In this document: piece after piece, positions 1 through 64,000 of the stretch
How the letters are laid out: each line of letters opens with the position of its first letter
How positions within the stretch are numbered: position 1 is the first letter of the stretch
Assembly (NCBI GenBank): GCA_023910605.1
Contig: JAAVVV010000001.1
Span: forward strand, 920,698-984,697
From: Bosea sp. (in: a-proteobacteria)
Lineage (GTDB): Bacteria > Pseudomonadota > Alphaproteobacteria > Rhizobiales > Beijerinckiaceae
Direction of reading: 5' to 3'
DNA length: 64,000 nt
The notes under the pieces: model-generated
Told to the model about the DNA's origin: nothing
Seen by the model: only the letters and a program-made list of their open reading frames with translations
Database searches by the model: none
Made by a program: the position numbers and the translations under genes

Positions 1-2
1 CG

Positions 3-1820
3 GCCTTCGACTGTGCCAGCATCGCGGTAGATCGGCTTGGGCCGCCGGGTTTCTTTCACGGCATGCAGCTCTATATGGGAATCAGTGCAGCGGCCCTCTG
101 GTCGGTGCTCGGGATCACTCAATCGTCCATGCTGCCGCTCGCGGCGGTCTTCGGTGCGGCATACGGGGCGGGGGGATTTGTGCTGGCGCGGCTGTTCCTG
201 CCCTGGCCGCTGGCTGCCCTGGCAGGAACGATCATCGCGCTGTCACCTGTGGCTCTCACCCAGGTATTCCTTCTGCGCGATTTCTCGAAGGGGCCCTTCT
301 TCCTGTGGGCGCTGGTGCTGCTCGTGCTCACGCTTCGCGCGCGGCCGGGGCCGGCGGCGCTGGCCTGCGGCGTGGGGGCAGGATTGGTCGTGGGGGTCGG
401 CTTCGGGTTCCGCTCCGACCTGGCCCTCCTGCTGCCGCTCGGCGCGCTGGTGATGATCATCGCAGCGCAGGGCAGCGTTCTTGCCCGGTTTCATCCTGTC
501 GCGGGCTTTGCCGCCGCCTTCCTGGTTGCCGCCTCGCCAATACTGGTGCAGGGGCTGGGCTCCGCCGCAGGTTTCCTCGCGATCCAGGGGGCTACGGAGC
601 CATTCCGCGCCTTTGCCATGCTGCGGCCAGCGCCCTATGCACTGGGCCATGCCTATCTGGATGAGTTGACCCTGAGCGGCGTTGCCGCCGCCGAGCGTCC
701 CTCACGTCCAGGCTGGGATGCGAATGAGGGCCAAGCCGGCTATCAGCCCAGCCAGGCGATTACCCTGTCGACCAAGCACCTGCTCGGCTGGGCACCTCTG
801 TTCGCGGCTGACTTCATGGCTCAGGCGCTGAAGTCTACCGCCTGGATCCTCGGTTTTCCGGCCATGACTGCGGCAGGACGCCTGCCTCCCGACCCTGGTG
901 GGCCGGTCAGGCTCGCGGTCCCAGCCGTGCAATGGCAAGATCCCCTCTTTTACGGCCACCTCGCTCAACCTTGGATGCCTGCGCTGGGCGCCGCGGGCGT
1001 GTTCGCCTGGCTGCTCCTGGCCGCATCGCGCAGCGGCCGGGAGGCGGCGGGCCTCGCCTTGCTGCTGGTTACCCTCCTGGCATACCCGGGCATACAGTTT
1101 TCCACACGCCACGCTTTCCATCTGGAATTCATCTGGGTAATAGGCTTGCTCTCCATTCCGCTTGCCCTGTGGCGCTGGCGCATGCTGGCGCCGGTGTTCG
1201 TATCCTTCGCCGCGACCACGGCCTTGGCCCTGGGCGCAGTCGGGGTACTTTACATGGGTCTGGCGCAGGTGCAGCAGCGCCTCCTCACCAAGGCCTTTGC
1301 CGAATTGCTCGCGCATCCACGCGAGCCGATCGCCGCCGTCCGACAGGAGAACCCCGATGGCACGATCCTTTGGCGAGTGCCCGTCCCGCCGGAGGGACAG
1401 GCACTCATCGATGCGCCACCCGACGCCATGACCGTGCGCCTGCCCGAGGTCGGCATCCAGCATGACGTGCGCGCACATGCCAACCGGATGTTGCTTGTCC
1501 TTGAAGGGGCGGATTGTCCGCAACTCCCCGCCTCCGTTGGCCTCGTCTACGCGCATCGGCCCGAGGTCTGGCAGAAGCTTGATTCGCAGATCAGCTTGGC
1601 GCCCGGGGCCACGGCGGTGTTTCCGGCTTTCTACCGGGGCACCCAGCATTTTGAGGGGCTGCAGCTTCCCGCCTCCCACGCTCGATGTGCGGTCGCTCTC
1701 ACCGCTCTGCCCTTGACGGGCCCGCTTCCCTCTGTGCTCACGGCCGTCTTGCCGGTAAACTGGCACAGCTTGCCGCTTCGGAAGGGACTGGGCGGGTTCG
1801 GACTTAGACATGAACCCTGA
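3..1820 (+). CDS. polytopic membrane protein, 5' end outside window
   Basis: The frame is open to the first base of the window and residues encoded before the first ATG (position 63) read like normal protein, so the true start lies upstream. About two thirds of the product is hydrophobic, with roughly ten membrane segments, followed by a soluble C-terminal domain of about 180 residues (from about 1280). Topology and context (an overlapping second membrane protein; rfb genes further right) suggest a GT-C type, lipid-linked-sugar glycosyltransferase or a protein of similar fold acting on surface glycans. I do not recognise a specific family, and no catalytic residue can be named. The last 11 bases overlap the next gene, so the two are very likely cotranscribed. 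Confidence 0.7.
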   Translation, partial: AFDCASIAVDRLGPPGFFHGMQLYMGISAAALWSVLGITQSSMLPLAAVFGAAYGAGGFVLARLFLPWPLAALAGTIIALSPVALTQVFLLRDFSKGPFFLWALVLLVLTLRARPGPAALACGVGAGLVVGVGFGFRSDLALLLPLGALVMIIAAQGSVLARFHPVAGFAAAFLVAASPILVQGLGSAAGFLAIQGATEPFRAFAMLRPAPYALGHAYLDELTLSGVAAAERPSRPGWDANEGQAGYQPSQAITLSTKHLLGWAPLFAADFMAQALKSTAWILGFPAMTAAGRLPPDPGGPVRLAVPAVQWQDPLFYGHLAQPWMPALGAAGVFAWLLLAASRSGREAAGLALLLVTLLAYPGIQFSTRHAFHLEFIWVIGLLSIPLALWRWRMLAPVFVSFAATTALALGAVGVLYMGLAQVQQRLLTKAFAELLAHPREPIAAVRQENPDGTILWRVPVPPEGQALIDAPPDAMTVRLPEVGIQHDVRAHANRMLLVLEGADCPQLPASVGLVYAHRPEVWQKLDSQISLAPGATAVFPAFYRGTQHFEGLQLPASHARCAVALTALPLTGPLPSVLTAVLPVNWHSLPLRKGLGGFGLRHEP

Positions 1821-3873
1821 CGCCACGACGCGCGATTGGCTTTGGGGGGGCGCCTCGATCACGGTGTCGCTGCTCCTCCTCTGGGTGACCCTTCTGCTGG
1901 CGCATCCCGTCGCCTGGCAGGGGGCGCTGCTGCTGTCCTACGTGCTGGCCTTCAACGCATTACCCGGTGCTGCCGCCCTGGCTTGGTGGGATCCACGCGG
2001 TGCCCGCAGGAGCGGGTGGCTTGCGCTGATGGTGTTGCCGGTCGGGCTTGCTGTGAACCTGTTGGCGGTCCTGCCGGCCTGGCTCCTTGGTAATGCGGCC
2101 CCCCTTTTGGCGCTGCCGGTGCTTGCCACGGCCTCGTTGGTGTTGGCTTACCGGCGCGGCTGGCGCCCTGCCGGCCCGCCCCACTTCGCCTGGTGGCCTC
2201 TGACGACGGTTTTCCTTTGCCTCTCCAGCTTCATGGGCATGGCCAATGTGCTGGCGGGCGATACGGACTGGGCCTTCTCGTTCCACTCCGCCTTCCAGGG
2301 CAACATCGTCCGCGGCCTTGAGGGCGGGTGGCCGCCGCGCAACCTCCTGCTGCCGGGCGTGGACTGGTCCTACAATTATGGTGCGCATCTCTGGGTGCTG
2401 GGAGTGGCACGCATCACCGGCCTGCCGCTGGATGCGTTGGTGGCGCGCCACGCACCGTTGGTCTTCGCCTTCGCGGCCGCAGGGGCGATGCTGGCCGTTG
2501 GGCAGAGACTGCTTGGCCTGTATTGGTGGGCAGCGGCGCTGTCGCTCCTTGGGGTTTTCTGGATCGTCGGCATTCCGCCGATCGCGGGGCAGGTCTTTGC
2601 CACCTTCATGCCCTTCAGCGGGGTCCTCCTGCTTTCGCCTTTCCTCGCCGTGGCGCTCTTCCTCGTGACGTTGTGGGTGCTGACCCACGAACAAGAGGCG
2701 AGTCCGCTGGGCCGGGCGATCGTGCTTGTGCTGCTCATGCTCCTGCTCACCGGTGCCCGCGCTGTGGCGCCGCCCGTACTTCTTTGCGCGCTGGGCTTGC
2801 ATCTGCTGGTCGCCGCCTGGGGCACGCGCCGCATCCCATGGCACCTGCTTGTCGACCTAGCGGCTTGCATCGTCGGCTTAGCGCTTGGCTGGGTGCTGTT
2901 CTTCAACCCTGGCGGTGGGCTGAACGGCCTTGGCTTCGTCCATTTCAACGGGCACCCGTTCAAGTATCTCACTGCCCCAACGCAATACCTGCTTACCGTT
3001 CCGCACATGCTGATGGCGGCGGGCCTGCCGCCCTTGCCGAGTGGCGCCGTGGCGTTCGTGGCCATCGCGCTGTTCCAGACTTCCTTCTTGCTTCCCGCAC
3101 TCTGGGCCGGGCTGGAGAGCTTGACGCGGAGCAAGCCAGCGTTGTTTCTGGTGGGTGCTGCGATCGCGGGCATTTTCGCCGTCTTCCTATTCGAGGCGCC
3201 CGGCTACAGTCATTTTTCCTTTCTCAACTTCGCCAATGTTTCGCTGTGCATGCTGGGTGCGTTGGGCTTCCAGCGTCTGATCACGCGGGTGACGGGCGGG
3301 TGGCGGGCCATTCCACTGGCGCTCGTGGGGGGGCTTCTGCTGGTACATTTGGCGCAGTTGCGCGGCCCCGGAGCGCAGTGGCTGGTGTCGGAGGCCCCGC
3401 GCCGCTTAGCCGCCGCGCTCGCGGGGGGCACCGAAGCCCTTCATACCTCCGTCGCATCCTGCCTGGACCCGGCCGACGCCGCGCTGATGCATCCTGTGCA
3501 GATGAGCCAGGACGCCACCGTTATCTTCGTCCCACGCCTCGCGACGGGCACCTTTTACTGCCGCACGTTCTGGGCGCTCGTATATGCGCCGGCCCAGGGC
3601 ATGAGCAACTACGCCCTGACGTTTGTGCCCGGCCGGGCCTCTAGCGGACTCTCACGTGTGCTTATGGAGCGTTCTGCAGAGATGAATGCGGCCATGGACG
3701 CAGCGGCCCGGAAGGGCGATCTCGCGATGTCGCACATGCTCGCGCTCGCCATGTCCCTTCCTCCAGGCGGAAACATCTTCATCATGGCTGACCGCACCCT
3801 CCTGCCTGACCTGCCGGAACGTGTGGAGGCTGTTGGAACAGGCGCGCACTTCCTGCTCTGGCGCGTGCGCTGA
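1810..3873 (+). CDS. large membrane protein, GT-C glycosyltransferase-like
   Basis: A 687-residue protein with about 12 predicted membrane segments. After the fourth segment an extracytoplasmic loop near residues 150-195 contains FSFHSAFQGN, GGWPP and WSYNYGAH. Such a loop (acidic/His residues, then G-x-PP and Y-x-YG) is typical of membrane mannosyl/glucosyltransferase-like proteins of the GT-C/DUF2298/DUF6541 type. The C-terminal 150 residues are soluble. Translation is probably coupled to the preceding gene through the 11-base overlap. The substrate is unknown; a role in O-antigen or exopolysaccharide assembly is inference. There are no more genes of this operon before the insertion sequences at 4014, so the operon may have been cut by them. 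Confidence 0.7.
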   Translation: MNPDATTRDWLWGGASITVSLLLLWVTLLLAHPVAWQGALLLSYVLAFNALPGAAALAWWDPRGARRSGWLALMVLPVGLAVNLLAVLPAWLLGNAAPLLALPVLATASLVLAYRRGWRPAGPPHFAWWPLTTVFLCLSSFMGMANVLAGDTDWAFSFHSAFQGNIVRGLEGGWPPRNLLLPGVDWSYNYGAHLWVLGVARITGLPLDALVARHAPLVFAFAAAGAMLAVGQRLLGLYWWAAALSLLGVFWIVGIPPIAGQVFATFMPFSGVLLLSPFLAVALFLVTLWVLTHEQEASPLGRAIVLVLLMLLLTGARAVAPPVLLCALGLHLLVAAWGTRRIPWHLLVDLAACIVGLALGWVLFFNPGGGLNGLGFVHFNGHPFKYLTAPTQYLLTVPHMLMAAGLPPLPSGAVAFVAIALFQTSFLLPALWAGLESLTRSKPALFLVGAAIAGIFAVFLFEAPGYSHFSFLNFANVSLCMLGALGFQRLITRVTGGWRAIPLALVGGLLLVHLAQLRGPGAQWLVSEAPRRLAAALAGGTEALHTSVASCLDPADAALMHPVQMSQDATVIFVPRLATGTFYCRTFWALVYAPAQGMSNYALTFVPGRASSGLSRVLMERSAEMNAAMDAAARKGDLAMSHMLALAMSLPPGGNIFIMADRTLLPDLPERVEAVGTGAHFLLWRVR

Positions 3874-4015
3874 GCGTCCAAGCTTGAAGCAGGCTATGCT
3901 TCGGACTCATTGATTCGCTGGCTGTGACGCAGCCGGGCGTGCTTCAGGCTAAGGCCACCAATGCTCGTGCGCGAGCCGTGATCAGCCCCCGCTGAGTGGT
4001 CCGGTTGGAATGTTA

Positions 4016-5176
4016 TACCAAAGGCCCTTTGACCTGACTCACCGAGGGTTCCCAAACTGACTGCGGCGTGATTCAAAGTGCGTGGAGGACCCACGCCATG
4101 CCGAAGGTTGTCGAGATCAAGCCGAGCCATACTCCCGCCGAGCTGCGCCGCCTGGCGGCATCGGGCAAGGATGCGAACCAAAGTCGACGATTGCTGTCCA
4201 TCGCTGCGGCGCTGGACGGGATGAGCCGGGCGGAGGCCGCCAAGATCGGCGGCATGGACCGCCAGACGCTACGGGACTGGGCGCATCGGTTTAATGAGCA
4301 AGGCCCTGCCGGGTTGAAGGACAACCGTCGCCGGGGGAACCCAAGACGTCTGTCGCAGGCGCAACTGGTGGAGCTGTCCGAGATCGTCGAGACCGGCCCC
4401 AACCGCGCTGTAGACGGCGTGGTGCGCTGGCGGCGGATCGACCTGCAACGTGTCATCGCGGACAAGTTCAAGATCGCGTATCACCAGCGCAGCATCGGCA
4501 AGCTGCTGAAGCACCTGGGCTTCTCGCACATCAGCGCCCGGCCACGGCATCCCGGGCAAGATGGCGAGGTCATCGCGGCTTTTAAAAAAACTGGCCCAAC
4601 ACGCTCGCGGCGCACATCAAGGGCGTGACGCGCAAGACGAAGATCGAGATCTGGTTTCAGGATGAGGCCCGCATCGGCCAGAAGAACGGGCTCGTCCGGC
4701 AATGGGCGAGGCGCGGCACAAGACCTACCCAGCCTGCCGACCAACGCTATGAGAACGCCTATCTCTTCGGTGCCATCTGCCCCGAAAGAGGCGTGGGCGC
4801 GGCCCTCGCTTTGCCCCATGCTGACACCGACATGATGCAACTGCATATCGACGAGATATCCCTGCACGTCGCCAAAGGCGCTCATGCCGTGCTGCTGCTG
4901 GATCGAGCCGGATGGCACATCACCGGCGACCTGAACTGGCCGAAGAACATCACGCCGATCCTGCTGCCCTCGCGCGCGCCGGAACTGAACCCCGTGGAGA
5001 ATATCTGGCAGTATCTGCGTGCCAACTACCTCTCGAACCGCGTCTTCGAGACATACGCCGACATCATCAATGCAGCCTGCGAGGCCTGGAACAGGCTCAC
5101 CGAAAGGCCCGACGTCATCACATCAATCGGGATGCGCCACTGGGCGCAAACAGGTCAGTTGTAAGGGCCGTTAGTA
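4016..5176 (+). mobile_element. IS630-family insertion sequence (copy A)
   Basis: The transposase is flanked by imperfect inverted repeats: TACCAAAGGCCCTT at 4016-4029 and its counterpart, which reads TACTAACGGCCCTT on the opposite strand, at 5163-5176 (12 of 14 identical). A TA dinucleotide, the usual IS630 target, precedes the left end at 4014-4015; the right flank is TTA. The neighbouring IS630 copy B starts at 5178, directly against this element. Confidence 0.8.
4098..5164 (+). CDS. IS630 transposase, two frames joined by -1 shift
   Basis: The first frame (4098-4628) encodes a helix-turn-helix N-terminus with a winged-helix segment. The second frame (to 5164) encodes a DDE catalytic domain with FQDEARIG (first Asp), LLDRAGWH (second Asp) and PELNPVENIWQY (Glu). 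At 4581-4590 the sequence is TTT followed by seven A; a -1 slip there gives the continuous family reading FKKNWPNTLAAHIKG, whereas the zero frame stops 40 bases later. The start at 4098 is preferred because GGAGG lies 8 bases upstream and the protein then begins MPKVVEIK. With the shift the product is about 355 residues, normal for the family. Programmed frameshifting at A-runs is known for some IS630 members; here it is inferred. Confidence 0.8.
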
Positions 5177-5192
5177 TTAGAGCGGAATCCGA

Positions 5193-6139
5193 TCACGCTG
5201 CATCATATCCTGCGGCGCTGAAGTAGTTGGCGCATTCGGCGGGCGGGACCATGTCGATGAAGCGGCCGATGGCGTCCCAGAGGCCGCTGACGGTTCGCTC
5301 GGCCGCCTTCCTGAGCATTGCCTTGAGCTTAGCGAAGGCGTTCTCGATGGGGTTGAAGTCGGGGCTGTAGGGCGGGAGGTAGCGCAGTTCAGCGCCTGCC
5401 GCCTCGATCATCTCGCGCACGCGCGGCCCCTTGTGGCTGGACAGGTTGTCCATGATGACGATGTCGCCGGGACGCAGCTCCGGAACCAGCACCTTGGCGA
5501 CATAGGTCTCGAAGGCGTCGCGGTTGATCGGCCCGTCGAGTACGAACGGCGCGATGAAGCCACGCAGGGTCAGCGCGCCGACGAAGGTCGTCGTCTTCCA
5601 GTGGCCATGCGGAACGCCCACCCGAAGCCTTGTCCCGCGCCGGCAGCGACCATGGCGGCGCGCCATGTTGGTCGAGGCCCATGTCTCGTCGATGAAGACC
5701 AGCCGGTCGGGATCGAGGTCGAGTTGATCCTCGAACCATCGTTCGCGCCGGGTCAGGACGTTGGGACGATCCTGCTCGGTCGCGTGCGCGGTCTTTTTTT
5801 GCGCGTGACGGCATGTCGGGCGAAGAAGCGCTGGATCGTGCCGAAGCCGAAGGCGAGGCCCTGCTTCGCCAGGCTGGCGCGGACCTCCTCGATCGTGGCA
5901 TCCTTCTCCGGACCGAGCGCAGCCATCACCGCGTCATGATGGGCCTCGATCCGAGCCGAGCGCCGGTCACCGCCAAGCGCCTTGGGACGTGGATCGCCCT
6001 GATCTCGCTCGCGGCTGCGCCAGCGGCTGACGCTGGCCGCGCTGACTCCGAAACGCTCCGCAGCCTCGCGATGCGTCGCGCCGGCCGCGACCGCCCCCAG
6101 AACGCGAACCCGAAGATCGATCGACAGCGCTCTCGACAT
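5193..6139 (-). CDS. IS630 transposase, two frames joined by -1 shift
   Basis: The first frame starts at 6139 and holds an N-terminal helix-turn-helix (GATHREAAERFGVSAASVSRW) and linker. The second frame holds the DDE domain: FIDETWAS (first Asp), IVIMDNLSSHKG (second Asp) and PDFNPIENAFAKL (Glu), ending at 5193 inside the left inverted repeat. The frames meet at a run of seven A on the coding strand (T-run at 5794-5800). A -1 shift there gives a continuous product of about 315 residues reading through QDRPNVLTRRERWF, typical for the family. All catalytic residues are present, so the element may still be functional although its upstream end has been separated from the gene by another insertion. 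Confidence 0.8.
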
Positions 6140-6210
6140 GCCTGCCGGCCTCCATCCGGCAGACAGTCTGAATCACCTCATGCCTGATTTGGGAATCTGG
6201 AGGGTTCTGT

Positions 6211-6257
6211 GAGGTCGCGCGGCTGAGATCGTCGTGCGGGCCGCGATGCGCGACCTC
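6211..6257. repeat. hairpin at left end of IS91-like element
   Basis: GAGGTCGCGC (6211-6220) and GCGCGACCTC (6248-6257) form a perfect 10-bp stem with a 27-base loop. Terminal hairpins are usual at the ends of IS91-type elements, where the HUH transposase nicks. The same hairpin occurs in copy 2 at 19135-19181. Confidence 0.6.
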
Positions 6258-6266
6258 ATTGAAGCC

Positions 6267-6294
6267 GGATTGAACGAACCCGCTGGCGCGGGAG
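6267..6294 (+). repeat. internal left inverted repeat of IS91-like element
   Basis: A 28-bp sequence starting GGATTGAACGAACCCGCTG recurs on the opposite strand at 8714-8741, the right end of the element, with one mismatch. Classical IS91 elements lack such repeats. They could be binding or crossover sites of the element's own tyrosine recombinase; that role is inference. Confidence 0.6.
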
Positions 6295-6555
6295 CCTATG
6301 GGGATAGTTGCTGGCGAGTGCGGCAACAGATCTTGCTGTTGGCACGGGGTCTGGCCCTGATCCGCCCTGTTCGCTGATTGCCGCCAGCTATTCTGCAGCA
6401 TGCAATGAGCCGGAGCGAGCGCTTCTGTACCATGTTGGCGATGCCAAGGGTTGATCTGGTTGTCGTTCGATGCTGCAGGGCGCAAGGGGTCGTACTCCGC
6501 AACGTATCAGCGAGCGGATTGATGATGCCGGATGGTCGAAGGCTGCGAACTGTCG

Positions 6556-7753
6556 TCATGAGGTGTCTGGGCAGGGCTGGCAGCGTGGCAGGAGCCGGGT
6601 GATGCGCATAGTTCCCCCGCAGCACGGACAGATCACTGGATCGAGGGCCTTCTGCTTTGGCTCTGGAGCGTGCTTGACCGCAGCGTCATGTTCAGTGGTG
6701 CGCGGATGACCGATCCCGCAAGCTTCGGCGGCAGCAATAGTCTGACGGATGGCAGCCAGCTTGATGCGGCGGCAACCGTTGGCGAGGAAGCCGAAGTGGC
6801 GGATACGGTGGAAGCCGTCTGGCAGGGCGTGCAGCAGGAAGCGGCGAATGAACTCGCCTGCATCGAGCTTCATGACGCGGACAGCACTGCCATGGCGATA
6901 GTCCCGCCAGCGGAAAGAGACACTGCTTGTCGTCCATGGCGACGAGGCGGCTGTTGGCGATGGCGACACGGTGGGTGTAGCGACCGAGGTAGGCCAAGAC
7001 ATGCTGCGGCGAACCAAAGGGCGGTTTGGCATAGACAACCCAGTCGGTGCGTCGCTGCGCGGCGAGCCAGGAAGTGAAGACTTCGACATCGTTGAGGACG
7101 GCAAGCTCGCCAAAGAAGCCAAGTTGACCCGTGGTTCTGGCCTCCTGGAGCCTCTCGACGAAGCGACGGCGGAACAATTGCGAGAGGACATGGATGGGCA
7201 GGAGAAAGTTCGGCCTGCAGGCGACCCACCGACCATCGTGGGCCAGTGCACCGCCCGGAACCAGACAATGCACATGAGGATGATGTGTGAGCGCTTGCCC
7301 CCAGGTGTGGAGAATGGCGACGGCACCAACCTCGCCACCCAGATGGCGCGGATCACGGCCGGCGGTCCTCAGCGCGTAGGCCGCCGCCTCGAACAGGATG
7401 GCGTAGACAATGGCCTTGTTCTGGAAGGCCAGCGCGCCGATCGGGGCAGGCACTGTGAAGACGACATGGAAGTAGGACGTGGGCAGCAGATCCTTTTCCC
7501 GCTCCGCCAGCCATGCCTCCCGCGCCGCGCCCTGGCACTTCGGGCAATGGCGGTTGCGGCAAGAGTTGTAGGCGATGCGGCTGTGCGTGCAGCCGTCGCA
7601 AGCTTCCACATGCCCGCCCAGAGCTGCCGTGCGGCACAGCGCGATGGCGCTCATGACGCGCGTCTCGACCCGGCCAAGCGGCACGGGCCGTTCCCGGCGA
7701 TAAGCAGGACCGTGGCGGCGGAAGACATCCGCCACCTCCAGAGCGCTGTGCAT
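6556..7753 (-). pseudogene. IS91-family transposase, frameshifted
   Basis: The N-terminal part has the zinc-binding cluster of IS91-type transposases (ACDGCTHSRIAYNSCRNRHC, then CPKC) and the HUH-type segment HTWGQALTHHPHVHCLVPGG near residues 140-160. The family reading continues to NSRLVAMDDKQ and then needs the next frame (VSFRWRDYRHG and on to the C-terminal CPCC segment). One extra base near 6922 causes the break. Without the break the protein would be about 398 residues, normal for the family. The start codon is 9 bases after the recombinase stop, so the genes form one transcription unit. The identical frameshift occurs in copy 2, so it predates the duplication. Either the enzyme is dead and was supplied in trans, or the shift is programmed. 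Confidence 0.75.
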
Positions 7754-7762
7754 CTCCGTTAC

Positions 7763-8635
7763 TCAGACGGGAGGCGTCACGGTGAGGTCGAGCCGATCGA
7801 GCGGGCTTCGCGTCCTGGCGATTGTCGTGGTCGCCACATGGGTGTAGCGCGCCGTCGTCGACAGATTGGCGTGGCCCAACAGCACCTGGATAATGCGGAT
7901 ATCGGTCCCGCTCTCCAGAAGATGGGTGGCGAAGCTATGGCGCAGCGTATGCACGCTGACCTTCTTCGTCAGGCCTGCCGCCTTTGCAGCCGAGCGGCAG
8001 GCCGCGTGCAGAACCTGCACATCCATCGGCTTGTCCGGGCCGCGACCGGGGAAAAGCCAATCGCCTGGGCGTGCCAGCCGCCAGTAGCTGCGCAGGATCG
8101 CCAGAAGCGCGGCAGAGAGCATGACAGTGCGGTCCTTCGCGCCCTTGCCGTGCCGGACCTGCAGCACCATCCGGGCGCTGTCGATGTCGGTAACCTTCAG
8201 GCTCACCGCCTCCGAGGCCCGAAGGCCCGCTGCATAAGCCGTCGTCAGCGCGACGCGCGTCTTCAGGGAGGGTACTGCCTCCAGGAAGCTCACGACCTCG
8301 TCCGCCCCCAGGATCGCAGGCAGCTTGCGCGGTGTGCGGGCGTAGACGATGCGCTCGGGAATCTCGGCGCGGTCCAGTGTGACGCCGTAGAAAAAACGCA
8401 GGGCGCAGACCGTCTGGTTCAACGCGGGCCAGGAGATCCCCTGGCTGACCAGATGCACCTGGAACGAACGCACGTCCTCCAGACCAAGCCAGTCTGGCGA
8501 ACACCCAAAATGGCGGCTGAACTTCGTCACCGCATGCAGATAGGATCGCTGTGTGGCTGGAGACAGATTGCGCAGTGTCATGTCGTCGATCATGCGTCGG
8601 CGCAGGGCGCTCATCGCAGGCTTGGCTTCGGTCAT
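7763..8635 (-). CDS. tyrosine recombinase of IS91-like element
   Basis: A 290-residue phage-integrase-family protein. It has an N-terminal SAM-like core-binding domain (about residues 10-95, LRNLSPATQRSYLHAVTKF) and a C-terminal catalytic domain with AAGLRASEAVSL (Arg), GKGAKDR (Lys), HTLRHSFATHLL (His/Arg) and LLGHANLSTTARYTHV (His and nucleophile Tyr). All catalytic residues are present. It precedes the IS91-type transposase by 9 bases in the same orientation. Some IS91-family elements carry such an accessory integrase; its exact role in their movement is not settled. It may act on the 28-bp inverted repeats of this element. Confidence 0.88.
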   Translation of the reverse strand: MTEAKPAMSALRRRMIDDMTLRNLSPATQRSYLHAVTKFSRHFGCSPDWLGLEDVRSFQVHLVSQGISWPALNQTVCALRFFYGVTLDRAEIPERIVYARTPRKLPAILGADEVVSFLEAVPSLKTRVALTTAYAAGLRASEAVSLKVTDIDSARMVLQVRHGKGAKDRTVMLSAALLAILRSYWRLARPGDWLFPGRGPDKPMDVQVLHAACRSAAKAAGLTKKVSVHTLRHSFATHLLESGTDIRIIQVLLGHANLSTTARYTHVATTTIARTRSPLDRLDLTVTPPV

Positions 8636-8713
8636 CGGGAACTCCTGGTGGGATGAGTGGCTTCAACACCCAAACCTTCCCATCAGGAGCTGCCCGTCAC
8701 AAACCGCGCACCC

Positions 8714-8741
8714 CTCCCGCGACAGCGGGTTCGTTCAATCC
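8714..8741 (-). repeat. terminal right inverted repeat of IS91-like element
   Basis: Partner of the repeat at 6267-6294 (27 of 28 identical in inverted orientation). It ends exactly where the identity between the two copies of the element ends, so it is terminal on this side, while its partner lies 59 bp inside the other end. Confidence 0.6.
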
Positions 8742-8773
8742 CTCTCGACTCATTCAGATCGGATTCCGCTCTA

Positions 8774-9976
8774 GGGCCCTGGGCTGGGGCGCGAAGCGGA
8801 TTGCTGCCGAGCTTGGGTGTTCAAAGAATACGGTGAAGCGCTGGCTTCGCTATGGCGATTGGCGTCCCTGCGTGACGCCGTCGCGCACGAAGCGGCTCGA
8901 CGGCCTGGCCGACTGGCTGGCCAAACGCTTCCGCCGCCATCGCGGCAACGCCGATGTCTTCCGCCAGGAGCTCGCCGTCGAGAAGGGGGTCAGGGTAAGT
9001 CTCCGCACGGTGGAACGTGCGGTGGCGCCGCTGCGGCGCGAGCTGGTGGCGGAAGCGAGAGCGACGGTGTGCTTCGAGACGTAGCCGGGCCAGCAGCTGC
9101 AGATCGACTCCGGCGAGCGGCGGGTCGAGCTTGGCGGCGCGCCAACGAAGGTGTTCTTCTTCGTGGCGACGCTGGGCTACTCGCGTCGGCTTCATGTGCA
9201 GCCCTTTGGCCACGAGAAGCAGGAGAGCTGGTTCGCCGGCATGGAAGGCGCGTTCCAGGCCTTCGGCGGCGTGCCGCGCGAGGTCCTGCTCGACAATGCC
9301 CGCGCGCTGATCCTGGACCATGACCATCGAGCCGCGAGGTCGTGCTTCATCCCAGGCTGCACGCCTTCGCCCGGCACCGGGCTTCCGGGTCCGGGCCTGT
9401 GCTTCATACCGGGCACGCACCAAGGGCAAGGACGAGCGCGGCGTCGGCTACGTCAAGCGCAACGCCATCGCCGGGCGCTCGTTCGCGAGCTGGGCGGAAA
9501 TGGAGGCGCCCCTGGCAGCCTGGACACGCGAGGTCGCGGACCGGCGCATCCATGGCACCACGGGCGCGTCGCCGATCGATCGCTTCCGGCACGACGAGGC
9601 GCAAGCGCTGAAGCCGCTTACCGGCATACCTGCCTTCAGCGCGATGCGTAACCTGATCCGCAGCGTCGGCGCCGACTGCGCGGTCGCCATCGACGGCAAC
9701 GCCTATTCCGTGCCCTGGCGGCTGATCGGCGAGCCGGTCCGCGTAGCGGTCAGCGCAGGCGCGATCCGCGTCCACCATGGCGGCCGCGAGGTTGCTCTCC
9801 ATTCCGAGTTGAAGGGCCGCCACGGCCGCGCCGTCGACGACGCGCATCTCGCCAGCCTCGTCGGCAGCCGGGCGGGCCCAATCCGTCGTCCTCCCGAGAT
9901 TGTCGTCGATCCGACGCAGGCGGCACTGCTGCGGCCGCTGGCGGAGTACGAGGCGGTGGCTGGAGGAAGCTTCTGA
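8774..9976 (+). pseudogene. istA: IS21 transposase IstA, degraded
   Basis: The remaining reading starts in the N-terminal helix-turn-helix (GAKRIAAELGCSKNTVKRWLR), the true start having been lost at the IS630 insertion. A TAG stop lies in frame at 9082-9084, where family members read ETPPG. After the catalytic-domain segment QLQIDSGERR...FFFVATLGYSRR...LLDNARALILDHD the frame changes twice between about 9330 and 9420 before it resumes with YRARTKGKDERGVGYVKRNAIAGR. The C-terminal part then stays open to 9976. With one stop, two frameshifts and a missing 5' end, this gene cannot make active transposase. Confidence 0.85.
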
Positions 9977-10761
9977 TGGATGCGCACGATCACCTGATCG
10001 CGCTGCTGGCTCGGCTGAAGCTCGGCGCCATGCGCGATCAGTTCGACAGCTTGATCGACGAGGCCGACCGACGCGACCTCACGATCCGCGAGGTTCTGAC
10101 CATGTTCTGTGAGCGCGAGGTCGCCCGCCGCGACCAGCGGCGCATCGACATGGGATATGGGCTCGCCCGCTTCCCCTTTGCCTGCGACCTCACGGGCTTC
10201 GACTTCGGCGCGCAGCCCTCGCTCGACAAGGCGCAGATCCGCGAGATCGCCACGGGCCGCTTCATCGCCAATGGTGAAACCGTCTTGCTGCTCGGGCCGC
10301 TTGGCATAGGGAAAACGCATCTCGCCGTGGCGCTGGGCCGTGAAGCCATTGTGGCGGGCTACTCGGTACTGTTCACTCCAGCCACCACCCTGGTCGCCCA
10401 GCTCGCCAAGGCTCACAGCGACGGCAGGCTCGAGGAGCGGCTCACGCATTACGCAAAGCCCAAGCTCCTGATCATCGACGAACTCGGCTATCTGCCCTTC
10501 GAGCCTGACGCCCCACATCTGTTTTTCCAGCTGGTCAGCAGGCGCTACGAGCGGGGCGCGATGCTCGTCACCTCAAACCGGGCCGTAGGTGAATGGGGTT
10601 CGGTGTTCGGCGACCCTGTCGTCGCCAACGCCATCCTCGACCGGCTGCTCCACCACGGCCACGTCATTACGATCCACGGCGACAGTTACCGGCTCCGCGA
10701 AAAGCGCCGAAGCGGGCTTCTGCAGAAGCCCGCTTCGGCGCCAGCACCACCCAATACCTAA
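9976..10761 (+). CDS. istB: IS21 helper ATPase IstB
   Basis: A 261-residue AAA+ ATPase that assists IstA in IS21 transposition. Walker A is GPLGIGKT (residues 107-114), and Walker B is LLIIDELGYL near residue 160. The ATG overlaps the istA stop (TGATG), the usual coupling in this family. The protein appears complete, but its partner istA is a pseudogene, so the element cannot move on its own. The codons for the last 20 or so residues run through a 36-bp perfect palindrome (10705-10740), which is unusual. Confidence 0.88.
   Translation: MDAHDHLIALLARLKLGAMRDQFDSLIDEADRRDLTIREVLTMFCEREVARRDQRRIDMGYGLARFPFACDLTGFDFGAQPSLDKAQIREIATGRFIANGETVLLLGPLGIGKTHLAVALGREAIVAGYSVLFTPATTLVAQLAKAHSDGRLEERLTHYAKPKLLIIDELGYLPFEPDAPHLFFQLVSRRYERGAMLVTSNRAVGEWGSVFGDPVVANAILDRLLHHGHVITIHGDSYRLREKRRSGLLQKPASAPAPPNT
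10705..10740. repeat. 36-bp perfect palindrome
   Basis: The half CGCCGAAGCGGGCTTCTG is followed directly by its exact reverse complement, with no spacer, centred on a PstI-type CTGCAG at 10720-10725. It lies in the 3' end of istB. RNA from either strand could fold into an 18-bp hairpin, so it could act as a terminator or block read-through, although no T-run follows. Confidence 0.85.
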
Positions 10762-11044
10762 TCATCCAACGGAAAGGGGGTCAGTTCCTGCTGTCATAGA
10801 GGGGCCAGATCCGATTGTCGCTGGACACAAGCTGCCGGTGACACGGCCGAACCGGGTGTGGGCGATGGACATCACCTACATCCCGATGCGGAGCGGCTTC
10901 CTCTACCTCGTCGCTGTGATCGACTGGTTCAGCCGCCGGGTGCTGGCCTGGCGGCTGTCGAACACCATGGACGCCGACTTCTGCATCGAGGCGCTGCACG
11001 AGGCTATGGCGTGGTTCGGGCGGCCGGCGATCTTCAACGCCGAC

Positions 11045-11246
11045 AGTCAATGGATCAACGCCAGTTCCCGGTCGGCCTGACTCGAACACCGATCGACCTC
11101 CCGGTTAAGCTGGCACCGCAAGGCGCCCGGTGCGGTCTGACCCGCACTCAGATCGACCGATGTGTCTTTTCGCTGGACCTGTCGGCCGCCCGGGAACGCC
11201 TTGCGGTGAGGGCTCGCCTCGCCGTTGCCTGTGACCCGAGAAGGGC
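11045..11246 (+). ncRNA. candidate bridge (seek) RNA region of IS110
   Basis: IS110-group elements encode a structured bridge RNA in the noncoding stretch before the transposase. This stretch contains several adjacent stem-loops, for example GCACCG/CGGTGC at 11113-11133 and GTGCGG/CCGCAC at 11130-11147 (these two share four bases and would be alternatives). No guide loops could be assigned with confidence. The call rests on position and hairpin density only. Confidence 0.3.
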
Positions 11247-11279
11247 TTGACCGCATCCGGTCACGTGACTTTCCTGTCC

Positions 11280-12404
11280 ATGCAGCTGATCCTAGCGAAG
11301 CCGTTCGTTCAAGCGAGGAGAGCGACCATAGACAGCAAGAATGAATCAGCCGCGAGCACCGTCGTCGGAGGCGTGGACACCCATAAGGATCTGCACGTCG
11401 CAGCCGTCGTCGACCATCAAGACCGAGTTCTGGGCACCCGCTCGTTCGCCAGCACCCGGCAAGGCTACCGCCAGATGCTCGCCTGGATGCGTTCCTTCGG
11501 AACACTGCAGCGTGTCGACGTGAAATCGACCGGCAGCTATGGCGCAGGCCTCCTGCGCTTCATGCAGCAGGCGGACGTCACCGTGCTGGAGGTCACGGCC
11601 CCTGACAGGCAGGACCGGCGCAAGTGCGGCAGAAATGACGATCTTGACGCGCATAACGCCGCCCATGCCGCCTTCTCGGGCCAGCGCACCGTCACACCCC
11701 GCAGCCGCGACGGCATGATCGAGGCGCTGCGCGTGCTCGTGGCCTGCCGCAAGACGGCGGTGACGGCCAGGCGCATTGCCCTGCAGATGATCTACAATGC
11801 CATCGTCGCCGCGCCCGACGGCCTGCGAGACCAGCTGCGCGTCATGACCCGGATGCAGCTCGTGCGCACGCTCGCAGCCTGGCGTCCGGACCTGACCGCT
11901 TACCGTGATGTCGAGGCTGCCTACCGGATCAGCCTCAAGTCTCTGGGGCGGCGCTACCTCGAACTACATGACGAGATCACCGATCTCGACGCTATGATCG
12001 CAGCGATCGTCCAGGAGCTGGCGCCCAACCTGATCGAGCGCAACTCGATCAGCTACGTCGGCGCGGCGCAGCTCCTGCTCACCGCCGGTGGCAATCCTGA
12101 ACGCATGCGATCGGAGGCGAGCTTTGCGGGCGGCGTTAGCCCCGTGCCGGCATCATCAGGCAAGACAATCCGCCATCGCCTGAACCGGGGTGGAGACCGG
12201 GCAGCGAACAGCGCCTTGCACATCATCGCGATCGGGCGGCTGCGCACCGACCAGAGGACCAGGGAGTTCGTTGCACGGCGTGTCGCCGGAGGTCACTCCA
12301 AGCTCGACGCCATCCGTGCCCTCAAGCGCTATCTCGCCCGCGAGGTGTCCACACTCATCATGCACTTCCAGCGCGAAATCAACGCATCGCGCATCGCCGC
12401 TTGA
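11280..12404 (+). CDS. IS110 transposase, probably inactive
   Basis: The N-terminal RuvC-like DEDD domain starts with GGVDTHKDLH (first Asp), and the paired aspartates are in NDDLDAHNAAH. The motif that normally reads VEGTGSYGAG carries Lys in place of the catalytic Glu (VKSTGSYGAG). The C-terminal Tnp_20 domain keeps the serine segment VSPVPASSGKT. A good ribosome binding site (GAGGAGAGCGACC) is followed by ATA rather than ATG at 11329, so translation must use an upstream start: the in-frame ATG at 11280, chosen here, or a TTG at 11247. The changed Glu and the lost start codon suggest a decaying copy; length (about 374 residues) is otherwise normal. Confidence 0.75.
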   Translation: MQLILAKPFVQARRATIDSKNESAASTVVGGVDTHKDLHVAAVVDHQDRVLGTRSFASTRQGYRQMLAWMRSFGTLQRVDVKSTGSYGAGLLRFMQQADVTVLEVTAPDRQDRRKCGRNDDLDAHNAAHAAFSGQRTVTPRSRDGMIEALRVLVACRKTAVTARRIALQMIYNAIVAAPDGLRDQLRVMTRMQLVRTLAAWRPDLTAYRDVEAAYRISLKSLGRRYLELHDEITDLDAMIAAIVQELAPNLIERNSISYVGAAQLLLTAGGNPERMRSEASFAGGVSPVPASSGKTIRHRLNRGGDRAANSALHIIAIGRLRTDQRTREFVARRVAGGHSKLDAIRALKRYLAREVSTLIMHFQREINASRIAA

Positions 12405-12773
12405 CAAACAGAAGGGCGTCCAGGGAAGCCAGTTCACCAGCCCGCGCTTCACCACGATGCTGATCGGAAACGGCGTCGCCGTCAGCATGGACGGCAAGGG
12501 GGCTTGGCGGGACAACGTCTTCATCGAGCGTCGGTGGCGATCATTGAAGCACGAGGAGGTCTATCTGCATGCCTACGCGTCCGTCACCGAGGCGCGGACG
12601 TCCATCGGGCGCTATCTGGACTTCTATAACCGGAGGCGCCCTCATCAGGGGCTGGCCGGGCAGACGCCCGATCAGGCCTTCATTATTGCGCTGCAGCCAA
12701 ACCCGGCGGTGGCGTAACCCAAGGGCGAAACCACTTATCGGCGGCACGGAAACTGTTCAAACAAACCGAGCCA

Positions 12774-12876
12774 CTTCTTCTTGGGCGAACTGGCGCGCCA
12801 CCGCCGTCGCTCTGGCGTGGAACTCCGCGACGTAAGGCGCAGGCCGGTAGAGCGTGGCATCGAAAGACAGCTTCAA
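12774..12876 (-). pseudogene. 5' fragment of unidentified gene cut by IS3
   Basis: Leftward from a possible TTG start at 12876 the frame reads KLSFDATLYRPAPYVAEF and continues protein-like up to the IS3 end at 12773, where it runs into IS sequence and stops. It lies downstream of rfbA in the same orientation, so it may be the first codons of the next gene of the rfb operon, destroyed by the insertion. A stop lies just upstream in this frame. I do not recognise the protein. Confidence 0.3.
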
Positions 12877-12988
12877 CCCACGTGCCTCACGGCCAAGTGA
12901 TCAATGGCATCGCGGGGATAGCATGCCAGAAGCATCGCCAGCCATCGCCTGCGACAGGCGGCTTCCATATGGCGTCTGCACCCAAGCG

Positions 12989-13879
12989 TCAAACAACGCG
13001 CGGAGGTTCTGCGCCGGCTTGGGCGATGGTTATAAGGTATCGCCCATAGGCGCTCTTGCCGAGCGCCTCGCCGAGCCTGTGCAGCTGCCGCGAGTCGATG
13101 AAGCCCTGCTCGAACGCCACCTCTTCGGGGCAGCAGATGCGCAGGCCCTGGCGCTTTTCCAGCGCGCGCACATAGCTTGCGGCATCGGTCAGGGAGTCGG
13201 AGGTGCCGGTGTCGAGCCAGGCGAAGCCGCGCCCCAGCTTCACCACGTTGAGAAGGCCCATCTCCAGATAGCGCAGGTTCACATCGGTGATCTCCAACTC
13301 GCCGCGCGCGCTGGGCCTGATCGAGGCGGCGATGTCGGCCACCTGCTCGTCGTAGAAGTACAGTCCGGTGACGGCCCAATTCGATCTGGGCTTCGCGGGC
13401 TTCTCCTCGATGCTCACCGCCCGCATCGCGGCGTCGAACTCCACGACCCCATATCGCTCGGGATCGGTGACATGGTAGCCGAACACCGTCGCGCCGCGTC
13501 CGTGGCTGCGCGCCTGCTTGAGAACGCCGGAAAGGCCGGCGCCATAGTGGATATTGTCGCCCAGCACCAGCGCCGACGGCCCGCCCCGCACGAAGTTCCG
13601 CCCTATGACGAAGGCCTGCGCGAGGCCGTCCGGCGAGGGCTGCTCGGCGTAGCTCAGCGAGACGCCCCAGCTCGCGCCGTCGCCGAGCAGGCGCTGGAAT
13701 TGCGGCAGGTCATGGGGGGTGGAGATGACGAGGATCTCGCGGATGCCGGCCAGCATCAGCACCGACAGCGGATAGTAGATCATCGGCTTGTCGTAGACCG
13801 GCATCAGCTGCTTGGACGTCACCAACGTCATCGGGTGCAGGCGCGTGCCGCTGCCGCCCGCTAGAATAATGCCCTTCAT
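12989..13879 (-). CDS. rfbA: glucose-1-phosphate thymidylyltransferase
   Basis: Makes dTDP-glucose from dTTP and glucose 1-phosphate, the first step of dTDP-rhamnose and related sugar pathways, in the cytoplasm. The 296-residue protein starts [16 protein letters not shown] (nucleotide-binding motif, residues 1-16), with [17 protein letters not shown] (about 23-39), LGDNIHYG (about 108-115) and EEKPAKPRS (about 158-166), all typical of RmlA. Length is normal. A GGGAGG ribosome binding site precedes the ATG. It follows rfbB by 39 bases in the same orientation, so both are one operon. The usual partners rfbC and rfbD are not in the window; IS elements lie immediately downstream. Confidence 0.95.
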
Positions 13880-13918
13880 CGCGCCCTCCCGCCCGCGGCG
13901 GCCCCGTCCCGTGTCCGC

Positions 13919-14986
13919 TCAGCGTGCGTCGCCATTGCCGACCGTCAGCCCAAGGCGCTCTCCGGCATAGACCTTCTCGCGCAGCGGACGCCACCACCAT
14001 TCGTTCTCGATGTACCATGCCACGGTCTTTTCGACGCCGCTCTCGAAGGTCTCTCTCGCGCGCCAGCCCAGTTCGCCCTCAAGCTTGGAGGCGTCGATGG
14101 CGTAGCGCCGGTCATGGCCGGGGCGGTCCGCCACATGCGTGACCAGCCGTGCGTGCGGCGCGCCGCCCGGGGACAGCCTGTCCAGCACCTCACAGATCCG
14201 AGCGACGACGTCGATGTTGCGGCGCTCGTTGCGCCCGCCGACATTGTAGGTCTCGCCGACGCGCCCACTGCTCAGGATCAACGCCAGCGCCCGCGCGTGA
14301 TCCTCGACATGCAGCCAGTCGCGCACGTTGAGGCCCTCGCCATAGACCGGCAGCGGCTTGCCATGCAGCGCATTGAGGACGACGAGCGGGATCAGCTTCT
14401 CGGGAAAGTGGAACGGCCCGTAGTTGTTGGAGCAGTTCGAGATTATCGCAGGTAGGCCGTAGGTCCGCGTCCAGGCGCTGACGAGATGGTCGGCCGCGGC
14501 CTTCGAGGCGGAATAGGGCGAGCTGGGATCATAGGGCGTAGCCTCGGTGAACAGCCCCTCCTCGCCCAGCGAGCCGTAGACTTCGTCGGTGGAGACATGC
14601 AGGAAGCGGAACCTGGCCCCGCGATCTGGCGGTAGGGCGCTCCACCAGGCGCGCGCCGCCTCCAGCATCACATGCGTGCCGACGATGTTGGTGGCGATGA
14701 AGTCGCCCGAGGCGTTGATCGACCGGTCGACATGGCTCTCGGCGGCCAGATGCATGACCCCGTCGGGCTCGAACGCCGCGAACTGCGCCGACACCGCCGC
14801 CCGATCGCAGATGTCGACCTTGGCGAAGTGGTGGCCGGGATGGCTGTCGAGGCTGCGCAGAGAGGCGAGATTGCCAGCATAAGTCAGCTTGTCGAGGTTG
14901 AGGACCGTCCAGCCCAGATGAAGCACGCAATGGCGGCACACCGCCGAGCCGATGAAGCCCGCGCCGCCGGTGACGATAATCCGCAT
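13919..14986 (-). CDS. rfbB: dTDP-glucose 4,6-dehydratase
   Basis: Converts dTDP-glucose to dTDP-4-keto-6-deoxyglucose. This is an extended-SDR protein of 355 residues: TGGAGFIGS (residues 6-14) binds NAD, STDEVYG holds the catalytic Thr133-Asp134-Glu135 set, and YSASK holds Tyr158 and Lys162. HFPEKLIPL and [11 protein letters not shown] are also typical of RmlB. The ATG at 14986 is chosen because GAGAGG lies about 7 bases upstream and the protein then starts MRIIVTGG; the open frame extends further without similarity. It is the first gene of the rfbBA pair. Confidence 0.95.
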
Positions 14987-15089
14987 GAACCTCTCTCCCA
15001 TCGCGCAGCCGGCACCTGTCCCGGCGGAGACCGCCGCCGTCGACCCGGCTTTGGCATGCCGCCCCGCGCAGGCAAGCGTGGCAGGCCTG

Positions 15090-15190
15090 AGCTGCGGTGC
15101 ATCAGCTCGCGCCACCAGTCAAGCGCTCGCCGGACGAACATGGACAAATCGCCGAAACGGGGCGTCCAGCGCAGCTGTCCGCGCCTGGAC
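15090..15190 (-). pseudogene. possible galE-like C-terminal remnant
   Basis: On the minus strand [20 protein letters not shown] resembles the C-terminal end of UDP-glucose 4-epimerases (family pattern LGW.PR..DL..IV..AL.WE). Upstream codons do not continue the similarity, and no gene of normal length exists here. It is probably a small remnant left by rearrangement; chance similarity is possible. Confidence 0.3.
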
Positions 15191-15563
15191 CTCCGCCAGC
15201 TGACCGCCCCCACTCGACGCAGATGGTCGAGCGCCGCCGCAAAGCCCATCGGCTGCGCGGATTGACGACTTTGTGCTGGCCAGCCCCAACGCAACCCCGC
15301 CGGCGTGAAGGGCCCGGCCAACATGGCCGCTGCTATCCGGGCGATTGAGGCCAAGACAGCGCGGCGTGTAGCTCAGGCCCTTCCTCTTGGAACTCTCATG
15401 TAGTATTCTTTGTTACATTAGGGTTCGCGGTGGAAGTCAGGAACCGACGCGCCTGAGGGACGCCAAACCGTGCGTGAGCCAAGGTCCTCGCTGTCGATCC
15501 ATGGAACTTGGACAGTCGCCTGGCCGCTTGAAGGAAAGCACGCTTACGCAAAGATGGGATAGG

Positions 15564-15770
15564 ATGGACACCACCGTGGTTGTTGAAATCGACGTACTGA
15601 AGGATCGGCTGGACGTGCATGTACGGCCGAGCGGCGATGCGTTCAGTGTGAAGTGCGACGGCGACAGAATCGCTGCGCCGGCCAAGACGCCAGCTCCACG
15701 ATCTCCTACGGTTGTGGCGGTGAAGGCCACCGGCGGGTTCGAAACGGTGGTTGAGCGGATCAGTGTTAAT
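15564..15770 (+). pseudogene. IS110-family transposase N-terminal remnant
   Basis: From the ATG at 15564 the reading (VVEIDVLKDRLDVHVRPSG, then VVAVKATGGFETVV) follows the N-terminal domain of IS110/IS116/IS902 transposases of the type IDVSKDRLDVHLRPSGE. It is degenerate: similarity fades after about 70 codons and the frame ends far short of a full gene. The catalytic Glu of the EATGGFE motif is Lys. The rest of the 1-kb stretch from 15116 to 16127 shows no convincing gene. Confidence 0.6.
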
Positions 15771-16127
15771 ACCAAGACTGCCGCTGTTCGAGTTAGGAAG
15801 GCCGGACTTCGATACAAAGTCGAAACAACCGAGGGCGGAGTGGTGCCCATTTCTATTCAAAATTGCGCAGCATCGCAGGGTAGTTCGCGACAGCCAGCTC
15901 GTTCTCCCTGTCTGTCGAACTCGCGGCATATACGCACGATCCTCAGCTGTGTGCCGGCAGAGCGCAGGGCGGCAATGGGGCGGTCGCGCGATCGCTCTTT
16001 GCTAACCACCTCCGCGGCGGCTCCTTGCCCTTTGTGTGGGGATCCGGAACATGCGTTCACCGTACCGATCCGGCGGCTGCCGGGAGTGTTTGCCGCACCC
16101 CCGACAGCCTGACCACAGCAACCTAGC

Positions 16128-17277
16128 TAGTGGAACGCGCCTGACGGGCGAGTCCGATTTGGGATTCCCCATTTTGGTTGTTCGTGCGAATCTGGCGCAT
16201 GCGCACAGGAATATCCATCACAGTCACGGCCTCTGAACTTCTGCGGCTCGAAGCCATTGTCGTTAATCGTAATTCTCCCCAAAAGCATGTCTGGCGCTGT
16301 CGGATCGTTTTGTTGACGGCGAAGGGCGCTGGCACGGCGTCGATCATGCGTGAGGCGGGCGTTTCCAAGACAGCGGTCTGGCGCTGGCAGGAGCGCTTCA
16401 TGCGCGAAGGCATCGATGGCCTGCTGCGCGACAAGACGCGCCCCTCGCGCATCAAGCCGCTCGGCCCTCAAGTGGCGGAGCGTGTGGTGGCGCTGACGCT
16501 GGCCGATCCCCCCAGCGAGACCACGCACTGGACGGCGCAGGCCATGGCCAAAGCCTCCGGCATCAGCGCCAGCGCGGTGCGCCGCATCTGGAAGGCGCAC
16601 GGCCTCCAGCCGCACCGGATGCGCCAGTTCAAGCTCTCCAACGACCCGAAGTTCACCGAGAAACTGCGCGACGTGGTCGGCCTCTATGTCAATCCGCCCG
16701 CGCACGCCATCGTTCTATCGCTGGATGAGAAATCCCAGATCCAGGCCCTCGACCGCACCCAGCCCGGACTGCCCATGAAAAAGGGGCGGCTGGGCACCAT
16801 GACCCACGACTACAAGCGGAACGGCACGACCACGCTCTTTGCGGCCCTCAACGTGCTCGACGGAACCGTCATCGGCCAGAACATGCAGCGCCATCGCCAT
16901 CAGGAGTTCATCCGCTTCCTCAACGCCATTAATGCGCAGGTTCCGGCAGGCAAGGCGGTCCATGTCATTCTCGACAATTATGCCGCCCACAAGCATCCCA
17001 AGGTCATGCAATGGCTCATGCGCAATCAGCGCTTCACCTTCCACTTCACGCCAACGTCCTGTTCATGGCTCAATGCGGTCGAGGGTTTCTTCGCCAAGCT
17101 CGCAAAACGCATCCTCAAGCGCGGCGTCTTTGTCTCAGTCGTCGATCTTCAGGCCGCCATCAACCGCTTCCTCAAAGAGCACAACGGGGAGCCAAAACCC
17201 TTCTCCTGGACCGCAGACCCCGACGCCATAATCGCAGCTGTCAAACGCGGGCACCAAGCGTTAGATTCTGTCCACTA
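16128..17277 (+). mobile_element. IS630-family insertion sequence (copy C)
   Basis: The ends read CTAGTGGA inwards on both sides (left at 16127-16134, right ending in TCCACTAG at 17271-17278), with TA duplications at 16128-16129 and 17276-17277. This fits IS630 insertion at TA within CTAG. A single uninterrupted transposase fills the element. The sequence differs from copies A and B, so this is a separate IS type. Confidence 0.8.
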
Positions 17278-17278
17278 G
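16199..17278 (+). CDS. IS630-family transposase, intact
   Basis: A 359-residue DDE transposase in a single frame. It has an N-terminal helix-turn-helix (about residues 30-75, IMREAGVSKTAVWRWQERF) and a catalytic domain with LSLDEKSQIQALDR (first Asp), VILDNYAAHKHPKV (second Asp) and SWLNAVEGFFAKL (Glu). The ATG at 16199 gives the usual N-terminus; an earlier TTG at 16178 is also open. The stop codon TAG lies in the right terminal repeat and overlaps the TA target copy. All key residues are present, so it is probably active. Confidence 0.88.
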   Translation: MRTGISITVTASELLRLEAIVVNRNSPQKHVWRCRIVLLTAKGAGTASIMREAGVSKTAVWRWQERFMREGIDGLLRDKTRPSRIKPLGPQVAERVVALTLADPPSETTHWTAQAMAKASGISASAVRRIWKAHGLQPHRMRQFKLSNDPKFTEKLRDVVGLYVNPPAHAIVLSLDEKSQIQALDRTQPGLPMKKGRLGTMTHDYKRNGTTTLFAALNVLDGTVIGQNMQRHRHQEFIRFLNAINAQVPAGKAVHVILDNYAAHKHPKVMQWLMRNQRFTFHFTPTSCSWLNAVEGFFAKLAKRILKRGVFVSVVDLQAAINRFLKEHNGEPKPFSWTADPDAIIAAVKRGHQALDSVH

Positions 17279-17287
17279 GAGGCCACC

Positions 17288-17653
17288 ATGGCTGTCACGC
17301 ATATGGCCGCGCATCGTCGCGGCGATCAAGTCTTGAAGCCCTACGCTCTCATTGCCGAGGGGGAAGCGCACCGCGCCCTGGAGCCTGCGCTCGCCCGTCT
17401 GATGGCGGTGCGCGCCGATCTCGCGGATTCCACAACTGGCGCGTCCGACGCGGCGCTTTCCGGCATGCTCATTGCCGAGGAGCAGGCCCATCTCGATGTC
17501 GCCGTCGCGCCGGTCGATTGCCTGCGCTGCCTGCGCCGCAAGTTTTCCGCCGTGTCGATGGCACTGAGTGAGGAGGAGCTTGACCCCAAGCGCCTGTCGA
17601 TCCTGCTCGCCGCGCTCGGCGCCGACATCGACCACCTGATCCGCAAGCACTGA
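17288..17653 (+). CDS. hypothetical protein, 121 residues
   Basis: A small soluble protein, mostly alpha-helical by composition, with two cysteines (CLRCLRR) near residue 80. A strong ribosome binding site (AGGAGG) sits 6 bases before the ATG and immediately after the right end of IS630 copy C, so the IS lies between this gene and its original promoter. I do not recognise the family. The stretch EEQAHLDVAVAPVDCLRCL and a late SEEELDPKRL segment look like real protein rather than a chance frame. There is no operon partner on this side. Confidence 0.5.
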   Translation: MAVTHMAAHRRGDQVLKPYALIAEGEAHRALEPALARLMAVRADLADSTTGASDAALSGMLIAEEQAHLDVAVAPVDCLRCLRRKFSAVSMALSEEELDPKRLSILLAALGADIDHLIRKH

Positions 17654-17751
17654 CCACACACTGTGCGCTGTCCCGAGGGGATCCATTGCGACCCTGAAAG
17701 CGGCGCGCTATCATGCTGCCATTGCATCCGGGCCACCGGTCCGGGTGCGAA

Positions 17752-17783
17752 TATACACCGAAATGTACACCTGTTTGTACACC
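17752..17783. repeat. three 8-bp repeats at exact 12-bp spacing
   Basis: TATACACC (17752-17759), TGTACACC (17764-17771) and TGTACACC (17776-17783) are separated by 4 bases each, giving an exact 12-bp period. The spacing resembles an operator or iteron array. It lies about 150 bases upstream of the hypothetical gene at 17931. Confidence 0.5.
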
Positions 17784-17869
17784 TCGGCTCATCTCTAGAG
17801 CCGGCCTTGGCTGAAAAAGCACAAGGAAATCAAGGGTTCGAGGGCTCGGGACGGACAGTCCCGCCCTGT

Positions 17870-17883
17870 CCGCCATTACTCAG
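17870..17883. repeat. 14-bp direct repeat, left copy
   Basis: CCGCCATTACTCAG occurs here and again at 18574-18587, 704 bp apart, bracketing one hypothetical gene. The left copy follows a stem-loop (CGGACAG/CTGTCCG, 17852-17872). The right copy overlaps the left end of the IS427-type element. It might be an attachment-site duplication of a small excised or decayed island; no integrase lies between the copies. Confidence 0.4.
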
Positions 17884-17930
17884 GTTTTCGCACATTTGCG
17901 ATCGTGTGCGTTTAGCTTCGAATAGTTCCA

Positions 17931-18518
17931 TTGTTGAAGACGGGATTGACCCTCACGAGACGCGACGGTGCGCGGCGACTTCTCGATGAAGCCATTCGGC
18001 TTTGGCTAGATGCTCGTGATCCATTGGCTGTTCACGCGCTGACCATGGCGGCGTTTGGTGTTCTTCGCGACCTGCATCAGCATGAGAACGAGGGCGAACA
18101 TCTCCGTCTAAAGGATCTACTGAGCGAAATTGGCAGCTCGCGCCTCGTCGAACTGTGGAACAAGCTAAAACACGCAGATCGTGATCCCGAGGTGCCGCTC
18201 TCCGTGCCATCAGAAAAAGAAAATGAATGGCGGATGGGGATGGCTTTGGTGATTTATCGCACTCTTGAGCGTGACTTAACGCCGGAAATGGGCGCGTTTC
18301 ACCTAATGTCGCTTTCCGCTTATCCGGACAACTTTCAGGTCGTTGCGGATGAAGACCCTGATATCGAACACGGTGCCCAGGTCGCAGCCGCCCTCATGCG
18401 GGAAGACGTTGAACTCCGAAGAACGATTGTACGGTCATTTTTGAAGCTGATCGTTGACGGATCGCTTCCTGCAAATGTCAATCTGCGCCGACGCCACCGA
18501 AACGACTATTCTTCGTAG
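17931..18518 (+). CDS. hypothetical helical protein, 195 residues
   Basis: A predicted soluble, mainly helical protein. Conserved-looking segments are DEAIRLWLDARDPLAVHALT (about residues 19-38) and LWNKLKHADRDPEVP (about 74-88). They recall a group of small uncharacterised bacterial proteins that share a KHADRDP motif; I cannot give a function. Codon use is less GC-biased than in the neighbours (ATA-, AAA- and GAA-rich in places), which suggests horizontal acquisition. It lies alone between a 12-bp-period repeat array and an IS427-type element, bracketed by a 14-bp direct repeat. Confidence 0.5.
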   Translation: MLKTGLTLTRRDGARRLLDEAIRLWLDARDPLAVHALTMAAFGVLRDLHQHENEGEHLRLKDLLSEIGSSRLVELWNKLKHADRDPEVPLSVPSEKENEWRMGMALVIYRTLERDLTPEMGAFHLMSLSAYPDNFQVVADEDPDIEHGAQVAAALMREDVELRRTIVRSFLKLIVDGSLPANVNLRRRHRNDYSS

Positions 18519-18573
18519 CCGGAAGTATTGCGCACAATCCTGAGCAGATCACTCGCACCCGGTTTCCTCCGCC

Positions 18574-18587
18574 CCGCCATTACTCAG
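18574..18587. repeat. 14-bp direct repeat, right copy
   Basis: Second copy of the sequence at 17870-17883. Its last five bases are also the first bases of the IS427-type terminal repeat, so part of the match could be coincidence. Confidence 0.4.
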
Positions 18588-19479
18588 AGCCCGATTCAAA
18601 AGTTCACGTGCAGATTGAGTGTCTTGCGATGCGTCTGGTGAGCATGCGGATGCTGGCGATATGGGCGAAGGCTGTGGAGCTTGCGATGGATTTCTCCCAA
18701 TCCTTGGCAAGACGGCGGCATCGATTGAGCCATGCGAATGTTCGCTCGACCACCCATCGGCGGGGCAGGACGACGAAGCCCTTTGCGGCATCGGACCGTT
18801 TGACGATTTCGATTGTCCAGCGGCCATGGCCTCGCATGGCATCCTTCAGTTTGCCCCCAGCATAGCCGCCATCAGCAAAGATATGACGCAGCCAGGGACA
18901 GCGGAAGCGGATCGCCTTGAGCAGGTCAGGAGCACCATCACGATCCTGAATGTTGGCACCGTGGACCAGCACGAAGATCAGGAAGCCGAGCGTGTCGGTG
19001 ATGATATGGCGCTTGCGGCCTTTGATTTTCTTTCCTGCATCATACCCCGAAATCCCGCCACTTTCGGTGGTTTTGACGCTCTGGCTGTCGATGATGCCGG
19101 CGGTGGGCTGAGCCTGCTTACCCTCAATCTCTGTGAGGTCGCGCGGCTGAGATCGTCGTGCGGGCCGCGATGCGCGACCTCATTGAAGCCGGATTGAACG
19201 AACCCGCTGGCGCGGGAGCCTATGGGGATAGTTGCTGGCGAGTGCGGCAACAGATCTTGCTGTTGGCACGGGGTCTGGCCCTGATCCGCCCTGTTCGCTG
19301 ATTGCCGCCAGCTATTCTGCAGCATGCAATGAGCCGGAGCGAGCGCTTCTGTACCATGTTGGCGATGCCAAGGGTTGATCTGGTTGTCGTTCGATGCTGC
19401 AGGGCGCAAGGGGTCGTACTCCGCAACGTATCAGCGAGCGGATTGATGATGCCGGATGGTCGAAGGCTGCGAACTGTCG

Positions 19480-20677
19480 TCATGAGGTGTCTGGGCAGGG
19501 CTGGCAGCGTGGCAGGAGCCGGGTGATGCGCATAGTTCCCCCGCAGCACGGACAGATCACTGGATCGAGGGCCTTCTGCTTTGGCTCTGGAGCGTGCTTG
19601 ACCGCAGCGTCATGTTCAGTGGTGCGCGGATGACCGATCCCGCAAGCTTCGGCGGCAGCAATAGTCTGACGGATGGCAGCCAGCTTGATGCGGCGGCAAC
19701 CGTTGGCGAGGAAGCCGAAGTGGCGGATACGGTGGAAGCCGTCTGGCAGGGCGTGCAGCAGGAAGCGGCGAATGAACTCGCCTGCATCGAGCTTCATGAC
19801 GCGGACAGCACTGCCATGGCGATAGTCCCGCCAGCGGAAAGAGACACTGCTTGTCGTCCATGGCGACGAGGCGGCTGTTGGCGATGGCGACACGGTGGGT
19901 GTAGCGACCGAGGTAGGCCAAGACATGCTGCGGCGAACCAAAGGGCGGTTTGGCATAGACAACCCAGTCGGTGCGTCGCTGCGCGGCGAGCCAGGAAGTG
20001 AAGACTTCGACATCGTTGAGGACGGCAAGCTCGCCAAAGAAGCCAAGTTGACCCGTGGTTCTGGCCTCCTGGAGCCTCTCGACGAAGCGACGGCGGAACA
20101 ATTGCGAGAGGACATGGATGGGCAGGAGAAAGTTCGGCCTGCAGGCGACCCACCGACCATCGTGGGCCAGTGCACCGCCCGGAACCAGACAATGCACATG
20201 AGGATGATGTGTGAGCGCTTGCCCCCAGGTGTGGAGAATGGCGACGGCACCAACCTCGCCACCCAGATGGCGCGGATCACGGCCGGCGGTCCTCAGCGCG
20301 TAGGCCGCCGCCTCGAACAGGATGGCGTAGACAATGGCCTTGTTCTGGAAGGCCAGCGCGCCGATCGGGGCAGGCACTGTGAAGACGACATGGAAGTAGG
20401 ACGTGGGCAGCAGATCCTTTTCCCGCTCCGCCAGCCATGCCTCCCGCGCCGCGCCCTGGCACTTCGGGCAATGGCGGTTGCGGCAAGAGTTGTAGGCGAT
20501 GCGGCTGTGCGTGCAGCCGTCGCAAGCTTCCACATGCCCGCCCAGAGCTGCCGTGCGGCACAGCGCGATGGCGCTCATGACGCGCGTCTCGACCCGGCCA
20601 AGCGGCACGGGCCGTTCCCGGCGATAAGCAGGACCGTGGCGGCGGAAGACATCCGCCACCTCCAGAGCGCTGTGCAT
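19480..20677 (-). pseudogene. IS91-family transposase, frameshifted (copy 2)
   Basis: Same sequence as the gene at 6556-7753: an N-terminal zinc cluster, the HTWGQALTHHPHVHC segment, and an extra base near 19846 that moves the C-terminal third into another frame. Because both copies share the lesion, it was already present in the parent element, or it is part of a programmed frameshift. Confidence 0.75.
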
Positions 20678-20686
20678 CTCCGTTAC

Positions 20687-21559
20687 TCAGACGGGAGGCG
20701 TCACGGTGAGGTCGAGCCGATCGAGCGGGCTTCGCGTCCTGGCGATTGTCGTGGTCGCCACATGGGTGTAGCGCGCCGTCGTCGACAGATTGGCGTGGCC
20801 CAACAGCACCTGGATAATGCGGATATCGGTCCCGCTCTCCAGAAGATGGGTGGCGAAGCTATGGCGCAGCGTATGCACGCTGACCTTCTTCGTCAGGCCT
20901 GCCGCCTTTGCAGCCGAGCGGCAGGCCGCGTGCAGAACCTGCACATCCATCGGCTTGTCCGGGCCGCGACCGGGGAAAAGCCAATCGCCTGGGCGTGCCA
21001 GCCGCCAGTAGCTGCGCAGGATCGCCAGAAGCGCGGCAGAGAGCATGACAGTGCGGTCCTTCGCGCCCTTGCCGTGCCGGACCTGCAGCACCATCCGGGC
21101 GCTGTCGATGTCGGTAACCTTCAGGCTCACCGCCTCCGAGGCCCGAAGGCCCGCTGCATAAGCCGTCGTCAGCGCGACGCGCGTCTTCAGGGAGGGTACT
21201 GCCTCCAGGAAGCTCACGACCTCGTCCGCCCCCAGGATCGCAGGCAGCTTGCGCGGTGTGCGGGCGTAGACGATGCGCTCGGGAATCTCGGCGCGGTCCA
21301 GTGTGACGCCGTAGAAAAAACGCAGGGCGCAGACCGTCTGGTTCAACGCGGGCCAGGAGATCCCCTGGCTGACCAGATGCACCTGGAACGAACGCACGTC
21401 CTCCAGACCAAGCCAGTCTGGCGAACACCCAAAATGGCGGCTGAACTTCGTCACCGCATGCAGATAGGATCGCTGTGTGGCTGGAGACAGATTGCGCAGT
21501 GTCATGTCGTCGATCATGCGTCGGCGCAGGGCGCTCATCGCAGGCTTGGCTTCGGTCAT
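20687..21559 (-). CDS. tyrosine recombinase of IS91-like element (copy 2)
   Basis: Identical to the 290-residue recombinase at 7763-8635, with the full Arg-Lys-His-Arg-His-Tyr catalytic set. It is intact and, with the transposase frameshifted in both copies, may be the only active enzyme of the element. Confidence 0.88.
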   Translation of the reverse strand: MTEAKPAMSALRRRMIDDMTLRNLSPATQRSYLHAVTKFSRHFGCSPDWLGLEDVRSFQVHLVSQGISWPALNQTVCALRFFYGVTLDRAEIPERIVYARTPRKLPAILGADEVVSFLEAVPSLKTRVALTTAYAAGLRASEAVSLKVTDIDSARMVLQVRHGKGAKDRTVMLSAALLAILRSYWRLARPGDWLFPGRGPDKPMDVQVLHAACRSAAKAAGLTKKVSVHTLRHSFATHLLESGTDIRIIQVLLGHANLSTTARYTHVATTTIARTRSPLDRLDLTVTPPV

Positions 21560-22111
21560 CGGGAACTCCTGGTGGGATGAGTGGCTTCAACACCCAAACC
21601 TTCCCATCAGGAGCTGCCCGTCACAAACCGCGCACCCCTCCCGCGACAGCGGGTTCGTTCAATCCGCAATCTCGCGTGCGGCCATCACCAGAAGCTGGTT
21701 CATGGTTTCCAGAAGGCCACTGTCCCGCCAACGATAGAAATAGCCGCGCACGGTCGAGACAGGTGGGAAATCACCCGGCAGCATGCGCCATTGGCATCCG
21801 CTCGAAGCAATAAACAGGATCGCTTCCACCACATCGCGCATGTCCGTGGTTCTGGGCCGACCGCCGCGCTTGGCGGCGGGAACCATCGGCGCGATCAGTG
21901 CCCATTCCCGGTCGGTCAAATCACTTGGAAACCGCAAACGATCACGGTTATGCTCAGCACGAGCGATAGCAGTCCAGGTCATCGGAAACCCCATTTGATT
22001 CAGCACCAAAAGGGAATCACAACCTACTGATATCGCTCAACTCCTTTTAAATCGGGCTCTGAGGGGTGGATTGTGGGTTTGCGCGGGGGGCGTCGGGATC
22101 TGGCGCGAGCC

Positions 22112-22984
22112 TCAGGCGTAGCGGCGGCGGATCAGCAGGCTCGAGGCGATGGTGAGGATCAGCGTCACCGTCATGAGGATGAAGGAGACGGCGCCGCCGA
22201 AAGGCCAGTTGTTCTGCTGCGCGAAGGTGGAGAAGACCAGCGGCCCCATGGTCTGGAACTTCGGCCCGCCCAGCAGAACCGGCGTCGCATAGGCGTTCAT
22301 CGCCAGGATGAAGGTGAGGATCACGCCCGCGAGGATGCCTGGCAGCGCGAGCGGAAACAGCACCCGCAACGCCATGGTCATGGGCGGCGCGCCGAGCGAG
22401 AAGGCCGCTTCCTCGACATTGCGGTCGATGCCCTCGATCACGCTTTGCAGGGTCAGCACCATGAAGGGCATGTTGACCGCGATGATGCCGATGACCACCG
22501 CCATCTCGGTGTACATGATCTCGATGGGCACGGAGATCACGCCCATGCCCATCAGGCTGGCGTTGACGAAGCCCTTCGATCCGAAGGCGACCATCCAGCC
22601 GGCGGCACGCACCGCGTTGCCGACGAACAGCGGCAGCACGATTGCCATCACGAGCAGGTTCTTGTAGCGCGACTGGGTGCGCGCCAGCACGTAGGCAAGC
22701 GGGAAGCCGAAAATCAGGCAGAAGATCGTGCAAAGAACCGCGACGCGGACGGTGCGCCACAGAACCTGCAGATAGAACGGGTCGGTGAAGAACTTGACAT
22801 AATTGGCGATGGTCAGCGCATCGACCATCAGCTTGCCCGGAACGAAGGCGTTCAGGCTGTAGCGGAAGAGGATCGCGATCGGCACAAGCAGGCCGATCGC
22901 GACGAAGATGGTGGCGGGCACGAGCAGGCCCGCCGCCGTGAGGTTGCCGGGCTCGCCGACCGGTCGTTGTGAAGCATGCGCCAT
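22112..22984 (-). CDS. ABC importer permease, PotB-like
   Basis: A 290-residue inner-membrane permease with six segments and a long N-terminus. The EAA loop (VEEAAFSLGAPPMTMALRVLFP, about residues 195-216) contacts the ATPase. It belongs to the spermidine/putrescine (POPT) permease type. It is the last gene of a leftward operon and begins 19 bases after the binding-protein stop. The operon's second permease is at 25183-25998; the two would form a heterodimer. The substrate is unknown. The left end of the operon is close to the IS427-type element (22063), which has not cut the gene. Confidence 0.9.
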   Translation of the reverse strand: MAHASQRPVGEPGNLTAAGLLVPATIFVAIGLLVPIAILFRYSLNAFVPGKLMVDALTIANYVKFFTDPFYLQVLWRTVRVAVLCTIFCLIFGFPLAYVLARTQSRYKNLLVMAIVLPLFVGNAVRAAGWMVAFGSKGFVNASLMGMGVISVPIEIMYTEMAVVIGIIAVNMPFMVLTLQSVIEGIDRNVEEAAFSLGAPPMTMALRVLFPLALPGILAGVILTFILAMNAYATPVLLGGPKFQTMGPLVFSTFAQQNNWPFGGAVSFILMTVTLILTIASSLLIRRRYA

Positions 22985-23003
22985 GGCGAGCCGCTGTCCC
23001 GGA

Positions 23004-24068
23004 TCAGGCCTTGAAGACCTTGTCCCACCACTCCTTCATCGCCGCGTCGTTCTGCGCGAGGAAGGCGTAGTCGAGATCCTTCATCTTCTTGTTCTCCTCC
23101 TCGGTGAAGCCGATGCGCTTCTGGAGGTCGGGCGCGACGGCGGCTGTCGTCACGGTTGGATTGAAGCCCATGTCGATGGCGAAGTTCTCCTGTGCGCCCT
23201 TCTCCAGCATGGCGTCCATGTAGGCATAGGCGGCGGCCTTGTTGGGCGCGTTCTTCGGGATCATGAAGCCCGAGACATAGGCCATGGTGCCCTCACTCGG
23301 AGCAACGGAATCGACCGAGATGCCGGCATTCTGCCACTGCACGGCGCGGGCCTTCCACATCATCCCGATGCTGATCTCCTCGGTCTTCAGAGCCTGGGCG
23401 AAGGCCTCGTTGGTGGGATAGATGCGGGCGCCGGCGCGCTTTGCGGCGAGCAGCAGTTCCTTGCCCTTCTCGAGGCTCGTCATGTCGCCTGTGGCGGCAA
23501 GCCCCGCTGCCAGCATCACGAATTGGTACTGGATGTCGATGAAGCCGAGCTTGTTGCCATATTTCGGATCGAAGCAATCCTTGTAGCTCGTGGGGGCGGG
23601 GGTCACGAGCTTCGGGTTGTAGACCACAACCTTGCCGGAGATGATGTGGCCGACGCCGAACGGATAGCGCGCGATCGGGATGAGGTTGGCGGCATTCTTG
23701 AGCCTGGAATAGTCGATCGGATCGGCGACGCCCGCCGCATCCATCTCGAACATCTGCGCGGCCGACAGTCCCTGGATATCGGTCGTTCCGCGCGGCAGCC
23801 GGCGTTCGGCGACCATCTTGGCCCGGCGCGGCGCATCCGACGCCTGGTCCTGCACGACCTCGAAGCCCTTGGGCTTGAGGAAGGGCTCCTCGACGTTCTT
23901 GGACAGCAGGCGCGCATAGTCGCCGCCCCACGTGCCGACGACGACGCGCCCGGCGGCCTGCGCTGTGGCCTCGCTGGAGCCGACGGCCGGCAACAGCGCT
24001 CCTGCGGCTGCGAGGCCGAGGCCCTTCAGCGTGGTGCGCCTGTCAATTCCCTTGGTGACCTTCGACAT
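23004..24068 (-). CDS. periplasmic substrate-binding protein, PotD-like
   Basis: A 354-residue extracellular solute-binding protein of the polyamine/opine type. The N-terminus has a twin-arginine signal (DRRTTLKGLGLAAAGALL) ending near ATAQA, so export is probably by Tat. VVVGTWGGDYARLL opens the mature domain and is typical of the family. The ATG at 24068 is chosen because GGGGAGA lies just upstream; the longer open frame has no signal peptide. It sits between the ATPase (24118-25179) and permease genes. The ligand cannot be told from sequence; the nearby amidohydrolase and RidA suggest an amide or amino compound rather than a plain polyamine. Confidence 0.9.
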   Translation of the reverse strand: MSKVTKGIDRRTTLKGLGLAAAGALLPAVGSSEATAQAAGRVVVGTWGGDYARLLSKNVEEPFLKPKGFEVVQDQASDAPRRAKMVAERRLPRGTTDIQGLSAAQMFEMDAAGVADPIDYSRLKNAANLIPIARYPFGVGHIISGKVVVYNPKLVTPAPTSYKDCFDPKYGNKLGFIDIQYQFVMLAAGLAATGDMTSLEKGKELLLAAKRAGARIYPTNEAFAQALKTEEISIGMMWKARAVQWQNAGISVDSVAPSEGTMAYVSGFMIPKNAPNKAAAYAYMDAMLEKGAQENFAIDMGFNPTVTTAAVAPDLQKRIGFTEEENKKMKDLDYAFLAQNDAAMKEWWDKVFKA

Positions 24069-24117
24069 TTCGACTTCTCCCCTTCTTGTGACTCGAATGG
24101 CGGCGGATGCCGCAGTT

Positions 24118-25179
24118 TCAGGCAGCCTCGCGCGCAAACACGAGACAGGCCGAGGCCGGCCAGCCGACCTCGATCGCGTCGCCGACGGCCGGAGCGAGGC
24201 TGTCGGATCTGTTGGGAATCTGCACCATGACATGGTCGGCGTCGTTCAGGCGCACATGCACGTCGAGCATCGCGCCCAGATAGGACACGAAGCTCACCGT
24301 GCCCGCAGCATGATTGTCGAGGCCGCGCGCGGCTGGGCCAAGCGTGAGCCGCTCGGGTCGCAGCGCGATGGTGGCGGGCCCCTGCCGGGACGCAGCCGGG
24401 CAGATGAGCGCAAGCCCGCCATCCGAGCGGAAGGCGCCATCGCCCGTCACCATGCCCGCGATCATCGTGGAGCGGCCGACGAAATCGGCGACGAACAGGT
24501 CGGCGGGGCGCTCGTACAGGTCCGACTGCGTGCCGACCTGGCGGACCGCGCCGTCGGACATGACGACGAGGCGGTCCGCCATGGTCAGGGCTTCCTCCTG
24601 GTCGTGGGTCACCATCACCGTGGTCAGGCCGGTCTGCTGCTGCAGCGCCCGGATCTCGAGGCGCACCTGCAGGCGCAGCTTGGCGTCGAGGTTCGAGAGC
24701 GGCTCGTCGAGCAGCAGCACATCGGGCCGGATGACGAGCGCGCGGGCAAGCGCCACGCGTTGCTGCTGCCCGCCGGAAAGCTGGCGCGGATAGCGCTCGC
24801 CATAGCCATCGAGCCGGACGAGCCGCAGGGCTTCGGCGACCCGCGGGCCGATCTCGCTGCGTGAAGCCTTTCGCATCTCGAGCCCGAAGGCGACGTTCTG
24901 TGCGACCGTCATGTGGGGAAACAGCGCATAGCTCTGGAAGACGAGGCCGGCATTGCGCTTCCAGGGCGGAAGGCTGGTGATGTCCTGATCGCCGATGCGG
25001 ATCGAACCGCCGCTCGGCGGCACGAAGCCCGCGATCATGCGCAGCGTGGTGGTCTTGCCGCAGCCGGACGGGCCGAGCAGCACGAGAAACTCGCCATCCC
25101 GGACCTCGAGCGAAACGGATTTGACCACGGCGACATCGCCGTAGCTCTTGGTCAGTCCGTCAAGGGTCAGTGAGGCCAT
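24118..25179 (-). CDS. ABC importer ATPase, PotA-like
   Basis: A 353-residue ATPase. Walker A is GPSGCGKT (residues 36-43), the signature is LSGGQQQRVALARAL (about 135-149) and Walker B is VLLLDEPLSNLD (about 154-165). It has a C-terminal TOBE domain of about 110 residues, as in PotA/FbpC/UgpC-type ATPases. Its start lies 3 bases after the stop of the permease gene at 25183, so translation is probably coupled. It energises the importer formed by the permeases at 22112-22984 and 25183-25998. Confidence 0.92.
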   Translation of the reverse strand: MASLTLDGLTKSYGDVAVVKSVSLEVRDGEFLVLLGPSGCGKTTTLRMIAGFVPPSGGSIRIGDQDITSLPPWKRNAGLVFQSYALFPHMTVAQNVAFGLEMRKASRSEIGPRVAEALRLVRLDGYGERYPRQLSGGQQQRVALARALVIRPDVLLLDEPLSNLDAKLRLQVRLEIRALQQQTGLTTVMVTHDQEEALTMADRLVVMSDGAVRQVGTQSDLYERPADLFVADFVGRSTMIAGMVTGDGAFRSDGGLALICPAASRQGPATIALRPERLTLGPAARGLDNHAAGTVSFVSYLGAMLDVHVRLNDADHVMVQIPNRSDSLAPAVGDAIEVGWPASACLVFAREAA

Positions 25180-25182
25180 CGA

Positions 25183-25998
25183 TCAGACAACTCGGGCAAG
25201 CTTGACGTAGCGGTCGGTGATGATCATCGCCGTTGCGATGAGCAGGATCTGGAGGACGGAGACGGCGGCGACGGTCGGATCGATCTTCCATTCCAGATAC
25301 TGGAGGATGGCGATCGGCAGCGTGATGCGTCCTGGCCCCACGAGGAACAGGCTCATCTCTAGATTGCCGAAGGAGGTCACGAAGCCGAACAGGGCGCCAG
25401 CCACGACGCCGGGCCGGATGGCCGGCAAGGTGACGCGGAAGAAGGTGGTCCACTGGTTGGCGCCGAGGCTCTGGGCCGCTTCCTCCGCCGCCCGGTCAAG
25501 CCCCGCGAGGCTGGCTGTGACGAGCCGGACTGTCCACGGGATCACGATGAGCGTGTGGCCCGCGATGAGGCCGCCGATCGAGCCCAGGATCGGCAGGCCC
25601 GTGGCGATCTCCGTCTCGATCTGGAAGACATAGATGGCCGTGCCCATGACCACGCCGGGCACCACCAGCGGCAGCAGCAGGAACTGGCTCATCGCGGCGT
25701 TGCCGGTGAACTGCCTGCGCGCCAGGATCAGGCTGGCCGGCACCGCGAGGGCAAGGCCGATCACGGTGGCCGCCACCGCGACCTGCACGCTTGTCCAGAG
25801 CCCGGTGACGAAGTTCCGGTTGTTGCCGATCGCGCCGAACCATTTGAGCGAATAGCCCTCTGGCGGGAAGGAGGGAATCTCCTGCGCGAAGAAGGCCAGC
25901 CAGGTCACGAAGACCAGCGGCATGAGGATGAAGCTGAGGGTCAGACAGGCGACGCCATGCAGCGCCACCCTTCCCGCAAGCCGTCCATCCGCGATCAT
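25183..25998 (-). CDS. ABC importer permease, PotC-like
   Basis: A 271-residue permease with six membrane segments and the EAA loop AAEEAAQSLGANQWTTFFRVTLP (about residues 165-187). The start ATG at 25998 follows GAGGGG at a suitable distance and gives the normal length; a much longer open frame upstream overlaps the amidohydrolase gene and is not used. It lies 29 bases after that gene. It pairs with the permease at 22112-22984. Confidence 0.9.
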   Translation of the reverse strand: MIADGRLAGRVALHGVACLTLSFILMPLVFVTWLAFFAQEIPSFPPEGYSLKWFGAIGNNRNFVTGLWTSVQVAVAATVIGLALAVPASLILARRQFTGNAAMSQFLLLPLVVPGVVMGTAIYVFQIETEIATGLPILGSIGGLIAGHTLIVIPWTVRLVTASLAGLDRAAEEAAQSLGANQWTTFFRVTLPAIRPGVVAGALFGFVTSFGNLEMSLFLVGPGRITLPIAILQYLEWKIDPTVAAVSVLQILLIATAMIITDRYVKLARVV

Positions 25999-26027
25999 GT
26001 TGTCGATCCCCTCAAGCGAACCGTGCC

Positions 26028-27266
26028 CTAGGAGAGCTGGTTCTTGTGCATGCGCCCGCCTTGCATGATCAGGGGCAGATGCGCGCCCTGCCTGGTCAGC
26101 AGGGACAGGTCCTTCAGCGGGTTCCCGTCGACCAGGACCGCGTCGGCATAGGCGCCGGCCCGGAGCGTGCCGATCTTGCCTTCCTTGCGGCAAAGTCGGG
26201 CGGCATGGACCGTCGTCGAGCGGATCACCTCGATCGCCGGCAGGACGCGGCCCCGGATGACGAATTCCTCGGACTGGTGGCGATGCATCTCGCCAAGAAG
26301 GTCGGAGCCGAAGGCCATGGTGAGCCTGGCGTCCTGCATGATCTCGAGCGACTTCATCCCTGCCAGGCGCACCGTGTCGACCTTGCCCACCGAGATCGGG
26401 TCGAGGCCGAGCGCCGGCCCCTCGACGCCGAGATACTCGTAGGTCACGAGGGTGGGGCAGGCGATGGCGCCCTTCTCGGCGGCGAATGCCGCTGTCTTGG
26501 ACTGGATCAGGTTGCAATGCTCGAGGCTGTGGACCCCGCACTCGACCGCGCGACGGATGGCTTCGTCGGTGTAAAGGTGCGCGGCGACATAGGTGCCGGC
26601 ATTGGACGCTTCCTCGACGGCCGCAAGGATCTCCTCGCGCGAATAGCCCAGGAAGTGGATCGGATCATTCGGCGAGGCGACGCCGCCATTGGCCATGATC
26701 TTGATGAAATGGGCGCCCTGCTTGATCTCCTCGCGGCAGGCCATCCTGACGGCGTCAACGCCGTCCGCGAGCCGCCCGAGCGAGCCGAGCGAGCGCGTCC
26801 AGGTCTCGGGGTCGCGGCGGTCGTAGCGCGACCGGCTGTCGCCATGGCCGCCGGTCTGCGACAGCGCCTTGCCGGGGATGATCAGGCGCGGGGCCTCGAT
26901 CAGGCCCTGCTCCTGCGCCTCGACCAGCGGGTAGGTCGCGCCGCCGAGATCGCGCACGGTGGTGAAGCCGCGATCCAGCATGCCCTTCATGATCCGCGCG
27001 GCGCGGTAGGCGATGAGCGCGTCCGGCACGAGCGCGTTCTGGCCGATGTTGACCATGGTGGCGATGACGTGGACATGGCAGTCGACCAGGCCCGGCATCA
27101 GCGTGCGCTTGCCGCAATCCACCACGGCGGCGTTCAAGGCCTTGATGGGCTTGTCAGACAGCTCCCTGACCGTGTCGCCCTCCACGAGCATCTCGTAGCC
27201 GCCCGCAAGATCGTCGGAGATGGCGGGATCGAGCAGATGAAAGTTGCGGAACAGGGTCAGGCTCAT
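26028..27266 (-). CDS. metal-dependent amidohydrolase
   Basis: A 412-residue TIM-barrel amidohydrolase of the imidazolonepropionase/prolidase-like (Xaa-Pro dipeptidase-like, DORA) group. Metal ligands are visible: DCHVHV (His-x-His, about residues 63-68), the Lys of FIKIMANGG that is carboxylated in the family (about 190), AAHLYT and LEHCN (His), and GSDLL (Asp, about 320). It is probably cytoplasmic, as there is no signal peptide. The ATG at 27266 (MSLTLFRNF) follows CGAGGA; an earlier TTG is less likely. It is encoded directly upstream of the importer and probably hydrolyses an amide bond in the imported compound; the substrate is unknown. Confidence 0.88.
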   Translation of the reverse strand: MSLTLFRNFHLLDPAISDDLAGGYEMLVEGDTVRELSDKPIKALNAAVVDCGKRTLMPGLVDCHVHVIATMVNIGQNALVPDALIAYRAARIMKGMLDRGFTTVRDLGGATYPLVEAQEQGLIEAPRLIIPGKALSQTGGHGDSRSRYDRRDPETWTRSLGSLGRLADGVDAVRMACREEIKQGAHFIKIMANGGVASPNDPIHFLGYSREEILAAVEEASNAGTYVAAHLYTDEAIRRAVECGVHSLEHCNLIQSKTAAFAAEKGAIACPTLVTYEYLGVEGPALGLDPISVGKVDTVRLAGMKSLEIMQDARLTMAFGSDLLGEMHRHQSEEFVIRGRVLPAIEVIRSTTVHAARLCRKEGKIGTLRAGAYADAVLVDGNPLKDLSLLTRQGAHLPLIMQGGRMHKNQLS

Positions 27267-27439
27267 GGGGCGGTCCTCGGGCGGCAATGCTGACCGTTCG
27301 CTGTTCCGATCCGCACGCGTGGCGCACCGCGCGCCTGCCGCCGGAAAAACCGACCGATCCTGATTTGAGCCAGTGCGACGGCGCTGGCGGTCTGGGGGCG
27401 ATCATCGGTGCATACATTATCCACAGGCGCAAGATGGCG

Positions 27440-27835
27440 TTAGGGAATGACCGCAATGCATTCGATCTCGATGTCGAAGGGCGCCGGCCACGGATTGACG
27501 CCGGCGCTGGTGCGCGCCGGAAACCCGGCAGGAAATCGCTCGCGATAGATCGCGTTGACCGTGCCCATGAGCGCAGGATCGGTAATGAACACCGTGGTCT
27601 TCACCGCATGGGCCAGTGATGAGCCGGCAAAAGTGAGGGTCGCCTCCAGCGCGTCGAGCGCGGCCCGCGTCTGGACCGCGATGTCGCCCTTGACGATGTC
27701 GCCCGTCCTGCAATCGACGGGCGGCATTCCGCAGGTGAAGAGCAGTCCGCCGGCGCGGACCAGCGCGGAGGTTGGAGCCCCGAGCCGGCGGATCGCCTCC
27801 GAAATGACGGGGACCTCGATGACCTCGCGCTGCAT
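27440..27835 (-). CDS. RidA/YjgF-family protein
   Basis: A 131-residue Rid-family protein, a homotrimeric enamine/imine deaminase or relative. Typical segments are LLFTCGMPPVD, IAVQTRAALDALEATLTFAG and VKTTVFITD, ending with DIEIECIAVIP, the standard C-terminus that supplies the conserved Glu. The conserved Arg is probably in the FPAGFPARTS segment (family FPGDPPARTT). AGGAG lies 9 bases before the ATG; the longer open frame is not protein-like. It is the first gene of the leftward catabolic set, 173 bases before the amidohydrolase. RidA relatives in such operons remove reactive imines formed during amine breakdown. Confidence 0.85.
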   Translation of the reverse strand: MQREVIEVPVISEAIRRLGAPTSALVRAGGLLFTCGMPPVDCRTGDIVKGDIAVQTRAALDALEATLTFAGSSLAHAVKTTVFITDPALMGTVNAIYRERFPAGFPARTSAGVNPWPAPFDIEIECIAVIP

Positions 27836-28056
27836 GCACAACTCCTGTCGGCTCCGATGCGTTGATGCCCCGCCCGAAAGCACCTTCAGGCTGGGCGAGG
27901 GTGAAGTTCCCGGGCGTGGTGTGGCTTCCGATCGCCGCCTTGATGCAATCGGCACGATCTTTCCCGTCTTCAGAAGCCTCCACGGGTTACGGCTCAATGC
28001 CGTATCGGCTGCGCCGGATGCCGAGTTGAAACTGTCTCCTGGTCACGCCAGCCTGC

Positions 28057-28965
28057 TCACCCGGCCCCGCTGCGGCCCCACTGCTGCACCAATGTCTCCT
28101 TGAAGCGTGCCGCAGCCGGCGATAGCCGTGCACCCTGACGTTCCACGATTCCAATCGTTCGGCTCACGACCGGATCGACTATCGGGACAGTTGCGATAAG
28201 CGGATGCCCCGACTGCGGAGTGGCAAGCTTAGGCAGGACTGCGATGCCGAGCCCGGCCTCCACAAAGCCCAACGAGGTCGACAAATGATTGACTTCATAC
28301 ATCCAGTCCAGCCGAACCTCGGCGGAGGCCAGCGCTCGATCCAGGATCGCACGGTTGCCGCTCGACTGGCTTACACCGATGAGCGGATAACCAATCAGGT
28401 CCTTCCAGCTCAATCGCGTTGCTGCCGCGAGCGTGTGATCCCGGCGGCATGCCAACACGAACACATCTTCCAGAAGCGGTGTGAAGCAGAGGTCCGCCCT
28501 GCCTGCTCCGGTGATGTTGATGCCGAATTCCACCTCACCACGTAAAACAGCTTCCAGGCCCTCGATTGCGCCCAGATCGAAAATGCGGAACTTGATGCCA
28601 GGATGTGCGGCGCGGAAATCCTGAAGAACCCTTGGCAGGAAGTAGAAGGCCGCAGTGGGTATGGATGCAATCGTGACGCGGCCAGTCTGGTTGCGCCTCA
28701 GATCGCTGATCGACAGAATCGAGTCCTCGAACTCATCCAGAAGTCGCTTCACCAATGGTTGCAGTGCTTGGCCGATCCGGGTCGGCGCGACATGCCGTGT
28801 CGAGCGCTCGATCAGAACCGTGCCGATGGTGTCCTCCAGATTCTTGATCCGGCGGGACAAGGCGGGCTGGGACAAGTGCAACTCAAATGCAGCGCGGCGG
28901 AACGAGCGGTGCTCCAAAACCGCCAGAAAGGCCCGAAGGTCGAGAATCTCGAAATTAATGCTCAT
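28057..28965 (-). CDS. LysR-family transcriptional regulator
   Basis: A 302-residue LTTR. The winged helix-turn-helix occupies residues 1-62 (FRRAAFELHLSQPALSRRIKNLE), and the ligand-binding domain runs from about 90 to 295. It is divergent from the PrpF-family gene at 29059, with about 90 bases between them, so it most likely controls that gene and the tct operon, and itself. An inverted repeat, ATTAATG-N9-CATTAAT, overlaps its own start codon. It could alternatively control the ridA/amidohydrolase operon that follows it 220 bases downstream. Confidence 0.92.
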   Translation of the reverse strand: MSINFEILDLRAFLAVLEHRSFRRAAFELHLSQPALSRRIKNLEDTIGTVLIERSTRHVAPTRIGQALQPLVKRLLDEFEDSILSISDLRRNQTGRVTIASIPTAAFYFLPRVLQDFRAAHPGIKFRIFDLGAIEGLEAVLRGEVEFGINITGAGRADLCFTPLLEDVFVLACRRDHTLAAATRLSWKDLIGYPLIGVSQSSGNRAILDRALASAEVRLDWMYEVNHLSTSLGFVEAGLGIAVLPKLATPQSGHPLIATVPIVDPVVSRTIGIVERQGARLSPAAARFKETLVQQWGRSGAG

Positions 28966-28976
28966 TTTGCATTAAT
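28954..28976. promoter_or_regulatory. candidate LysR operator
   Basis: ATTAATG and CATTAAT form a perfect 7-bp inverted repeat spaced by 9 bases. It fits the T-N11-A dyad pattern of LysR sites, overlaps the lysR start codon (28963-28965) and lies 83 bases upstream of the divergent PrpF-family gene. Autoregulation is expected for the family; binding is inferred. Confidence 0.5.
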
Positions 28977-29058
28977 GATAAAAATCTTTGCAATTTACAA
29001 CCGCCATTTATTCCGACACGCAAATCAAGAGCCAAGACTATTCCGGAATGATGAAGCG

Positions 29059-30150
29059 ATGGACGACCTCGTTCGCATACCATGCGTGCTCATGCGGGGC
29101 GGCACCTCCAGAGGGCCGTTCTTCCTCGCATCGCATCTTCCTCAAGATCGCGCGGCGAGAGATGCGGTGCTGATCGAAGCGATGGGTTCCGGGCATTTCC
29201 TCCAGATAGACGGGATCGGTGGCGGCAACCCGCTGACAAGCAAGGTCGCCATCGTTGGTCCGGCGAGCCGCCCGGAGGCCGACGTTGATTATCTGTTCGC
29301 CCAGGTCGACGTGATGGGTCGCTCCGTCGACACTTCGCCAAACTGCGGCAACATGCTCGCAGGGGTAGGCCCTTTCGCCATCGAAGCGGGCCTCGTTCGC
29401 CCCCAGGCTGAACGGACCACGGTCCGCATCCACAATGTGAACACCGGCGCGCTTGTTGCAGCGCAAGTTTCGACACCAGGCGGCCGCGTCGCATACGGTG
29501 GCGATGCAAGCATAGACGGTGTTCCGGGAACGGCCGCGCCGGTGTTGCTGGGCTTTGAGGATGTGGTGGGTCTGCGCACCGGCCGCCTCATCCCAACCGA
29601 GACGCCGATCGTCTCGCTGCACGGCGTCGATGTGACGCTGATCGACTCCGCGATGCCCTTGGTCGTCGCACGTGCGGAGGACTTCGGGTTCGTGGGCACA
29701 GAGACGCCGGAGCAACTCGATCGGGAGACCGACTTCAAGCGCAAGCTGGAGCTTGTACGTCGCGCAGCCGGGGTTGCCCTGGGCTTTGGCCGGGTCGATG
29801 ATCTCGTCGTCCCGAAGCCGGTGCTTGTGGCTCGGCCAGGTGCCGGTGGGCACCTTGCTGCGAGATACTTCATGCCGCATGTTTGCCATACCGCCATTGC
29901 GACCACTGGCGCCGTCGGACTCGCGCTCGCCGCCTCTGTACGAGGCACGATCGTGAATGAGATCACCGGAGACATAGCCCCCCCGGTGGTGATCGTTATC
30001 GAACATCCGAGCGGTCGCATTGAGGTGACGCTGGAGCAGCAGGCGGGCGCGGAGAAGCCAACGGCCTACATCGTCCGCACCGCGCGGCGGCTCTTCGAGG
30101 GGTCCGTGCTTGTTCGCGGGATCGGAGATCGGCCAACCACGGCAATTTAG
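29059..30150 (+). CDS. PrpF-family isomerase (4-oxalomesaconate tautomerase-like)
   Basis: A 363-residue protein of the PrpF/DUF453 family (diaminopimelate-epimerase fold). Members include the aconitate isomerase PrpF and 4-oxalomesaconate tautomerase GalD. Typical features are IPCVLMRGGTSRGPFF at residues 6-21 (Lys in many PrpF proteins is not seen here), GIGGGNPLTSKVAI (about 54-67) and SPNCGNMLAGVGPFA (about 92-106, with the conserved Cys). The ATG at 29059 gives the family start. It is encoded directly before the tctCBA transporter, which suggests that it isomerises an imported tricarboxylate or dicarboxylate before degradation. The exact substrate is not decidable from sequence. Confidence 0.88.
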   Translation: MDDLVRIPCVLMRGGTSRGPFFLASHLPQDRAARDAVLIEAMGSGHFLQIDGIGGGNPLTSKVAIVGPASRPEADVDYLFAQVDVMGRSVDTSPNCGNMLAGVGPFAIEAGLVRPQAERTTVRIHNVNTGALVAAQVSTPGGRVAYGGDASIDGVPGTAAPVLLGFEDVVGLRTGRLIPTETPIVSLHGVDVTLIDSAMPLVVARAEDFGFVGTETPEQLDRETDFKRKLELVRRAAGVALGFGRVDDLVVPKPVLVARPGAGGHLAARYFMPHVCHTAIATTGAVGLALAASVRGTIVNEITGDIAPPVVIVIEHPSGRIEVTLEQQAGAEKPTAYIVRTARRLFEGSVLVRGIGDRPTTAI

Positions 30151-30209
30151 TTTATGCAGAAGTCGAAGGCGGCCCCACAGAAGCCGTTCAATCAGGAGGA
30201 AAGACAAAG

Positions 30210-31178
30210 ATGCTTACGCGACGTCATGTGCTGCTCGGGGGCTCAGCCGCCTCCATTCTGGCCAGCCCGGTGTTCGGCCAGGGCGCCTACCCAACCAAGC
30301 CGATTACGCTGATCGTATCCTACGCGGCCGGTGGTGGGACGGATGCCATCGCGCGGGTGTTCGCGCAGCGGCTGGAGACGGTCCTGAATGGTCGGGTGAT
30401 TGTCGAGAACCGTCCAGGCGCGGCGGCCAATCTTGGCACGGAGGCTGTGGCTGCAGCTGCCCCGGACGGATACACGCTCCTGATCGGCAACCAGGGCCCG
30501 ATGGTGGTGAACCCGCATCTGTTCCGCCGCTTGCGCTCAGATCCGGCAACAACGCTCGACCCCATCGCTTTGATCGCTGATGCAGGCCTCGTCGTCGTCG
30601 TCGGCCCGCGGCTGCAGGCTACAACGCTTGGCGACCTGGTCCGCCTGGCCAAGACCCGCCAATTGGTTTACGGCTCCGCGGGCAATGCGTCTGCAAGTCA
30701 TCTGGCAGCGCTCCTGCTCGGACAGGTCGCCCAGTTCAACGCGCGCCATGTGCCCTATCGGGGCGCCGGACCTGCACTCAACGACCTCGTCGGCGGCCAC
30801 ATCGACTTCATGGTGACGACTATCCCGTCCGCTGTAGGCCTTATCGAGGGCCGCCAGCTCACGGCGCTTGCAGTGACGACCGAGGCGCGTTTCCCAAGCC
30901 TTCCGAACTTGCCGACAGCGCAAGAAGCCGGCGTGGCAAACTACACGGCCTCAGCATGGTATGGGCTTCTGGGCCCGCGCGGATTGCCTGGGGCCATCCG
31001 CGAGCGGTTGGAGGCGGCGACGCAAGAGACACTTCGTGACCCCACGGTCTTGGCGCGTTTGTCCGATGATGGCGCCATCCCATCCAGAAAGGGCGCGCGT
31101 GAGTTCGGCGAGTTCATGTCCCGCGAGCGCGAGCGCTGGGGACAGATCGTCAGCAGCGCCAACATCACGCTTGAGTGA
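30210..31178 (+). CDS. tctC: tripartite tricarboxylate transporter, binding protein
   Basis: A 322-residue Bug-type periplasmic binding protein. An N-terminal signal peptide with RR (LTRRHVLLGGSAASILASPVFGQ) is followed by the family start YPTKPITLIVSYAAGGGTDAIAR and the segment VENRPGAAANLGTEAVA. AGGAGG lies 8 bases before the ATG. It delivers a carboxylate to the TctA/TctB membrane pair encoded directly downstream. The ligand is unknown, as Bug proteins bind many carboxylates and amides. Confidence 0.92.
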   Translation: MLTRRHVLLGGSAASILASPVFGQGAYPTKPITLIVSYAAGGGTDAIARVFAQRLETVLNGRVIVENRPGAAANLGTEAVAAAAPDGYTLLIGNQGPMVVNPHLFRRLRSDPATTLDPIALIADAGLVVVVGPRLQATTLGDLVRLAKTRQLVYGSAGNASASHLAALLLGQVAQFNARHVPYRGAGPALNDLVGGHIDFMVTTIPSAVGLIEGRQLTALAVTTEARFPSLPNLPTAQEAGVANYTASAWYGLLGPRGLPGAIRERLEAATQETLRDPTVLARLSDDGAIPSRKGAREFGEFMSRERERWGQIVSSANITLE

Positions 31179-31183
31179 CAGCC

Positions 31184-31705
31184 ATGGCGGAGGTGAGCGA
31201 CGGACCGCCGCCCGCTGCGGCGCGGGGATTGCGTTCGAGGGATTTCATTGCCGGTTTGGCTCTGCTGCTCGTCGGTGGCGGAGCGTTGCTGGGTTCGATG
31301 GAACTGCCGATCAAGACGAGTTCAGGGGTAGGATCGGGCCTGCTGCCCGTTTCGCTGTCCCTGATCATGATGGCTCTTGGCGTGGCGCAGATCGCACTTT
31401 CGTGGCGGACCGGCAGCCCGGTCTTTTCGGGCTGGCCGTGGCGCGGGACGATTACGCTTCTCGGGGCCATCGTGGTCTTCGCGATCACCATCCGCGGCGT
31501 TAGCCTCGGTCCCCTGCAATTGCCGGCGCTTGGTCTGGTTATCGCGGGGCCGCTGACGGTATTCATCGCCGGCATGGCGACGTCGGACACTCGTCTCGGA
31601 CAACTCGGCCTGTTGTCGGCCGGCCTGTCCGCCTTCTGCCTCCTGCTCTTCCGATACGGGCTGGGACAGCCGATCCCCGTTGCTCCCTGGCTGATAGGAT
31701 ACTGA
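31184..31705 (+). CDS. tctB: tripartite tricarboxylate transporter, small membrane subunit
   Basis: About 173 residues with four predicted membrane segments, matching the poorly conserved TctB subunit. The frame also offers a GTG at 31175 that overlaps the tctC stop (GTGA), so either start gives coupled translation; the ATG at 31184 is listed. The stop lies one base before tctA. It assembles with TctA in the inner membrane. Confidence 0.88.
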   Translation: MAEVSDGPPPAAARGLRSRDFIAGLALLLVGGGALLGSMELPIKTSSGVGSGLLPVSLSLIMMALGVAQIALSWRTGSPVFSGWPWRGTITLLGAIVVFAITIRGVSLGPLQLPALGLVIAGPLTVFIAGMATSDTRLGQLGLLSAGLSAFCLLLFRYGLGQPIPVAPWLIGY

Positions 31706-31706
31706 C

Positions 31707-33212
31707 ATGGGCGACGTCATCGGCAATCTCGGCCTTGGCTTCTCGGTCGCGCTGACATTCAAGAATATCGGCCTCTGTTTCCTCGGATGTCTGATCGGCA
31801 CACTTGTCGGCGTCCTGCCAGGTGTGGGCCCAGTCGCGACGATCGCGATCCTGCTGCCGATCACCATGTCGTTGGACCCCACTGGCGCCCTCATCATGCT
31901 TGCCGGGATCTACTACGGCGCGCAGTATGGCGGCTCGACGACGGCCATCCTCGTCAACATACCGGGCGAGGCGACGGCCGTCGTCACCGCGCTGGACGGG
32001 CACCAGATGGCAAGGAGGGGCGAAGCTGGGCTTGCGCTTGGACTTGCGGCTATCGGCTCGTTCATCGCCGGGACCATCGCGACGCTTCTGATCGCGGCCC
32101 TTGCTGCGCCGATGACCCGGCTGGGCCTCCTGTTCGGACCTTCCGAGTATTTCGCATTGATGATCATGGGCCTCGTGTTCGCGGTGGTTCTTGCGCGCGG
32201 CTCGGTGCTGAAGGCGGTCGCCATGATCGTCTTCGGGGTGCTGCTTTCATGTGTCGGCACCGATCTGGAGACCGGTCGGGAACGCCTTACATTCGGCGTC
32301 CACCATCTCTACGATGGAATAGAGTTCGTGGTTATTGCGATGGGCCTGTTCGGCTTCGCCGAGATCCTCAAGAACCTTGCGGATCCCGAAAAGCGGGATG
32401 TCGCGCGAACGAGGATCGGTCGCCTGCTCCCAACAGCAGCCGAGATCAAGGGTAACCTGCCGGCGATCCTGCGCGGCACCACGCTGGGGTCCGTTCTTGG
32501 CATTCTGCCCGGCAACGGGGCTATCCTTGCGCCATTTGCAAGCTATGCGATCGAGAAGCGCCTTTCTCCTGAACCAGAGACGTTCGGCAAGGGCGCCCAG
32601 GCCGGTGTGTCGGGTCCGGAGTCGGCCAATAATGCGGGCGCGCAAACGTCCTTCATACCGTTGCTTACTCTTGGCCTGCCGCCAAACGCGGTGATGGCCT
32701 TGATGGTTGGCGCGATGCTCATTCAGGGCATCGTTCCCGGACCTCAGGTGATCGACCGGAATCCCCAGCTCTTCTGGGGGCTGATCGCCTCGATGTGGGT
32801 CGGCAACGTCATGCTGCTTGTCATCAACCTGCCGCTGATCGGCATTTGGGTGAAACTGCTGGCCGTTCCTTATCGCCTGCTGTTCCCGGCGATCGTGCTG
32901 TTCTGCTGCATCGGAGTCTACTCGCTCTCAAACGATGCGACGGCTGTTGTCATGACGGGTCTGTTCGGGCTGCTTGGCTATGCGCTGCACAGGCTCGACT
33001 TCGAGCCGGCGCCGTTGGCGCTGGGGTTCGTGCTCGGCAAGCTTCTCGAAGAAAAGCTGAGACAGGCTCTGATCATATCGGACGGCGATCCGACGACATT
33101 TGTCGGCAGCCCAGTCTCGGCGAGCCTGCTCGCCATCGCAGCTTTTGCTATGTTGACGGCGCTTCTGCCTCAGGTCCGGCGAGGGCGGGAGACCGCCTTC
33201 AAGGAAGGGTAG
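31707..33212 (+). CDS. tctA: tripartite tricarboxylate transporter, large membrane subunit
   Basis: A 501-residue membrane protein with about 12 segments. The two repeated family motifs are visible: GVLPGVGPVATIAILLPITM (about residues 30-49) and a second, GILPGNGAILAPFASYAIEK (about 265-284). It forms the ion-coupled transport core of the TTT system. It is the last gene of the prpF-like-tctCBA operon; a hairpin at 33373-33402 may end transcription. Confidence 0.93.
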   Translation: MGDVIGNLGLGFSVALTFKNIGLCFLGCLIGTLVGVLPGVGPVATIAILLPITMSLDPTGALIMLAGIYYGAQYGGSTTAILVNIPGEATAVVTALDGHQMARRGEAGLALGLAAIGSFIAGTIATLLIAALAAPMTRLGLLFGPSEYFALMIMGLVFAVVLARGSVLKAVAMIVFGVLLSCVGTDLETGRERLTFGVHHLYDGIEFVVIAMGLFGFAEILKNLADPEKRDVARTRIGRLLPTAAEIKGNLPAILRGTTLGSVLGILPGNGAILAPFASYAIEKRLSPEPETFGKGAQAGVSGPESANNAGAQTSFIPLLTLGLPPNAVMALMVGAMLIQGIVPGPQVIDRNPQLFWGLIASMWVGNVMLLVINLPLIGIWVKLLAVPYRLLFPAIVLFCCIGVYSLSNDATAVVMTGLFGLLGYALHRLDFEPAPLALGFVLGKLLEEKLRQALIISDGDPTTFVGSPVSASLLAIAAFAMLTALLPQVRRGRETAFKEG

Positions 33213-33372
33213 CCGGTTCGCAAGGGGACGGTTGCGCGTCGCCGAGGCCCATCTCCGCTCCAGTCGACATCGAGAGGCGAGATTGAGCCATTGGCGGCGG
33301 GAGCACGCCAACGTCCGCGCCCCTTTCCGCCGATATGACAATAGCGTCCGACTCCTTGGTTCAGCCGCTCCC

Positions 33373-33402
33373 CTCCCCTCCGAGGGTCTCTCGGCAGGGG
33401 AG
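33373..33402. terminator. hairpin between convergent tctA and zur
   Basis: CTCCCCT (33373-33379) pairs with AGGGGAG (33396-33402), and CGAG with CTCG inside, giving a strong stem between two convergent genes. No T-run follows on either side, so an intrinsic terminator is only possible. The rest of the 415-base stretch 33213-33627 shows no gene I can support. Confidence 0.35.
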
Positions 33403-33627
33403 CTTCGGGAGGACAGTCGGTCAGGACATGCCATGCCGAGCCACACCGATCCCACACGAGCCTCGGTGGGCGGACCGCCGACGAGTTCGCAACCCGTTCC
33501 GGACAGACCACAACCAGCGCAGCGTCTGGCTATGAACGGGAGCAATCAGGGAAGATCGGAATCCGGATGCGGGGAGATCTGCTCTGGATTGTGCGAAATC
33601 GGCCATAAGTGACCGAGGCCGTACCGT

Positions 33628-34137
33628 TCATGCCGCTTTTGCGTCCAGGCACCGCGCGCATTCGCCTTCCAGCTCCACGATTGGATGAACAGGCTTGAAG
33701 CCAGCATGTTCAGCTGCGCCCAGGAGACCTCGGGCCACCAGATCCGATGGCGCTTCCTGCACCGTGCCGCATTGGCTGCACACCATGAACACCACGGCTT
33801 CACCAGGGTGATGCTCATGATCGCATGCAAAATACGACGCCTTTGATGCGAGCCGGTGGACGCAGCCGGCCTCCTGAAGGAAGTCGAGCGCGCGGTAGAC
33901 CTGAACCGCCTGGACTTTCTTCGGGACGCTGAGGCGATCCGTGATCTCATAAGCGGTGAGTGGCTTTTCCTCGCGGGCCAGCACGGTCAGAACGCGCGCT
34001 CGCATCTCGGTGAACGGGATTTTCCGCGCAACTGCAAACGCGCGGGCGCGGTCAATCATTGCTGCCACGTCAGAGTGGGGCGCGTGCACATGGCCATGCC
34101 CCCCGCATCGCTCATGATATGCTTTTTCGCCGGCCAT
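33628..34137 (-). CDS. zur: zinc uptake regulator, Fur family
   Basis: A 169-residue Fur-family repressor with an N-terminal His-rich tail (HERCGGHGHVHAPH), a winged-helix domain (about residues 35-95, LTAYEITDRLSVPKKVQAVQVYRALDFL read in two segments) and a C-terminal dimer domain. The latter has two Cys pairs, VCSQC and ECARC, that hold structural zinc. FACDHEHHPGEAVVF resembles Zur rather than Fur or PerR. The ATG at 34137 is preferred because AAGGAGG lies 9 bases upstream; an ATG 21 bases earlier has no such site. It is divergent from the COG0523-methyltransferase-ABC operon, with two inverted repeats between, so that operon is probably its main target. Confidence 0.88.
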   Translation of the reverse strand: MAGEKAYHERCGGHGHVHAPHSDVAAMIDRARAFAVARKIPFTEMRARVLTVLAREEKPLTAYEITDRLSVPKKVQAVQVYRALDFLQEAGCVHRLASKASYFACDHEHHPGEAVVFMVCSQCGTVQEAPSDLVARGLLGAAEHAGFKPVHPIVELEGECARCLDAKAA

Positions 34138-34179
34138 GGCCGAGACCTCCTTGACCATCGCAAGGGTATAATACTACTA

Positions 34180-34207
34180 CACTCATCTGAGTGTCATAAC
34201 GTTACAC
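34180..34207. promoter_or_regulatory. candidate Zur operator pair
   Basis: Two dyads lie side by side between the divergent zur and COG0523 genes: CACTCA-TC-TGAGTG (34180-34193, perfect) and GTGTCATAACGTTACAC (34191-34207), with a perfect TAACGTTA core. The second resembles the AT-rich GTTAT-type dyads of alphaproteobacterial Zur boxes, but the match is loose. An AT-rich stretch (TATAATACTAC, from 34167) could hold a promoter -10 element. Confidence 0.45.
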
Positions 34208-34219
34208 CCTCAAGAGATC

Positions 34220-34534
34220 ATGGCCAAGTCCCAATCCGACAATCGTCTGCCAGTGACAGTGCTTTCTGGCTTCCTCGGCGCGGGCAAGACCACGCTGCTC
34301 AACCATATCCTGAACAACCGTGAGGGCATGAAGGTCGCGGTCATCGTCAATGACATGAGCGAGGTGAACATCGACGCCGAGCTTGATGCGTTCATTCTCT
34401 GCGGCGAAGGCACGGACGGGTTCATGGAACGGTTCGAGCGTCCGCAATCGTTGCAGGCTGGCCTGCTTGATCGAGTGCCCCCGCTGATGCCGGGCGCGAT
34501 GCAAGTCGAAGTGCGACCGGCGGTTTATCCATGA
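34220..34534 (+). CDS. truncated COG0523 (CobW/ZigA-like) GTPase
   Basis: Zinc-regulated COG0523 GTPases are usually 330-410 residues; this one has 104. Residues 10-60 match the family well: [18 protein letters not shown] (P-loop) and [17 protein letters not shown]. After that the sequence departs from the family and lacks the CxCC metal motif, the rest of the G domain and the C-terminal domain. The stop overlaps the start of the methyltransferase gene (ATGA), so it is now the coupled first gene of that operon. ZigA-type genes are established Zur targets, and this supports zinc control of the operon. The product itself is probably non-functional. Confidence 0.75.
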
Positions 34535-35349
34535 CCGCTTCGACACCGATCACCGAACCCGCTCCTCGCAGCAATTTCGGCCTCAAGGACGAAATTCGGG
34601 CCTACTGGACCAAGCGCGCCGAAACCTTCGACCACTCCTGGGGCCACAAGATCCGTACAGCCGGCGAGCTCGAAGCCTGGTGCGCGCTCTTTCGGGATCA
34701 TGGTGCGATCAGAGCCGGGTTCAAGGTGCTTGAGCTTGCCTCCGGCACAGGCGAGGTGACGCGCGCGCTTGTCCAGCTGGGCTGCAGGATCGACGCGATC
34801 GATCTCTGCGAAACGATGATCGAGCGCGCGAAAGCCAAGCATCCAGCTTCTCCCGTTCAGTTCCATCTCGCCGACGCCGAGAACACCATGATGCCGGACT
34901 CGGCTTACGACCTCGTGGTCACGCGGCATCTGGTCTGGACCTTGACCGCCCCCGCCGCCGCGCTCGCCGACTGGTTCCGCGTGCTTAAGCCCGGACAGCG
35001 CGTGGTGATCGTGGATGGCGATTGGGTGCGGGCAGGCCCCCGCGCCAGGTTCCTGAAGCGCCTGTCGGCGCTGCTCGATCGCCTCGGTGGCAAAAAACCT
35101 CTTTGGGATCAGGCGGCCCACGAGCGCATCATGAACCAATTGCCGTTTCGGGACGGCCTGACGCGAGAAACGCTGATCGCCCTGCTGCGCGACGCGGGCT
35201 TTGTCTCCATTCTTTCGGACGATCTGACCTCCGTTCGTCGTCATCAATGGCGCGCCGCTTCCTGGTCCGAGCGGCTTCGCCTGCTCGCGACCTATGAAGG
35301 CAGCACCTTCATCGTCAGCGCCGCAAAGCCAACCAGCGCCGCAGCCTGA
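34531..35349 (+). CDS. class I SAM-dependent methyltransferase
   Basis: A 272-residue Rossmann-fold methyltransferase. The N-terminal segment [17 protein letters not shown] (about residues 24-40) precedes motif [16 protein letters not shown] (about 67-81) and an acidic motif II in [22 protein letters not shown] is motif IV-like. The fold suggests a small-molecule substrate. It sits in an apparent Zur-controlled operon with a nickel/peptide-type ABC importer and an EamA exporter, so its product may be a metal-binding metabolite. It shows no recognisable similarity to nicotianamine-synthase-like CntL, and a CntM-type opine dehydrogenase is not present. The substrate is unknown. Confidence 0.85.
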
Positions 35350-35379
35350 CTCATTCACTTTCGCAACACGGATGTCTCC

Positions 35380-36921
35380 ATGACCAGCACTCCGATCACC
35401 CGCCGCTCGGCGCTGGCGCTTGCCGCTTCGGCAACAGCACTCGCCTTCCCCTCGCTCGCCTCCGCTCAGGAGGTGGGCGTCCTGCGCGTCGCTGCTCCCT
35501 GGGAATGGACATCGAACGAACCCACCGAGACCGGCTACATCATGACCCGGATGCAGATCGCCGAGACGCTGGTGATGGTCGAGCCGGATGGCAAGCTGGT
35601 CGGCGGCATTGCGGAGAGCTGGACGGTGGCCGATGACGGACTGACCTGGCGCTTCAAGATCCGGTCGGGCGCCGTCTTTCACGACGGCACGCCGGTGACG
35701 GCGGAAGCTGCGGCAGCAAGCCTCAGGCGTTCGCTCGCCGGAGAGAGCATGCAGCAGATCCCGGTCGATCAGCTGACCGTCGAGGGTGATACGTTGGTCC
35801 TCAAGACCAGGACGCCCTTCAGCCATCTCCCTGCTGTGCTGGTGGATTATGCCTCGGTCATTCTTGCGCCAGCCTCGTGGGGGGCAGATGGCAAGGTGAG
35901 CCGCGTCATAGCTACCGGCCCGTTCCGCATCACATCGATCGACGGGAAGACCGTGATCGAGCTTGAACGCTTCGACCGCTACTGGGGCGAGAAGCCAAAG
36001 GTCGCGCGCGCCCGCTACACCGCGATTCCCAATGGCGACACGCGCACCAATGTCGCGATCGCCGGTGATCAGGACATTATCTTCACGACGGTGCCAGCTG
36101 CGACTCCGCGCATCGATGCGGCGGGACAGATGAAGGTCGAGAGCCTCACCATTCCGCGCGTACGGGTCATGGCGTTCAATTCGGGGCTGCCGCAATTTGC
36201 GGATGTGCGCGTACGCCGCGCCATCAACATGGCCATTGACCGCAGGGGTATCGCCTCGGCTGTCCTGCGCCATCCCGGATCGGCAGCGACACAGCTGCTG
36301 CCTGCGGCCGTGCCCGCCTGGCATGACGAAAGCCTGCCGGCCTATCCTTTCGACGTGGCTGGAGCGAATGCACTGCTCGATCAGGCTGGCTGGACACGCG
36401 GTGCCGACGGTGTGCGCGCGAAGGAGGGTGCGCGCCTTTCCGCGAAGGTGCTCACCCTCGCCAATCGTCCTGAACTTGCCGTGATGGCGACCGCGATCCA
36501 GGCGCAACTCAAGACCATCGGCATGGAACTGTCGATTGAGCCGAGCCCCTCGGCGGCCATTCCCGCCGCGATTCAGGCTGGAACCATGCAGATGACCATG
36601 GTTGCGCGCACCTATGTCAACGTGCCCGAAGTCATCGCCACGATCATCCCGGATTTCACCCGCGAGCGCTCGACCTGGGGCACGCTGAACTGGCCCGGCC
36701 GTGACCGCGTCAAGGCGCTCACCGACGAGTATGTCCAGAGCTTCGACGAGAGCCGCAAGGCAACGTTGCGAAAGGATATCCTGAAAATTATCCGGGACGA
36801 GGTGCCGGTCGCGGCTATTGCCTGGTTCGAGCACACGGTTGCTGTCAACAAGCGGGTGAAGGGCCTTGTCATCGATCCGTTCGAAACGCGCTACATGCTG
36901 CAGAAGGTGAGCCTCGGTTGA
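35380..36921 (+). CDS. peptide/nickel-type ABC binding protein
   Basis: A 513-residue SBP_bac_5 protein (NikA/DppA/CntA class). The signal peptide carries twin Arg (ITRRSALALAASATALA) with a likely cut after ASA. The family pattern ESWTVADDGLTWRFKIRSGAVFHDG is seen in two segments near residues 78-105, and DVRVRRAINMAIDR lies near 270-284. It lies 30 bases after the methyltransferase and 13 before the EamA gene. In this zinc-linked operon it may bind a metal-chelate complex rather than a peptide; this is inference from context. Confidence 0.9.
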   Translation: MTSTPITRRSALALAASATALAFPSLASAQEVGVLRVAAPWEWTSNEPTETGYIMTRMQIAETLVMVEPDGKLVGGIAESWTVADDGLTWRFKIRSGAVFHDGTPVTAEAAAASLRRSLAGESMQQIPVDQLTVEGDTLVLKTRTPFSHLPAVLVDYASVILAPASWGADGKVSRVIATGPFRITSIDGKTVIELERFDRYWGEKPKVARARYTAIPNGDTRTNVAIAGDQDIIFTTVPAATPRIDAAGQMKVESLTIPRVRVMAFNSGLPQFADVRVRRAINMAIDRRGIASAVLRHPGSAATQLLPAAVPAWHDESLPAYPFDVAGANALLDQAGWTRGADGVRAKEGARLSAKVLTLANRPELAVMATAIQAQLKTIGMELSIEPSPSAAIPAAIQAGTMQMTMVARTYVNVPEVIATIIPDFTRERSTWGTLNWPGRDRVKALTDEYVQSFDESRKATLRKDILKIIRDEVPVAAIAWFEHTVAVNKRVKGLVIDPFETRYMLQKVSLG

Positions 36922-36934
36922 TGGTTGGAAGCCG

Positions 36935-37864
36935 GTGAGCAGCGTCTCGACCGCGATGGCCGGGATTGTTGGTGGAGCAGGCGCAGGGATTGCCTTGCGC
37001 CTGCTCGCCACGCTGTTCTTCTCGCTGATGAGCCTGTCGGTGCGTTTGGCCTCCGTCGAGGCGCCGGTCGGCCAGATCGTCTTCTGGCGCAGCGCGGTCG
37101 CGCTCGTGCCGATCCTCGTCTATCTCGCCTGGCGCGGTCAGCTTCGCCATGGGCTCAGGACCGAGCGGCCGCTCGGCCATGTGAAGCGCAGCCTCTACGG
37201 CTGTGCGGCGATGTTCTTCTCCTTCCTCTCGATTGCGCATCTGCCGTTGGCGCTTGCGACCGCGCTGTCCTTCCTTGCTCCGCTCATCGTCGTACCGCTC
37301 GCCATCGCGACGCTGGGCGAGCGTCCGGGGATCGTTGTGGTGGCTGCGACGCTTCTCGGCTTCCTCGGCGTCGGGCTGATGCTCTGGCCAGCAATGGTGG
37401 GACCGGAACTCGCGGTCGGCACGCTGATCGGCGTGGGCGCTGGGCTTGCCTGCGCTGCAACCACCGCGCTCGCCAAGACCGAGATCAAGCGCCTGACGGC
37501 GACCGAAGCGCCGGCGGCAATTGCGTTCTATTTCGCGGTGGTCTGCGCGGCCTGCGGGCTGGCCACCTGGCCATTTGGTTGGGCCGATGTCGGGCACACA
37601 GCGCTCCTCGCGCTGATCGCTTCGGGCCTGTTCGGCGGCTTTGCGCATATCGCCATGACGGAGGCTGTGGCACGCGCGCCGGTGTCGACGCTGGCGCCGT
37701 TCGAGTACACGGCGATGATCTGGGCCATCCTGTTCGACCTCGCCGTTTTCGCGCTCTGGCCGGAGCCTATCAGCCTGCTCGGCGCGCTGCTCATCGTGAT
37801 CGCTGCGGCCTGCGTCGCCGTCGCCGACCGGATCGGCGCGCGGCTGAAGGGCGTGCCGGCATGA
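36935..37864 (+). CDS. EamA-family (DMT) transporter
   Basis: A 309-residue protein with ten membrane segments in two EamA repeats (about residues 18-150 and 160-295). It starts at GTG 36935, 13 bases after the binding-protein stop, and its stop overlaps the next start (ATGA). DMT proteins mostly export small metabolites. Its place inside an importer operon resembles CntI/CntE-type arrangements, in which a metallophore is exported and then recovered by an ABC importer. It may export the product of the methyltransferase. Confidence 0.88.
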   Translation: MSSVSTAMAGIVGGAGAGIALRLLATLFFSLMSLSVRLASVEAPVGQIVFWRSAVALVPILVYLAWRGQLRHGLRTERPLGHVKRSLYGCAAMFFSFLSIAHLPLALATALSFLAPLIVVPLAIATLGERPGIVVVAATLLGFLGVGLMLWPAMVGPELAVGTLIGVGAGLACAATTALAKTEIKRLTATEAPAAIAFYFAVVCAACGLATWPFGWADVGHTALLALIASGLFGGFAHIAMTEAVARAPVSTLAPFEYTAMIWAILFDLAVFALWPEPISLLGALLIVIAAACVAVADRIGARLKGVPA

Positions 37865-38814
37865 ACGGGGTCCTGCGCGTCATCATGCTTCGCATCGGGC
37901 AGGCGCTGGCGACAGCCGCGGTCCTCGCCTCACTGTGCTTTGTCTTCGTGCACGCGCTGCCAGGCGATCTTGCCTTGCGCATCGCGGCCGCCCGCGTCGG
38001 CGACGAGCGCGTCACGCCAGAGACCGCCGACCGCATCCGCCGCGAGGAAGGTCTCGATCGGCCACTGATCGTGCAATACGGCCAGTGGATGGGGAACCTC
38101 GCTCAGGGCGATCTCGGCCGCTCGCTGCTGTCGGGCAAGCCGGTCACGCAGGAACTCGCCTATCACGCCTCCTTCACCCTGCAACTCGGCCTGATCGGCT
38201 GGCTGCTGTCCTATCTGATCGCATTGCCGCTCGGCGTCATGGCCGGGTTCAGGCCCGGCGGCACTGTCGACCGGATGACTAATGCGCTTGCTGTGACGCT
38301 CGCCTCGCTGCCCACCTTCCTCGTCGGCATTGGGCTCATCACGCTTTTTGCGCTTACGCTGCGCTGGCTGCCGCCGGCCGGCTTCCGGACGGGGGCGCAT
38401 ATGGTGCTGCCGGCCTTCACGCTGGCACTCTCGCTCGTCGCGTTCTCAATCCCCGTGATCCGCAACGCGGTGGCGGAGGTGCGTTCGGCTTTCTTCATGA
38501 CCTATGCGCGGGTGAAGGGCCTGACCCCGGCCGCCGCTTTCCGGCACCATGGGGTGCGCAACGCCGCGATTCCGGTCGTGACCTATGCCGCGCTGCAATT
38601 CGCTTTCGTGATCGACGGCTTCGTGGTCATCGAGACGCTGTTCAACTATCCGGGCCTCGGCGAACTGCTCGTCAAGGCGCTGATCGCGCGCGACGTGCCG
38701 GTCATCATGGGGGCGGGCCTCATCATCGGCTTCGCCTTCGCTGTCGTGAGCCTGCTGGCCGACCTCATGCGCCTCTGGCTCGACCCGCGCGGCCTCGCGG
38801 AGGCGCGCGCATGA
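37861..38814 (+). CDS. ABC importer permease, NikB/DppB-like
   Basis: A 317-residue permease with about six membrane segments. The long periplasmic loop near residues 40-95 (ITPETADRIRREEGLDRPLIVQYGQW-like sequence, read here as RVTPETADRIRREEGLDRP) and the C-terminal YPGLGELLVKALIARDVPVI are typical of the DppB/NikB class. The start overlaps the EamA stop and the stop overlaps the next start by 4 bases, so translation is coupled. Confidence 0.9.
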   Translation: MNGVLRVIMLRIGQALATAAVLASLCFVFVHALPGDLALRIAAARVGDERVTPETADRIRREEGLDRPLIVQYGQWMGNLAQGDLGRSLLSGKPVTQELAYHASFTLQLGLIGWLLSYLIALPLGVMAGFRPGGTVDRMTNALAVTLASLPTFLVGIGLITLFALTLRWLPPAGFRTGAHMVLPAFTLALSLVAFSIPVIRNAVAEVRSAFFMTYARVKGLTPAAAFRHHGVRNAAIPVVTYAALQFAFVIDGFVVIETLFNYPGLGELLVKALIARDVPVIMGAGLIIGFAFAVVSLLADLMRLWLDPRGLAEARA

Positions 38815-39638
38815 GCCTCGTTCTAGAGCCTGTCCGCGCGCGGAGCCTGCCGCCTTCCGTCTGGCCGCTGGCGGCGCTGGCTGGCCTTGCCCTGACAGGT
38901 CCGTTCCTTGCGCCGCAGGACCCCAATGCGCAGGATCTGATGCGGGTCATGGAGGCGCCAGGCATCAATCACCTGCTTGGCACCGACCATGTCGGCCGCG
39001 ACATCCTCTCGCGTGTTTTGGCCGGCGCTCCTCATTCGCTTGGGCTTGCTGTCCTGTGCGTGGCGCTCGCGTCCAGTGTGGGCATCACGCTCGGGCTCAT
39101 CGCAGCCAATGGCGGCGTGTTTGTCAGGGCGTTGATCATGCGTCTGGCCGATCTGATGCTGGCCTTCCCAGGCCTGCTGCTGGCGCTCCTCTTCGCGGGC
39201 TTCCTGGGCGGCGGCATCTGGCCGATGCTGATCGGGTTGAAACTGGCGCTCTGGCCGCAATACGCCCGCATGACCGAGGCAGTGGCCACGAGCGTGCTCC
39301 GGGAAGGCCATGTCGAGGCCGCGCGCCTCGCGGGCTTCTCCGAGCGCACCATCCTCACCCGCCACGTCCTGCCGCCCGTGCTGCGCGCAGTGATGCCGCT
39401 GGCCACGCTCGGCGTCGGGCAGGCCATCATGTCGATCTCCGCGCTCGGCTTCCTCGGGCTTGGCCTGAAACCGCCCACACCCGAATGGGGCGCGATGATC
39501 AACGAACTCCTGCCCTTCCTCACTGAGGGCTTCGTCCAGATGGCGGCGCCGTGTGTGATGATCTTCTTTTCGGTGCTGACCCTGACCCTGGCGGGCCGCG
39601 CGCTTGCTGCGGACCCGGCGGGAGGTGGCAATGACTGA
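38811..39638 (+). CDS. ABC importer permease, NikC/DppC-like
   Basis: A 275-residue permease with the DppC/NikC hallmarks: LGTDHVGRDILSRVLAGA (about residues 51-68), EAARLAGFSERTILTRHVLP (about 168-187, the ATPase contact) and LGLGLKPPTPEWGAMI (about 212-227). It forms the membrane channel with the preceding permease. Its last 8 bases overlap the ATPase start. Confidence 0.9.
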   Translation: MSLVLEPVRARSLPPSVWPLAALAGLALTGPFLAPQDPNAQDLMRVMEAPGINHLLGTDHVGRDILSRVLAGAPHSLGLAVLCVALASSVGITLGLIAANGGVFVRALIMRLADLMLAFPGLLLALLFAGFLGGGIWPMLIGLKLALWPQYARMTEAVATSVLREGHVEAARLAGFSERTILTRHVLPPVLRAVMPLATLGVGQAIMSISALGFLGLGLKPPTPEWGAMINELLPFLTEGFVQMAAPCVMIFFSVLTLTLAGRALAADPAGGGND

Positions 39639-41058
39639 AGCTGCGCTCACGATCTCGCATCTCTCCATCCGCGACAGGAACGGCGTCGCGCTTGTCGACG
39701 ACGTGTCGCTGTCCGTGCCGCGCGGGGGCGTTCTCACGCTCATTGGCGAGACCGGCAGCGGCAAGAGCCTGATCGCGCAGGCCGTGTTCGGCCTCCTGCC
39801 ATCCGGCTTGTCCGTCACGGGAGACATCAGGGTCGGCGGCCACGAGCCAATCCCTGCGAACGAACCGAAACTCCTTGCCGCACTGTGGCGCGAGCAGATC
39901 ATGCTGATCCCGCAGGAGCCGTCCGCGGCGCTCGATCCGACCATGCGCGTAAAGCGGCAGATGGCGCTGGCCGGCCTTGACGAGGAGGCGATCAAGCCGG
40001 CCCTCACAGCTTTCGACTTGCCTGGTTCGACCGCAGAAGCCTATCCCTTCACGCTGTCAGGCGGCATGGCGCAGCGCGTGCTGGTCGCCTCGGCGCTGGG
40101 CGTCGGCGCGCCGATCATCGTCGCCGATGAACCGACCAAGGGCCTCGACGCCGACCGCGTGACTCAGGCGATCGCCGCACTCAAGCGCCTGTCAGCCGCC
40201 GGACGCAGCTTGCTCGTCATCACCCATGACCGCAGGCTCGCAGAGGAGCTTTGCGGAGAACTGGCGATTATTCGGAATGGCCGGGTGATAGAGCATGGAC
40301 CGAGCGCAGGACTTCTGTCTGCGCCCCAAAGCGAGTACGCGCGAACCTGGCTGGCCGCCGATCCGCGGCACTGGCCGCACTGCCACCGCTGCTGCGACAT
40401 GACCAGCCTTGCGCTGTCCGCGCACGGTCTCGCCTTCGGCTGGCCAAAGGGGGCGATGCTGTTCGAGGACCTTGACCTGCATCTCCCGAAAGGCGGCGTG
40501 CTGGCGATCTCGGGGCCGAGCGGCAGCGGCAAGAGCACGCTGGGCGACATTCTGCTTGGCCTGCGCCCTCCGATCGCCGGCAGCGTCGAATGGGGCGGGG
40601 TCGACATCGTCGCAGCTCCATCCGCCATCCGGACCCGTCGGCAGCGCTATCAAAAGCTGCATCAGGATCCAATCAGGGCCTTCGTGCCGCACCTGACCTT
40701 TGCGCGCCAGTTCCTTGCGCTCGAAGACGTCAAGTCCGGCCTCTCGGTCGCACGCGATCTGCCGCCGCTGCTTGAAAGGCTGAAGGTCAATGATCGGCTG
40801 ATGAGCCGCCGCCCCAGCGAGGTTTCCGGCGGCGAGGCCCAGCGGCTCGCACTGGCACGCATCCTGTTGCTTGATCCGGTGGCGATCATCGCCGATGAGC
40901 CGACTTCGCGGCTCGACCCGGTGGTGCAGCGTGAGACGATGCGGCTCCTGCGTGCAACCGTCGATCAACAGCGGCTCGGCCTTGTCCTCATCAGCCACGA
41001 TAAGGCGCTGCTCGCCGCGATCGCGGACGATCATCTCGCACTCGGTCCGCGAGCTTGA
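39631..41058 (+). CDS. fused double ATPase of nickel/peptide-type importer
   Basis: A 475-residue protein with two ABC domains joined end to end, equal to NikD plus NikE. Domain 1 has Walker A GETGSGKS (residues 39-46), signature LSGGMAQRV and Walker B IIVADEPTKGLD. Domain 2 begins near residue 257 and has Walker A GPSGSGKS (295-302), signature VSGGEAQRLALAR and Walker B AIIADEPTSRLD. Each half is shorter than a usual Dpp/Nik ATPase because the oligopeptide C-terminal extension is missing. The ATG at 39631 with GGAGG upstream is chosen. It is the last gene of the zinc-linked operon. Confidence 0.9.
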   Translation: MTEAALTISHLSIRDRNGVALVDDVSLSVPRGGVLTLIGETGSGKSLIAQAVFGLLPSGLSVTGDIRVGGHEPIPANEPKLLAALWREQIMLIPQEPSAALDPTMRVKRQMALAGLDEEAIKPALTAFDLPGSTAEAYPFTLSGGMAQRVLVASALGVGAPIIVADEPTKGLDADRVTQAIAALKRLSAAGRSLLVITHDRRLAEELCGELAIIRNGRVIEHGPSAGLLSAPQSEYARTWLAADPRHWPHCHRCCDMTSLALSAHGLAFGWPKGAMLFEDLDLHLPKGGVLAISGPSGSGKSTLGDILLGLRPPIAGSVEWGGVDIVAAPSAIRTRRQRYQKLHQDPIRAFVPHLTFARQFLALEDVKSGLSVARDLPPLLERLKVNDRLMSRRPSEVSGGEAQRLALARILLLDPVAIIADEPTSRLDPVVQRETMRLLRATVDQQRLGLVLISHDKALLAAIADDHLALGPRA

Positions 41059-41097
41059 GCCAAGGGCGGCAAGCCCGCGCCTGATCGCGCTGGCCGG

Positions 41098-41358
41098 ATG
41101 ATCATGCGCAACACCATGTTTCCGGTGGATCAGATCGAGCAGGATGTGGTGGCGGGCGCCCTTGCAGGACGCGATCGTTGAAGCCACCGAGCGCCGCGCG
41201 CGCCCTTTGGCGCCCAAGGCGCTGGCGGCCGTGCTGGCGATGATCCCGATCTCGACCTCCGCCTTCCGGGGGTCGATGCCGATCACCATCGGGGCGGCAT
41301 GCTTGTGGCCGCTATCCTGACCATCCTCTTCCTGCCGGCGCTTTACGCCCTGGCCTGA
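41098..41358 (+). pseudogene. RND efflux pump, C-terminal remnant
   Basis: In pieces and in three frames the sequence reads IMRNTMFPVDQIEQDVVAGA, then LQDAIVEATERRARPL, AALAAVLAMIPIS-like text and GGMLVAAILTILFLPALYAL, the end of an AcrB-type RND pump. Two frameshifts break it, near 41155 and 41295. Only the last tenth or so of the gene is left. The 100 bases after it show no gene. Confidence 0.65.
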
Positions 41359-41461
41359 ATCGGTTTGGCAGACGCAGAACGGCAGCCATGGTTTGACATC
41401 AGGCCGGAAAAGGGCGGAAACAGGAGGCCGCCCGCGCTGACCTGCCGAGCCCGAACCTGCG

Positions 41462-42267
41462 ATGAATGCGTCCCTGCCTTCCACGGAGCCCATGGCGCGG
41501 ATCCTGATCGTCGACGATGACGGCCAGATCCGGGACCTGCTCGCCAGCTTCTTCCGCCAGAACGGCCTTGAGGTCGTGCTGGCGCGGGACGGCACTGACA
41601 TGCTCGCCGCGCTCGACAGGCAGCCGATCGATCTGGTGGTGCTCGACCTCATGCTTCCGGGCGCAGGCGGGCTGGACCTGTGCCGCGACCGCTTCGTGAC
41701 GAACGAGGCCGTAACCGATGCCGCCATCGAGATCGAGACCCCTTCCGGCACGCGCAAGGCGACCCTCAGCCTCGAAGGCGCCTTCCAGGCGCAGGAGGAG
41801 GCCAGCCGCACCATCAGCCTGCTCTCGCTGGTGTCGCTGGCCATGGTCTTCGCAATTCTCTACAGCCGCTACCGGTCCGTGCTTTTCGCTCTCGTTATCA
41901 TGGGTTCGGTGCCGCTGGCGCTGATCGGCTCGGTCGCGGCGTTATGGTGGGCGGGCCAGCCGCTCTCGGTCGCCTCCATGATCGGCTTCATCACGCTCAC
42001 CGGCATCGCGGCGCGCAACGGCATCCTGAAGGTCAGCCACTGGATCAACCTCGCCGTGCATGAGCGCATGCCCTTTGAAAGCGGGGCGGACATGCGCGCT
42101 CTGGTCACGCGCGGCTCGCTGGAGCGCCTCACGCCGGTGCTGATGACGGCGCTATGGGGCCGCGCCCCTGCGCCGTCTGGTCGATGGCGTGCGCGCCGAC
42201 CAGACCGCTGCGGCGCTTGCCCGCCGCGACCAGCCGCAATCCGCCGAAGCCTTCTGAGGAGCCAGGC
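41462..42267 (+). pseudogene. response-regulator/CusA chimera, frameshifted
   Basis: The first 75 or so codons are a receiver domain (ARILIVDDDGQIRDLL, then LVVLDLMLPGAGGLDLCRD with the phospho-acceptor Asp). In frame, from about 41690, it becomes the late part of a CusA-type heavy-metal RND pump: VTNEAVTDAAIEIETPSG, AQEEASRTISLLSLVSLAMVFAILY, and SMIGFITLTGIAARNGILK. Near 42150 (ERLTPVLMTALW) the CusA frame is lost. The remaining codons to 42267 read APLRRLVDGVRADQTAAALAR-like text in another frame, the end of a further gene. A deletion probably joined a copper/silver two-component regulator gene to the pump gene. Neither part could work alone. Confidence 0.7.
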
Positions 42268-42269
42268 CC

Positions 42270-42647
42270 ATGTCCGCCACCCTGCGCGCCCTTGTCGCCG
42301 CCGTCCTGCTGATCCTGTCGCCGCTGGCGGCCCTGGCCCACGAACCACGCAAGGGGCCAAATGGGGGCGCGCTGGTCGATGCGGGCAGCTATCACATCGA
42401 GGTCATCGGCAAGGGCGCCACGCTCGATGTCCTGGTCTCCGACCTGAATGACAAGCCCTTGCCGGCTACCGGCTTCAAGGCCCTCGCCATCCTCGTGGTC
42501 GACGGCAAGACCCACCGCGTGACGCTCGAGCCCACCCCCGATGGCAGCCGCCTGACCGGGACCACGCCTGTCGCGCTCCAGGCGGTGAAGGGCGCGGTGC
42601 AACTGACCGACCACGCCGGCAAGACTGCGACGGGCCGCGTGAACTGA
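42270..42647 (+). CDS. small secreted protein beside metal-efflux remnant
   Basis: A 125-residue protein with a clear signal peptide (LRALVAAVLLILSPLAALA, cut before HEPRKG). The mature part is beta-rich with no cysteine and one late His. GAGGAG precedes the ATG. Proteins of this kind are often encoded next to CusA/CzcA-type pumps, but no function is established that I can name. It is followed by the DUF305 gene 44 bases on, probably in one operon. Confidence 0.65.
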   Translation: MSATLRALVAAVLLILSPLAALAHEPRKGPNGGALVDAGSYHIEVIGKGATLDVLVSDLNDKPLPATGFKALAILVVDGKTHRVTLEPTPDGSRLTGTTPVALQAVKGAVQLTDHAGKTATGRVN

Positions 42648-42691
42648 GGCATCAACCGACCTTACGGTAACCCGACACAACAGGAGCCATC

Positions 42692-43495
42692 ATGAAAACG
42701 CTCGTCATCGTCTCCGCCTTCCTCGCCGCCGCGGCCGTGCCGCTGGCTGCCCAGCACAGCGGGCATGGCTCCGCGCCGGCCCAGCCCCGCGCCGGTCAAG
42801 GCGCCCACGGCACCCATGGAGGGAAAGGCGCCCACGGAGCGCACGGAGCGCAAGCAAGCCCCGCGCCCCAGGGCGCGCAAGCAAGCCCCGCGCCCCAGGG
42901 CACGCAGGCTAACCCGCCAGCTTCAGGCGGCCATGCCGGCCATGGCGCCGCCCAGGCACAGCCGGCCTATCCGGCGGCCCAAGCCTTCGCCGCCGCCAAT
43001 GCCAGGATGCACAAGGACATGGCCGTTCCCCTCACGGGCAATGCCGATGTCGACTTCGCGCGCGGCATGATCCCGCATCACCAGGGCGCGGTGGACATGG
43101 CCGAGATCGTGCTGAAGTTCGGCAATGATGCCGAGGTCAGGGCGCTGGCCAATGCCGTGATCGCGGCCCAGAAGGCCGAGATCGCCCGGATGCAGGGCTG
43201 GCTTTCGCTCAAGGCAGCATCCGCGCCGGGGCCAAGCGCTGCGCTGGTGAAAAAAGCCTTTGAGGAAGCCAATGCGCGCATGCATGCAGACATGGACCTG
43301 CCGCCCAGCGGCAGCGCAGACCGCGATTTCATGCTCGGCATGATCCCCCATCATGAAGGCGCGGTCGAGATGGCGAAGATCCAGCTTCGCCATGGCGCCG
43401 ACCCGGACATGCGCAAGCTGGCGCGCGATGTCATCCGCACCCAGTCCGAGGAGATCGCCTCGATGCTGGACTGGTTGCGCCGCAACGGCGGCTGA
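42692..43495 (+). CDS. DUF305 protein with two DUF305 domains
   Basis: A 267-residue secreted protein: signal peptide (residues 1-20), a linker rich in His, Gly, Ala and Pro (about 21-95), and then two ferritin-like DUF305 modules, each with MHxDM, a D-F-x-x-GMIPHHxGAV motif and a second helix. The modules are near residues 100-170 (FARGMIPHHQGAVDMAEIV) and 190-265 (FMLGMIPHHEGAVEMAKIQ). DUF305 proteins such as CopM bind copper in the periplasm, and the His-rich linker and copper-pump remnants next door support that here. The linker contains a tandem 27-bp repeat. Confidence 0.85.
   Translation: MKTLVIVSAFLAAAAVPLAAQHSGHGSAPAQPRAGQGAHGTHGGKGAHGAHGAQASPAPQGAQASPAPQGTQANPPASGGHAGHGAAQAQPAYPAAQAFAAANARMHKDMAVPLTGNADVDFARGMIPHHQGAVDMAEIVLKFGNDAEVRALANAVIAAQKAEIARMQGWLSLKAASAPGPSAALVKKAFEEANARMHADMDLPPSGSADRDFMLGMIPHHEGAVEMAKIQLRHGADPDMRKLARDVIRTQSEEIASMLDWLRRNGG
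42848..42901. repeat. 27-bp tandem repeat in DUF305 gene
   Basis: Two exact copies of a 27-bp unit beginning GCGCAAGCAAGCCCCGC encode the 9-residue unit AQASPAPQG twice, in the linker. Unit number could vary by replication slippage. Confidence 0.75.
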
Positions 43496-43517
43496 GCCTC
43501 GTTGCCGCCTGTCAGCT

Positions 43518-45284
43518 TCAGGCGGCGAAGTCGGTGAAGTCGTCGAAGGAGTCGAAGTCCGCGCCGCTTTGCGATCCGGCTTCGGCCGCGGGGGCGGGCG
43601 CCGGCTGCCCATCGTCGAGGCCATGGGCGGCCAGCACGGCGCGGTGGACCTCTCTCTCGGCCTTCATCGTGTAGAGCGGCCAGACCTTCTGCGCGAGCAC
43701 GGAGGTGATGGCCGCCGGGTCCGCTGCGTCATGGCCCTGCGCGTCATCGGCCATGGCTTCAAGCCGCGCTGCGATGTCCTCGATTCCGTCCGTGCGCGCG
43801 GCCGTCGCCATGAAGGCCCGGCGGGCCGCAACGATGTCGCTTGAAAACGCGGCGGCGTCATCATGCAGGCGTTGCAGGAGGTCCCCCAGACGCTCGCCCA
43901 CGCGCCGGATGCGCCCGAGCGAGCCCTGCACCGTGGCATCGAAGGTCGAGATCCGGCCCGCATCGACCGCGCGTTGGCGCAGTTCGGTCGAAGCGGCCAG
44001 CATGCGCCCGAAGGTGGGTCCAAGCTCGCGAGCCTGACGCTCGACCAGGTCGGCGCCGCTCTTGAGCTCCTTGGCGATCACAACCAGCCCGCGGCCGCCT
44101 TCACCCAGATGCGCGGCGCGCAAGCCTGCATTGGTTCCCAGGAACACGATGTCCAGCACGGTGCGACGCAACTCCGTCACCGCCGTCTCGAAGCCTTCGA
44201 GGAAGGTGATGAGTTCGGCCATGACATGATCGACGCGGCTGCGCGCCCGGTCGCAATGGCCGAGGATCTCGGAAGCGGCGCCGAGCCCGGTCTCGAGATC
44301 GGCGACCAGCGAGGTCGACGATCCCGCATCGCCCGCGCCGACGAAGCCCTCCACCGAGCGGGTCAGCCGCCCGGTCTCGTCGCCCAGCAGCGCCAGGGTT
44401 TCGCTGACGCGGCCGCAATCCTCGTCCAGCAGCGCGGCGGTGGCCCTCAGCTGCGCGCCCTGCAACGTCGTCAGCACCGGGCTGAGACCCTCGATACTGC
44501 CATCGTCGATCCCGAGCGCGGTGATGATGTGCGCGATGCGCTGGCGGATGTTGTCGCCGGACTGGAGCGCTATCACGGCCTCGCTGGTGGCCATGATGAC
44601 CCGACCGGAATGGGCGGCCATCTCGTCGACCACGCCTGCGGTGGCGGCCTGCCGCTGGCCAAGCTCACGCAGCCTCTGGTCGATCTGCTCCGCAAGCTGC
44701 GACAGCGATGCGCCCATCTGCCCGTCAAAGGCGGATTGCGCCTTGAGGGCGGCGGCGATCCGGCTCGTGATCTCGCGATGGCTCCGCGCGCAGCTGTCGA
44801 TCACATCGCGCGCGCGCTGCGAACAGGTCCCGACCTCTTCCGCGAAGGCTTCCAGATCGCGCGCCGGCCCCCTGATGCTGGCGCGCTCGATACGCAGGTT
44901 CTGGGTCAGGATGCCGACGAGCCGCATGCTCGACCACAGCTCGCCAAGCAGCCGGCCGGCCGCCTCGCTATGGTCCTTGAGGGCCTCCAGCGCGGCCTTT
45001 TCATCGACCAGCCTGTCTTGCAGTGAGAGGATGTCGCGCGAGAGCCCGGCCAGCGCCTCGCGCGCCTCGGCCATCTCCGGGTGCCCGATCTCCTCAGCCA
45101 CCGCGCGCAGGCGGCCCTTGAGGCTGTCGAACATGGCGAGGCCCGCGCCGAAGCGCTGACCCACCTCCGCAAAGGTCCGGTCGATGTCGGCCTCGCCCTC
45201 GCGCAGGAGGGACAGCACGTCATCGGGCACGAAAGGCCCCGGCGCCATCGTGTCCCTCGCCAGTATCTGGATCGCAGGTTGCAT
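43518..45284 (-). CDS. soluble receptor-like chemotaxis protein
   Basis: A 588-residue, almost wholly alpha-helical protein without membrane segments. The region DIVFLGTNAGLRAAHLGEGGRGLVVIAKELK (about residues 388-418, quoted in parts) follows the receptor signalling tip pattern, in which typical MCPs read NLLALNAAIEAARAGE..GRGFAVVA.EVR, but with many changes. A Ser/Gly/Asp-rich tail ends in DFDSFDDFTDFAA. It is the last gene of the che operon, 14 bases after cheB. It may be a diverged cytoplasmic receptor or a scaffold; a direct CheA interaction is uncertain because the tip is degenerate. Confidence 0.7.
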   Translation of the reverse strand: MQPAIQILARDTMAPGPFVPDDVLSLLREGEADIDRTFAEVGQRFGAGLAMFDSLKGRLRAVAEEIGHPEMAEAREALAGLSRDILSLQDRLVDEKAALEALKDHSEAAGRLLGELWSSMRLVGILTQNLRIERASIRGPARDLEAFAEEVGTCSQRARDVIDSCARSHREITSRIAAALKAQSAFDGQMGASLSQLAEQIDQRLRELGQRQAATAGVVDEMAAHSGRVIMATSEAVIALQSGDNIRQRIAHIITALGIDDGSIEGLSPVLTTLQGAQLRATAALLDEDCGRVSETLALLGDETGRLTRSVEGFVGAGDAGSSTSLVADLETGLGAASEILGHCDRARSRVDHVMAELITFLEGFETAVTELRRTVLDIVFLGTNAGLRAAHLGEGGRGLVVIAKELKSGADLVERQARELGPTFGRMLAASTELRQRAVDAGRISTFDATVQGSLGRIRRVGERLGDLLQRLHDDAAAFSSDIVAARRAFMATAARTDGIEDIAARLEAMADDAQGHDAADPAAITSVLAQKVWPLYTMKAEREVHRAVLAAHGLDDGQPAPAPAAEAGSQSGADFDSFDDFTDFAA

Positions 45285-45298
45285 GTGGCGAGACCGGG

Positions 45299-46399
45299 CT
45301 AGGCGCTGCGCGCGGCCGGGCCCGGCGCGCTGCGCTGCGCCGAGGGCCAGTCCATGATCTCGCGCGGAATGCGCGCAAGGGGCGTGATGCGCTGCACCGC
45401 TCCGGCCGCGATCGCCTCCTTCGGCATGCCGAAGACCACGCAGCTCTCCTCGTCCTGCGCAAGCGTCATCGCCCCTGCATTTCGCATTTCCAGCAGGCCG
45501 CGCGCGCCGTCATCGCCCATGCCGGTCATGATCACGCCCATGGCGTTGGCCCCGGCGCTTTGCGCGGCGGAGCGGAACAGCACGTCCACGGACGGGCGGT
45601 GCCGCGAGACCGGCGGGCCATCCTTGATCGCGACATGATAGCGCTGGCCGGTGCGCTGCAGCACGATGTGCCGGTTGCCCGGCGCGAACAGCACGCGCCC
45701 GGTCGTCAGCTCGTCGCCATCCTCCGCTTCCTTGATGTCCATCCTGCAAAGCCCGTTGAGGCGGCGTGCGAAGGCGCCGGTGAACCTTTCGGGCATGTGC
45801 TGGACGATGACGATGCCGGGGCTTGTCTCGGGCAGCTGCTCAAGCACCTCGCGCAGGGTCTCGGTGCCGCCCGTGGACGATCCGATGCAGACGATGCGAT
45901 CCGTGGCGACGCGATCCCTGCGGAGAACCGGAGGCGGCAGGATAGCATCGGCGGACAGCTTCTTCTCGATCTCCATGCGCGCGCGCTTGGGCCTGAGCCT
46001 CGCCTGGGCTGCGGCGCGGACCGCATGGCACAGCCGGTCCGCCGTCTCCAGCAGCGCATTGCGGGTGCCGACGCGCGGCTTGGGCAGCACGTCCACCGCG
46101 CCGGCTTCCAGCGCGTCGAACAGCATGGGCGAGCCGGCCTCCGTCAGCGTCGAGCAGATGATGACCGGGATGGGCCGCTGCTCCATGATCTTGCGCAGGA
46201 AGGTGAGGCCGTTCATGCCCGGCATCTCGATGTCGAGGATGATCACGTCGGGCAGCTCGGACTGGAGCCGGCGAGCGGCCGCGAAGGCGTCTGACGCCGC
46301 CCCGATCACGCTGATGCCGGGCTCGTCGTTGAGGATCGACGACAGGACCTGCCGCACCGAGGCGGAATCATCGACAATTAGAACACGAATCGGATTCAT
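45299..46399 (-). CDS. cheB: chemotaxis methylesterase/glutamine deamidase
   Basis: A 366-residue protein. The receiver domain (residues 1-120) has DD at 10-11 and phospho-acceptor Asp56 in ILDIEMPGMNG. The methylesterase domain (about 165-350) has the triad visible as CIGSSTGGTETL (Ser), VIVQHMPERFTGAF (His) and MTGMGDDGARGL (Asp). It removes methyl groups from receptors and is activated by CheA. It starts 10 bases after cheR. Confidence 0.95.
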   Translation of the reverse strand: MNPIRVLIVDDSASVRQVLSSILNDEPGISVIGAASDAFAAARRLQSELPDVIILDIEMPGMNGLTFLRKIMEQRPIPVIICSTLTEAGSPMLFDALEAGAVDVLPKPRVGTRNALLETADRLCHAVRAAAQARLRPKRARMEIEKKLSADAILPPPVLRRDRVATDRIVCIGSSTGGTETLREVLEQLPETSPGIVIVQHMPERFTGAFARRLNGLCRMDIKEAEDGDELTTGRVLFAPGNRHIVLQRTGQRYHVAIKDGPPVSRHRPSVDVLFRSAAQSAGANAMGVIMTGMGDDGARGLLEMRNAGAMTLAQDEESCVVFGMPKEAIAAGAVQRITPLARIPREIMDWPSAQRSAPGPAARSA

Positions 46400-46409
46400 C
46401 GCTGCCTCG

Positions 46410-47285
46410 CTATGCCTTGTCGATATGCTGGAAGATGGTGGGTCTGGCCTGCCGCAAGCCAGCCACGCCGCTGGCAGCCATCGATTCAGAATGGCCCAGG
46501 ATCAGGAAGCCGCCTTGCCGCAGATGGCTGCACAGACGCGTGACGACCGCGCGCTGGACGTCCTTTTCGAAATAGATCAGCACGTTGCGGCAGAAGATGA
46601 TGTCGATGTCACGGTCGAAAGGATAGGCCGCATCTATGAGGTTGAGCTGCTGGAACGCCACCCGGGCCCGCAGTTCGGGCACAATCCGCACGGTGGCCGA
46701 GGCCGGATCCCGTGAGGCCATCAGGAAGCGCCGCCGCATGTCGGCAGGCACGGGCTCCACGAACTCGCGCGGATAGATGGCGGCCTGCGCCTCGTTCAGC
46801 ACCTCCACCGATATGTCCGTCCCGAGCACGGAGTAGCGGCGGATGCGGCCTGAATCGACCAGATCCTGCAGCACCATGGCGGTGGTGTAGGCTTCCGCCC
46901 CCGTGGAGGCGGCAGCGCTCCAGACCTTGAAGGATGGCAGCGCCGAACCCTGCCACTTGCCGATCTCCCGGACGGCGCCATCGCGCAGGAAGTCGAAATG
47001 GCTCGGTTCGCGGAAGAAATCGGTCTTGTTCGTGGTGACGCATTCGATGAGTTCGGGCATCTCGGCGGCAAGGCCACCCGCATCAAAGAGATGGGTGCCA
47101 TAATCGCGCAGGCTGTCGAGGCCCAGCGCCCGCACGCGCCGGCGCAGGCGTCCCTCCACCATGGTGCGCTTGCCGCGCGGCAGCTTGATGCCGGCGCGGC
47201 TTTCGATGGCGGTGGCGATCGCAGCGAAATGGCGATCAGAGAGGTGGTCCATCTCTGGATCGAGCAAGGGCTTCAGGGCGTTCAC
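46410..47285 (-). CDS. cheR: chemotaxis methyltransferase
   Basis: A 291-residue SAM-dependent receptor methyltransferase. It has an N-terminal helical domain (about residues 1-90, with IKLPRGKRTMVEGRLRRR), the SAM-binding motif VWSAAASTGAEAYTTAM (about 123-139) and IDIIFCRNVLIYFEKD (about 228-243). The GTG start overlaps the cheW stop (GTGA). CheR and CheB set receptor adaptation. Confidence 0.95.
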   Translation of the reverse strand: MNALKPLLDPEMDHLSDRHFAAIATAIESRAGIKLPRGKRTMVEGRLRRRVRALGLDSLRDYGTHLFDAGGLAAEMPELIECVTTNKTDFFREPSHFDFLRDGAVREIGKWQGSALPSFKVWSAAASTGAEAYTTAMVLQDLVDSGRIRRYSVLGTDISVEVLNEAQAAIYPREFVEPVPADMRRRFLMASRDPASATVRIVPELRARVAFQQLNLIDAAYPFDRDIDIIFCRNVLIYFEKDVQRAVVTRLCSHLRQGGFLILGHSESMAASGVAGLRQARPTIFQHIDKA

Positions 47286-47776
47286 GCTGCGACCTCTGCG
47301 TTTTCGGCGACTGCGTTCACGTCATCCTCTTCCATAAGGCGCGCCAGGTCGAAGATGATGACGAAGCCTGAATCCTTCCGCCCGATGGAGGAGATATAGC
47401 GCGACACCCAGCGGCCTCCGACCTCGGGCGGTGCATCCGCCTGGGTGTCGTCTAGCCGGGTGACCTCGAGCACACGGTCGGCCACGAAGCCGATGCCCAT
47501 GGTGCGCCCGCTCAGGGACACGTCGATGATGATGATCCGCGTCGCGCTCGTGGGCTCGACGCGCGGCAGGCCCAGCTTGGCCCGCAGGTCCACCACGGGG
47601 TAGCCCACGCCGCGCACATCGATGATTCCGATGAGGAAATGCGGCGCATGGGGGAGCCGGGTGATGGGCTGCATGTCGAGTATCTCGCGCACGCCGCGGA
47701 TGTCGATGCCGAAGGTCTCCTGTCCGAGACCCAGTGTGAGATATTGTGCGGAGTCAGCCATGTTGGCCTCGGTCAT
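47282..47776 (-). CDS. cheW: chemotaxis coupling protein CheW
   Basis: A 164-residue CheW-domain protein (YLTLGLGQETFGIDIRGVREIL near residues 11-32, IDVRGVGYPVVDLR near 52-65). It links receptors to CheA. The ATG at 47776 is listed; an ATG at 47761 (MADSAQ) with GAGG upstream is an alternative. It is one of two cheW genes in the operon; this one has a C-terminal extension (EEDDVNAVAENAEVAA) that the other lacks. Confidence 0.92.
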   Translation of the reverse strand: MTEANMADSAQYLTLGLGQETFGIDIRGVREILDMQPITRLPHAPHFLIGIIDVRGVGYPVVDLRAKLGLPRVEPTSATRIIIIDVSLSGRTMGIGFVADRVLEVTRLDDTQADAPPEVGGRWVSRYISSIGRKDSGFVIIFDLARLMEEDDVNAVAENAEVAA

Positions 47777-47823
47777 TGCGCCGCGAAAGGCGGCATGGGG
47801 GGCGCGTTGGGCCACAGTGGCGG

Positions 47824-49017
47824 GGGGGTGTTCCCCCCGCCTTGTGGTCAGGACCGCTTGAAGTCGTTGTCGGTGGCGTCGCCGCCGCCATCGAGGTCGA
47901 AGGCGAAGCCGCCATTGGCGACCTTGCGGGCTTCCGCCTGCGGCTTCCTGGCTTCGGCCTTGGCCTTGGGCCGGTTTGCGGCCTTCATCACGGCGGCCTT
48001 GGCGCGCAGCTGCGTCACCGCGCCGTCGAGCGGCTCGTGGCTGGCCGGGCGCGCGCGTTCAGCCCGGGACCCGCTGGCCGCATCGATGCGGAAGAAGGAG
48101 ATGGTGGACTGAAGCTGCTCGGCCTGGGAGGCCAGCTCCTCGGATGTGCCGGAGACCTGCTCGGAGGCTGCCGCGTTCTGCTGGGTCACCTTGTCGAGCT
48201 GCTGGATCGACTGGTTGATCTGGCTGGCACCGACATCCTGCTCGCGGCAGGCGGCGGTGATCTCCTCGACCAGCTCGGCGGTCTTGCGGATGTCGGGCAC
48301 CAGCCGGGACAGCATGGCGCCGGCTTCCTGCGCCACCTTCACCGTGTCGCCCGAGAGCGTGCCGATCTCGGCGGCGGCTGCCTGGCTGCGCTCGGCGAGC
48401 TTGCGCACCTCGGAGGCCACCACCGCGAAGCCCTTGCCGTGCTCCCCGGCGCGGGCTGCCTCGACCGCGGCGTTGAGCGCCAGAAGGTCGGTCTGGCGTG
48501 CGATCTCCTGCACGATGTTGATCTTGGCCGCGATGGTCTGCATCGCATCCACCGCGCGGCCCACGGCGATGCCGCTGGCCTCCGCATCCTTGGCCGACTG
48601 CGCGGCGATCTTCTCGGTCACCAGCGCGTTCTCGGCCGTCTGCTTCACGTTGGCCGCCATCTCCTCCATCGCGGACGAGGCTTCCTCGGTGGCCGCAGCC
48701 TGCTCGGTCGAACCTTGCGACATCTGCTCCGCGCTCGCCGAAAGCTGCTGGCTCCCGGCGGCGACATTGGACGCGGCGGAACCCGCCTGGCTCACGATCG
48801 AGCGCAGCTTGGCGATCATGCCCTCCAGCGCGATCCCGAGGCGGTCCTCATCGGACAGCCGGCTTGCATTCACGGTCAGGTCGCCATTGGAGATGGCGTC
48901 AGCGACATCCGCCGAGCCCCTGAGGTTCGTCACCATGGTTTCCAGCGCCTTCATCAGATCGCCGATCTCGTCCTGGCTGCTGACCTCGACAGTCTCGTCA
49001 AGATTGCCGACGGCGAC
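47824..49017. repeat. 1,194-bp near-identical repeat, copy 1
   Basis: This segment covers the HAMP end, signalling domain, stop codon and downstream hairpin of the receptor gene. It matches 50118-51311 at a constant offset of 2294 with a single difference seen (codons for MVTN here, MATN in the other copy). It is a recent duplication or gene conversion. Confidence 0.9.
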
Positions 49018-50067
49018 GGCGCGGGCGATCCGCACAGCTTCGCCGAGGCCCTGCGAGATCGAGCGGGCGAGGAAGAAGGCCGCCACTGCGCCGATCACGA
49101 TGCTGGCCCCGATGATCGAGAACAGCAGAGTCTTCGCCATCGCCGCCGCATCCGAGGCGCTTTTGGAGGTGGTCGCGTTCACGGCGGTAAGATGGCCGCT
49201 GTAGGCGTCAAGCGCGGCTTCAAGCTCCACGAAATTGCGGCGGCCTTCCCCGGTCGAGATCTGGATCGCCTTGATCCCGCCGGCCTCCAGAACGATCTCC
49301 TGAACCTTCTGGACCATTTCGAGCAGCTTGTCGGTCGCGGGCGCAAGCGTGCTGGCGGACACGTCAACGCCCGACACGAGCGCGACCGTCTTGGTTGTCT
49401 CCTGACGCACGAGTTCCGCAGTGCGGGCAGCCCGGGTGCGGAAACCATCGAGTTCGGCAAGCGAACTGGCGGAGAAGCTCTCGCTCACCTCCATCAGCAG
49501 GCGGCGTGTATAGAGCCGCGTGGTCTGGATCGAAACGGCGGCGCGCGTTGCGGGCTCCGAGCGGATCGCATCGACCTGGGTGAAGACATCATCCCAGGCC
49601 CGCATGAACCCGGCGATCGCCTCAGCCCCCTGCTTGTGCCAGTACTGCGCGGCGTGGCTGTTCGAGTTGAGCTTGGCGTTGCGCAGCACCTGATCCTGCA
49701 GCTCCACCATCTTGTCCAGCTTCGGCACGACTGCGTCCAGCAGGCGCTTTTCCGCCGCTGTGATGTTGGTGTTCAGATCGGTCTTGAGCTTGAGGGCCTT
49801 GTTTCTCATCTCAATCGCCGTGGCCGCATGCTTGGCCGCGTCGTCATCCTCGGTTGCCAGGATCGCGCTCTTTTCGTAGCTGATCGAGGTCTGCACGTCT
49901 GCGATCAGTTGGCTTACCTTGTCGACGCGAATGGCCAGCTGCTCCTGCCCCAGCCGAACCGCGTCGAGGTTCGCCAGTTGCTGGTAGGAGACGCCGCCGG
50001 CGATGGCGCCGAGCGTCAGCACGATGCCGAAGGCACCGGCAAGTTTGGACTTGATGCTCAGTTTCAT
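47848..50067 (-). CDS. methyl-accepting chemotaxis protein
   Basis: A 739-residue receptor. Membrane segment 1 is near residues 8-28, a periplasmic sensor of about 270 residues is predicted helical, and membrane segment 2 is near 310-335 ([21 protein letters not shown]). HAMP and linker run to about 420. The signalling domain has the tip [35 protein letters not shown] (quoted in parts; about 515-550). The tail ends in [11 protein letters not shown]. From about residue 350 to the end it is nearly identical to the second receptor, so the two sense different ligands but signal alike. The ligand is unknown. Confidence 0.93.
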
Positions 50068-50114
50068 GAGGGTGACCTTTTCAGTTTGGGAGGAAACATG
50101 TCGGCCTGGCGCCG

Positions 50115-50135
50115 GGCGGGGGTGTTCCCCCCGCC
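50115..50135 (-). terminator. GC hairpin after receptor gene (also at 47821-47841)
   Basis: GGCGGGGG-TGTT-CCCCCCGCC forms a strong short hairpin directly downstream of both receptor stop codons. It is part of the duplicated segment. Without a U-tract it more likely attenuates or stabilises mRNA between operon genes than ends transcription. Confidence 0.4.
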
Positions 50136-51311
50136 TTGTGGTCAGGACCGCTTGAAGTCGTTGTCGGTGGCGTCGCCGCCGCCATCGAGGTCGAAGGCGA
50201 AGCCGCCATTGGCGACCTTGCGGGCTTCCGCCTGCGGCTTCCTGGCTTCGGCCTTGGCCTTGGGCCGGTTTGCGGCCTTCATCACGGCGGCCTTGGCGCG
50301 CAGCTGCGTCACCGCGCCGTCGAGCGGCTCGTGGCTGGCCGGGCGCGCGCGTTCAGCCCGGGACCCGCTGGCCGCATCGATGCGGAAGAAGGAGATGGTG
50401 GACTGAAGCTGCTCGGCCTGGGAGGCCAGCTCCTCGGATGTGCCGGAGACCTGCTCGGAGGCTGCCGCGTTCTGCTGGGTCACCTTGTCGAGCTGCTGGA
50501 TCGACTGGTTGATCTGGCTGGCACCGACATCCTGCTCGCGGCAGGCGGCGGTGATCTCCTCGACCAGCTCGGCGGTCTTGCGGATGTCGGGCACCAGCCG
50601 GGACAGCATGGCGCCGGCTTCCTGCGCCACCTTCACCGTGTCGCCCGAGAGCGTGCCGATCTCGGCGGCGGCTGCCTGGCTGCGCTCGGCGAGCTTGCGC
50701 ACCTCGGAGGCCACCACCGCGAAGCCCTTGCCGTGCTCCCCGGCGCGGGCTGCCTCGACCGCGGCGTTGAGCGCCAGAAGGTCGGTCTGGCGTGCGATCT
50801 CCTGCACGATGTTGATCTTGGCCGCGATGGTCTGCATCGCATCCACCGCGCGGCCCACGGCGATGCCGCTGGCCTCCGCATCCTTGGCCGACTGCGCGGC
50901 GATCTTCTCGGTCACCAGCGCGTTCTCGGCCGTCTGCTTCACGTTGGCCGCCATCTCCTCCATCGCGGACGAGGCTTCCTCGGTGGCCGCAGCCTGCTCG
51001 GTCGAACCTTGCGACATCTGCTCCGCGCTCGCCGAAAGCTGCTGGCTCCCGGCGGCGACATTGGACGCGGCGGAACCCGCCTGGCTCACGATCGAGCGCA
51101 GCTTGGCGATCATGCCCTCCAGCGCGATCCCGAGGCGGTCCTCATCGGACAGCCGGCTTGCATTCACGGTCAGGTCGCCATTGGAGATGGCGTCAGCGAC
51201 ATCCGCCGAGCCCCTGAGGTTCGTCGCCATGGTTTCCAGCGCCTTCATCAGATCGCCGATCTCGTCCTGGCTGCTGACCTCGACAGTCTCGTCAAGATTG
51301 CCGACGGCGAC
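50118..51311. repeat. 1,194-bp near-identical repeat, copy 2
   Basis: Partner of 47824-49017. The identity stops at 51311, inside the codons following the second membrane segment, so the sensor parts of the two receptors are unrelated. Confidence 0.9.
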
Positions 51312-52010
51312 CTTGTTGGCGAGGCTCAGCGCGGCCGCCAGGTTGCGGCGGATGCCCAACGCGACCATGATGGTTATGGCCAGGCCGAGCAGCGTGATGC
51401 CGATGCTCAAGGCGATCATCAGAAGTTTGAGCTGGTCGAACAGCGTAACGCTCTGGTTGCGCAGTTCGCGCGAAGCGCCCAGCTGGTATTCGGTCAGCTT
51501 GCCCACGGCTTCGGAGATGGGGTCGATCGTGGCGTAAAGTTCGCTGGCTATGAAGCTCTCGAGCCTAGGCATGTCCTGTGAACGTATGATCTCACGCAAC
51601 TCGCCAATCTTGGCGGCCGCCTTGCTCCGCGCTGCGGCCACATTGTCGGCGAGGGCGACTTCAACCGCCGAATGCGAGCCGGACTTGTAGTTCTTCCACT
51701 CGCGGTCGATCTTCGTCGCGGCACTGGCGAGGGTCTCCTGTCCCGCGCTCCAGCTCAGCGCACCGGCCCTGACCTTGTGGGCGGCATCGACCATGTCGAC
51801 GCCATAGGCGTCGGAGACTTGCTTGAGCTGCTGGATGGCTTCGACGCGGTTGGAGTACAGGCTCTCCACATTCGCTTCGAGGCGGAACATGCCGAAGATC
51901 GCAACTCCGCCTACGCAGCCCGCGATCGTTACGCTCGAGATGAGCTGGACCAGGGTGATCTTGGCGGCGATCCCCTTGAGCGCAGAGCGTTTTTTGACAG
52001 CGTCAGGCAT
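50142..52010 (-). CDS. methyl-accepting chemotaxis protein
   Basis: A 622-residue receptor. Membrane segment 1 is near residues 15-40, a four-helix-bundle-like periplasmic sensor of about 150 residues follows, and membrane segment 2 is near 192-216 ([23 protein letters not shown]). HAMP and the signalling domain then match those of the neighbouring receptor almost exactly, including the C-terminal [11 protein letters not shown]. It follows cheW (52084-52563) and precedes the other receptor by 74 bases. Confidence 0.93.
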
Positions 52011-52083
52011 TCGATTTGTCCTGTCTGGGGGGCGGCGCTCTTGGCCCGCCTGCGGAACGAATGGTGGTGAAGGGGGCGGGGGA

Positions 52084-52563
52084 TCAGCTCAGCAACAGCT
52101 CGAGATCCGGCACGAGGACGAATTCCTCGCCCCAGCGGAGCATGAACTGGACGAATTCGGGATTCCATCGCGCGCCGATGCGTGGCGTCGACATGGATTG
52201 GGCGGACTCCACCTCGGTGACCTCGAACACCTTGTCGGCGATGAGCCCCACGGTGACCGGGTCGCCATCGACCTCGACCGCCACGACCACGAAGCGCGTG
52301 TCGGGCGTCTCCGGGCCGCGTGGCAGGCCAAGGCGCAGCGCGACATCCGCAAGCGGGATGACGTTGCCCCTGACGTTGATGAGCGCCGGCAGGAAGCTGC
52401 GCGCGCCGGGCACGACAGTGAGCGGAACCGGGTCGATGATCTCGCGCACGCTTTCGGTGCGGATCGCGAGGATCTCACGCCCCAGCCCGACCATAAGGAC
52501 CTGCAAGGTGGAGTCGGCACGTGCGCCGGCCGGCAGGGATGCGGTGACCTGGGCGTCCATCAT
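52084..52563 (-). CDS. cheW: chemotaxis coupling protein CheW
   Basis: A 159-residue CheW-domain protein ([22 protein letters not shown], then [21 protein letters not shown]). The start at 52563 overlaps the cheA stop (ATGA), which couples translation and helps keep CheA and CheW in proportion. A longer open frame to the right is antisense-like and is rejected. Confidence 0.92.
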
Positions 52564-54611
52564 GCTGCCTCCGTGTGCCGTTCGGCGCTGCGCTGGGTGT
52601 GGGACATCGTGAGAAGCTGCGCGACGTCGAGGATGAGCGCGACCGAGCCATCGCCGATGATGGTGGCGCCCGAGAACATGACGGCATCCGCATGCAGCTT
52701 GCTCAGGGTCTTGATGACCGTCTGGTGGCTGCCGATGATCTGGTCGAGGACCAGCCCGACGCGGGTTTCGCCGATGGTGACGATCACGATCTTCTGCAAC
52801 GGCTCGGCCTCGCCGGGCTCGGTGAACAACTCGCGCAGCTTGAGGAAGGGAACGAGGTCGCCGCGAACGTCGAGCATGTTGCGCCCGCGCGCCCGGGCCT
52901 CGACGGCCGGCGTCAGCTCGATGCACTCCTCGATGGCCGAGAGCGGGATGATGTAGCGGCTGCGGCCGACCCGCACGAGCAGGCCATCGATGATGGCCAG
53001 CGTCAGCGGCAGGCGCAGCGTCATCGACGAACCCTTGCCAGCCACGGTGGACACATCGATCGTGCCGCGCATCGCCTCGATGGTGCGCTTGACCACATCC
53101 ATGCCGACGCCGCGGCCCGAAAGGGCCGAGACGGTCTTGGCGGTGGAGAAGCCGGCGTGGAACAGGAACTGGTGGATGTCGTGGTCGCTCATCGGCGTGC
53201 CGGGAGCGAGAAGTCCGGTTTCCTCGGCCTTGGCGCGGATGCGCGCCGTGTCGAGGCCGGCGCCGTCATCCTGCACGGTGACCAGCACCTGCGCGCCCAC
53301 ATAGCGCGCCGAAAGCTCGATGCGCCCGGTCGCCGCCTTGCCCGACGCCGCACGCCGCTCGGGCTGTTCGATGCCATGGTCGATGGAGTTGCGGATGAGG
53401 TGGACCAGCGGATCGGCGAGCCGCTCGATCATGGTCTTGTCGAGCTCGGTGTCCTCGCCGACGGTGACGAATTCGACGGGCTTGCCAAGATCGCGCGACA
53501 GGTCGTGGATCAGGCGGCGGAAGCGCCCGAAGAGCGAGCCCATCGGCACCATCCGCACGCCCATGGTGGAATCGCGCAGCCCTGAGGCCAGCCTCTCGAT
53601 CTCCTCGGCGATCGCCTTGATCGAAAGATCCCCGCCTGCATGGGCGATCTGGCTCAGGCGCGCCTGGACGATGACGAGTTCGCCCACCCGGTCCATCAGC
53701 TCGTCGAGCCTCTCGGCCTGCACGCGCACGGTCTGGCCCTTTGCGTCCGTCCGGCGAACCGCTTCGTTCCTGTCCGCTGGCTCGCGCTCGGCGGATGGGG
53801 CGGCAGCCGCGGCTTCGGGTTCCACTGGCGCGCTGGCGCTCGTCGCTTCGGTCTTCAGCGCTGGCGCCGCTTGCGCCTCGCCAGGTTCGGCTGCGGCCAG
53901 CGGCTCGATCGCCAGTTCCATCTCGTCGCGGATGAACAGGAACACATCCTCGATGTCCGAGCGCGGGCAACCCGCGGCAAGCTCGACCGTCCAGGTGATC
54001 AGGCACTCGAGCGGCTCAAGCGCGGAGAGCTCCGGCACGGCGTCTGTATTGGCCGTGATCGTGCACGGGCCGAGCCCGCGCAGATCGTCGAGCAGGGCAA
54101 GGGGGTTGGCCCCGTTGCGCATGACCTCGGGCGCAAAAGCGATGCGGATGCGCCAGCCCTCGTGCTTTGCAGGCCCCGCGGCGGCCTCGGCCGGTGCGGC
54201 GGCTGCGAGGCTGTTGTGCGGCGCGCCGGCCGCGCCGCTGCCTGCGAGCAGCTGCTGCAAGCTGGCGACGATGCGCTGGCCAGTGGCCTCGCTGGTGCTG
54301 ATCGGGTCCTCGATAAGCTGGCGGATATGGTCTTTCGCTTCCAGCGACAAGGTCACGATCTCTTTGCCGGCTGCGATCTTGCCCTTGCGGATCAGGTCGA
54401 AGGCGGTCTCGAAATCATGGGTGAAGGAGGCCACGCGGTCGAAGCCGAACATGGCGCCCGAGCCCTTGATCGTGTGCAGCGCCCGGAAGGCCGCATCAAC
54501 CAGCTCGCCGTCGCCGGGGTTCTGGCCGAGATCGAGCAGGGAGGCCTCGAGGCTTTCGAGAAGTTCGGCGGCCTCCTGGCGGAAGACATCGGCGGGATCG
54601 AGGTCCATCAT
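52560..54611 (-). CDS. cheA: chemotaxis histidine kinase
   Basis: A 683-residue kinase. The Hpt domain has His46 in FRALHTIKGSGAMFGF. A Pro/Ala/Glu-rich linker follows near residues 240-290, then the dimerisation domain (about 295-360) and an ATPase domain with N-box HLIRNSIDHGIE and G-boxes VQDDGAGLD and GRGVGMDVVK. A CheW-like regulatory domain lies at the C-terminus (about 540-675). It phosphorylates the CheY encoded just upstream (4-base overlap) and CheB. No separate CheY-binding P2 domain is obvious, though the 130-220 stretch could be one. Confidence 0.95.
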   Translation of the reverse strand: MMDLDPADVFRQEAAELLESLEASLLDLGQNPGDGELVDAAFRALHTIKGSGAMFGFDRVASFTHDFETAFDLIRKGKIAAGKEIVTLSLEAKDHIRQLIEDPISTSEATGQRIVASLQQLLAGSGAAGAPHNSLAAAAPAEAAAGPAKHEGWRIRIAFAPEVMRNGANPLALLDDLRGLGPCTITANTDAVPELSALEPLECLITWTVELAAGCPRSDIEDVFLFIRDEMELAIEPLAAAEPGEAQAAPALKTEATSASAPVEPEAAAAAPSAEREPADRNEAVRRTDAKGQTVRVQAERLDELMDRVGELVIVQARLSQIAHAGGDLSIKAIAEEIERLASGLRDSTMGVRMVPMGSLFGRFRRLIHDLSRDLGKPVEFVTVGEDTELDKTMIERLADPLVHLIRNSIDHGIEQPERRAASGKAATGRIELSARYVGAQVLVTVQDDGAGLDTARIRAKAEETGLLAPGTPMSDHDIHQFLFHAGFSTAKTVSALSGRGVGMDVVKRTIEAMRGTIDVSTVAGKGSSMTLRLPLTLAIIDGLLVRVGRSRYIIPLSAIEECIELTPAVEARARGRNMLDVRGDLVPFLKLRELFTEPGEAEPLQKIVIVTIGETRVGLVLDQIIGSHQTVIKTLSKLHADAVMFSGATIIGDGSVALILDVAQLLTMSHTQRSAERHTEAA

Positions 54612-54973
54612 GTGCGCACCAGCTTGGCGATGACGGCGTGAAGCTGCTCAGGCTTGAACGGCTTGGTGATCCAGCCCGTGGCGCCGGCCTGCTTGGCTTC
54701 CATCTTCACCGCCTCATCCGATTCAGTGGTGAGGAAGACGATGGGGGTGCCGGTCAGCGCCGGAAGCTGGCGCAGGTTCTTGATGAGGGCGATGCCGTTC
54801 ATCACGGGCATGTTCAGGTCGGTGAGGACAAGGTCGAAGCGCTGCGCCTTGGCCTTTTCGAGACCCTCAGCGCCGTCGCCGGCTTCGGCCACGTCATGGC
54901 CTGCCGAGGACAGGACCATCTTGACCATCTGCCGTATGCTGGGGGAATCGTCGACTGTGAGGATTGCTGCCAT
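54608..54973 (-). CDS. cheY: chemotaxis response regulator
   Basis: A 121-residue single receiver domain. DD is at residues 8-9, phospho-acceptor Asp52 is in VLTDLNMPVMNG, Thr is in FLTTESD and the conserved Lys is in ITKPFKPEQL. It overlaps cheA by 4 bases. It would act on the flagellar motor or another output, which is not encoded in the window. Confidence 0.93.
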   Translation of the reverse strand: MAAILTVDDSPSIRQMVKMVLSSAGHDVAEAGDGAEGLEKAKAQRFDLVLTDLNMPVMNGIALIKNLRQLPALTGTPIVFLTTESDEAVKMEAKQAGATGWITKPFKPEQLHAVIAKLVRT

Positions 54974-55014
54974 GGCTTGCTCCGAAGAAGGATAAGGAGA
55001 TGTGTCGTGGCGCT

Positions 55015-55284
55015 TCAGAGGCTCAGGCCGGCGCGGCGCGCGGCATCCTGAAGCGGTTCGCTGCTGTTCTCGATGCGCAGCGCAGCGCCCGCGAGCGCGG
55101 CGGATTTGCCGGCCGCAACCAGGATCTGAAGCCCGGCAAGATCGATGCGTGTGAGGCGCGAGCCGTCCAGAACAATCTCCCCAGGGGGGAACGTCACCTG
55201 CCTGGCTTCTGTGAGGACATCCGTGGCCGTCGACAGCACGAGCTCGCCGCTGAAGATCTGATCAAGGGAGGGACTGTTCTTCAA
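55015..55284 (-). CDS. STAS-domain protein
   Basis: An 89-residue STAS (sulfate transporter/anti-sigma antagonist) domain. VLDGSRLTRIDLAGLQILVAA matches the family region where the phosphorylatable Ser/Thr follows an Asp; here the order is RIDLAGLQ, with Leu-Ala at the usual Ser position, so phospho-switching may be lost. It is the first gene of the che operon, 41 bases before cheY. STAS proteins open several alphaproteobacterial che operons; their role there is not well defined. Confidence 0.8.
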   Translation of the reverse strand: MKNSPSLDQIFSGELVLSTATDVLTEARQVTFPPGEIVLDGSRLTRIDLAGLQILVAAGKSAALAGAALRIENSSEPLQDAARRAGLSL

Positions 55285-55469
55285 GTTGCACCCTAACGCT
55301 TATACAATCTATGAGTGTATATGCAGGCGAGCGGCTTAAACCTTTGTAAAAATACTCGGTAAATTAATGCAAACTTCGTCGCTTTTCTGATCTCTGAGTC
55401 AGGCATCAAGGCCGTGGAGCCAGCTTTCCGACATGGTCGGCGGCCAGATCCGGGCGGGCCACACGTGTC

Positions 55470-56321
55470 TCAGGCGTCCGGCATTGCGGCGTTGGCGAAG
55501 AACAGGCGCTGCCCGTTGATCATGTAGGCGTTGATCGCGGCTTGACCGTGGGGGCCCGTGAGCCAGTCGACGAAGGCCTGGCCAGGTTCCGCCTTCACAT
55601 GCGGATGGCGTGCCGGGTTGACGAGCATCACGCCATACTGGTTGCGCAGCGGCGTGTCGCCCTCCACAAGCACCGCCAGCTCGCCCCGATTGCGGAAGTT
55701 CAGCCAGGTGCCGCGATCGGTCAGGACATAGCCATTCTGGGCTGCCGCCATGTTCAGCGCCGCCCCCATGCCCTGGCCGATCTCGCGATACCATGCGCCC
55801 CGCAGCTGGTTGGGCTGCACGCCGGCGAGGGCCCAGAGCGCCAGTTCCGCCATGTGCGTGCCGGAGCGGTCGCCGCGCGAAATGAACGTCGCCGCCCGGC
55901 TGCGCAGCCTTGCCAGCGCTTCCGCCGCGCTGCCCATCCCCCTGATGCCGGCCGGGTCCGATGCCGGCCCGACGATGATGAAGTCGTTGTACATGACCGG
56001 CCGCCGCGCGCGCGCATGGCCATCGGCCACAAGGCGCTCCTCCTCGACCCGCGAATGGGAGAGCACGACATCGGCATCGCCGCGCCGGGCAGTATCGAGC
56101 GCCTGGCCCGAGCCGAAGATGACGAAGCGGATCGTGATCCCGGTCTGGGCCTTGAACAGGGGCGCCAGATGACGGAGCAGGCCGGAATCCTGCGTGGTGT
56201 GCGTGGAGACGACAGTGATGAAGCGCTCGTCCGGCCAGCCCGGCGCTGGCGCAAGGAGGCCCGCGCCAAAGGCGCCGGCCAGGCGCAGGACCGCTCTCCG
56301 GGAGGCAGCGGCCCCTGTCAT
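55470..56321 (-). CDS. tupA: tungstate-type ABC binding protein, second paralogue
   Basis: A 283-residue periplasmic protein of the TupA type with a twin-arginine-like signal (ASRRAVLRLAGAFGAGLL). The family start VSTHTTQDSGLLRHLAPLF differs from the TTS-T-x-DSGL pattern of TupA, and it keeps SGQALDTARRGDADVVLSHS, MYNDFIIVGP and SRGDRSGTH. It follows the first tupA-like gene directly (stop and start 2 bases apart). Changed residues in the first oxyanion loop suggest another affinity or ligand (tungstate, molybdate or vanadate). Confidence 0.8.
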   Translation of the reverse strand: MTGAAASRRAVLRLAGAFGAGLLAPAPGWPDERFITVVSTHTTQDSGLLRHLAPLFKAQTGITIRFVIFGSGQALDTARRGDADVVLSHSRVEEERLVADGHARARRPVMYNDFIIVGPASDPAGIRGMGSAAEALARLRSRAATFISRGDRSGTHMAELALWALAGVQPNQLRGAWYREIGQGMGAALNMAAAQNGYVLTDRGTWLNFRNRGELAVLVEGDTPLRNQYGVMLVNPARHPHVKAEPGQAFVDWLTGPHGQAAINAYMINGQRLFFANAAMPDA

Positions 56322-56323
56322 CC

Positions 56324-57202
56324 TCAGACGCCCGGCTGTGTCGCGTTGGGGAAGAAGAGCTGCTGGCCGTTGACCTGATAGGCCGCGATGGCCCGCTGGC
56401 CATCCGGCCCCACCAGCCAGTCGATGAAACGCTGGCCGTCGGTTGCGTTCACGGTTGGATGCCGCTGCGGGTTCACCAGGATGACGCCGTACTGGTTGAA
56501 CAGCCGCCCGTCACCCTCGACAGCGATGGTCGACTCACCCCGGTTGCGGAAGTTGATCCACGTCGCCCTATCCGACAGCACATAGGCCCCCATGGCGGAA
56601 GCGGTGTTGAGGGCAGCGCCCATGCCTTGCCCGATCTCGCGATACCATGGCCCCCTTGCCTGATCGATGTCGAGCCCGGCCGCCTTCCACAGGGCAAGCT
56701 CCGCCGCATGGGTTCCGGATTTGTCGCCGCGCGATACGAAGGGCGCGGCCTTGTCCCGAATGGCCTTCAGCGCCGCGCCAATGTCCCTCGTTCCAGCCAC
56801 GCCGGCGGGGTCTGCCTTGGGGCCGATGAGGACGAAGTCATTGTACATCACCGGCTTGCGTTCGACGCCGAACCCATCCGCCACGAAGCGAAGCTCTTGC
56901 GCCCGCGCGTGCACGAACACCACGTCCGCGTCGCCGCGGCGCCCTGTGTCCAGTGCCTGCCCCGTGCCCTGGCTGACCACGCGCACCTCGATGCCTGTGC
57001 TGCGCTGGAAAATCGGCAGCAAATGGCCAAAGAGGCCGGAATCGGTCGTCGAAGTGGTCGATGACACGGTGATGAAGCGCGGTCCCGACGCTGCCGCGCC
57101 TGACGGCGCTGGACCCGCCGCAGGCAGACTTGCCTGCGCCAGCGCAGCGCTGGCAAGCAGGACGCTTGCGCCAACAAGTCCAATGACGCGTCTGGTGATC
57201 AT
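56324..57202 (-). CDS. tupA: tungstate-type ABC binding protein
   Basis: A 292-residue protein with a signal peptide (residues 1-25) and the TupA pattern VSSTTSTTDSGLFGHLLPIF, GQALDTGRRGDADVVFVHA, MYNDFVLIGPKADPAG and SRGDKSGTHAAEL. Tungstate-binding proteins use the TTS/SGTH-type segments to hold the oxyanion. The ATG at 57202 has GGGAGAGAG upstream and begins at the signal peptide. It lies 26 bases after the ATPase gene. Roughly half of its residues are shared with the downstream paralogue. Confidence 0.85.
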   Translation of the reverse strand: MITRRVIGLVGASVLLASAALAQASLPAAGPAPSGAAASGPRFITVSSTTSTTDSGLFGHLLPIFQRSTGIEVRVVSQGTGQALDTGRRGDADVVFVHARAQELRFVADGFGVERKPVMYNDFVLIGPKADPAGVAGTRDIGAALKAIRDKAAPFVSRGDKSGTHAAELALWKAAGLDIDQARGPWYREIGQGMGAALNTASAMGAYVLSDRATWINFRNRGESTIAVEGDGRLFNQYGVILVNPQRHPTVNATDGQRFIDWLVGPDGQRAIAAYQVNGQQLFFPNATQPGV

Positions 57203-57228
57203 GCTCTCTCTCCCTTGTCCATGCCGGC

Positions 57229-57945
57229 TCACCATGGCAGGTCGCCTGCGATGAAGGCGCGCGCGGTCGCGCTGGTTGGCTCCGCGAAGAAACTATGTGA
57301 CGGGGCATCCTCAATCAGTTGCCCGCGGTCGAAGAACAGCACCCGCCGCGCCAGACGCCGCGCCTGTCCCAGATCATGGGTGGCGATCATGATCGTCATC
57401 CCTTCCGCCTCAAGCACGGTGAGGATCTGCTCGATCTGCCGGGTGACGCCCGGATCGAGCTGCGAGGTCGGCTCGTCCAGGAACAGCACCTCCGGCTCCT
57501 GCGCCCAGGCCCGCGCGATGGCGAGGCGCTGCTGCTCGCCGCCGGAAAGCAGCCGCGCCGGCCGCTCCGCCAATTCGGCCAGGCCGAAGCGGGCCAGCGC
57601 CCTGTCCGCCCGCGCACCCACATCGGGCAGGCCAATGGCGGCCAGCGCATGGGTGATGTTGGCCCGCGCCGAACGGCGCAGCATCACAGGCCGCTGGAAC
57701 ACCATGGCATGGCGGCTGCGCGGCCCGGCCTGAGGCGAGGCCCAGCGCAGGGCGCCGCGCGTGGGCGCGAGGAGCCCGTGGCACAGCCGCAGCATCAGCG
57801 ATTTGCCTGCACCGTTGGGGCCGATGATGGCGGTGATGCCGCCCCGTGGCAGCACGAAGCCGACATCGCGCAGCAGGGCGCGCCCGCCAGCCTCGAAGCA
57901 CAGGCGCTCGATCGTGAGCGGCAGGATGGAGGCGGCGTCCCGCAT
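57229..57945 (-). CDS. tupC: tungstate-type ABC importer ATPase
   Basis: A 238-residue ATPase with Walker A GPNGAGKS (about residues 42-49), signature LSGGEQQRLAIARAW (about 135-149) and Walker B EVLFLDEPTSQLD (about 153-165). There is no C-terminal TOBE/oxyanion domain, as in TupC. The ATG at 57945 is chosen because the permease stop lies 5 bases upstream and the protein then begins MRDAAS; the longer frame is antisense-like. Confidence 0.88.
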   Translation of the reverse strand: MRDAASILPLTIERLCFEAGGRALLRDVGFVLPRGGITAIIGPNGAGKSLMLRLCHGLLAPTRGALRWASPQAGPRSRHAMVFQRPVMLRRSARANITHALAAIGLPDVGARADRALARFGLAELAERPARLLSGGEQQRLAIARAWAQEPEVLFLDEPTSQLDPGVTRQIEQILTVLEAEGMTIMIATHDLGQARRLARRVLFFDRGQLIEDAPSHSFFAEPTSATARAFIAGDLPW

Positions 57946-57950
57946 CGCGC

Positions 57951-58652
57951 TCACCCCGCGAACCGCGCGCCGATGCGGCTCGCGCCGAAGGCGGCGGCAT
58001 TGACGAGCAGCGTCAGCACGATGAGGACGAGGCCGAGGCCGAGCGCCAGCGGCAGATCGCCTTTCGATGTTTCCAGCGCGATCGAGGTGGTCATCGTCCG
58101 CGTATAGCCGGCAATGTTCCCGCCCACGATCAGCACAGCGCCAACCTCCGCGCTGGCGCGGCCGAAGCCGGCCAGGATCCCGGTGGCGAGCGCGAAGCGC
58201 CCGTCCCACAGCAGCGTCGGGATGGCTCGCCGCCCCGTCAGGCCCAGCGATGTCAGATGCTCGCAATACTCGCCCCACAGCTCCTCGATGGTCACGCGGG
58301 TCAGCGCGACGATGATCGGCAGCACGAGCAGCGTCTGCGCCATCACCATGGCCGTGGGCGTGAACAGCCAGCCCAGCGCCCCAAGAGGCCCCGACCGGGA
58401 CAGAAGCAGGAAGATCATCAGCCCCGCCACGACCGGGGGCAGCCCCATCAGCCCGTTGATGAGCACGATCACGGCGGAGCGCCCCGGAAATCGCGTCACG
58501 GCCAGGAGCGCGCCAAGCGGCAGGCCGATGACCGCGGCGAGGCACACGGCGCTGAGCGTCACGCTGAGCGACAGCCTGACGATCTGCACGAACTGCGGAT
58601 CAAGCTCGACGATCAGCGCCAGGGCGGCTGCGAAGGCAGAGGAAACGTCCAT
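57951..58652 (-). CDS. tupB: tungstate-type ABC importer permease
   Basis: A 233-residue permease with five to six membrane segments. The ATPase-contact loop reads YCEHLTSLGLTGRRAIPTLLW, and SLSVTLSAVCLAAVIGLPLGALL opens the core. It matches TupB in length. It is the first gene of the leftward tupBCAA operon and is divergent from the regulator gene at 58747, with about 95 bases between. Confidence 0.88.
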   Translation of the reverse strand: MDVSSAFAAALALIVELDPQFVQIVRLSLSVTLSAVCLAAVIGLPLGALLAVTRFPGRSAVIVLINGLMGLPPVVAGLMIFLLLSRSGPLGALGWLFTPTAMVMAQTLLVLPIIVALTRVTIEELWGEYCEHLTSLGLTGRRAIPTLLWDGRFALATGILAGFGRASAEVGAVLIVGGNIAGYTRTMTTSIALETSKGDLPLALGLGLVLIVLTLLVNAAAFGASRIGARFAG

Positions 58653-58676
58653 GGGTCCTGAAGGCTTGGCGAATTC

Positions 58677-58708
58677 TTGACGTTTGATACGATTAACCTG
58701 TATGCAAG
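58677..58708 (+). promoter_or_regulatory. candidate promoter of regulator gene
   Basis: TTGACG at 58677 and TATGCA 18 bases further resemble -35 and -10 boxes pointing to the regulator gene. ATGCA-type elements recur in the interval (TATGCA, ATGCATC, GATGCA near 58700-58740) and may be an operator shared with the divergent tup operon. Assignment is tentative. Confidence 0.35.
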
Positions 58709-58746
58709 TGCAATCACGGAATTCATGCATCTGGATGCAGGTCAAT

Positions 58747-59628
58747 ATGCGCCCATTCCTGAGCACGGAGGAGGCTGCGGCCTATCTCGGCATCAAGGAG
58801 CGCAAGCTATATGAGCTGGCGGCTCATGGCGAAGTGCCGTGCTCGAAAGTGACCGGCAAATGGCTGTTTCCGCGCGCGGCGCTGGATCGCTGGATCGAAA
58901 GCGGGCTGGCGAGGCCCCATGGCTTTGACCTGCGGCCCCCGCCCCCCATCATCGGCGGCAGTCATGATCCGCTTCTGGAATGGGCGGCGCGCCGGTCCGG
59001 ATCAGGCCTTGCGCTGCTGTGCATCGGCTCGAAGGCGGGGCTCGACAAGCTTGGCCGCGACGAGGTGAGCATCGCTGCGATCCATTGCCATGCGCTCGAC
59101 GAGGATGATCCGAATCCGGCCGTTCTGGCCCGCAGCCACGCCCTGCATGATGGCGTGCTCATCGCCTTCGCGCGTCGCGAGCAGGGATTGGTCGTGGCCC
59201 CCGGCAATCCGCTCGGCCTTGGCGCGCTGGCCGATGCCGCACGGGCCCGCGCCCGCTTTGCCGGCCGGCAGGGGGGCGCGGGCGCCCAGATGCTGCTGCA
59301 CCGGCTTATGGCTGAGGCCGGGCTCGGCATGGAGGCTCTGGCGATGCTGCCGCAGGCTTTCGCCACGGGCGCCGACATCGCCTTCGCCATCGGCGATGGC
59401 GAGGCGGATTGCGGCCTCGCGACGCGGGCCGTGGCACTGACGGCAGGCCTTGGCTTCGTGCCTCTGGCCTGGGAGCATTTCGACCTCGCCATGCGCCGGC
59501 GCACCTTTTTCGAGCCCGGACCGCAGGCGCTGCTGGCGCTGATGCGCATGGGCGAGTTCGCGCGCCACGCTTCGGGGCTCGGCGGGCTAGATGTCACCGC
59601 CGCCGGCACGGTCCGGTTCAACGGCTGA
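58747..59628 (+). CDS. helix-turn-helix regulator with ligand-binding domain
   Basis: A 293-residue protein. The N-terminal excisionase/MerR-type helix-turn-helix (LSTEEAAAYLGIKERKLYELAAHGEVPCSKV, quoted in parts, residues 4-50) is fused to a periplasmic-binding-protein-like domain (about 70-290; HDGVLIAFARREQGL, AGGAGAQMLLHRLM). This architecture is known in regulators of molybdate and tungstate uptake. It probably senses the oxyanion and controls the divergent tupBCAA operon. The ATG at 58747 is preferred to one 63 bases upstream, which would add sequence overlapping the likely promoter. Confidence 0.82.
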   Translation: MRPFLSTEEAAAYLGIKERKLYELAAHGEVPCSKVTGKWLFPRAALDRWIESGLARPHGFDLRPPPPIIGGSHDPLLEWAARRSGSGLALLCIGSKAGLDKLGRDEVSIAAIHCHALDEDDPNPAVLARSHALHDGVLIAFARREQGLVVAPGNPLGLGALADAARARARFAGRQGGAGAQMLLHRLMAEAGLGMEALAMLPQAFATGADIAFAIGDGEADCGLATRAVALTAGLGFVPLAWEHFDLAMRRRTFFEPGPQALLALMRMGEFARHASGLGGLDVTAAGTVRFNG

Positions 59629-59733
59629 GCGGGCGCGCTCATCGGCTGTGGAGCTTTTCGTTAGCCAATCGGGGCCATTTTTCTTGGTTCTGGAGGCACG
59701 ACGCGTCAGATTGCCGCCAAGAGCAACAGGGGT

Positions 59734-60696
59734 GTGCTGCCAGTGGTCGATCTGCGGGACCAGACCGTCTATCCAAGCGAAGCGCTGGCCGGGCCGGTGG
59801 CGCTGGGCGTGATGCTGGCTGCCTGGATCAGGGCGCTGCGCCCGCATCACTGGGCCAAGAACTTGCTGATCTTCGTGCCGGTCATCCTCGGCCACCAACT
59901 GTATAACCCGCATCTGATGTGGTGGTCGGTGCTGGCCTTCGCCGGCTTCTGCATGGCGGCCTCGGCGACCTATCTCGTCAACGACCTTGTGGACATCCAG
60001 TCCGACCGCAAGCACCCGACCAAGCGCTTCCGGCCCCTCGCTGCAGGTCTGATGAAGCCAGGGCACGCCATTGGCCTCATCCCGGTGCTGCTGGGCGGCG
60101 CGCTGGTGATGGCGCTGCAGATGCCCGAGCCGCTGTGGTATCTTGCCTCGCTTGCTGCCTACATCATTCTCGGGCAGGTCTATGTCTTCTATCTCAAGCG
60201 CAAGCTGCTGGTTGATGTGCTCGCGCTTGCCGCGCTGCATGTGCTGCGCATCCTCGCGGGCAATGCCGCCACGGGCATCGCAATCTCGTCCTGGCTTCTG
60301 GCCTTCGCCATGTTCGTTTTCTTCAGCCTCGCGCTCCTGAAGCGCTATGCAGAGCTGCGCGATCGCGGCGATGGTGTCGGACTTCGCGCCATGGGCCGCG
60401 GCTACCAGGCGGGCGATCTCGAGACGCTGTCGCAGCTGGGCATCTCCTCGGCGCTCGTCTCCGCGCTCATCCTCGCGCTGTATGTCGACAGCCGCGCGGT
60501 CTCGGGGCTTTACACCTATCCGCAATTGATCTGGCTGATCTGCCCCGTGGTGCTGTATGTCATGGCCCGGCTCTGGGTTCTGGCGCGGCGCGGCGAGATG
60601 GCGGACGATCCGCTCATGTTCATGATGAGCGATTGGCGAAGTCAGCTCATGGGCTTGCTGACCGTGGGCGTCTTCCTCGCCGCCAGCTACCTGTGA
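59734..60696 (+). CDS. UbiA-family prenyltransferase (DPPR synthase-like)
   Basis: A 320-residue membrane protein with about eight segments. The first Asp-rich motif NDLVDIQSDRKHPTKRFRP (about residues 83-101) and the N-terminal LRPHHWAKNLLIFVPV are typical of UbiA-family enzymes of the decaprenyl-phosphate phosphoribosyltransferase type (mycobacterial Rv3806c). In that pathway it joins phosphoribosyl pyrophosphate to polyprenyl phosphate. The stop overlaps the start of a DprE1-like oxidase (GTGA), exactly the next enzyme of that pathway. It starts at GTG 59734; an ATG at 59812 would shorten the N-terminus. Confidence 0.85.
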   Translation: MLPVVDLRDQTVYPSEALAGPVALGVMLAAWIRALRPHHWAKNLLIFVPVILGHQLYNPHLMWWSVLAFAGFCMAASATYLVNDLVDIQSDRKHPTKRFRPLAAGLMKPGHAIGLIPVLLGGALVMALQMPEPLWYLASLAAYIILGQVYVFYLKRKLLVDVLALAALHVLRILAGNAATGIAISSWLLAFAMFVFFSLALLKRYAELRDRGDGVGLRAMGRGYQAGDLETLSQLGISSALVSALILALYVDSRAVSGLYTYPQLIWLICPVVLYVMARLWVLARRGEMADDPLMFMMSDWRSQLMGLLTVGVFLAASYL

Positions 60697-62003
60697 CCGC
60701 TCCGGCGCGGCGCATTTTCACCTCCTGGGGCGGCCTCAGCGCTGAAGGCAGCCGCGCCGTGCCGGCCGGCGAATGGCTGGCGGCAGGGTCCGGCCGCGCC
60801 GGCCCCATCCTCGCCTACGGCAATGGCCGCAGCTATGGCGACAGCTGCCTGCTCGATGGCGGCGCCCTCATCGACACCTCCGGCCTGTCGGACATTGCCC
60901 GCATCGATGCCGCGAGCGGGGTGATCGAATGCGGGCCTGGCGCCCTGCTGGGCGACATCATCGCGGCGGCGCTTCCCCAGGGCTGGTTCGTGCCGGTGAC
61001 GCCCGGAACGCGCTTCGTCACGATCGCTGGCGCGCTCGCAAATGACGTGCACGGCAAGAACCATCACAGTGCCGGCGCCTTCGGCCGCCATGTCCTCTGG
61101 TTCGACCTCGCGCGCTCCGACGGCGCCATGTTGCGCTGCTCTCCGCACGAAAATGCGGAGCTGTTCGCCGCCACGGTCGGCGGGCTGGGGCTCACCGGGC
61201 TGATCACGCGGGTGGCGCTGCAACTGCTGAAGGTGCGCGGGCCCTTCATGCGGCAGGATGTGCTGCCCTTCGCCAACCTTGACGGCTTCTTCGACATCGC
61301 AGCGCGATCCGACGCGAGCCATGATTACACCGTGGCCTGGATCGACTCGCTCGCCACGGGCGCCGCGCTCGGGCGCGGTGTCTTTTTCCGGGCCAACCAT
61401 GCCGATGAGCCAGGGGCGGTTCCGCCCACGAGGATGCTGCCCTTCCTGCCGTTCACGCCGCCTTTCGCGCTGATCAACCGGCTCACGCTATCGGCCTTCA
61501 ACGCGGCCTACCGCACGGCCAATGGCCGGGCCCAGAGCGGCCGCCTCGTGCCGCTGATGCCGTTCTTCTATCCGCTTGATGCGGTGAAGGGCTGGAACAG
61601 GGCCTATGGCCCGCGCGGCCTGCGCCAGTTCCAGTGTGTCGTGCCGATGGCGGCCGCGGCTGAGGCTGTGGCCGAGATGCTTCGCGCCACCCACCGCGCC
61701 GGGGATGCCTCTTTCCTGACGGTGCTCAAGCTCTTCGGGGATCTGGCCTCGCCGGGGCTGATGTCCTTCCCCATGCCGGGCGCGACGCTGACGCTGGATT
61801 TCCCCTATCGCGGCGCGCGCACCGATGCGCTGCTGGCCCGGCTGGACCGGATCACGCTGGAGGCGGGGGGACGGGTCAACCCCTACAAGGATGCGCGCAT
61901 GTCCGCCGGCACCTTCGAGGCTTCCTTCCCGCACTGGCGCGCCTTCTCGCGCCATGTCGATCCGGCATTCAGCTCCAGCTTCTGGCGCCGCGTCACAGGC
62001 TGA
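60693..62003 (+). CDS. DprE1-like FAD-dependent oxidase
   Basis: A 436-residue oxidase of the vanillyl-alcohol-oxidase/DprE1 class. The FAD-binding domain has AYGNGRSYGDS (about residues 36-46), TPGTRFVTIAGALANDVHGKNHH (about 105-127, quoted in parts, with the His-bearing DVHGKNHH segment) and GGLGLTGLI. C-terminally, VLKLFG, LMSFPMPGATLTLDFP and NPYKDARMS match DprE1. The Cys of DprE1 that benzothiazinones attack is Thr here, and the catalytic Lys is kept in YKDARM. The GTG start overlaps the UbiA stop. It would oxidise polyprenyl-phosphoryl-ribose at C2; the reductase (DprE2) that completes the epimerisation is not in the window. Confidence 0.85.
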   Translation: MTAPARRIFTSWGGLSAEGSRAVPAGEWLAAGSGRAGPILAYGNGRSYGDSCLLDGGALIDTSGLSDIARIDAASGVIECGPGALLGDIIAAALPQGWFVPVTPGTRFVTIAGALANDVHGKNHHSAGAFGRHVLWFDLARSDGAMLRCSPHENAELFAATVGGLGLTGLITRVALQLLKVRGPFMRQDVLPFANLDGFFDIAARSDASHDYTVAWIDSLATGAALGRGVFFRANHADEPGAVPPTRMLPFLPFTPPFALINRLTLSAFNAAYRTANGRAQSGRLVPLMPFFYPLDAVKGWNRAYGPRGLRQFQCVVPMAAAAEAVAEMLRATHRAGDASFLTVLKLFGDLASPGLMSFPMPGATLTLDFPYRGARTDALLARLDRITLEAGGRVNPYKDARMSAGTFEASFPHWRAFSRHVDPAFSSSFWRRVTG

Positions 62004-62046
62004 GCCTGCGGGCTGCCGGCGCGCGCCAGGTCTGGCTTTCAGCGCC

Positions 62047-63477
62047 TCATTTCACCGCAACCTTGCGCAGATAGTCGGTGATGATGCGGGCGACGCCGCG
62101 CGAGAGCAGCTCGTCGAAGGCATCGCAGAATCGGTCGACATCGGCGCGGGTCGCGATCAGCGGCGGCTCGAGGCGGATGACATTGCGGTTGTATTCGGTG
62201 AAGGCGACCAGCGTGTCATGATCCTTGAGCATCAGCGCGCCCACGAAGCCGCAGAGTGAACCCTTGAGCTTGTCGTCGAGCAGGGCGACCATATGCTTGA
62301 GCCCGAAGGGCAGCGTCTCCGAGAAGTCGTTGAACTCGACGCCGACCATGAAGCCACGGCCGCGCACATCCTTGAGGAGCGAGGGGTGCTTGGCCTTGAT
62401 GGCGTCGAGCCGGGCGATGAGATGGGCGCCCTCGCGCTCGGCATTGCCGATCAGATCCTCGTCGTAAAGGATGTTGAGGCCCTCTATCGCCGAGATGCAG
62501 GCCTCGCCGATGCCGCCGAAGGTGGCGGGGCCGTGGATCAGCGCGGTTTTCGGCTTGCCATAGGCCTTCATGTAGACCTCGCGCCGCGCGATCATCGCAG
62601 CCATGGCCGACTTCGAGCCGCCAAGCGACTTGGCGAGCGCGGTAACGTCCGGGATCACGCCATGCTGCTCGAAGGCGAAGAAGCGGCCCGTGCGCCCGAG
62701 GCCGCACTGCACCTCGTCGGCCACCCAGAGCAGGCCATGCTTGTCGCACAGCGCGCGCAGCGCCTGCCAGAAGCTGGTCGGCGCCTCGATGATGCCGCCG
62801 CCGCCCTGGATGGTCTCCAGCACGATGATGCCGATGGAGGGGTCCGCCTCGACGGCGCGGCGGATGGCGCCGATATCGCCGAAGGGCACCTTCACCTGGT
62901 TGTCCACCAGCGCGAACTGCTGCTGGTAGAGGCTCGAGTCAGTGATCGACAGCACCCCCTTTGTCTTGCCGTGGAAGGCATTGGCCGCGTAGATCACCTT
63001 GGACCGCGCCGGGCCCTGGGCCTGTTCGGCCACCTTGATCGCCGCCTCCATGGCCTCTGAACCGGATGAGCCGAGGAACACCATGTCGAGGTCGCCGGGC
63101 GCGATCTGCGCGAGGTTGTGGGCCAGCGCCGCCGCATACTGCGACATGAAGGCCATGCAGATCTCGTGGCGATTCTCGTCGGCAAAGCGCCTGCGTGCCG
63201 CCAGGATGCGCGGATGGTTATGGCCAAAGGCGACGGAGCCGAAACCGCCGAAGAAATCGAGGATGCGCCGGCCGTCATCGGTGATGTAGTGCATGCCCTC
63301 GGCGCGCTCGACCTTGACCTTGTCGAAGCCGAGCAGCCTCATGAAATGCAATTGGCCAGGGTTGATGTGCGCTGAAAACAGCTCGCGTATGGTGGAGGTG
63401 TTGAGCGCCTTGGCGTCCTCCACGCTCAAAAGGCGCGGGCGGGAGGGCGCGGCAACGCCAATGTCAAGCGCTGCCAT
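62047..63477 (-). CDS. class III aminotransferase
   Basis: A 476-residue PLP-dependent enzyme. It has LGSSGSEAMEAAIKVA (about residues 138-153, PLP phosphate binding), FHGKTKGVLS, VLETIQGGGGI, VADEVQCGLGRTGRFFAFE (with the PLP-ring Asp) and the Schiff-base Lys in LAKSLGGSKSAM (about 295). Family members make or degrade diamines and amino sugars; the substrate here is unknown. The ATG at 63477 follows AAGGGG and avoids an overlap with the upstream gene. It is convergent with the DprE1-like gene and follows the epimerase, so it probably belongs to an envelope-sugar operon. Confidence 0.88.
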   Translation of the reverse strand: MAALDIGVAAPSRPRLLSVEDAKALNTSTIRELFSAHINPGQLHFMRLLGFDKVKVERAEGMHYITDDGRRILDFFGGFGSVAFGHNHPRILAARRRFADENRHEICMAFMSQYAAALAHNLAQIAPGDLDMVFLGSSGSEAMEAAIKVAEQAQGPARSKVIYAANAFHGKTKGVLSITDSSLYQQQFALVDNQVKVPFGDIGAIRRAVEADPSIGIIVLETIQGGGGIIEAPTSFWQALRALCDKHGLLWVADEVQCGLGRTGRFFAFEQHGVIPDVTALAKSLGGSKSAMAAMIARREVYMKAYGKPKTALIHGPATFGGIGEACISAIEGLNILYDEDLIGNAEREGAHLIARLDAIKAKHPSLLKDVRGRGFMVGVEFNDFSETLPFGLKHMVALLDDKLKGSLCGFVGALMLKDHDTLVAFTEYNRNVIRLEPPLIATRADVDRFCDAFDELLSRGVARIITDYLRKVAVK

Positions 63478-63493
63478 GCCCCTTGGGTGCGTC

Positions 63494-64000
63494 TCACTGG
63501 CCAAGGTTGCGGCGATATTCGGAGTAGGCGGCGGCAAGCATGTCGCTGTCATTGTAGCGTGGGGCCCAGCCCAGCTCGCGCTTGGCCTTCGTCGTGTCGA
63601 GGATGCAGATCTCGTCTGCGATCAGGTACTGCTCGGGGTCCATCAACGGCCGGTTGATCATGTCCAGCACGTCGAGGGTGCGCTTGACGGCCCAGGCCGG
63701 GGTCGGCAGCAGGATCGAGCGGCTGCCCGCATGGCGGATCAGGTCGGCCAGCAGCTTGCGCACGGGCGGCGGATCGTCCGAGCCCAGATTGTAGGCGGTG
63801 TTGGGCACGCCCGCACGCCAGGCCGCCTGGCAGGCGGAGGCGCAGTCGAACACCGAGATGAACTGATAGGGGTTCTTGCCTGCGCCGATCATCGGGACGG
63901 GAAGGTGGAGGTCGATCAGCTTGAACAGCTTGGACAGGATTCCGAGCCGTCCTGGCCCGATGATGAGGCGCGGGCGAAAGATCGAGATTCGGAAGCCCTT
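63494..64000 (-). CDS. NAD-dependent sugar epimerase/dehydratase, partial
   Basis: The C-terminal part of an extended-SDR protein; the frame is open to the right edge, so the N-terminus with the NAD-binding motif and YxxxK lies outside. Seen are ISIFRPRLIIGPGRLGIL, NPYQFISVFDCASACQAAW, NTAYNLGSDDPPPVRKLLAD and the terminal TKAKRELGWAPRYNDSDML, all typical of nucleotide-sugar epimerases. It probably precedes the aminotransferase in one operon (17 bases between them). Confidence 0.85.
   Translation of the reverse strand, partial: KGFRISIFRPRLIIGPGRLGILSKLFKLIDLHLPVPMIGAGKNPYQFISVFDCASACQAAWRAGVPNTAYNLGSDDPPPVRKLLADLIRHAGSRSILLPTPAWAVKRTLDVLDMINRPLMDPEQYLIADEICILDTTKAKRELGWAPRYNDSDMLAAAYSEYRRNLGQ

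Follow-up and report, generated by a model that had tools for sequence, protein, structure and literature searches.

Paralogous chemoreceptors with nearly identical signalling halves and diverged sensors are known from Campylobacter jejuni and Pseudomonas aeruginosa. In C. jejuni, the signalling domains of Tlp2, Tlp3 and Tlp4 are reported to be identical or near-identical, with sensors about 30% alike (PMC9769880); repeats in the C-terminal DNA of tlp genes have been proposed to mediate inversions (PMC6433261), and a domain swap has been proposed for CcrG (Tlp11) (PMC5080441). The neighbouring P. aeruginosa paralogues PctA, PctB and PctC are given as >96% identical in the signalling domain and <56% identical in the sensor (PMC6974571). 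Judging by the relevant sections of two of these reports, such receptors have so far been read as duplicates with fast-evolving sensors under selection (PMC6974571, PMC9769880). Aer2 and FrzCD, a di-HAMP receptor (PMC12077210), are described as carrying HAMP units in series between the sensor and the kinase-control module, and Aer2-Tar chimeras with one HAMP or two HAMPs are reported to give opposite outputs when the cells have neither CheR nor CheB (PMC3570549). Receptor length has been reported to sort receptors into separate arrays (PMC6628036).

The locus described here resembles these systems in several respects. Within the window (the whole stretch of 64,000 nucleotides that was analysed), a Bosea-group bacterium carries the tandem chemoreceptor genes MCPA and MCPB in a che operon. 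All features lie on the minus strand, in the order cheY (54608-54973; Pfam Response_reg), cheA (52560-54611; Hpt, H-kinase_dim, HATPase_c and CheW), cheW2 (52084-52926 as the longest open reading frame, the true start probably lying further downstream; CheW at residues 142-279), MCPB (50142-52010), MCPA (47848-50067), cheW1 (47282-47815; CheW), cheR (46410-47285; CheR) and cheB (45299-46399; CheB_methylest and Response_reg). From this operon context, both receptors are predicted to work with CheA, CheW, CheR and CheB. MCPA, the second receptor of the array, is an open reading frame of 739 residues that comprises a 4HB sensor, a HAMP domain, one HAMP-like unit, the MCP signalling hairpin and a tail (4HB_MCP_1, HAMP and MCPsignal). 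In MCPB, the first receptor (622 residues; TarH, HAMP and MCPsignal; unit count also one), a TarH/4HB sensor is joined mid-HAMP to the same backbone. The pair thus recalls both Tlp2/3/4 and the neighbouring Pct paralogues. The Campylobacter tlp genes, however, are described as dispersed and as encoding dCache sensors, whereas the present genes are adjacent in a che operon and encode 4HB-type sensors. Likewise, Aer2 and FrzCD are soluble, whereas here the HAMP-like units sit in transmembrane 4HB receptors, and tandem copies within an operon carry different numbers of them.

The two sensors had originally been predicted to be unrelated. BLASTP finds no similarity between them at an E value of 1e-3, but with 34.4 and 27.2 bits the N-terminal domains of both receptors pass the cut-off of 27 for 4HB_MCP_1, a four-helix-bundle family, and MCPB scores 32.1 bits against TarH as well (cut-off 25.2), so that "unrelated" is too strong. 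Both proteins have the domains of transmembrane MCPs above cut-off (PF00015, PF00672 and PF12729 or PF02203). MCPA's sensor has no close relative among 34 other Bosea-group sensors (best 38%), and a sensor search of the genome contigs collection returned no relative.

An ungapped comparison at an offset of 2,294 matches 47824-49017 in MCPA to 50118-51311 in MCPB over 1,194 bp with one mismatch (48932/51226), exactly as first proposed. Divergence is immediate on either flank, giving the tract sharp borders. The segment begins mid-HAMP (at MCPB residue 234) and extends through the kinase-control hairpin, the tail and the stop codon into a downstream hairpin; it contains 1,170 coding bases (390 codons including the stop) and 24 non-coding bases. 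Its sole difference is GTG/GCG, which encodes Val in MCPA and Ala in MCPB, and the predicted perfect identity of silent sites is borne out, with 0 of 224 four-fold sites differing. Searching the segment against the 3.76-Mb window assembly recovered these two copies, followed at a distance by a match of 84% over 135 bp, and the other receptors of this genome, where homogenisation was also sought, share at most ~135 bp at 84%. It is conceivable that one copy was duplicated or over-polished during assembly, and the assemblies of 6 of 25 relatives do break inside the core of this region, where about one break would be expected (Poisson P 5e-4, from rounded contig numbers). We nevertheless consider an artefact very improbable. 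The window assembly consists of two contigs, and the copies lie inside one of them, a 3.76-Mb contig, with different flanks and in a conserved operon context; they differ at 48932 and by two bases in a G-run; and similar within-locus identity occurs in other genomes, for example at loci L138 and L110.

The G-run belongs to the hairpins that follow the stop codons. The hairpin 3' of MCPA (47819-47841; RNA fold -29.2 kcal/mol, z -3.88) has a G-run two bases longer than the one 3' of MCPB (50115-50135; -27.4 kcal/mol, z -2.18), most of which appears to be co-converted. The original view that the receptors share signalling domain, stop codon and downstream hairpin holds, apart from these two bases. 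Since no T run follows the G+C stem by eye, we do not call the hairpins intrinsic terminators. In G043, the nearest relative, the type-2 stop likewise has a hairpin-like sequence on its 3' side, as read by eye.

Purifying selection or codon constraint might in principle hold the two signalling domains identical with no exchange between them. The hairpin is indeed highly conserved between species (30-bp bins are 0.77-0.97 identical on average), and the likeness of the PctA/B/C signalling domains has been explained by duplication and selection (PMC6974571), although we found no silent-site test in the sections of that report consulted, and its main text mentions neither gene conversion nor recombination. 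At the silent sites, however, the complete identity of the window pair compares with 26-32% of four-fold sites differing between the window and G043 in the neighbouring genes cheB, cheR and cheW1, and the tract includes 24 identical non-coding bases, so that protein constraint cannot explain it. Moreover, nothing comparable is seen between the two types of CheW in the operon: window CheW1 matches relatives' CheW2, and the reverse, at ~34-40%. Unless extreme constraint acted on synonymous positions in this one species, selection alone is rejected on the silent sites, and we give it practically no weight.

We propose instead that gene conversion copied the MCPA backbone over MCPB, which is the best fit to the data and in our judgement the probable explanation. 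The original prediction had left recent duplication and ongoing gene conversion side by side; of the two, conversion is the better supported. Of 25 relatives with long matches, 11 have a complete array of two or three receptors at this position, and two backbone types occur among relatives. In G043, the counterpart of MCPB's sensor (an orthologue with 70% identity over 195 residues) adjoins cheW2 and cheA, but the HAMP region behind it lacks the HAMP-like unit; the BLASTP alignment has 39 gap positions at the site of the unit in the window. This second unit, or type-2 linker, is present in both window copies (approximately 48793-48918 in MCPA and 51087-51212 in MCPB) and measures ~39 residues. 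On its own, it scores below the Pfam HAMP cut-off (12.1 of 25 bits), while a stretch of locus L170 built of such units passes it (30.8 of 25). Among solved structures, a HAMP-Tsr fusion aligns with the unit (E 6.4e-6); the comparison of HAMP1 with the unit by hhalign gives E 7.6e-5 at a probability of only 34%, and an AF2 model shows helix-connector-helix twice (pLDDT 82, pTM 0.49). In the other complete multi-receptor Bosea arrays, the unit is absent from the first receptor in 11 of 11 and present in the second in 10 of 11. Together with the G043 orthologue, this makes a gain of the unit in MCPB the simplest reading, and a comparison of the same sequences suggests that the transfer ran from A to B, with 47824-49017 the likely donor and 50118-51311 the likely recipient.

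G043 bears equally on the rival history, a recent tandem duplication in the window's lineage in which one copy's sensor was replaced and the unit was acquired on the way. Because G043 carries MCPB's sensor on a unit-less HAMP region, the HAMP region of MCPB must have been exchanged under any reading. The presence of two- or three-receptor arrays at the same place in other relatives likewise argues against a new duplication. Such a duplication would, however, readily explain the perfect silent identity over backbone and non-coding bases, and a search of G043 with MCPA yielded the two broken backbone ends and more distant receptors, none with a related sensor (the best sensor match in the genus sample being the 38% noted above). 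The G043 array is incompletely assembled, with two contig ends that leave a gap within the core, and its true content might be one receptor only, in which sensor B is combined with a type-2 tail and no unit, an arrangement similar to that of G003. Duplication is thus the less likely history, and we regard it as an unlikely alternative. Since the G043 array is open and MCPA's sensor lacks a close relative, the arrangement that preceded the event is a reconstruction, which somewhat lowers our confidence; under gene conversion, both would already have been present.

Alternatively, unequal crossing-over between sister chromosomes could have changed copy number and discarded the old backbones, with no non-reciprocal step. 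Array size does vary from one to three receptors in the genus (a single receptor in 7 of 25 relatives), and in the single-receptor genome G003 a HAMP region lacking the extra unit is joined with a type-2 tail, as a deletion through the core would leave. Its sensor, however, does not clearly match the position-1 sensors (best match 39%, to G030), and since this is ambiguous we describe G003 only as consistent with a deletion hybrid. Because neither the sensors nor the gene order of the window pair has been disturbed, this route would call for two exchanges or more in place of one conversion. Crossing-over in several steps could yield the same outcome, but we consider it distinctly improbable. 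The same observations bear on the early suggestion that recombination between the copies would swap sensors or delete 2.3 kb. The loss is plausible in view of the single-receptor relatives and the mixed G003 gene. A crossover between the present copies would delete MCPA's sensor and leave a gene like the present MCPB, except perhaps at the Val/Ala site and the G-run; because the two backbones are now identical, no hybrid with a new sensor combination would result.

Homogenisation of the signalling core is not confined to this strain. We retained only receptors whose core scored >250 bits against that of the window (48091-48756 in MCPA, 50385-51050 in MCPB). Across 12 multi-receptor Bosea genomes, the window included, mean four-fold identity of the core is 0.856 within genomes (14 pairs) versus 0.656 for same-position copies of different species (249 pairs). 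Paralogues are therefore closer at silent sites within a genome than orthologues are between species, as in concerted evolution, and silent sites of the core do stay homogenised, a check that had been suggested at the outset. The tails, in contrast, give 0.537 within genomes (13 pairs) and 0.571 between species (249 pairs), and the HAMP and tail flanks of the tract have diverged in relatives. Copies group by genome in 9 of 12 genomes in the core tree (G049, G051 and G056 do not) versus 2 of 12 in the tail tree; G046_1, a contig-end fragment, was left out of trees and means. A copy's closest match is a paralogue from the same genome for 19 of 25 cores, 4 of 25 tails and 2 of 25 HAMP parts, compared with means of 0.87-0.90 and maxima of 7, 6 and 9 in 2,000 label shuffles. 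A tree that holds position-1 cores together is rejected (p-AU 0.0046); one that holds position-1 tails together is also rejected (p-AU 0.0168), which we attribute to G052, where the two tails resemble each other. The excess of assembly breaks inside the core of relatives, noted above, also speaks for recurrent conversion.

The pattern extends to other Alphaproteobacteria. Among 55 named loci (L116, with overlapping open reading frames, was left out), the nearest copy lies in the same locus for 78 of 133 cores, 27 of 133 tails and 2 of 85 pre-core parts, and identical runs of at least 100 bp occur in 21 of 101 within-locus pairs versus 4 of 10,484 between-locus pairs. In 20 further loci, the counts are 31 of 44, 20 of 44 and 3 of 24, the tails being partly homogenised too. 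CheB served as the query of a second genome-contig scan, and a class-wide search, in which most of the matches listed were at most 50% identical, contributed three extra loci. The Leaf344 receptor, earlier read as frame-shifted, contains stretches of N. Within the genus as well as in other Alphaproteobacteria, then, the hairpin core is homogenised within genomes, the tails less so and the pre-core parts not. This recurrence in many relatives supports ongoing conversion.

In the mechanism we favour, a recent non-reciprocal homologous recombination, probably dependent on RecA, would have overwritten part of MCPB with a stretch of 1,194 bp or more from MCPA. MCPB would have kept its own sensor and transmembrane part and taken on the MCPA backbone, thereby gaining the second HAMP-like unit. 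Recurrent core conversion in such arrays may hold the methylated part that contacts CheA and CheW alike in co-expressed receptors while their sensors diverge, and this likeness is presumably of functional benefit.

The stalks between sensor and core follow a different pattern. In 84 of 86 multi-receptor che loci, the number of HAMP-like units is unequal among copies, ranging from 0 to 6, and the window (1,1) is one of the two exceptions. Units were counted at score limits of 15, 25 and 35, of which 25 and 35 agree and are reported; at 15, unit number varies within no more than 6 of the 12 Bosea arrays. A loose score limit miscounted Bosea type-1 HAMPs. L218, a contig-end fragment, was left out of the count, and G064_2 and G049_3 were left out of the HAMP profile. 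This ladder of stalk lengths is a testable regularity, of which we found no earlier description in the literature searched; nor did that literature yield conversion evidence of this kind.

The identity of the Campylobacter Tlp signalling domains has, in the account cited above, been put down to duplication and conservation, whereas here silent sites, the sister genome and trees point to conversion. On this evidence conversion refreshes the likeness, so that the age of such paralogues cannot safely be read from the signalling domain. More speculatively, a two-part rule might operate, in which conversion keeps the hairpin alike but stalk length stays distinct from copy to copy, placing receptors of one operon at different heights in separate arrays or giving them signals of different sign. 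If length sorts receptors as reported (PMC6628036), a single operon could serve several arrays that use the same kinase yet remain insulated from one another. Under this tentative rule, the conversion in the window would have broken the pattern, taking MCPB from no unit to one and rewiring sensor B in a single step, either by merging it into MCPA's array or by changing its output. If true, the window strain would offer a natural experiment on the loss of array separation.

The two adjacent receptor genes, MCPB (50142-52010, minus strand) and MCPA (47848-50067, minus strand), encode transmembrane MCPs according to Pfam and are, respectively, the first and second receptors in an operon of the order cheY-cheA-cheW2-MCPB-MCPA-cheW1-cheR-cheB, plus a gene for a 588-aa product. 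The original prediction that they share a 1,194-bp segment with one difference was confirmed by ungapped comparison: 47824-49017 and 50118-51311, offset by 2,294 bp, differ by one mismatch, a Val/Ala change, and the perfect silent-site identity also held, with 0 of 224 four-fold sites differing between the two coding parts. From its start within the HAMP domain (MCPB residue 234), the segment spans the signalling hairpin, the tail and the stop codon and ends inside a stable hairpin, 24 bases past the stop. Divergence is immediate on both outer sides, and the next best match elsewhere in the 3.76-Mb genome is 84% over 135 bp. Beside contig 1, about 1.56 kb of this genome is left as a second contig. 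The sensors had been called unrelated, which stands insofar as BLASTP found no similarity between them, but Pfam places both among the four-helix-bundle sensors.

To place this arrangement among relatives, 67 genomes of the genus were searched (window included), and 25 of them, the window not counted, had matches below 1e-60. Seven of their stretches hold one receptor and 11 hold two or three, all complete; in a further six the array is cut by contig ends within the signalling-hairpin core, where about one break would be expected at random (Poisson P 5e-4, with rounded contig numbers), and in one it contains runs of N. The latter, in the core of a Bosea sp. Leaf344 receptor (L096, near 4483-6647), are an assembly gap or mask at the place where other assemblies break. 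Leaving the window aside, 11 multi-receptor arrays are complete. The first receptor in all 11 has a type 1 backbone, in which HAMP runs directly into the hairpin; in 10 of 11 the second is of type 2, where HAMP is followed by an extra unit some 39 residues long. Tails are also distinct between the two types, G052 excepted. In the window, both MCPA and MCPB are type 2.

The nearest relative, G043, whose CheB is 93% identical to the window's, bears on how this came about. Its receptor adjoining cheW2 and cheA carries an orthologue of the MCPB sensor (70% over 195 aa) and lacks the extra unit, the alignment opening 39 gap positions there, which argues that the MCPB HAMP region was replaced by that of MCPA; most simply, the whole MCPB backbone was taken from MCPA. 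The original prediction had offered recent duplication or ongoing conversion. Duplication is not the preferred half, since the HAMP region differs in G043, and we consider gene conversion the best explanation of the shared segment with good confidence. That confidence was lowered slightly from a higher one because the direction from MCPA to MCPB and the prior presence of both genes are inferred, the G043 assembly having a gap within the receptor core and no relative of the MCPA sensor being found there, and because the closest sensor to MCPA's in the genus sample reaches only 38%. G043 might instead hold one receptor with a type 2 tail, as in G003; in G043, too, hairpin-like sequence follows the type 2 stop, by eye. 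The event is much younger than the split between window and G043, given that in cheB, cheR and cheW1 the two differ at 26-32% of four-fold sites.

The extra unit of type 2 backbones is HAMP-like. Taken by itself, the window's unit scores under the Pfam HAMP cut-off. Its alignment to a solved HAMP-Tsr fusion has E 6.4e-6, a score owed partly to coiled coil. Against HAMP1 of the same receptors, hhalign gave a weak match (E 7.6e-5, probability 34%; core control E 0.041), and a Rhizobium stretch built of such units passes the HAMP cut-off of 25 bits with a score of 30.8. A single-chain AF2 model of 48580-49098 has three helices separated by two connectors (pLDDT 82, pTM 0.49). Scores against a profile of the unit left the range 20-40 empty in the first set, with one value of 35-40 in the second. 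In the 99 copies in which it was measurable, the spacing between the second membrane helix and the hairpin grows by about 40 residues per unit, with medians of 65, 105, 146, 184 and 298 residues for 0, 1, 2, 3 and 6 units (33, 36, 25, 4 and 1 copies). The receptor L169_3 (L169:4206-6617) has six tandem HAMP-like units at 39-residue spacing, more than the one or two HAMPs described as usual for chemoreceptors (PMC6628036).

Core homogenisation is recurrent within Bosea. In 30-bp bins, 13 within-genome pairs (window left out) had identities of 0.82-0.99 in the core, against 0.57-0.77 for most bins of the HAMP part and 0.43-0.69 for the tail; in 110 pairs of position orthologues between species, the core gave 0.77-0.97 and the flanks were mostly above those of paralogues. 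With the window included, mean core four-fold identity was 0.856 within genomes (14 pairs) versus 0.656 at the same position between species (249 pairs), and the tail means were 0.537 (13 pairs) versus 0.571 (249 pairs). Copies from one genome cluster together in the core tree for 9 of 12 genomes (exceptions G049, G051 and G056), and in the tail tree for G000 and G052 only. The own-genome paralogue was the nearest copy for 19 of 25 cores, 4 of 25 tails and 2 of 25 HAMP parts, against shuffled-label means of 0.87-0.90 copies. Constraining the position-1 cores together cost 401 log units (p-AU 0.0046); the same grouping of tails was also rejected (13.7 units, p-AU 0.0168), which we ascribe to G052, whose second tail is like its first.

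Tails of both backbone types in Bosea (e.g. 47848-47900, minus strand, in the window) end by eye in a conserved GGF-F ... D--F-R pattern, at which CheR or CheB might dock. The last receptors of two arrays, G064_2 (L062) and G049_3 (L055), have a common sensor type (77% over 173 aa) that found no other match among the Bosea receptors compared and is joined to the common core. The 588-aa gene (43518-45284, minus strand), last in the operon, had no Pfam match at 1e-3; a degenerate MCP-tip-like stretch lies near 44010-44141 (PF00015, E 9.8e-4). Most of the Bosea stretches read have an equivalent at this position, with 35-41% identity (79% for G043). The product is possibly a receptor-like CheA/CheW partner.

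Beyond Bosea, 80 named loci were fetched with CheB; with L116 left out, 146 copies in 68 loci were kept and 55 multi-receptor loci compared. The nearest copy lay in the same locus for 78 of 133 cores, 27 of 133 tails and 2 of 85 pre-core parts, and identical runs of at least 100 bp occurred in 21 of 101 within-locus pairs versus 4 of 10,484 between-locus pairs. In Xaviernesmea oryzae (L138), three tandem MCPs with 0, 1 and 2 units are identical at 639/639 core bases and differ in tails and pre-core, which looks like a second very recent homogenisation. The first and third receptors of Agrobacterium vitis CG78 (L110) also share 639/639 core bases, the middle one matching them at about 84-85% across roughly 1 kb. 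Twenty further loci gave 31 of 44 cores, 20 of 44 tails and 3 of 24 pre-core parts, the tails here being partly homogenised too.

Unit numbers form a ladder of stalk lengths. They were not all equal in 55 of 55 named multi-receptor loci and all different in 53 (in 5,000 shuffles, 27 loci on average and at most 38 were all different). A second sample comprised 49 stretches, three of them from a class-wide search, with 20 multi-receptor loci; here the counts were 20 and 18, against shuffle averages of 13.2 and 9.8 (maxima 19 and 16). One of the two misses, L218, includes a fragment from the end of a contig. Among Bosea arrays, 10 of 12 were not all equal. Combined without L218, numbers were not all equal in 84 of 86 loci and all different in 80, counts in which loci are related and the two samples may share species. 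The all-equal exceptions are the window (1,1) and G064 (0,0), whose second receptor is unusual ahead of the core; L055, L144, L157 and L214 have some equal copies. The pattern changes at least 30 times on the CheB tree. The common two-copy 0/1 pattern may be one old state kept, and the three-copy loci, all different in 24 of 28, are better support for the ladder.

The window's backbone is common to both copies where the sister's HAMP region differs. We propose that the hairpin is copied through homologous recombination of direct repeats lying 2.3 kb from each other, the usual tract being limited by differences in HAMP unit and tail; in the window it would have gone further, carrying along the HAMP unit, tail and 3' hairpin. 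The putative benefit, which we consider likely, is that co-expressed receptors remain compatible with one CheA and CheW while sensors diverge; the longer MCPB stalk could be a cost or an innovation. One HAMP versus two gave opposite output in Aer2-Tar chimeras without CheR and CheB (PMC3570549), HAMP-hairpin junction mutations can invert responses (PMC6062612), and a HAMP measures 35 A, receptors differing in length being said to sort into separate arrays (PMC6628036). Among known receptors, Campylobacter Tlp2/3/4 have signalling domains that are identical and sensors sharing about 30% (PMC9769880), Tlp C-terminal repeats are proposed mediators of inversion (PMC6433261), CcrG looks like a domain swap (PMC5080441), and the same contrast is seen in PctA/B/C, explained there by duplication and selection (PMC6974571). 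Among the open-licence matches listed (titles and abstract starts), the pattern was not described under gene conversion or concerted evolution of chemoreceptors, nor under tandem HAMPs or receptor length classes, and passages of a review on the system of Agrobacterium fabrum do not mention it (PMC12654446). The wider value of the finding lies in the recurrence of homogenisation together with the stalk-length ladder, which the window breaks.
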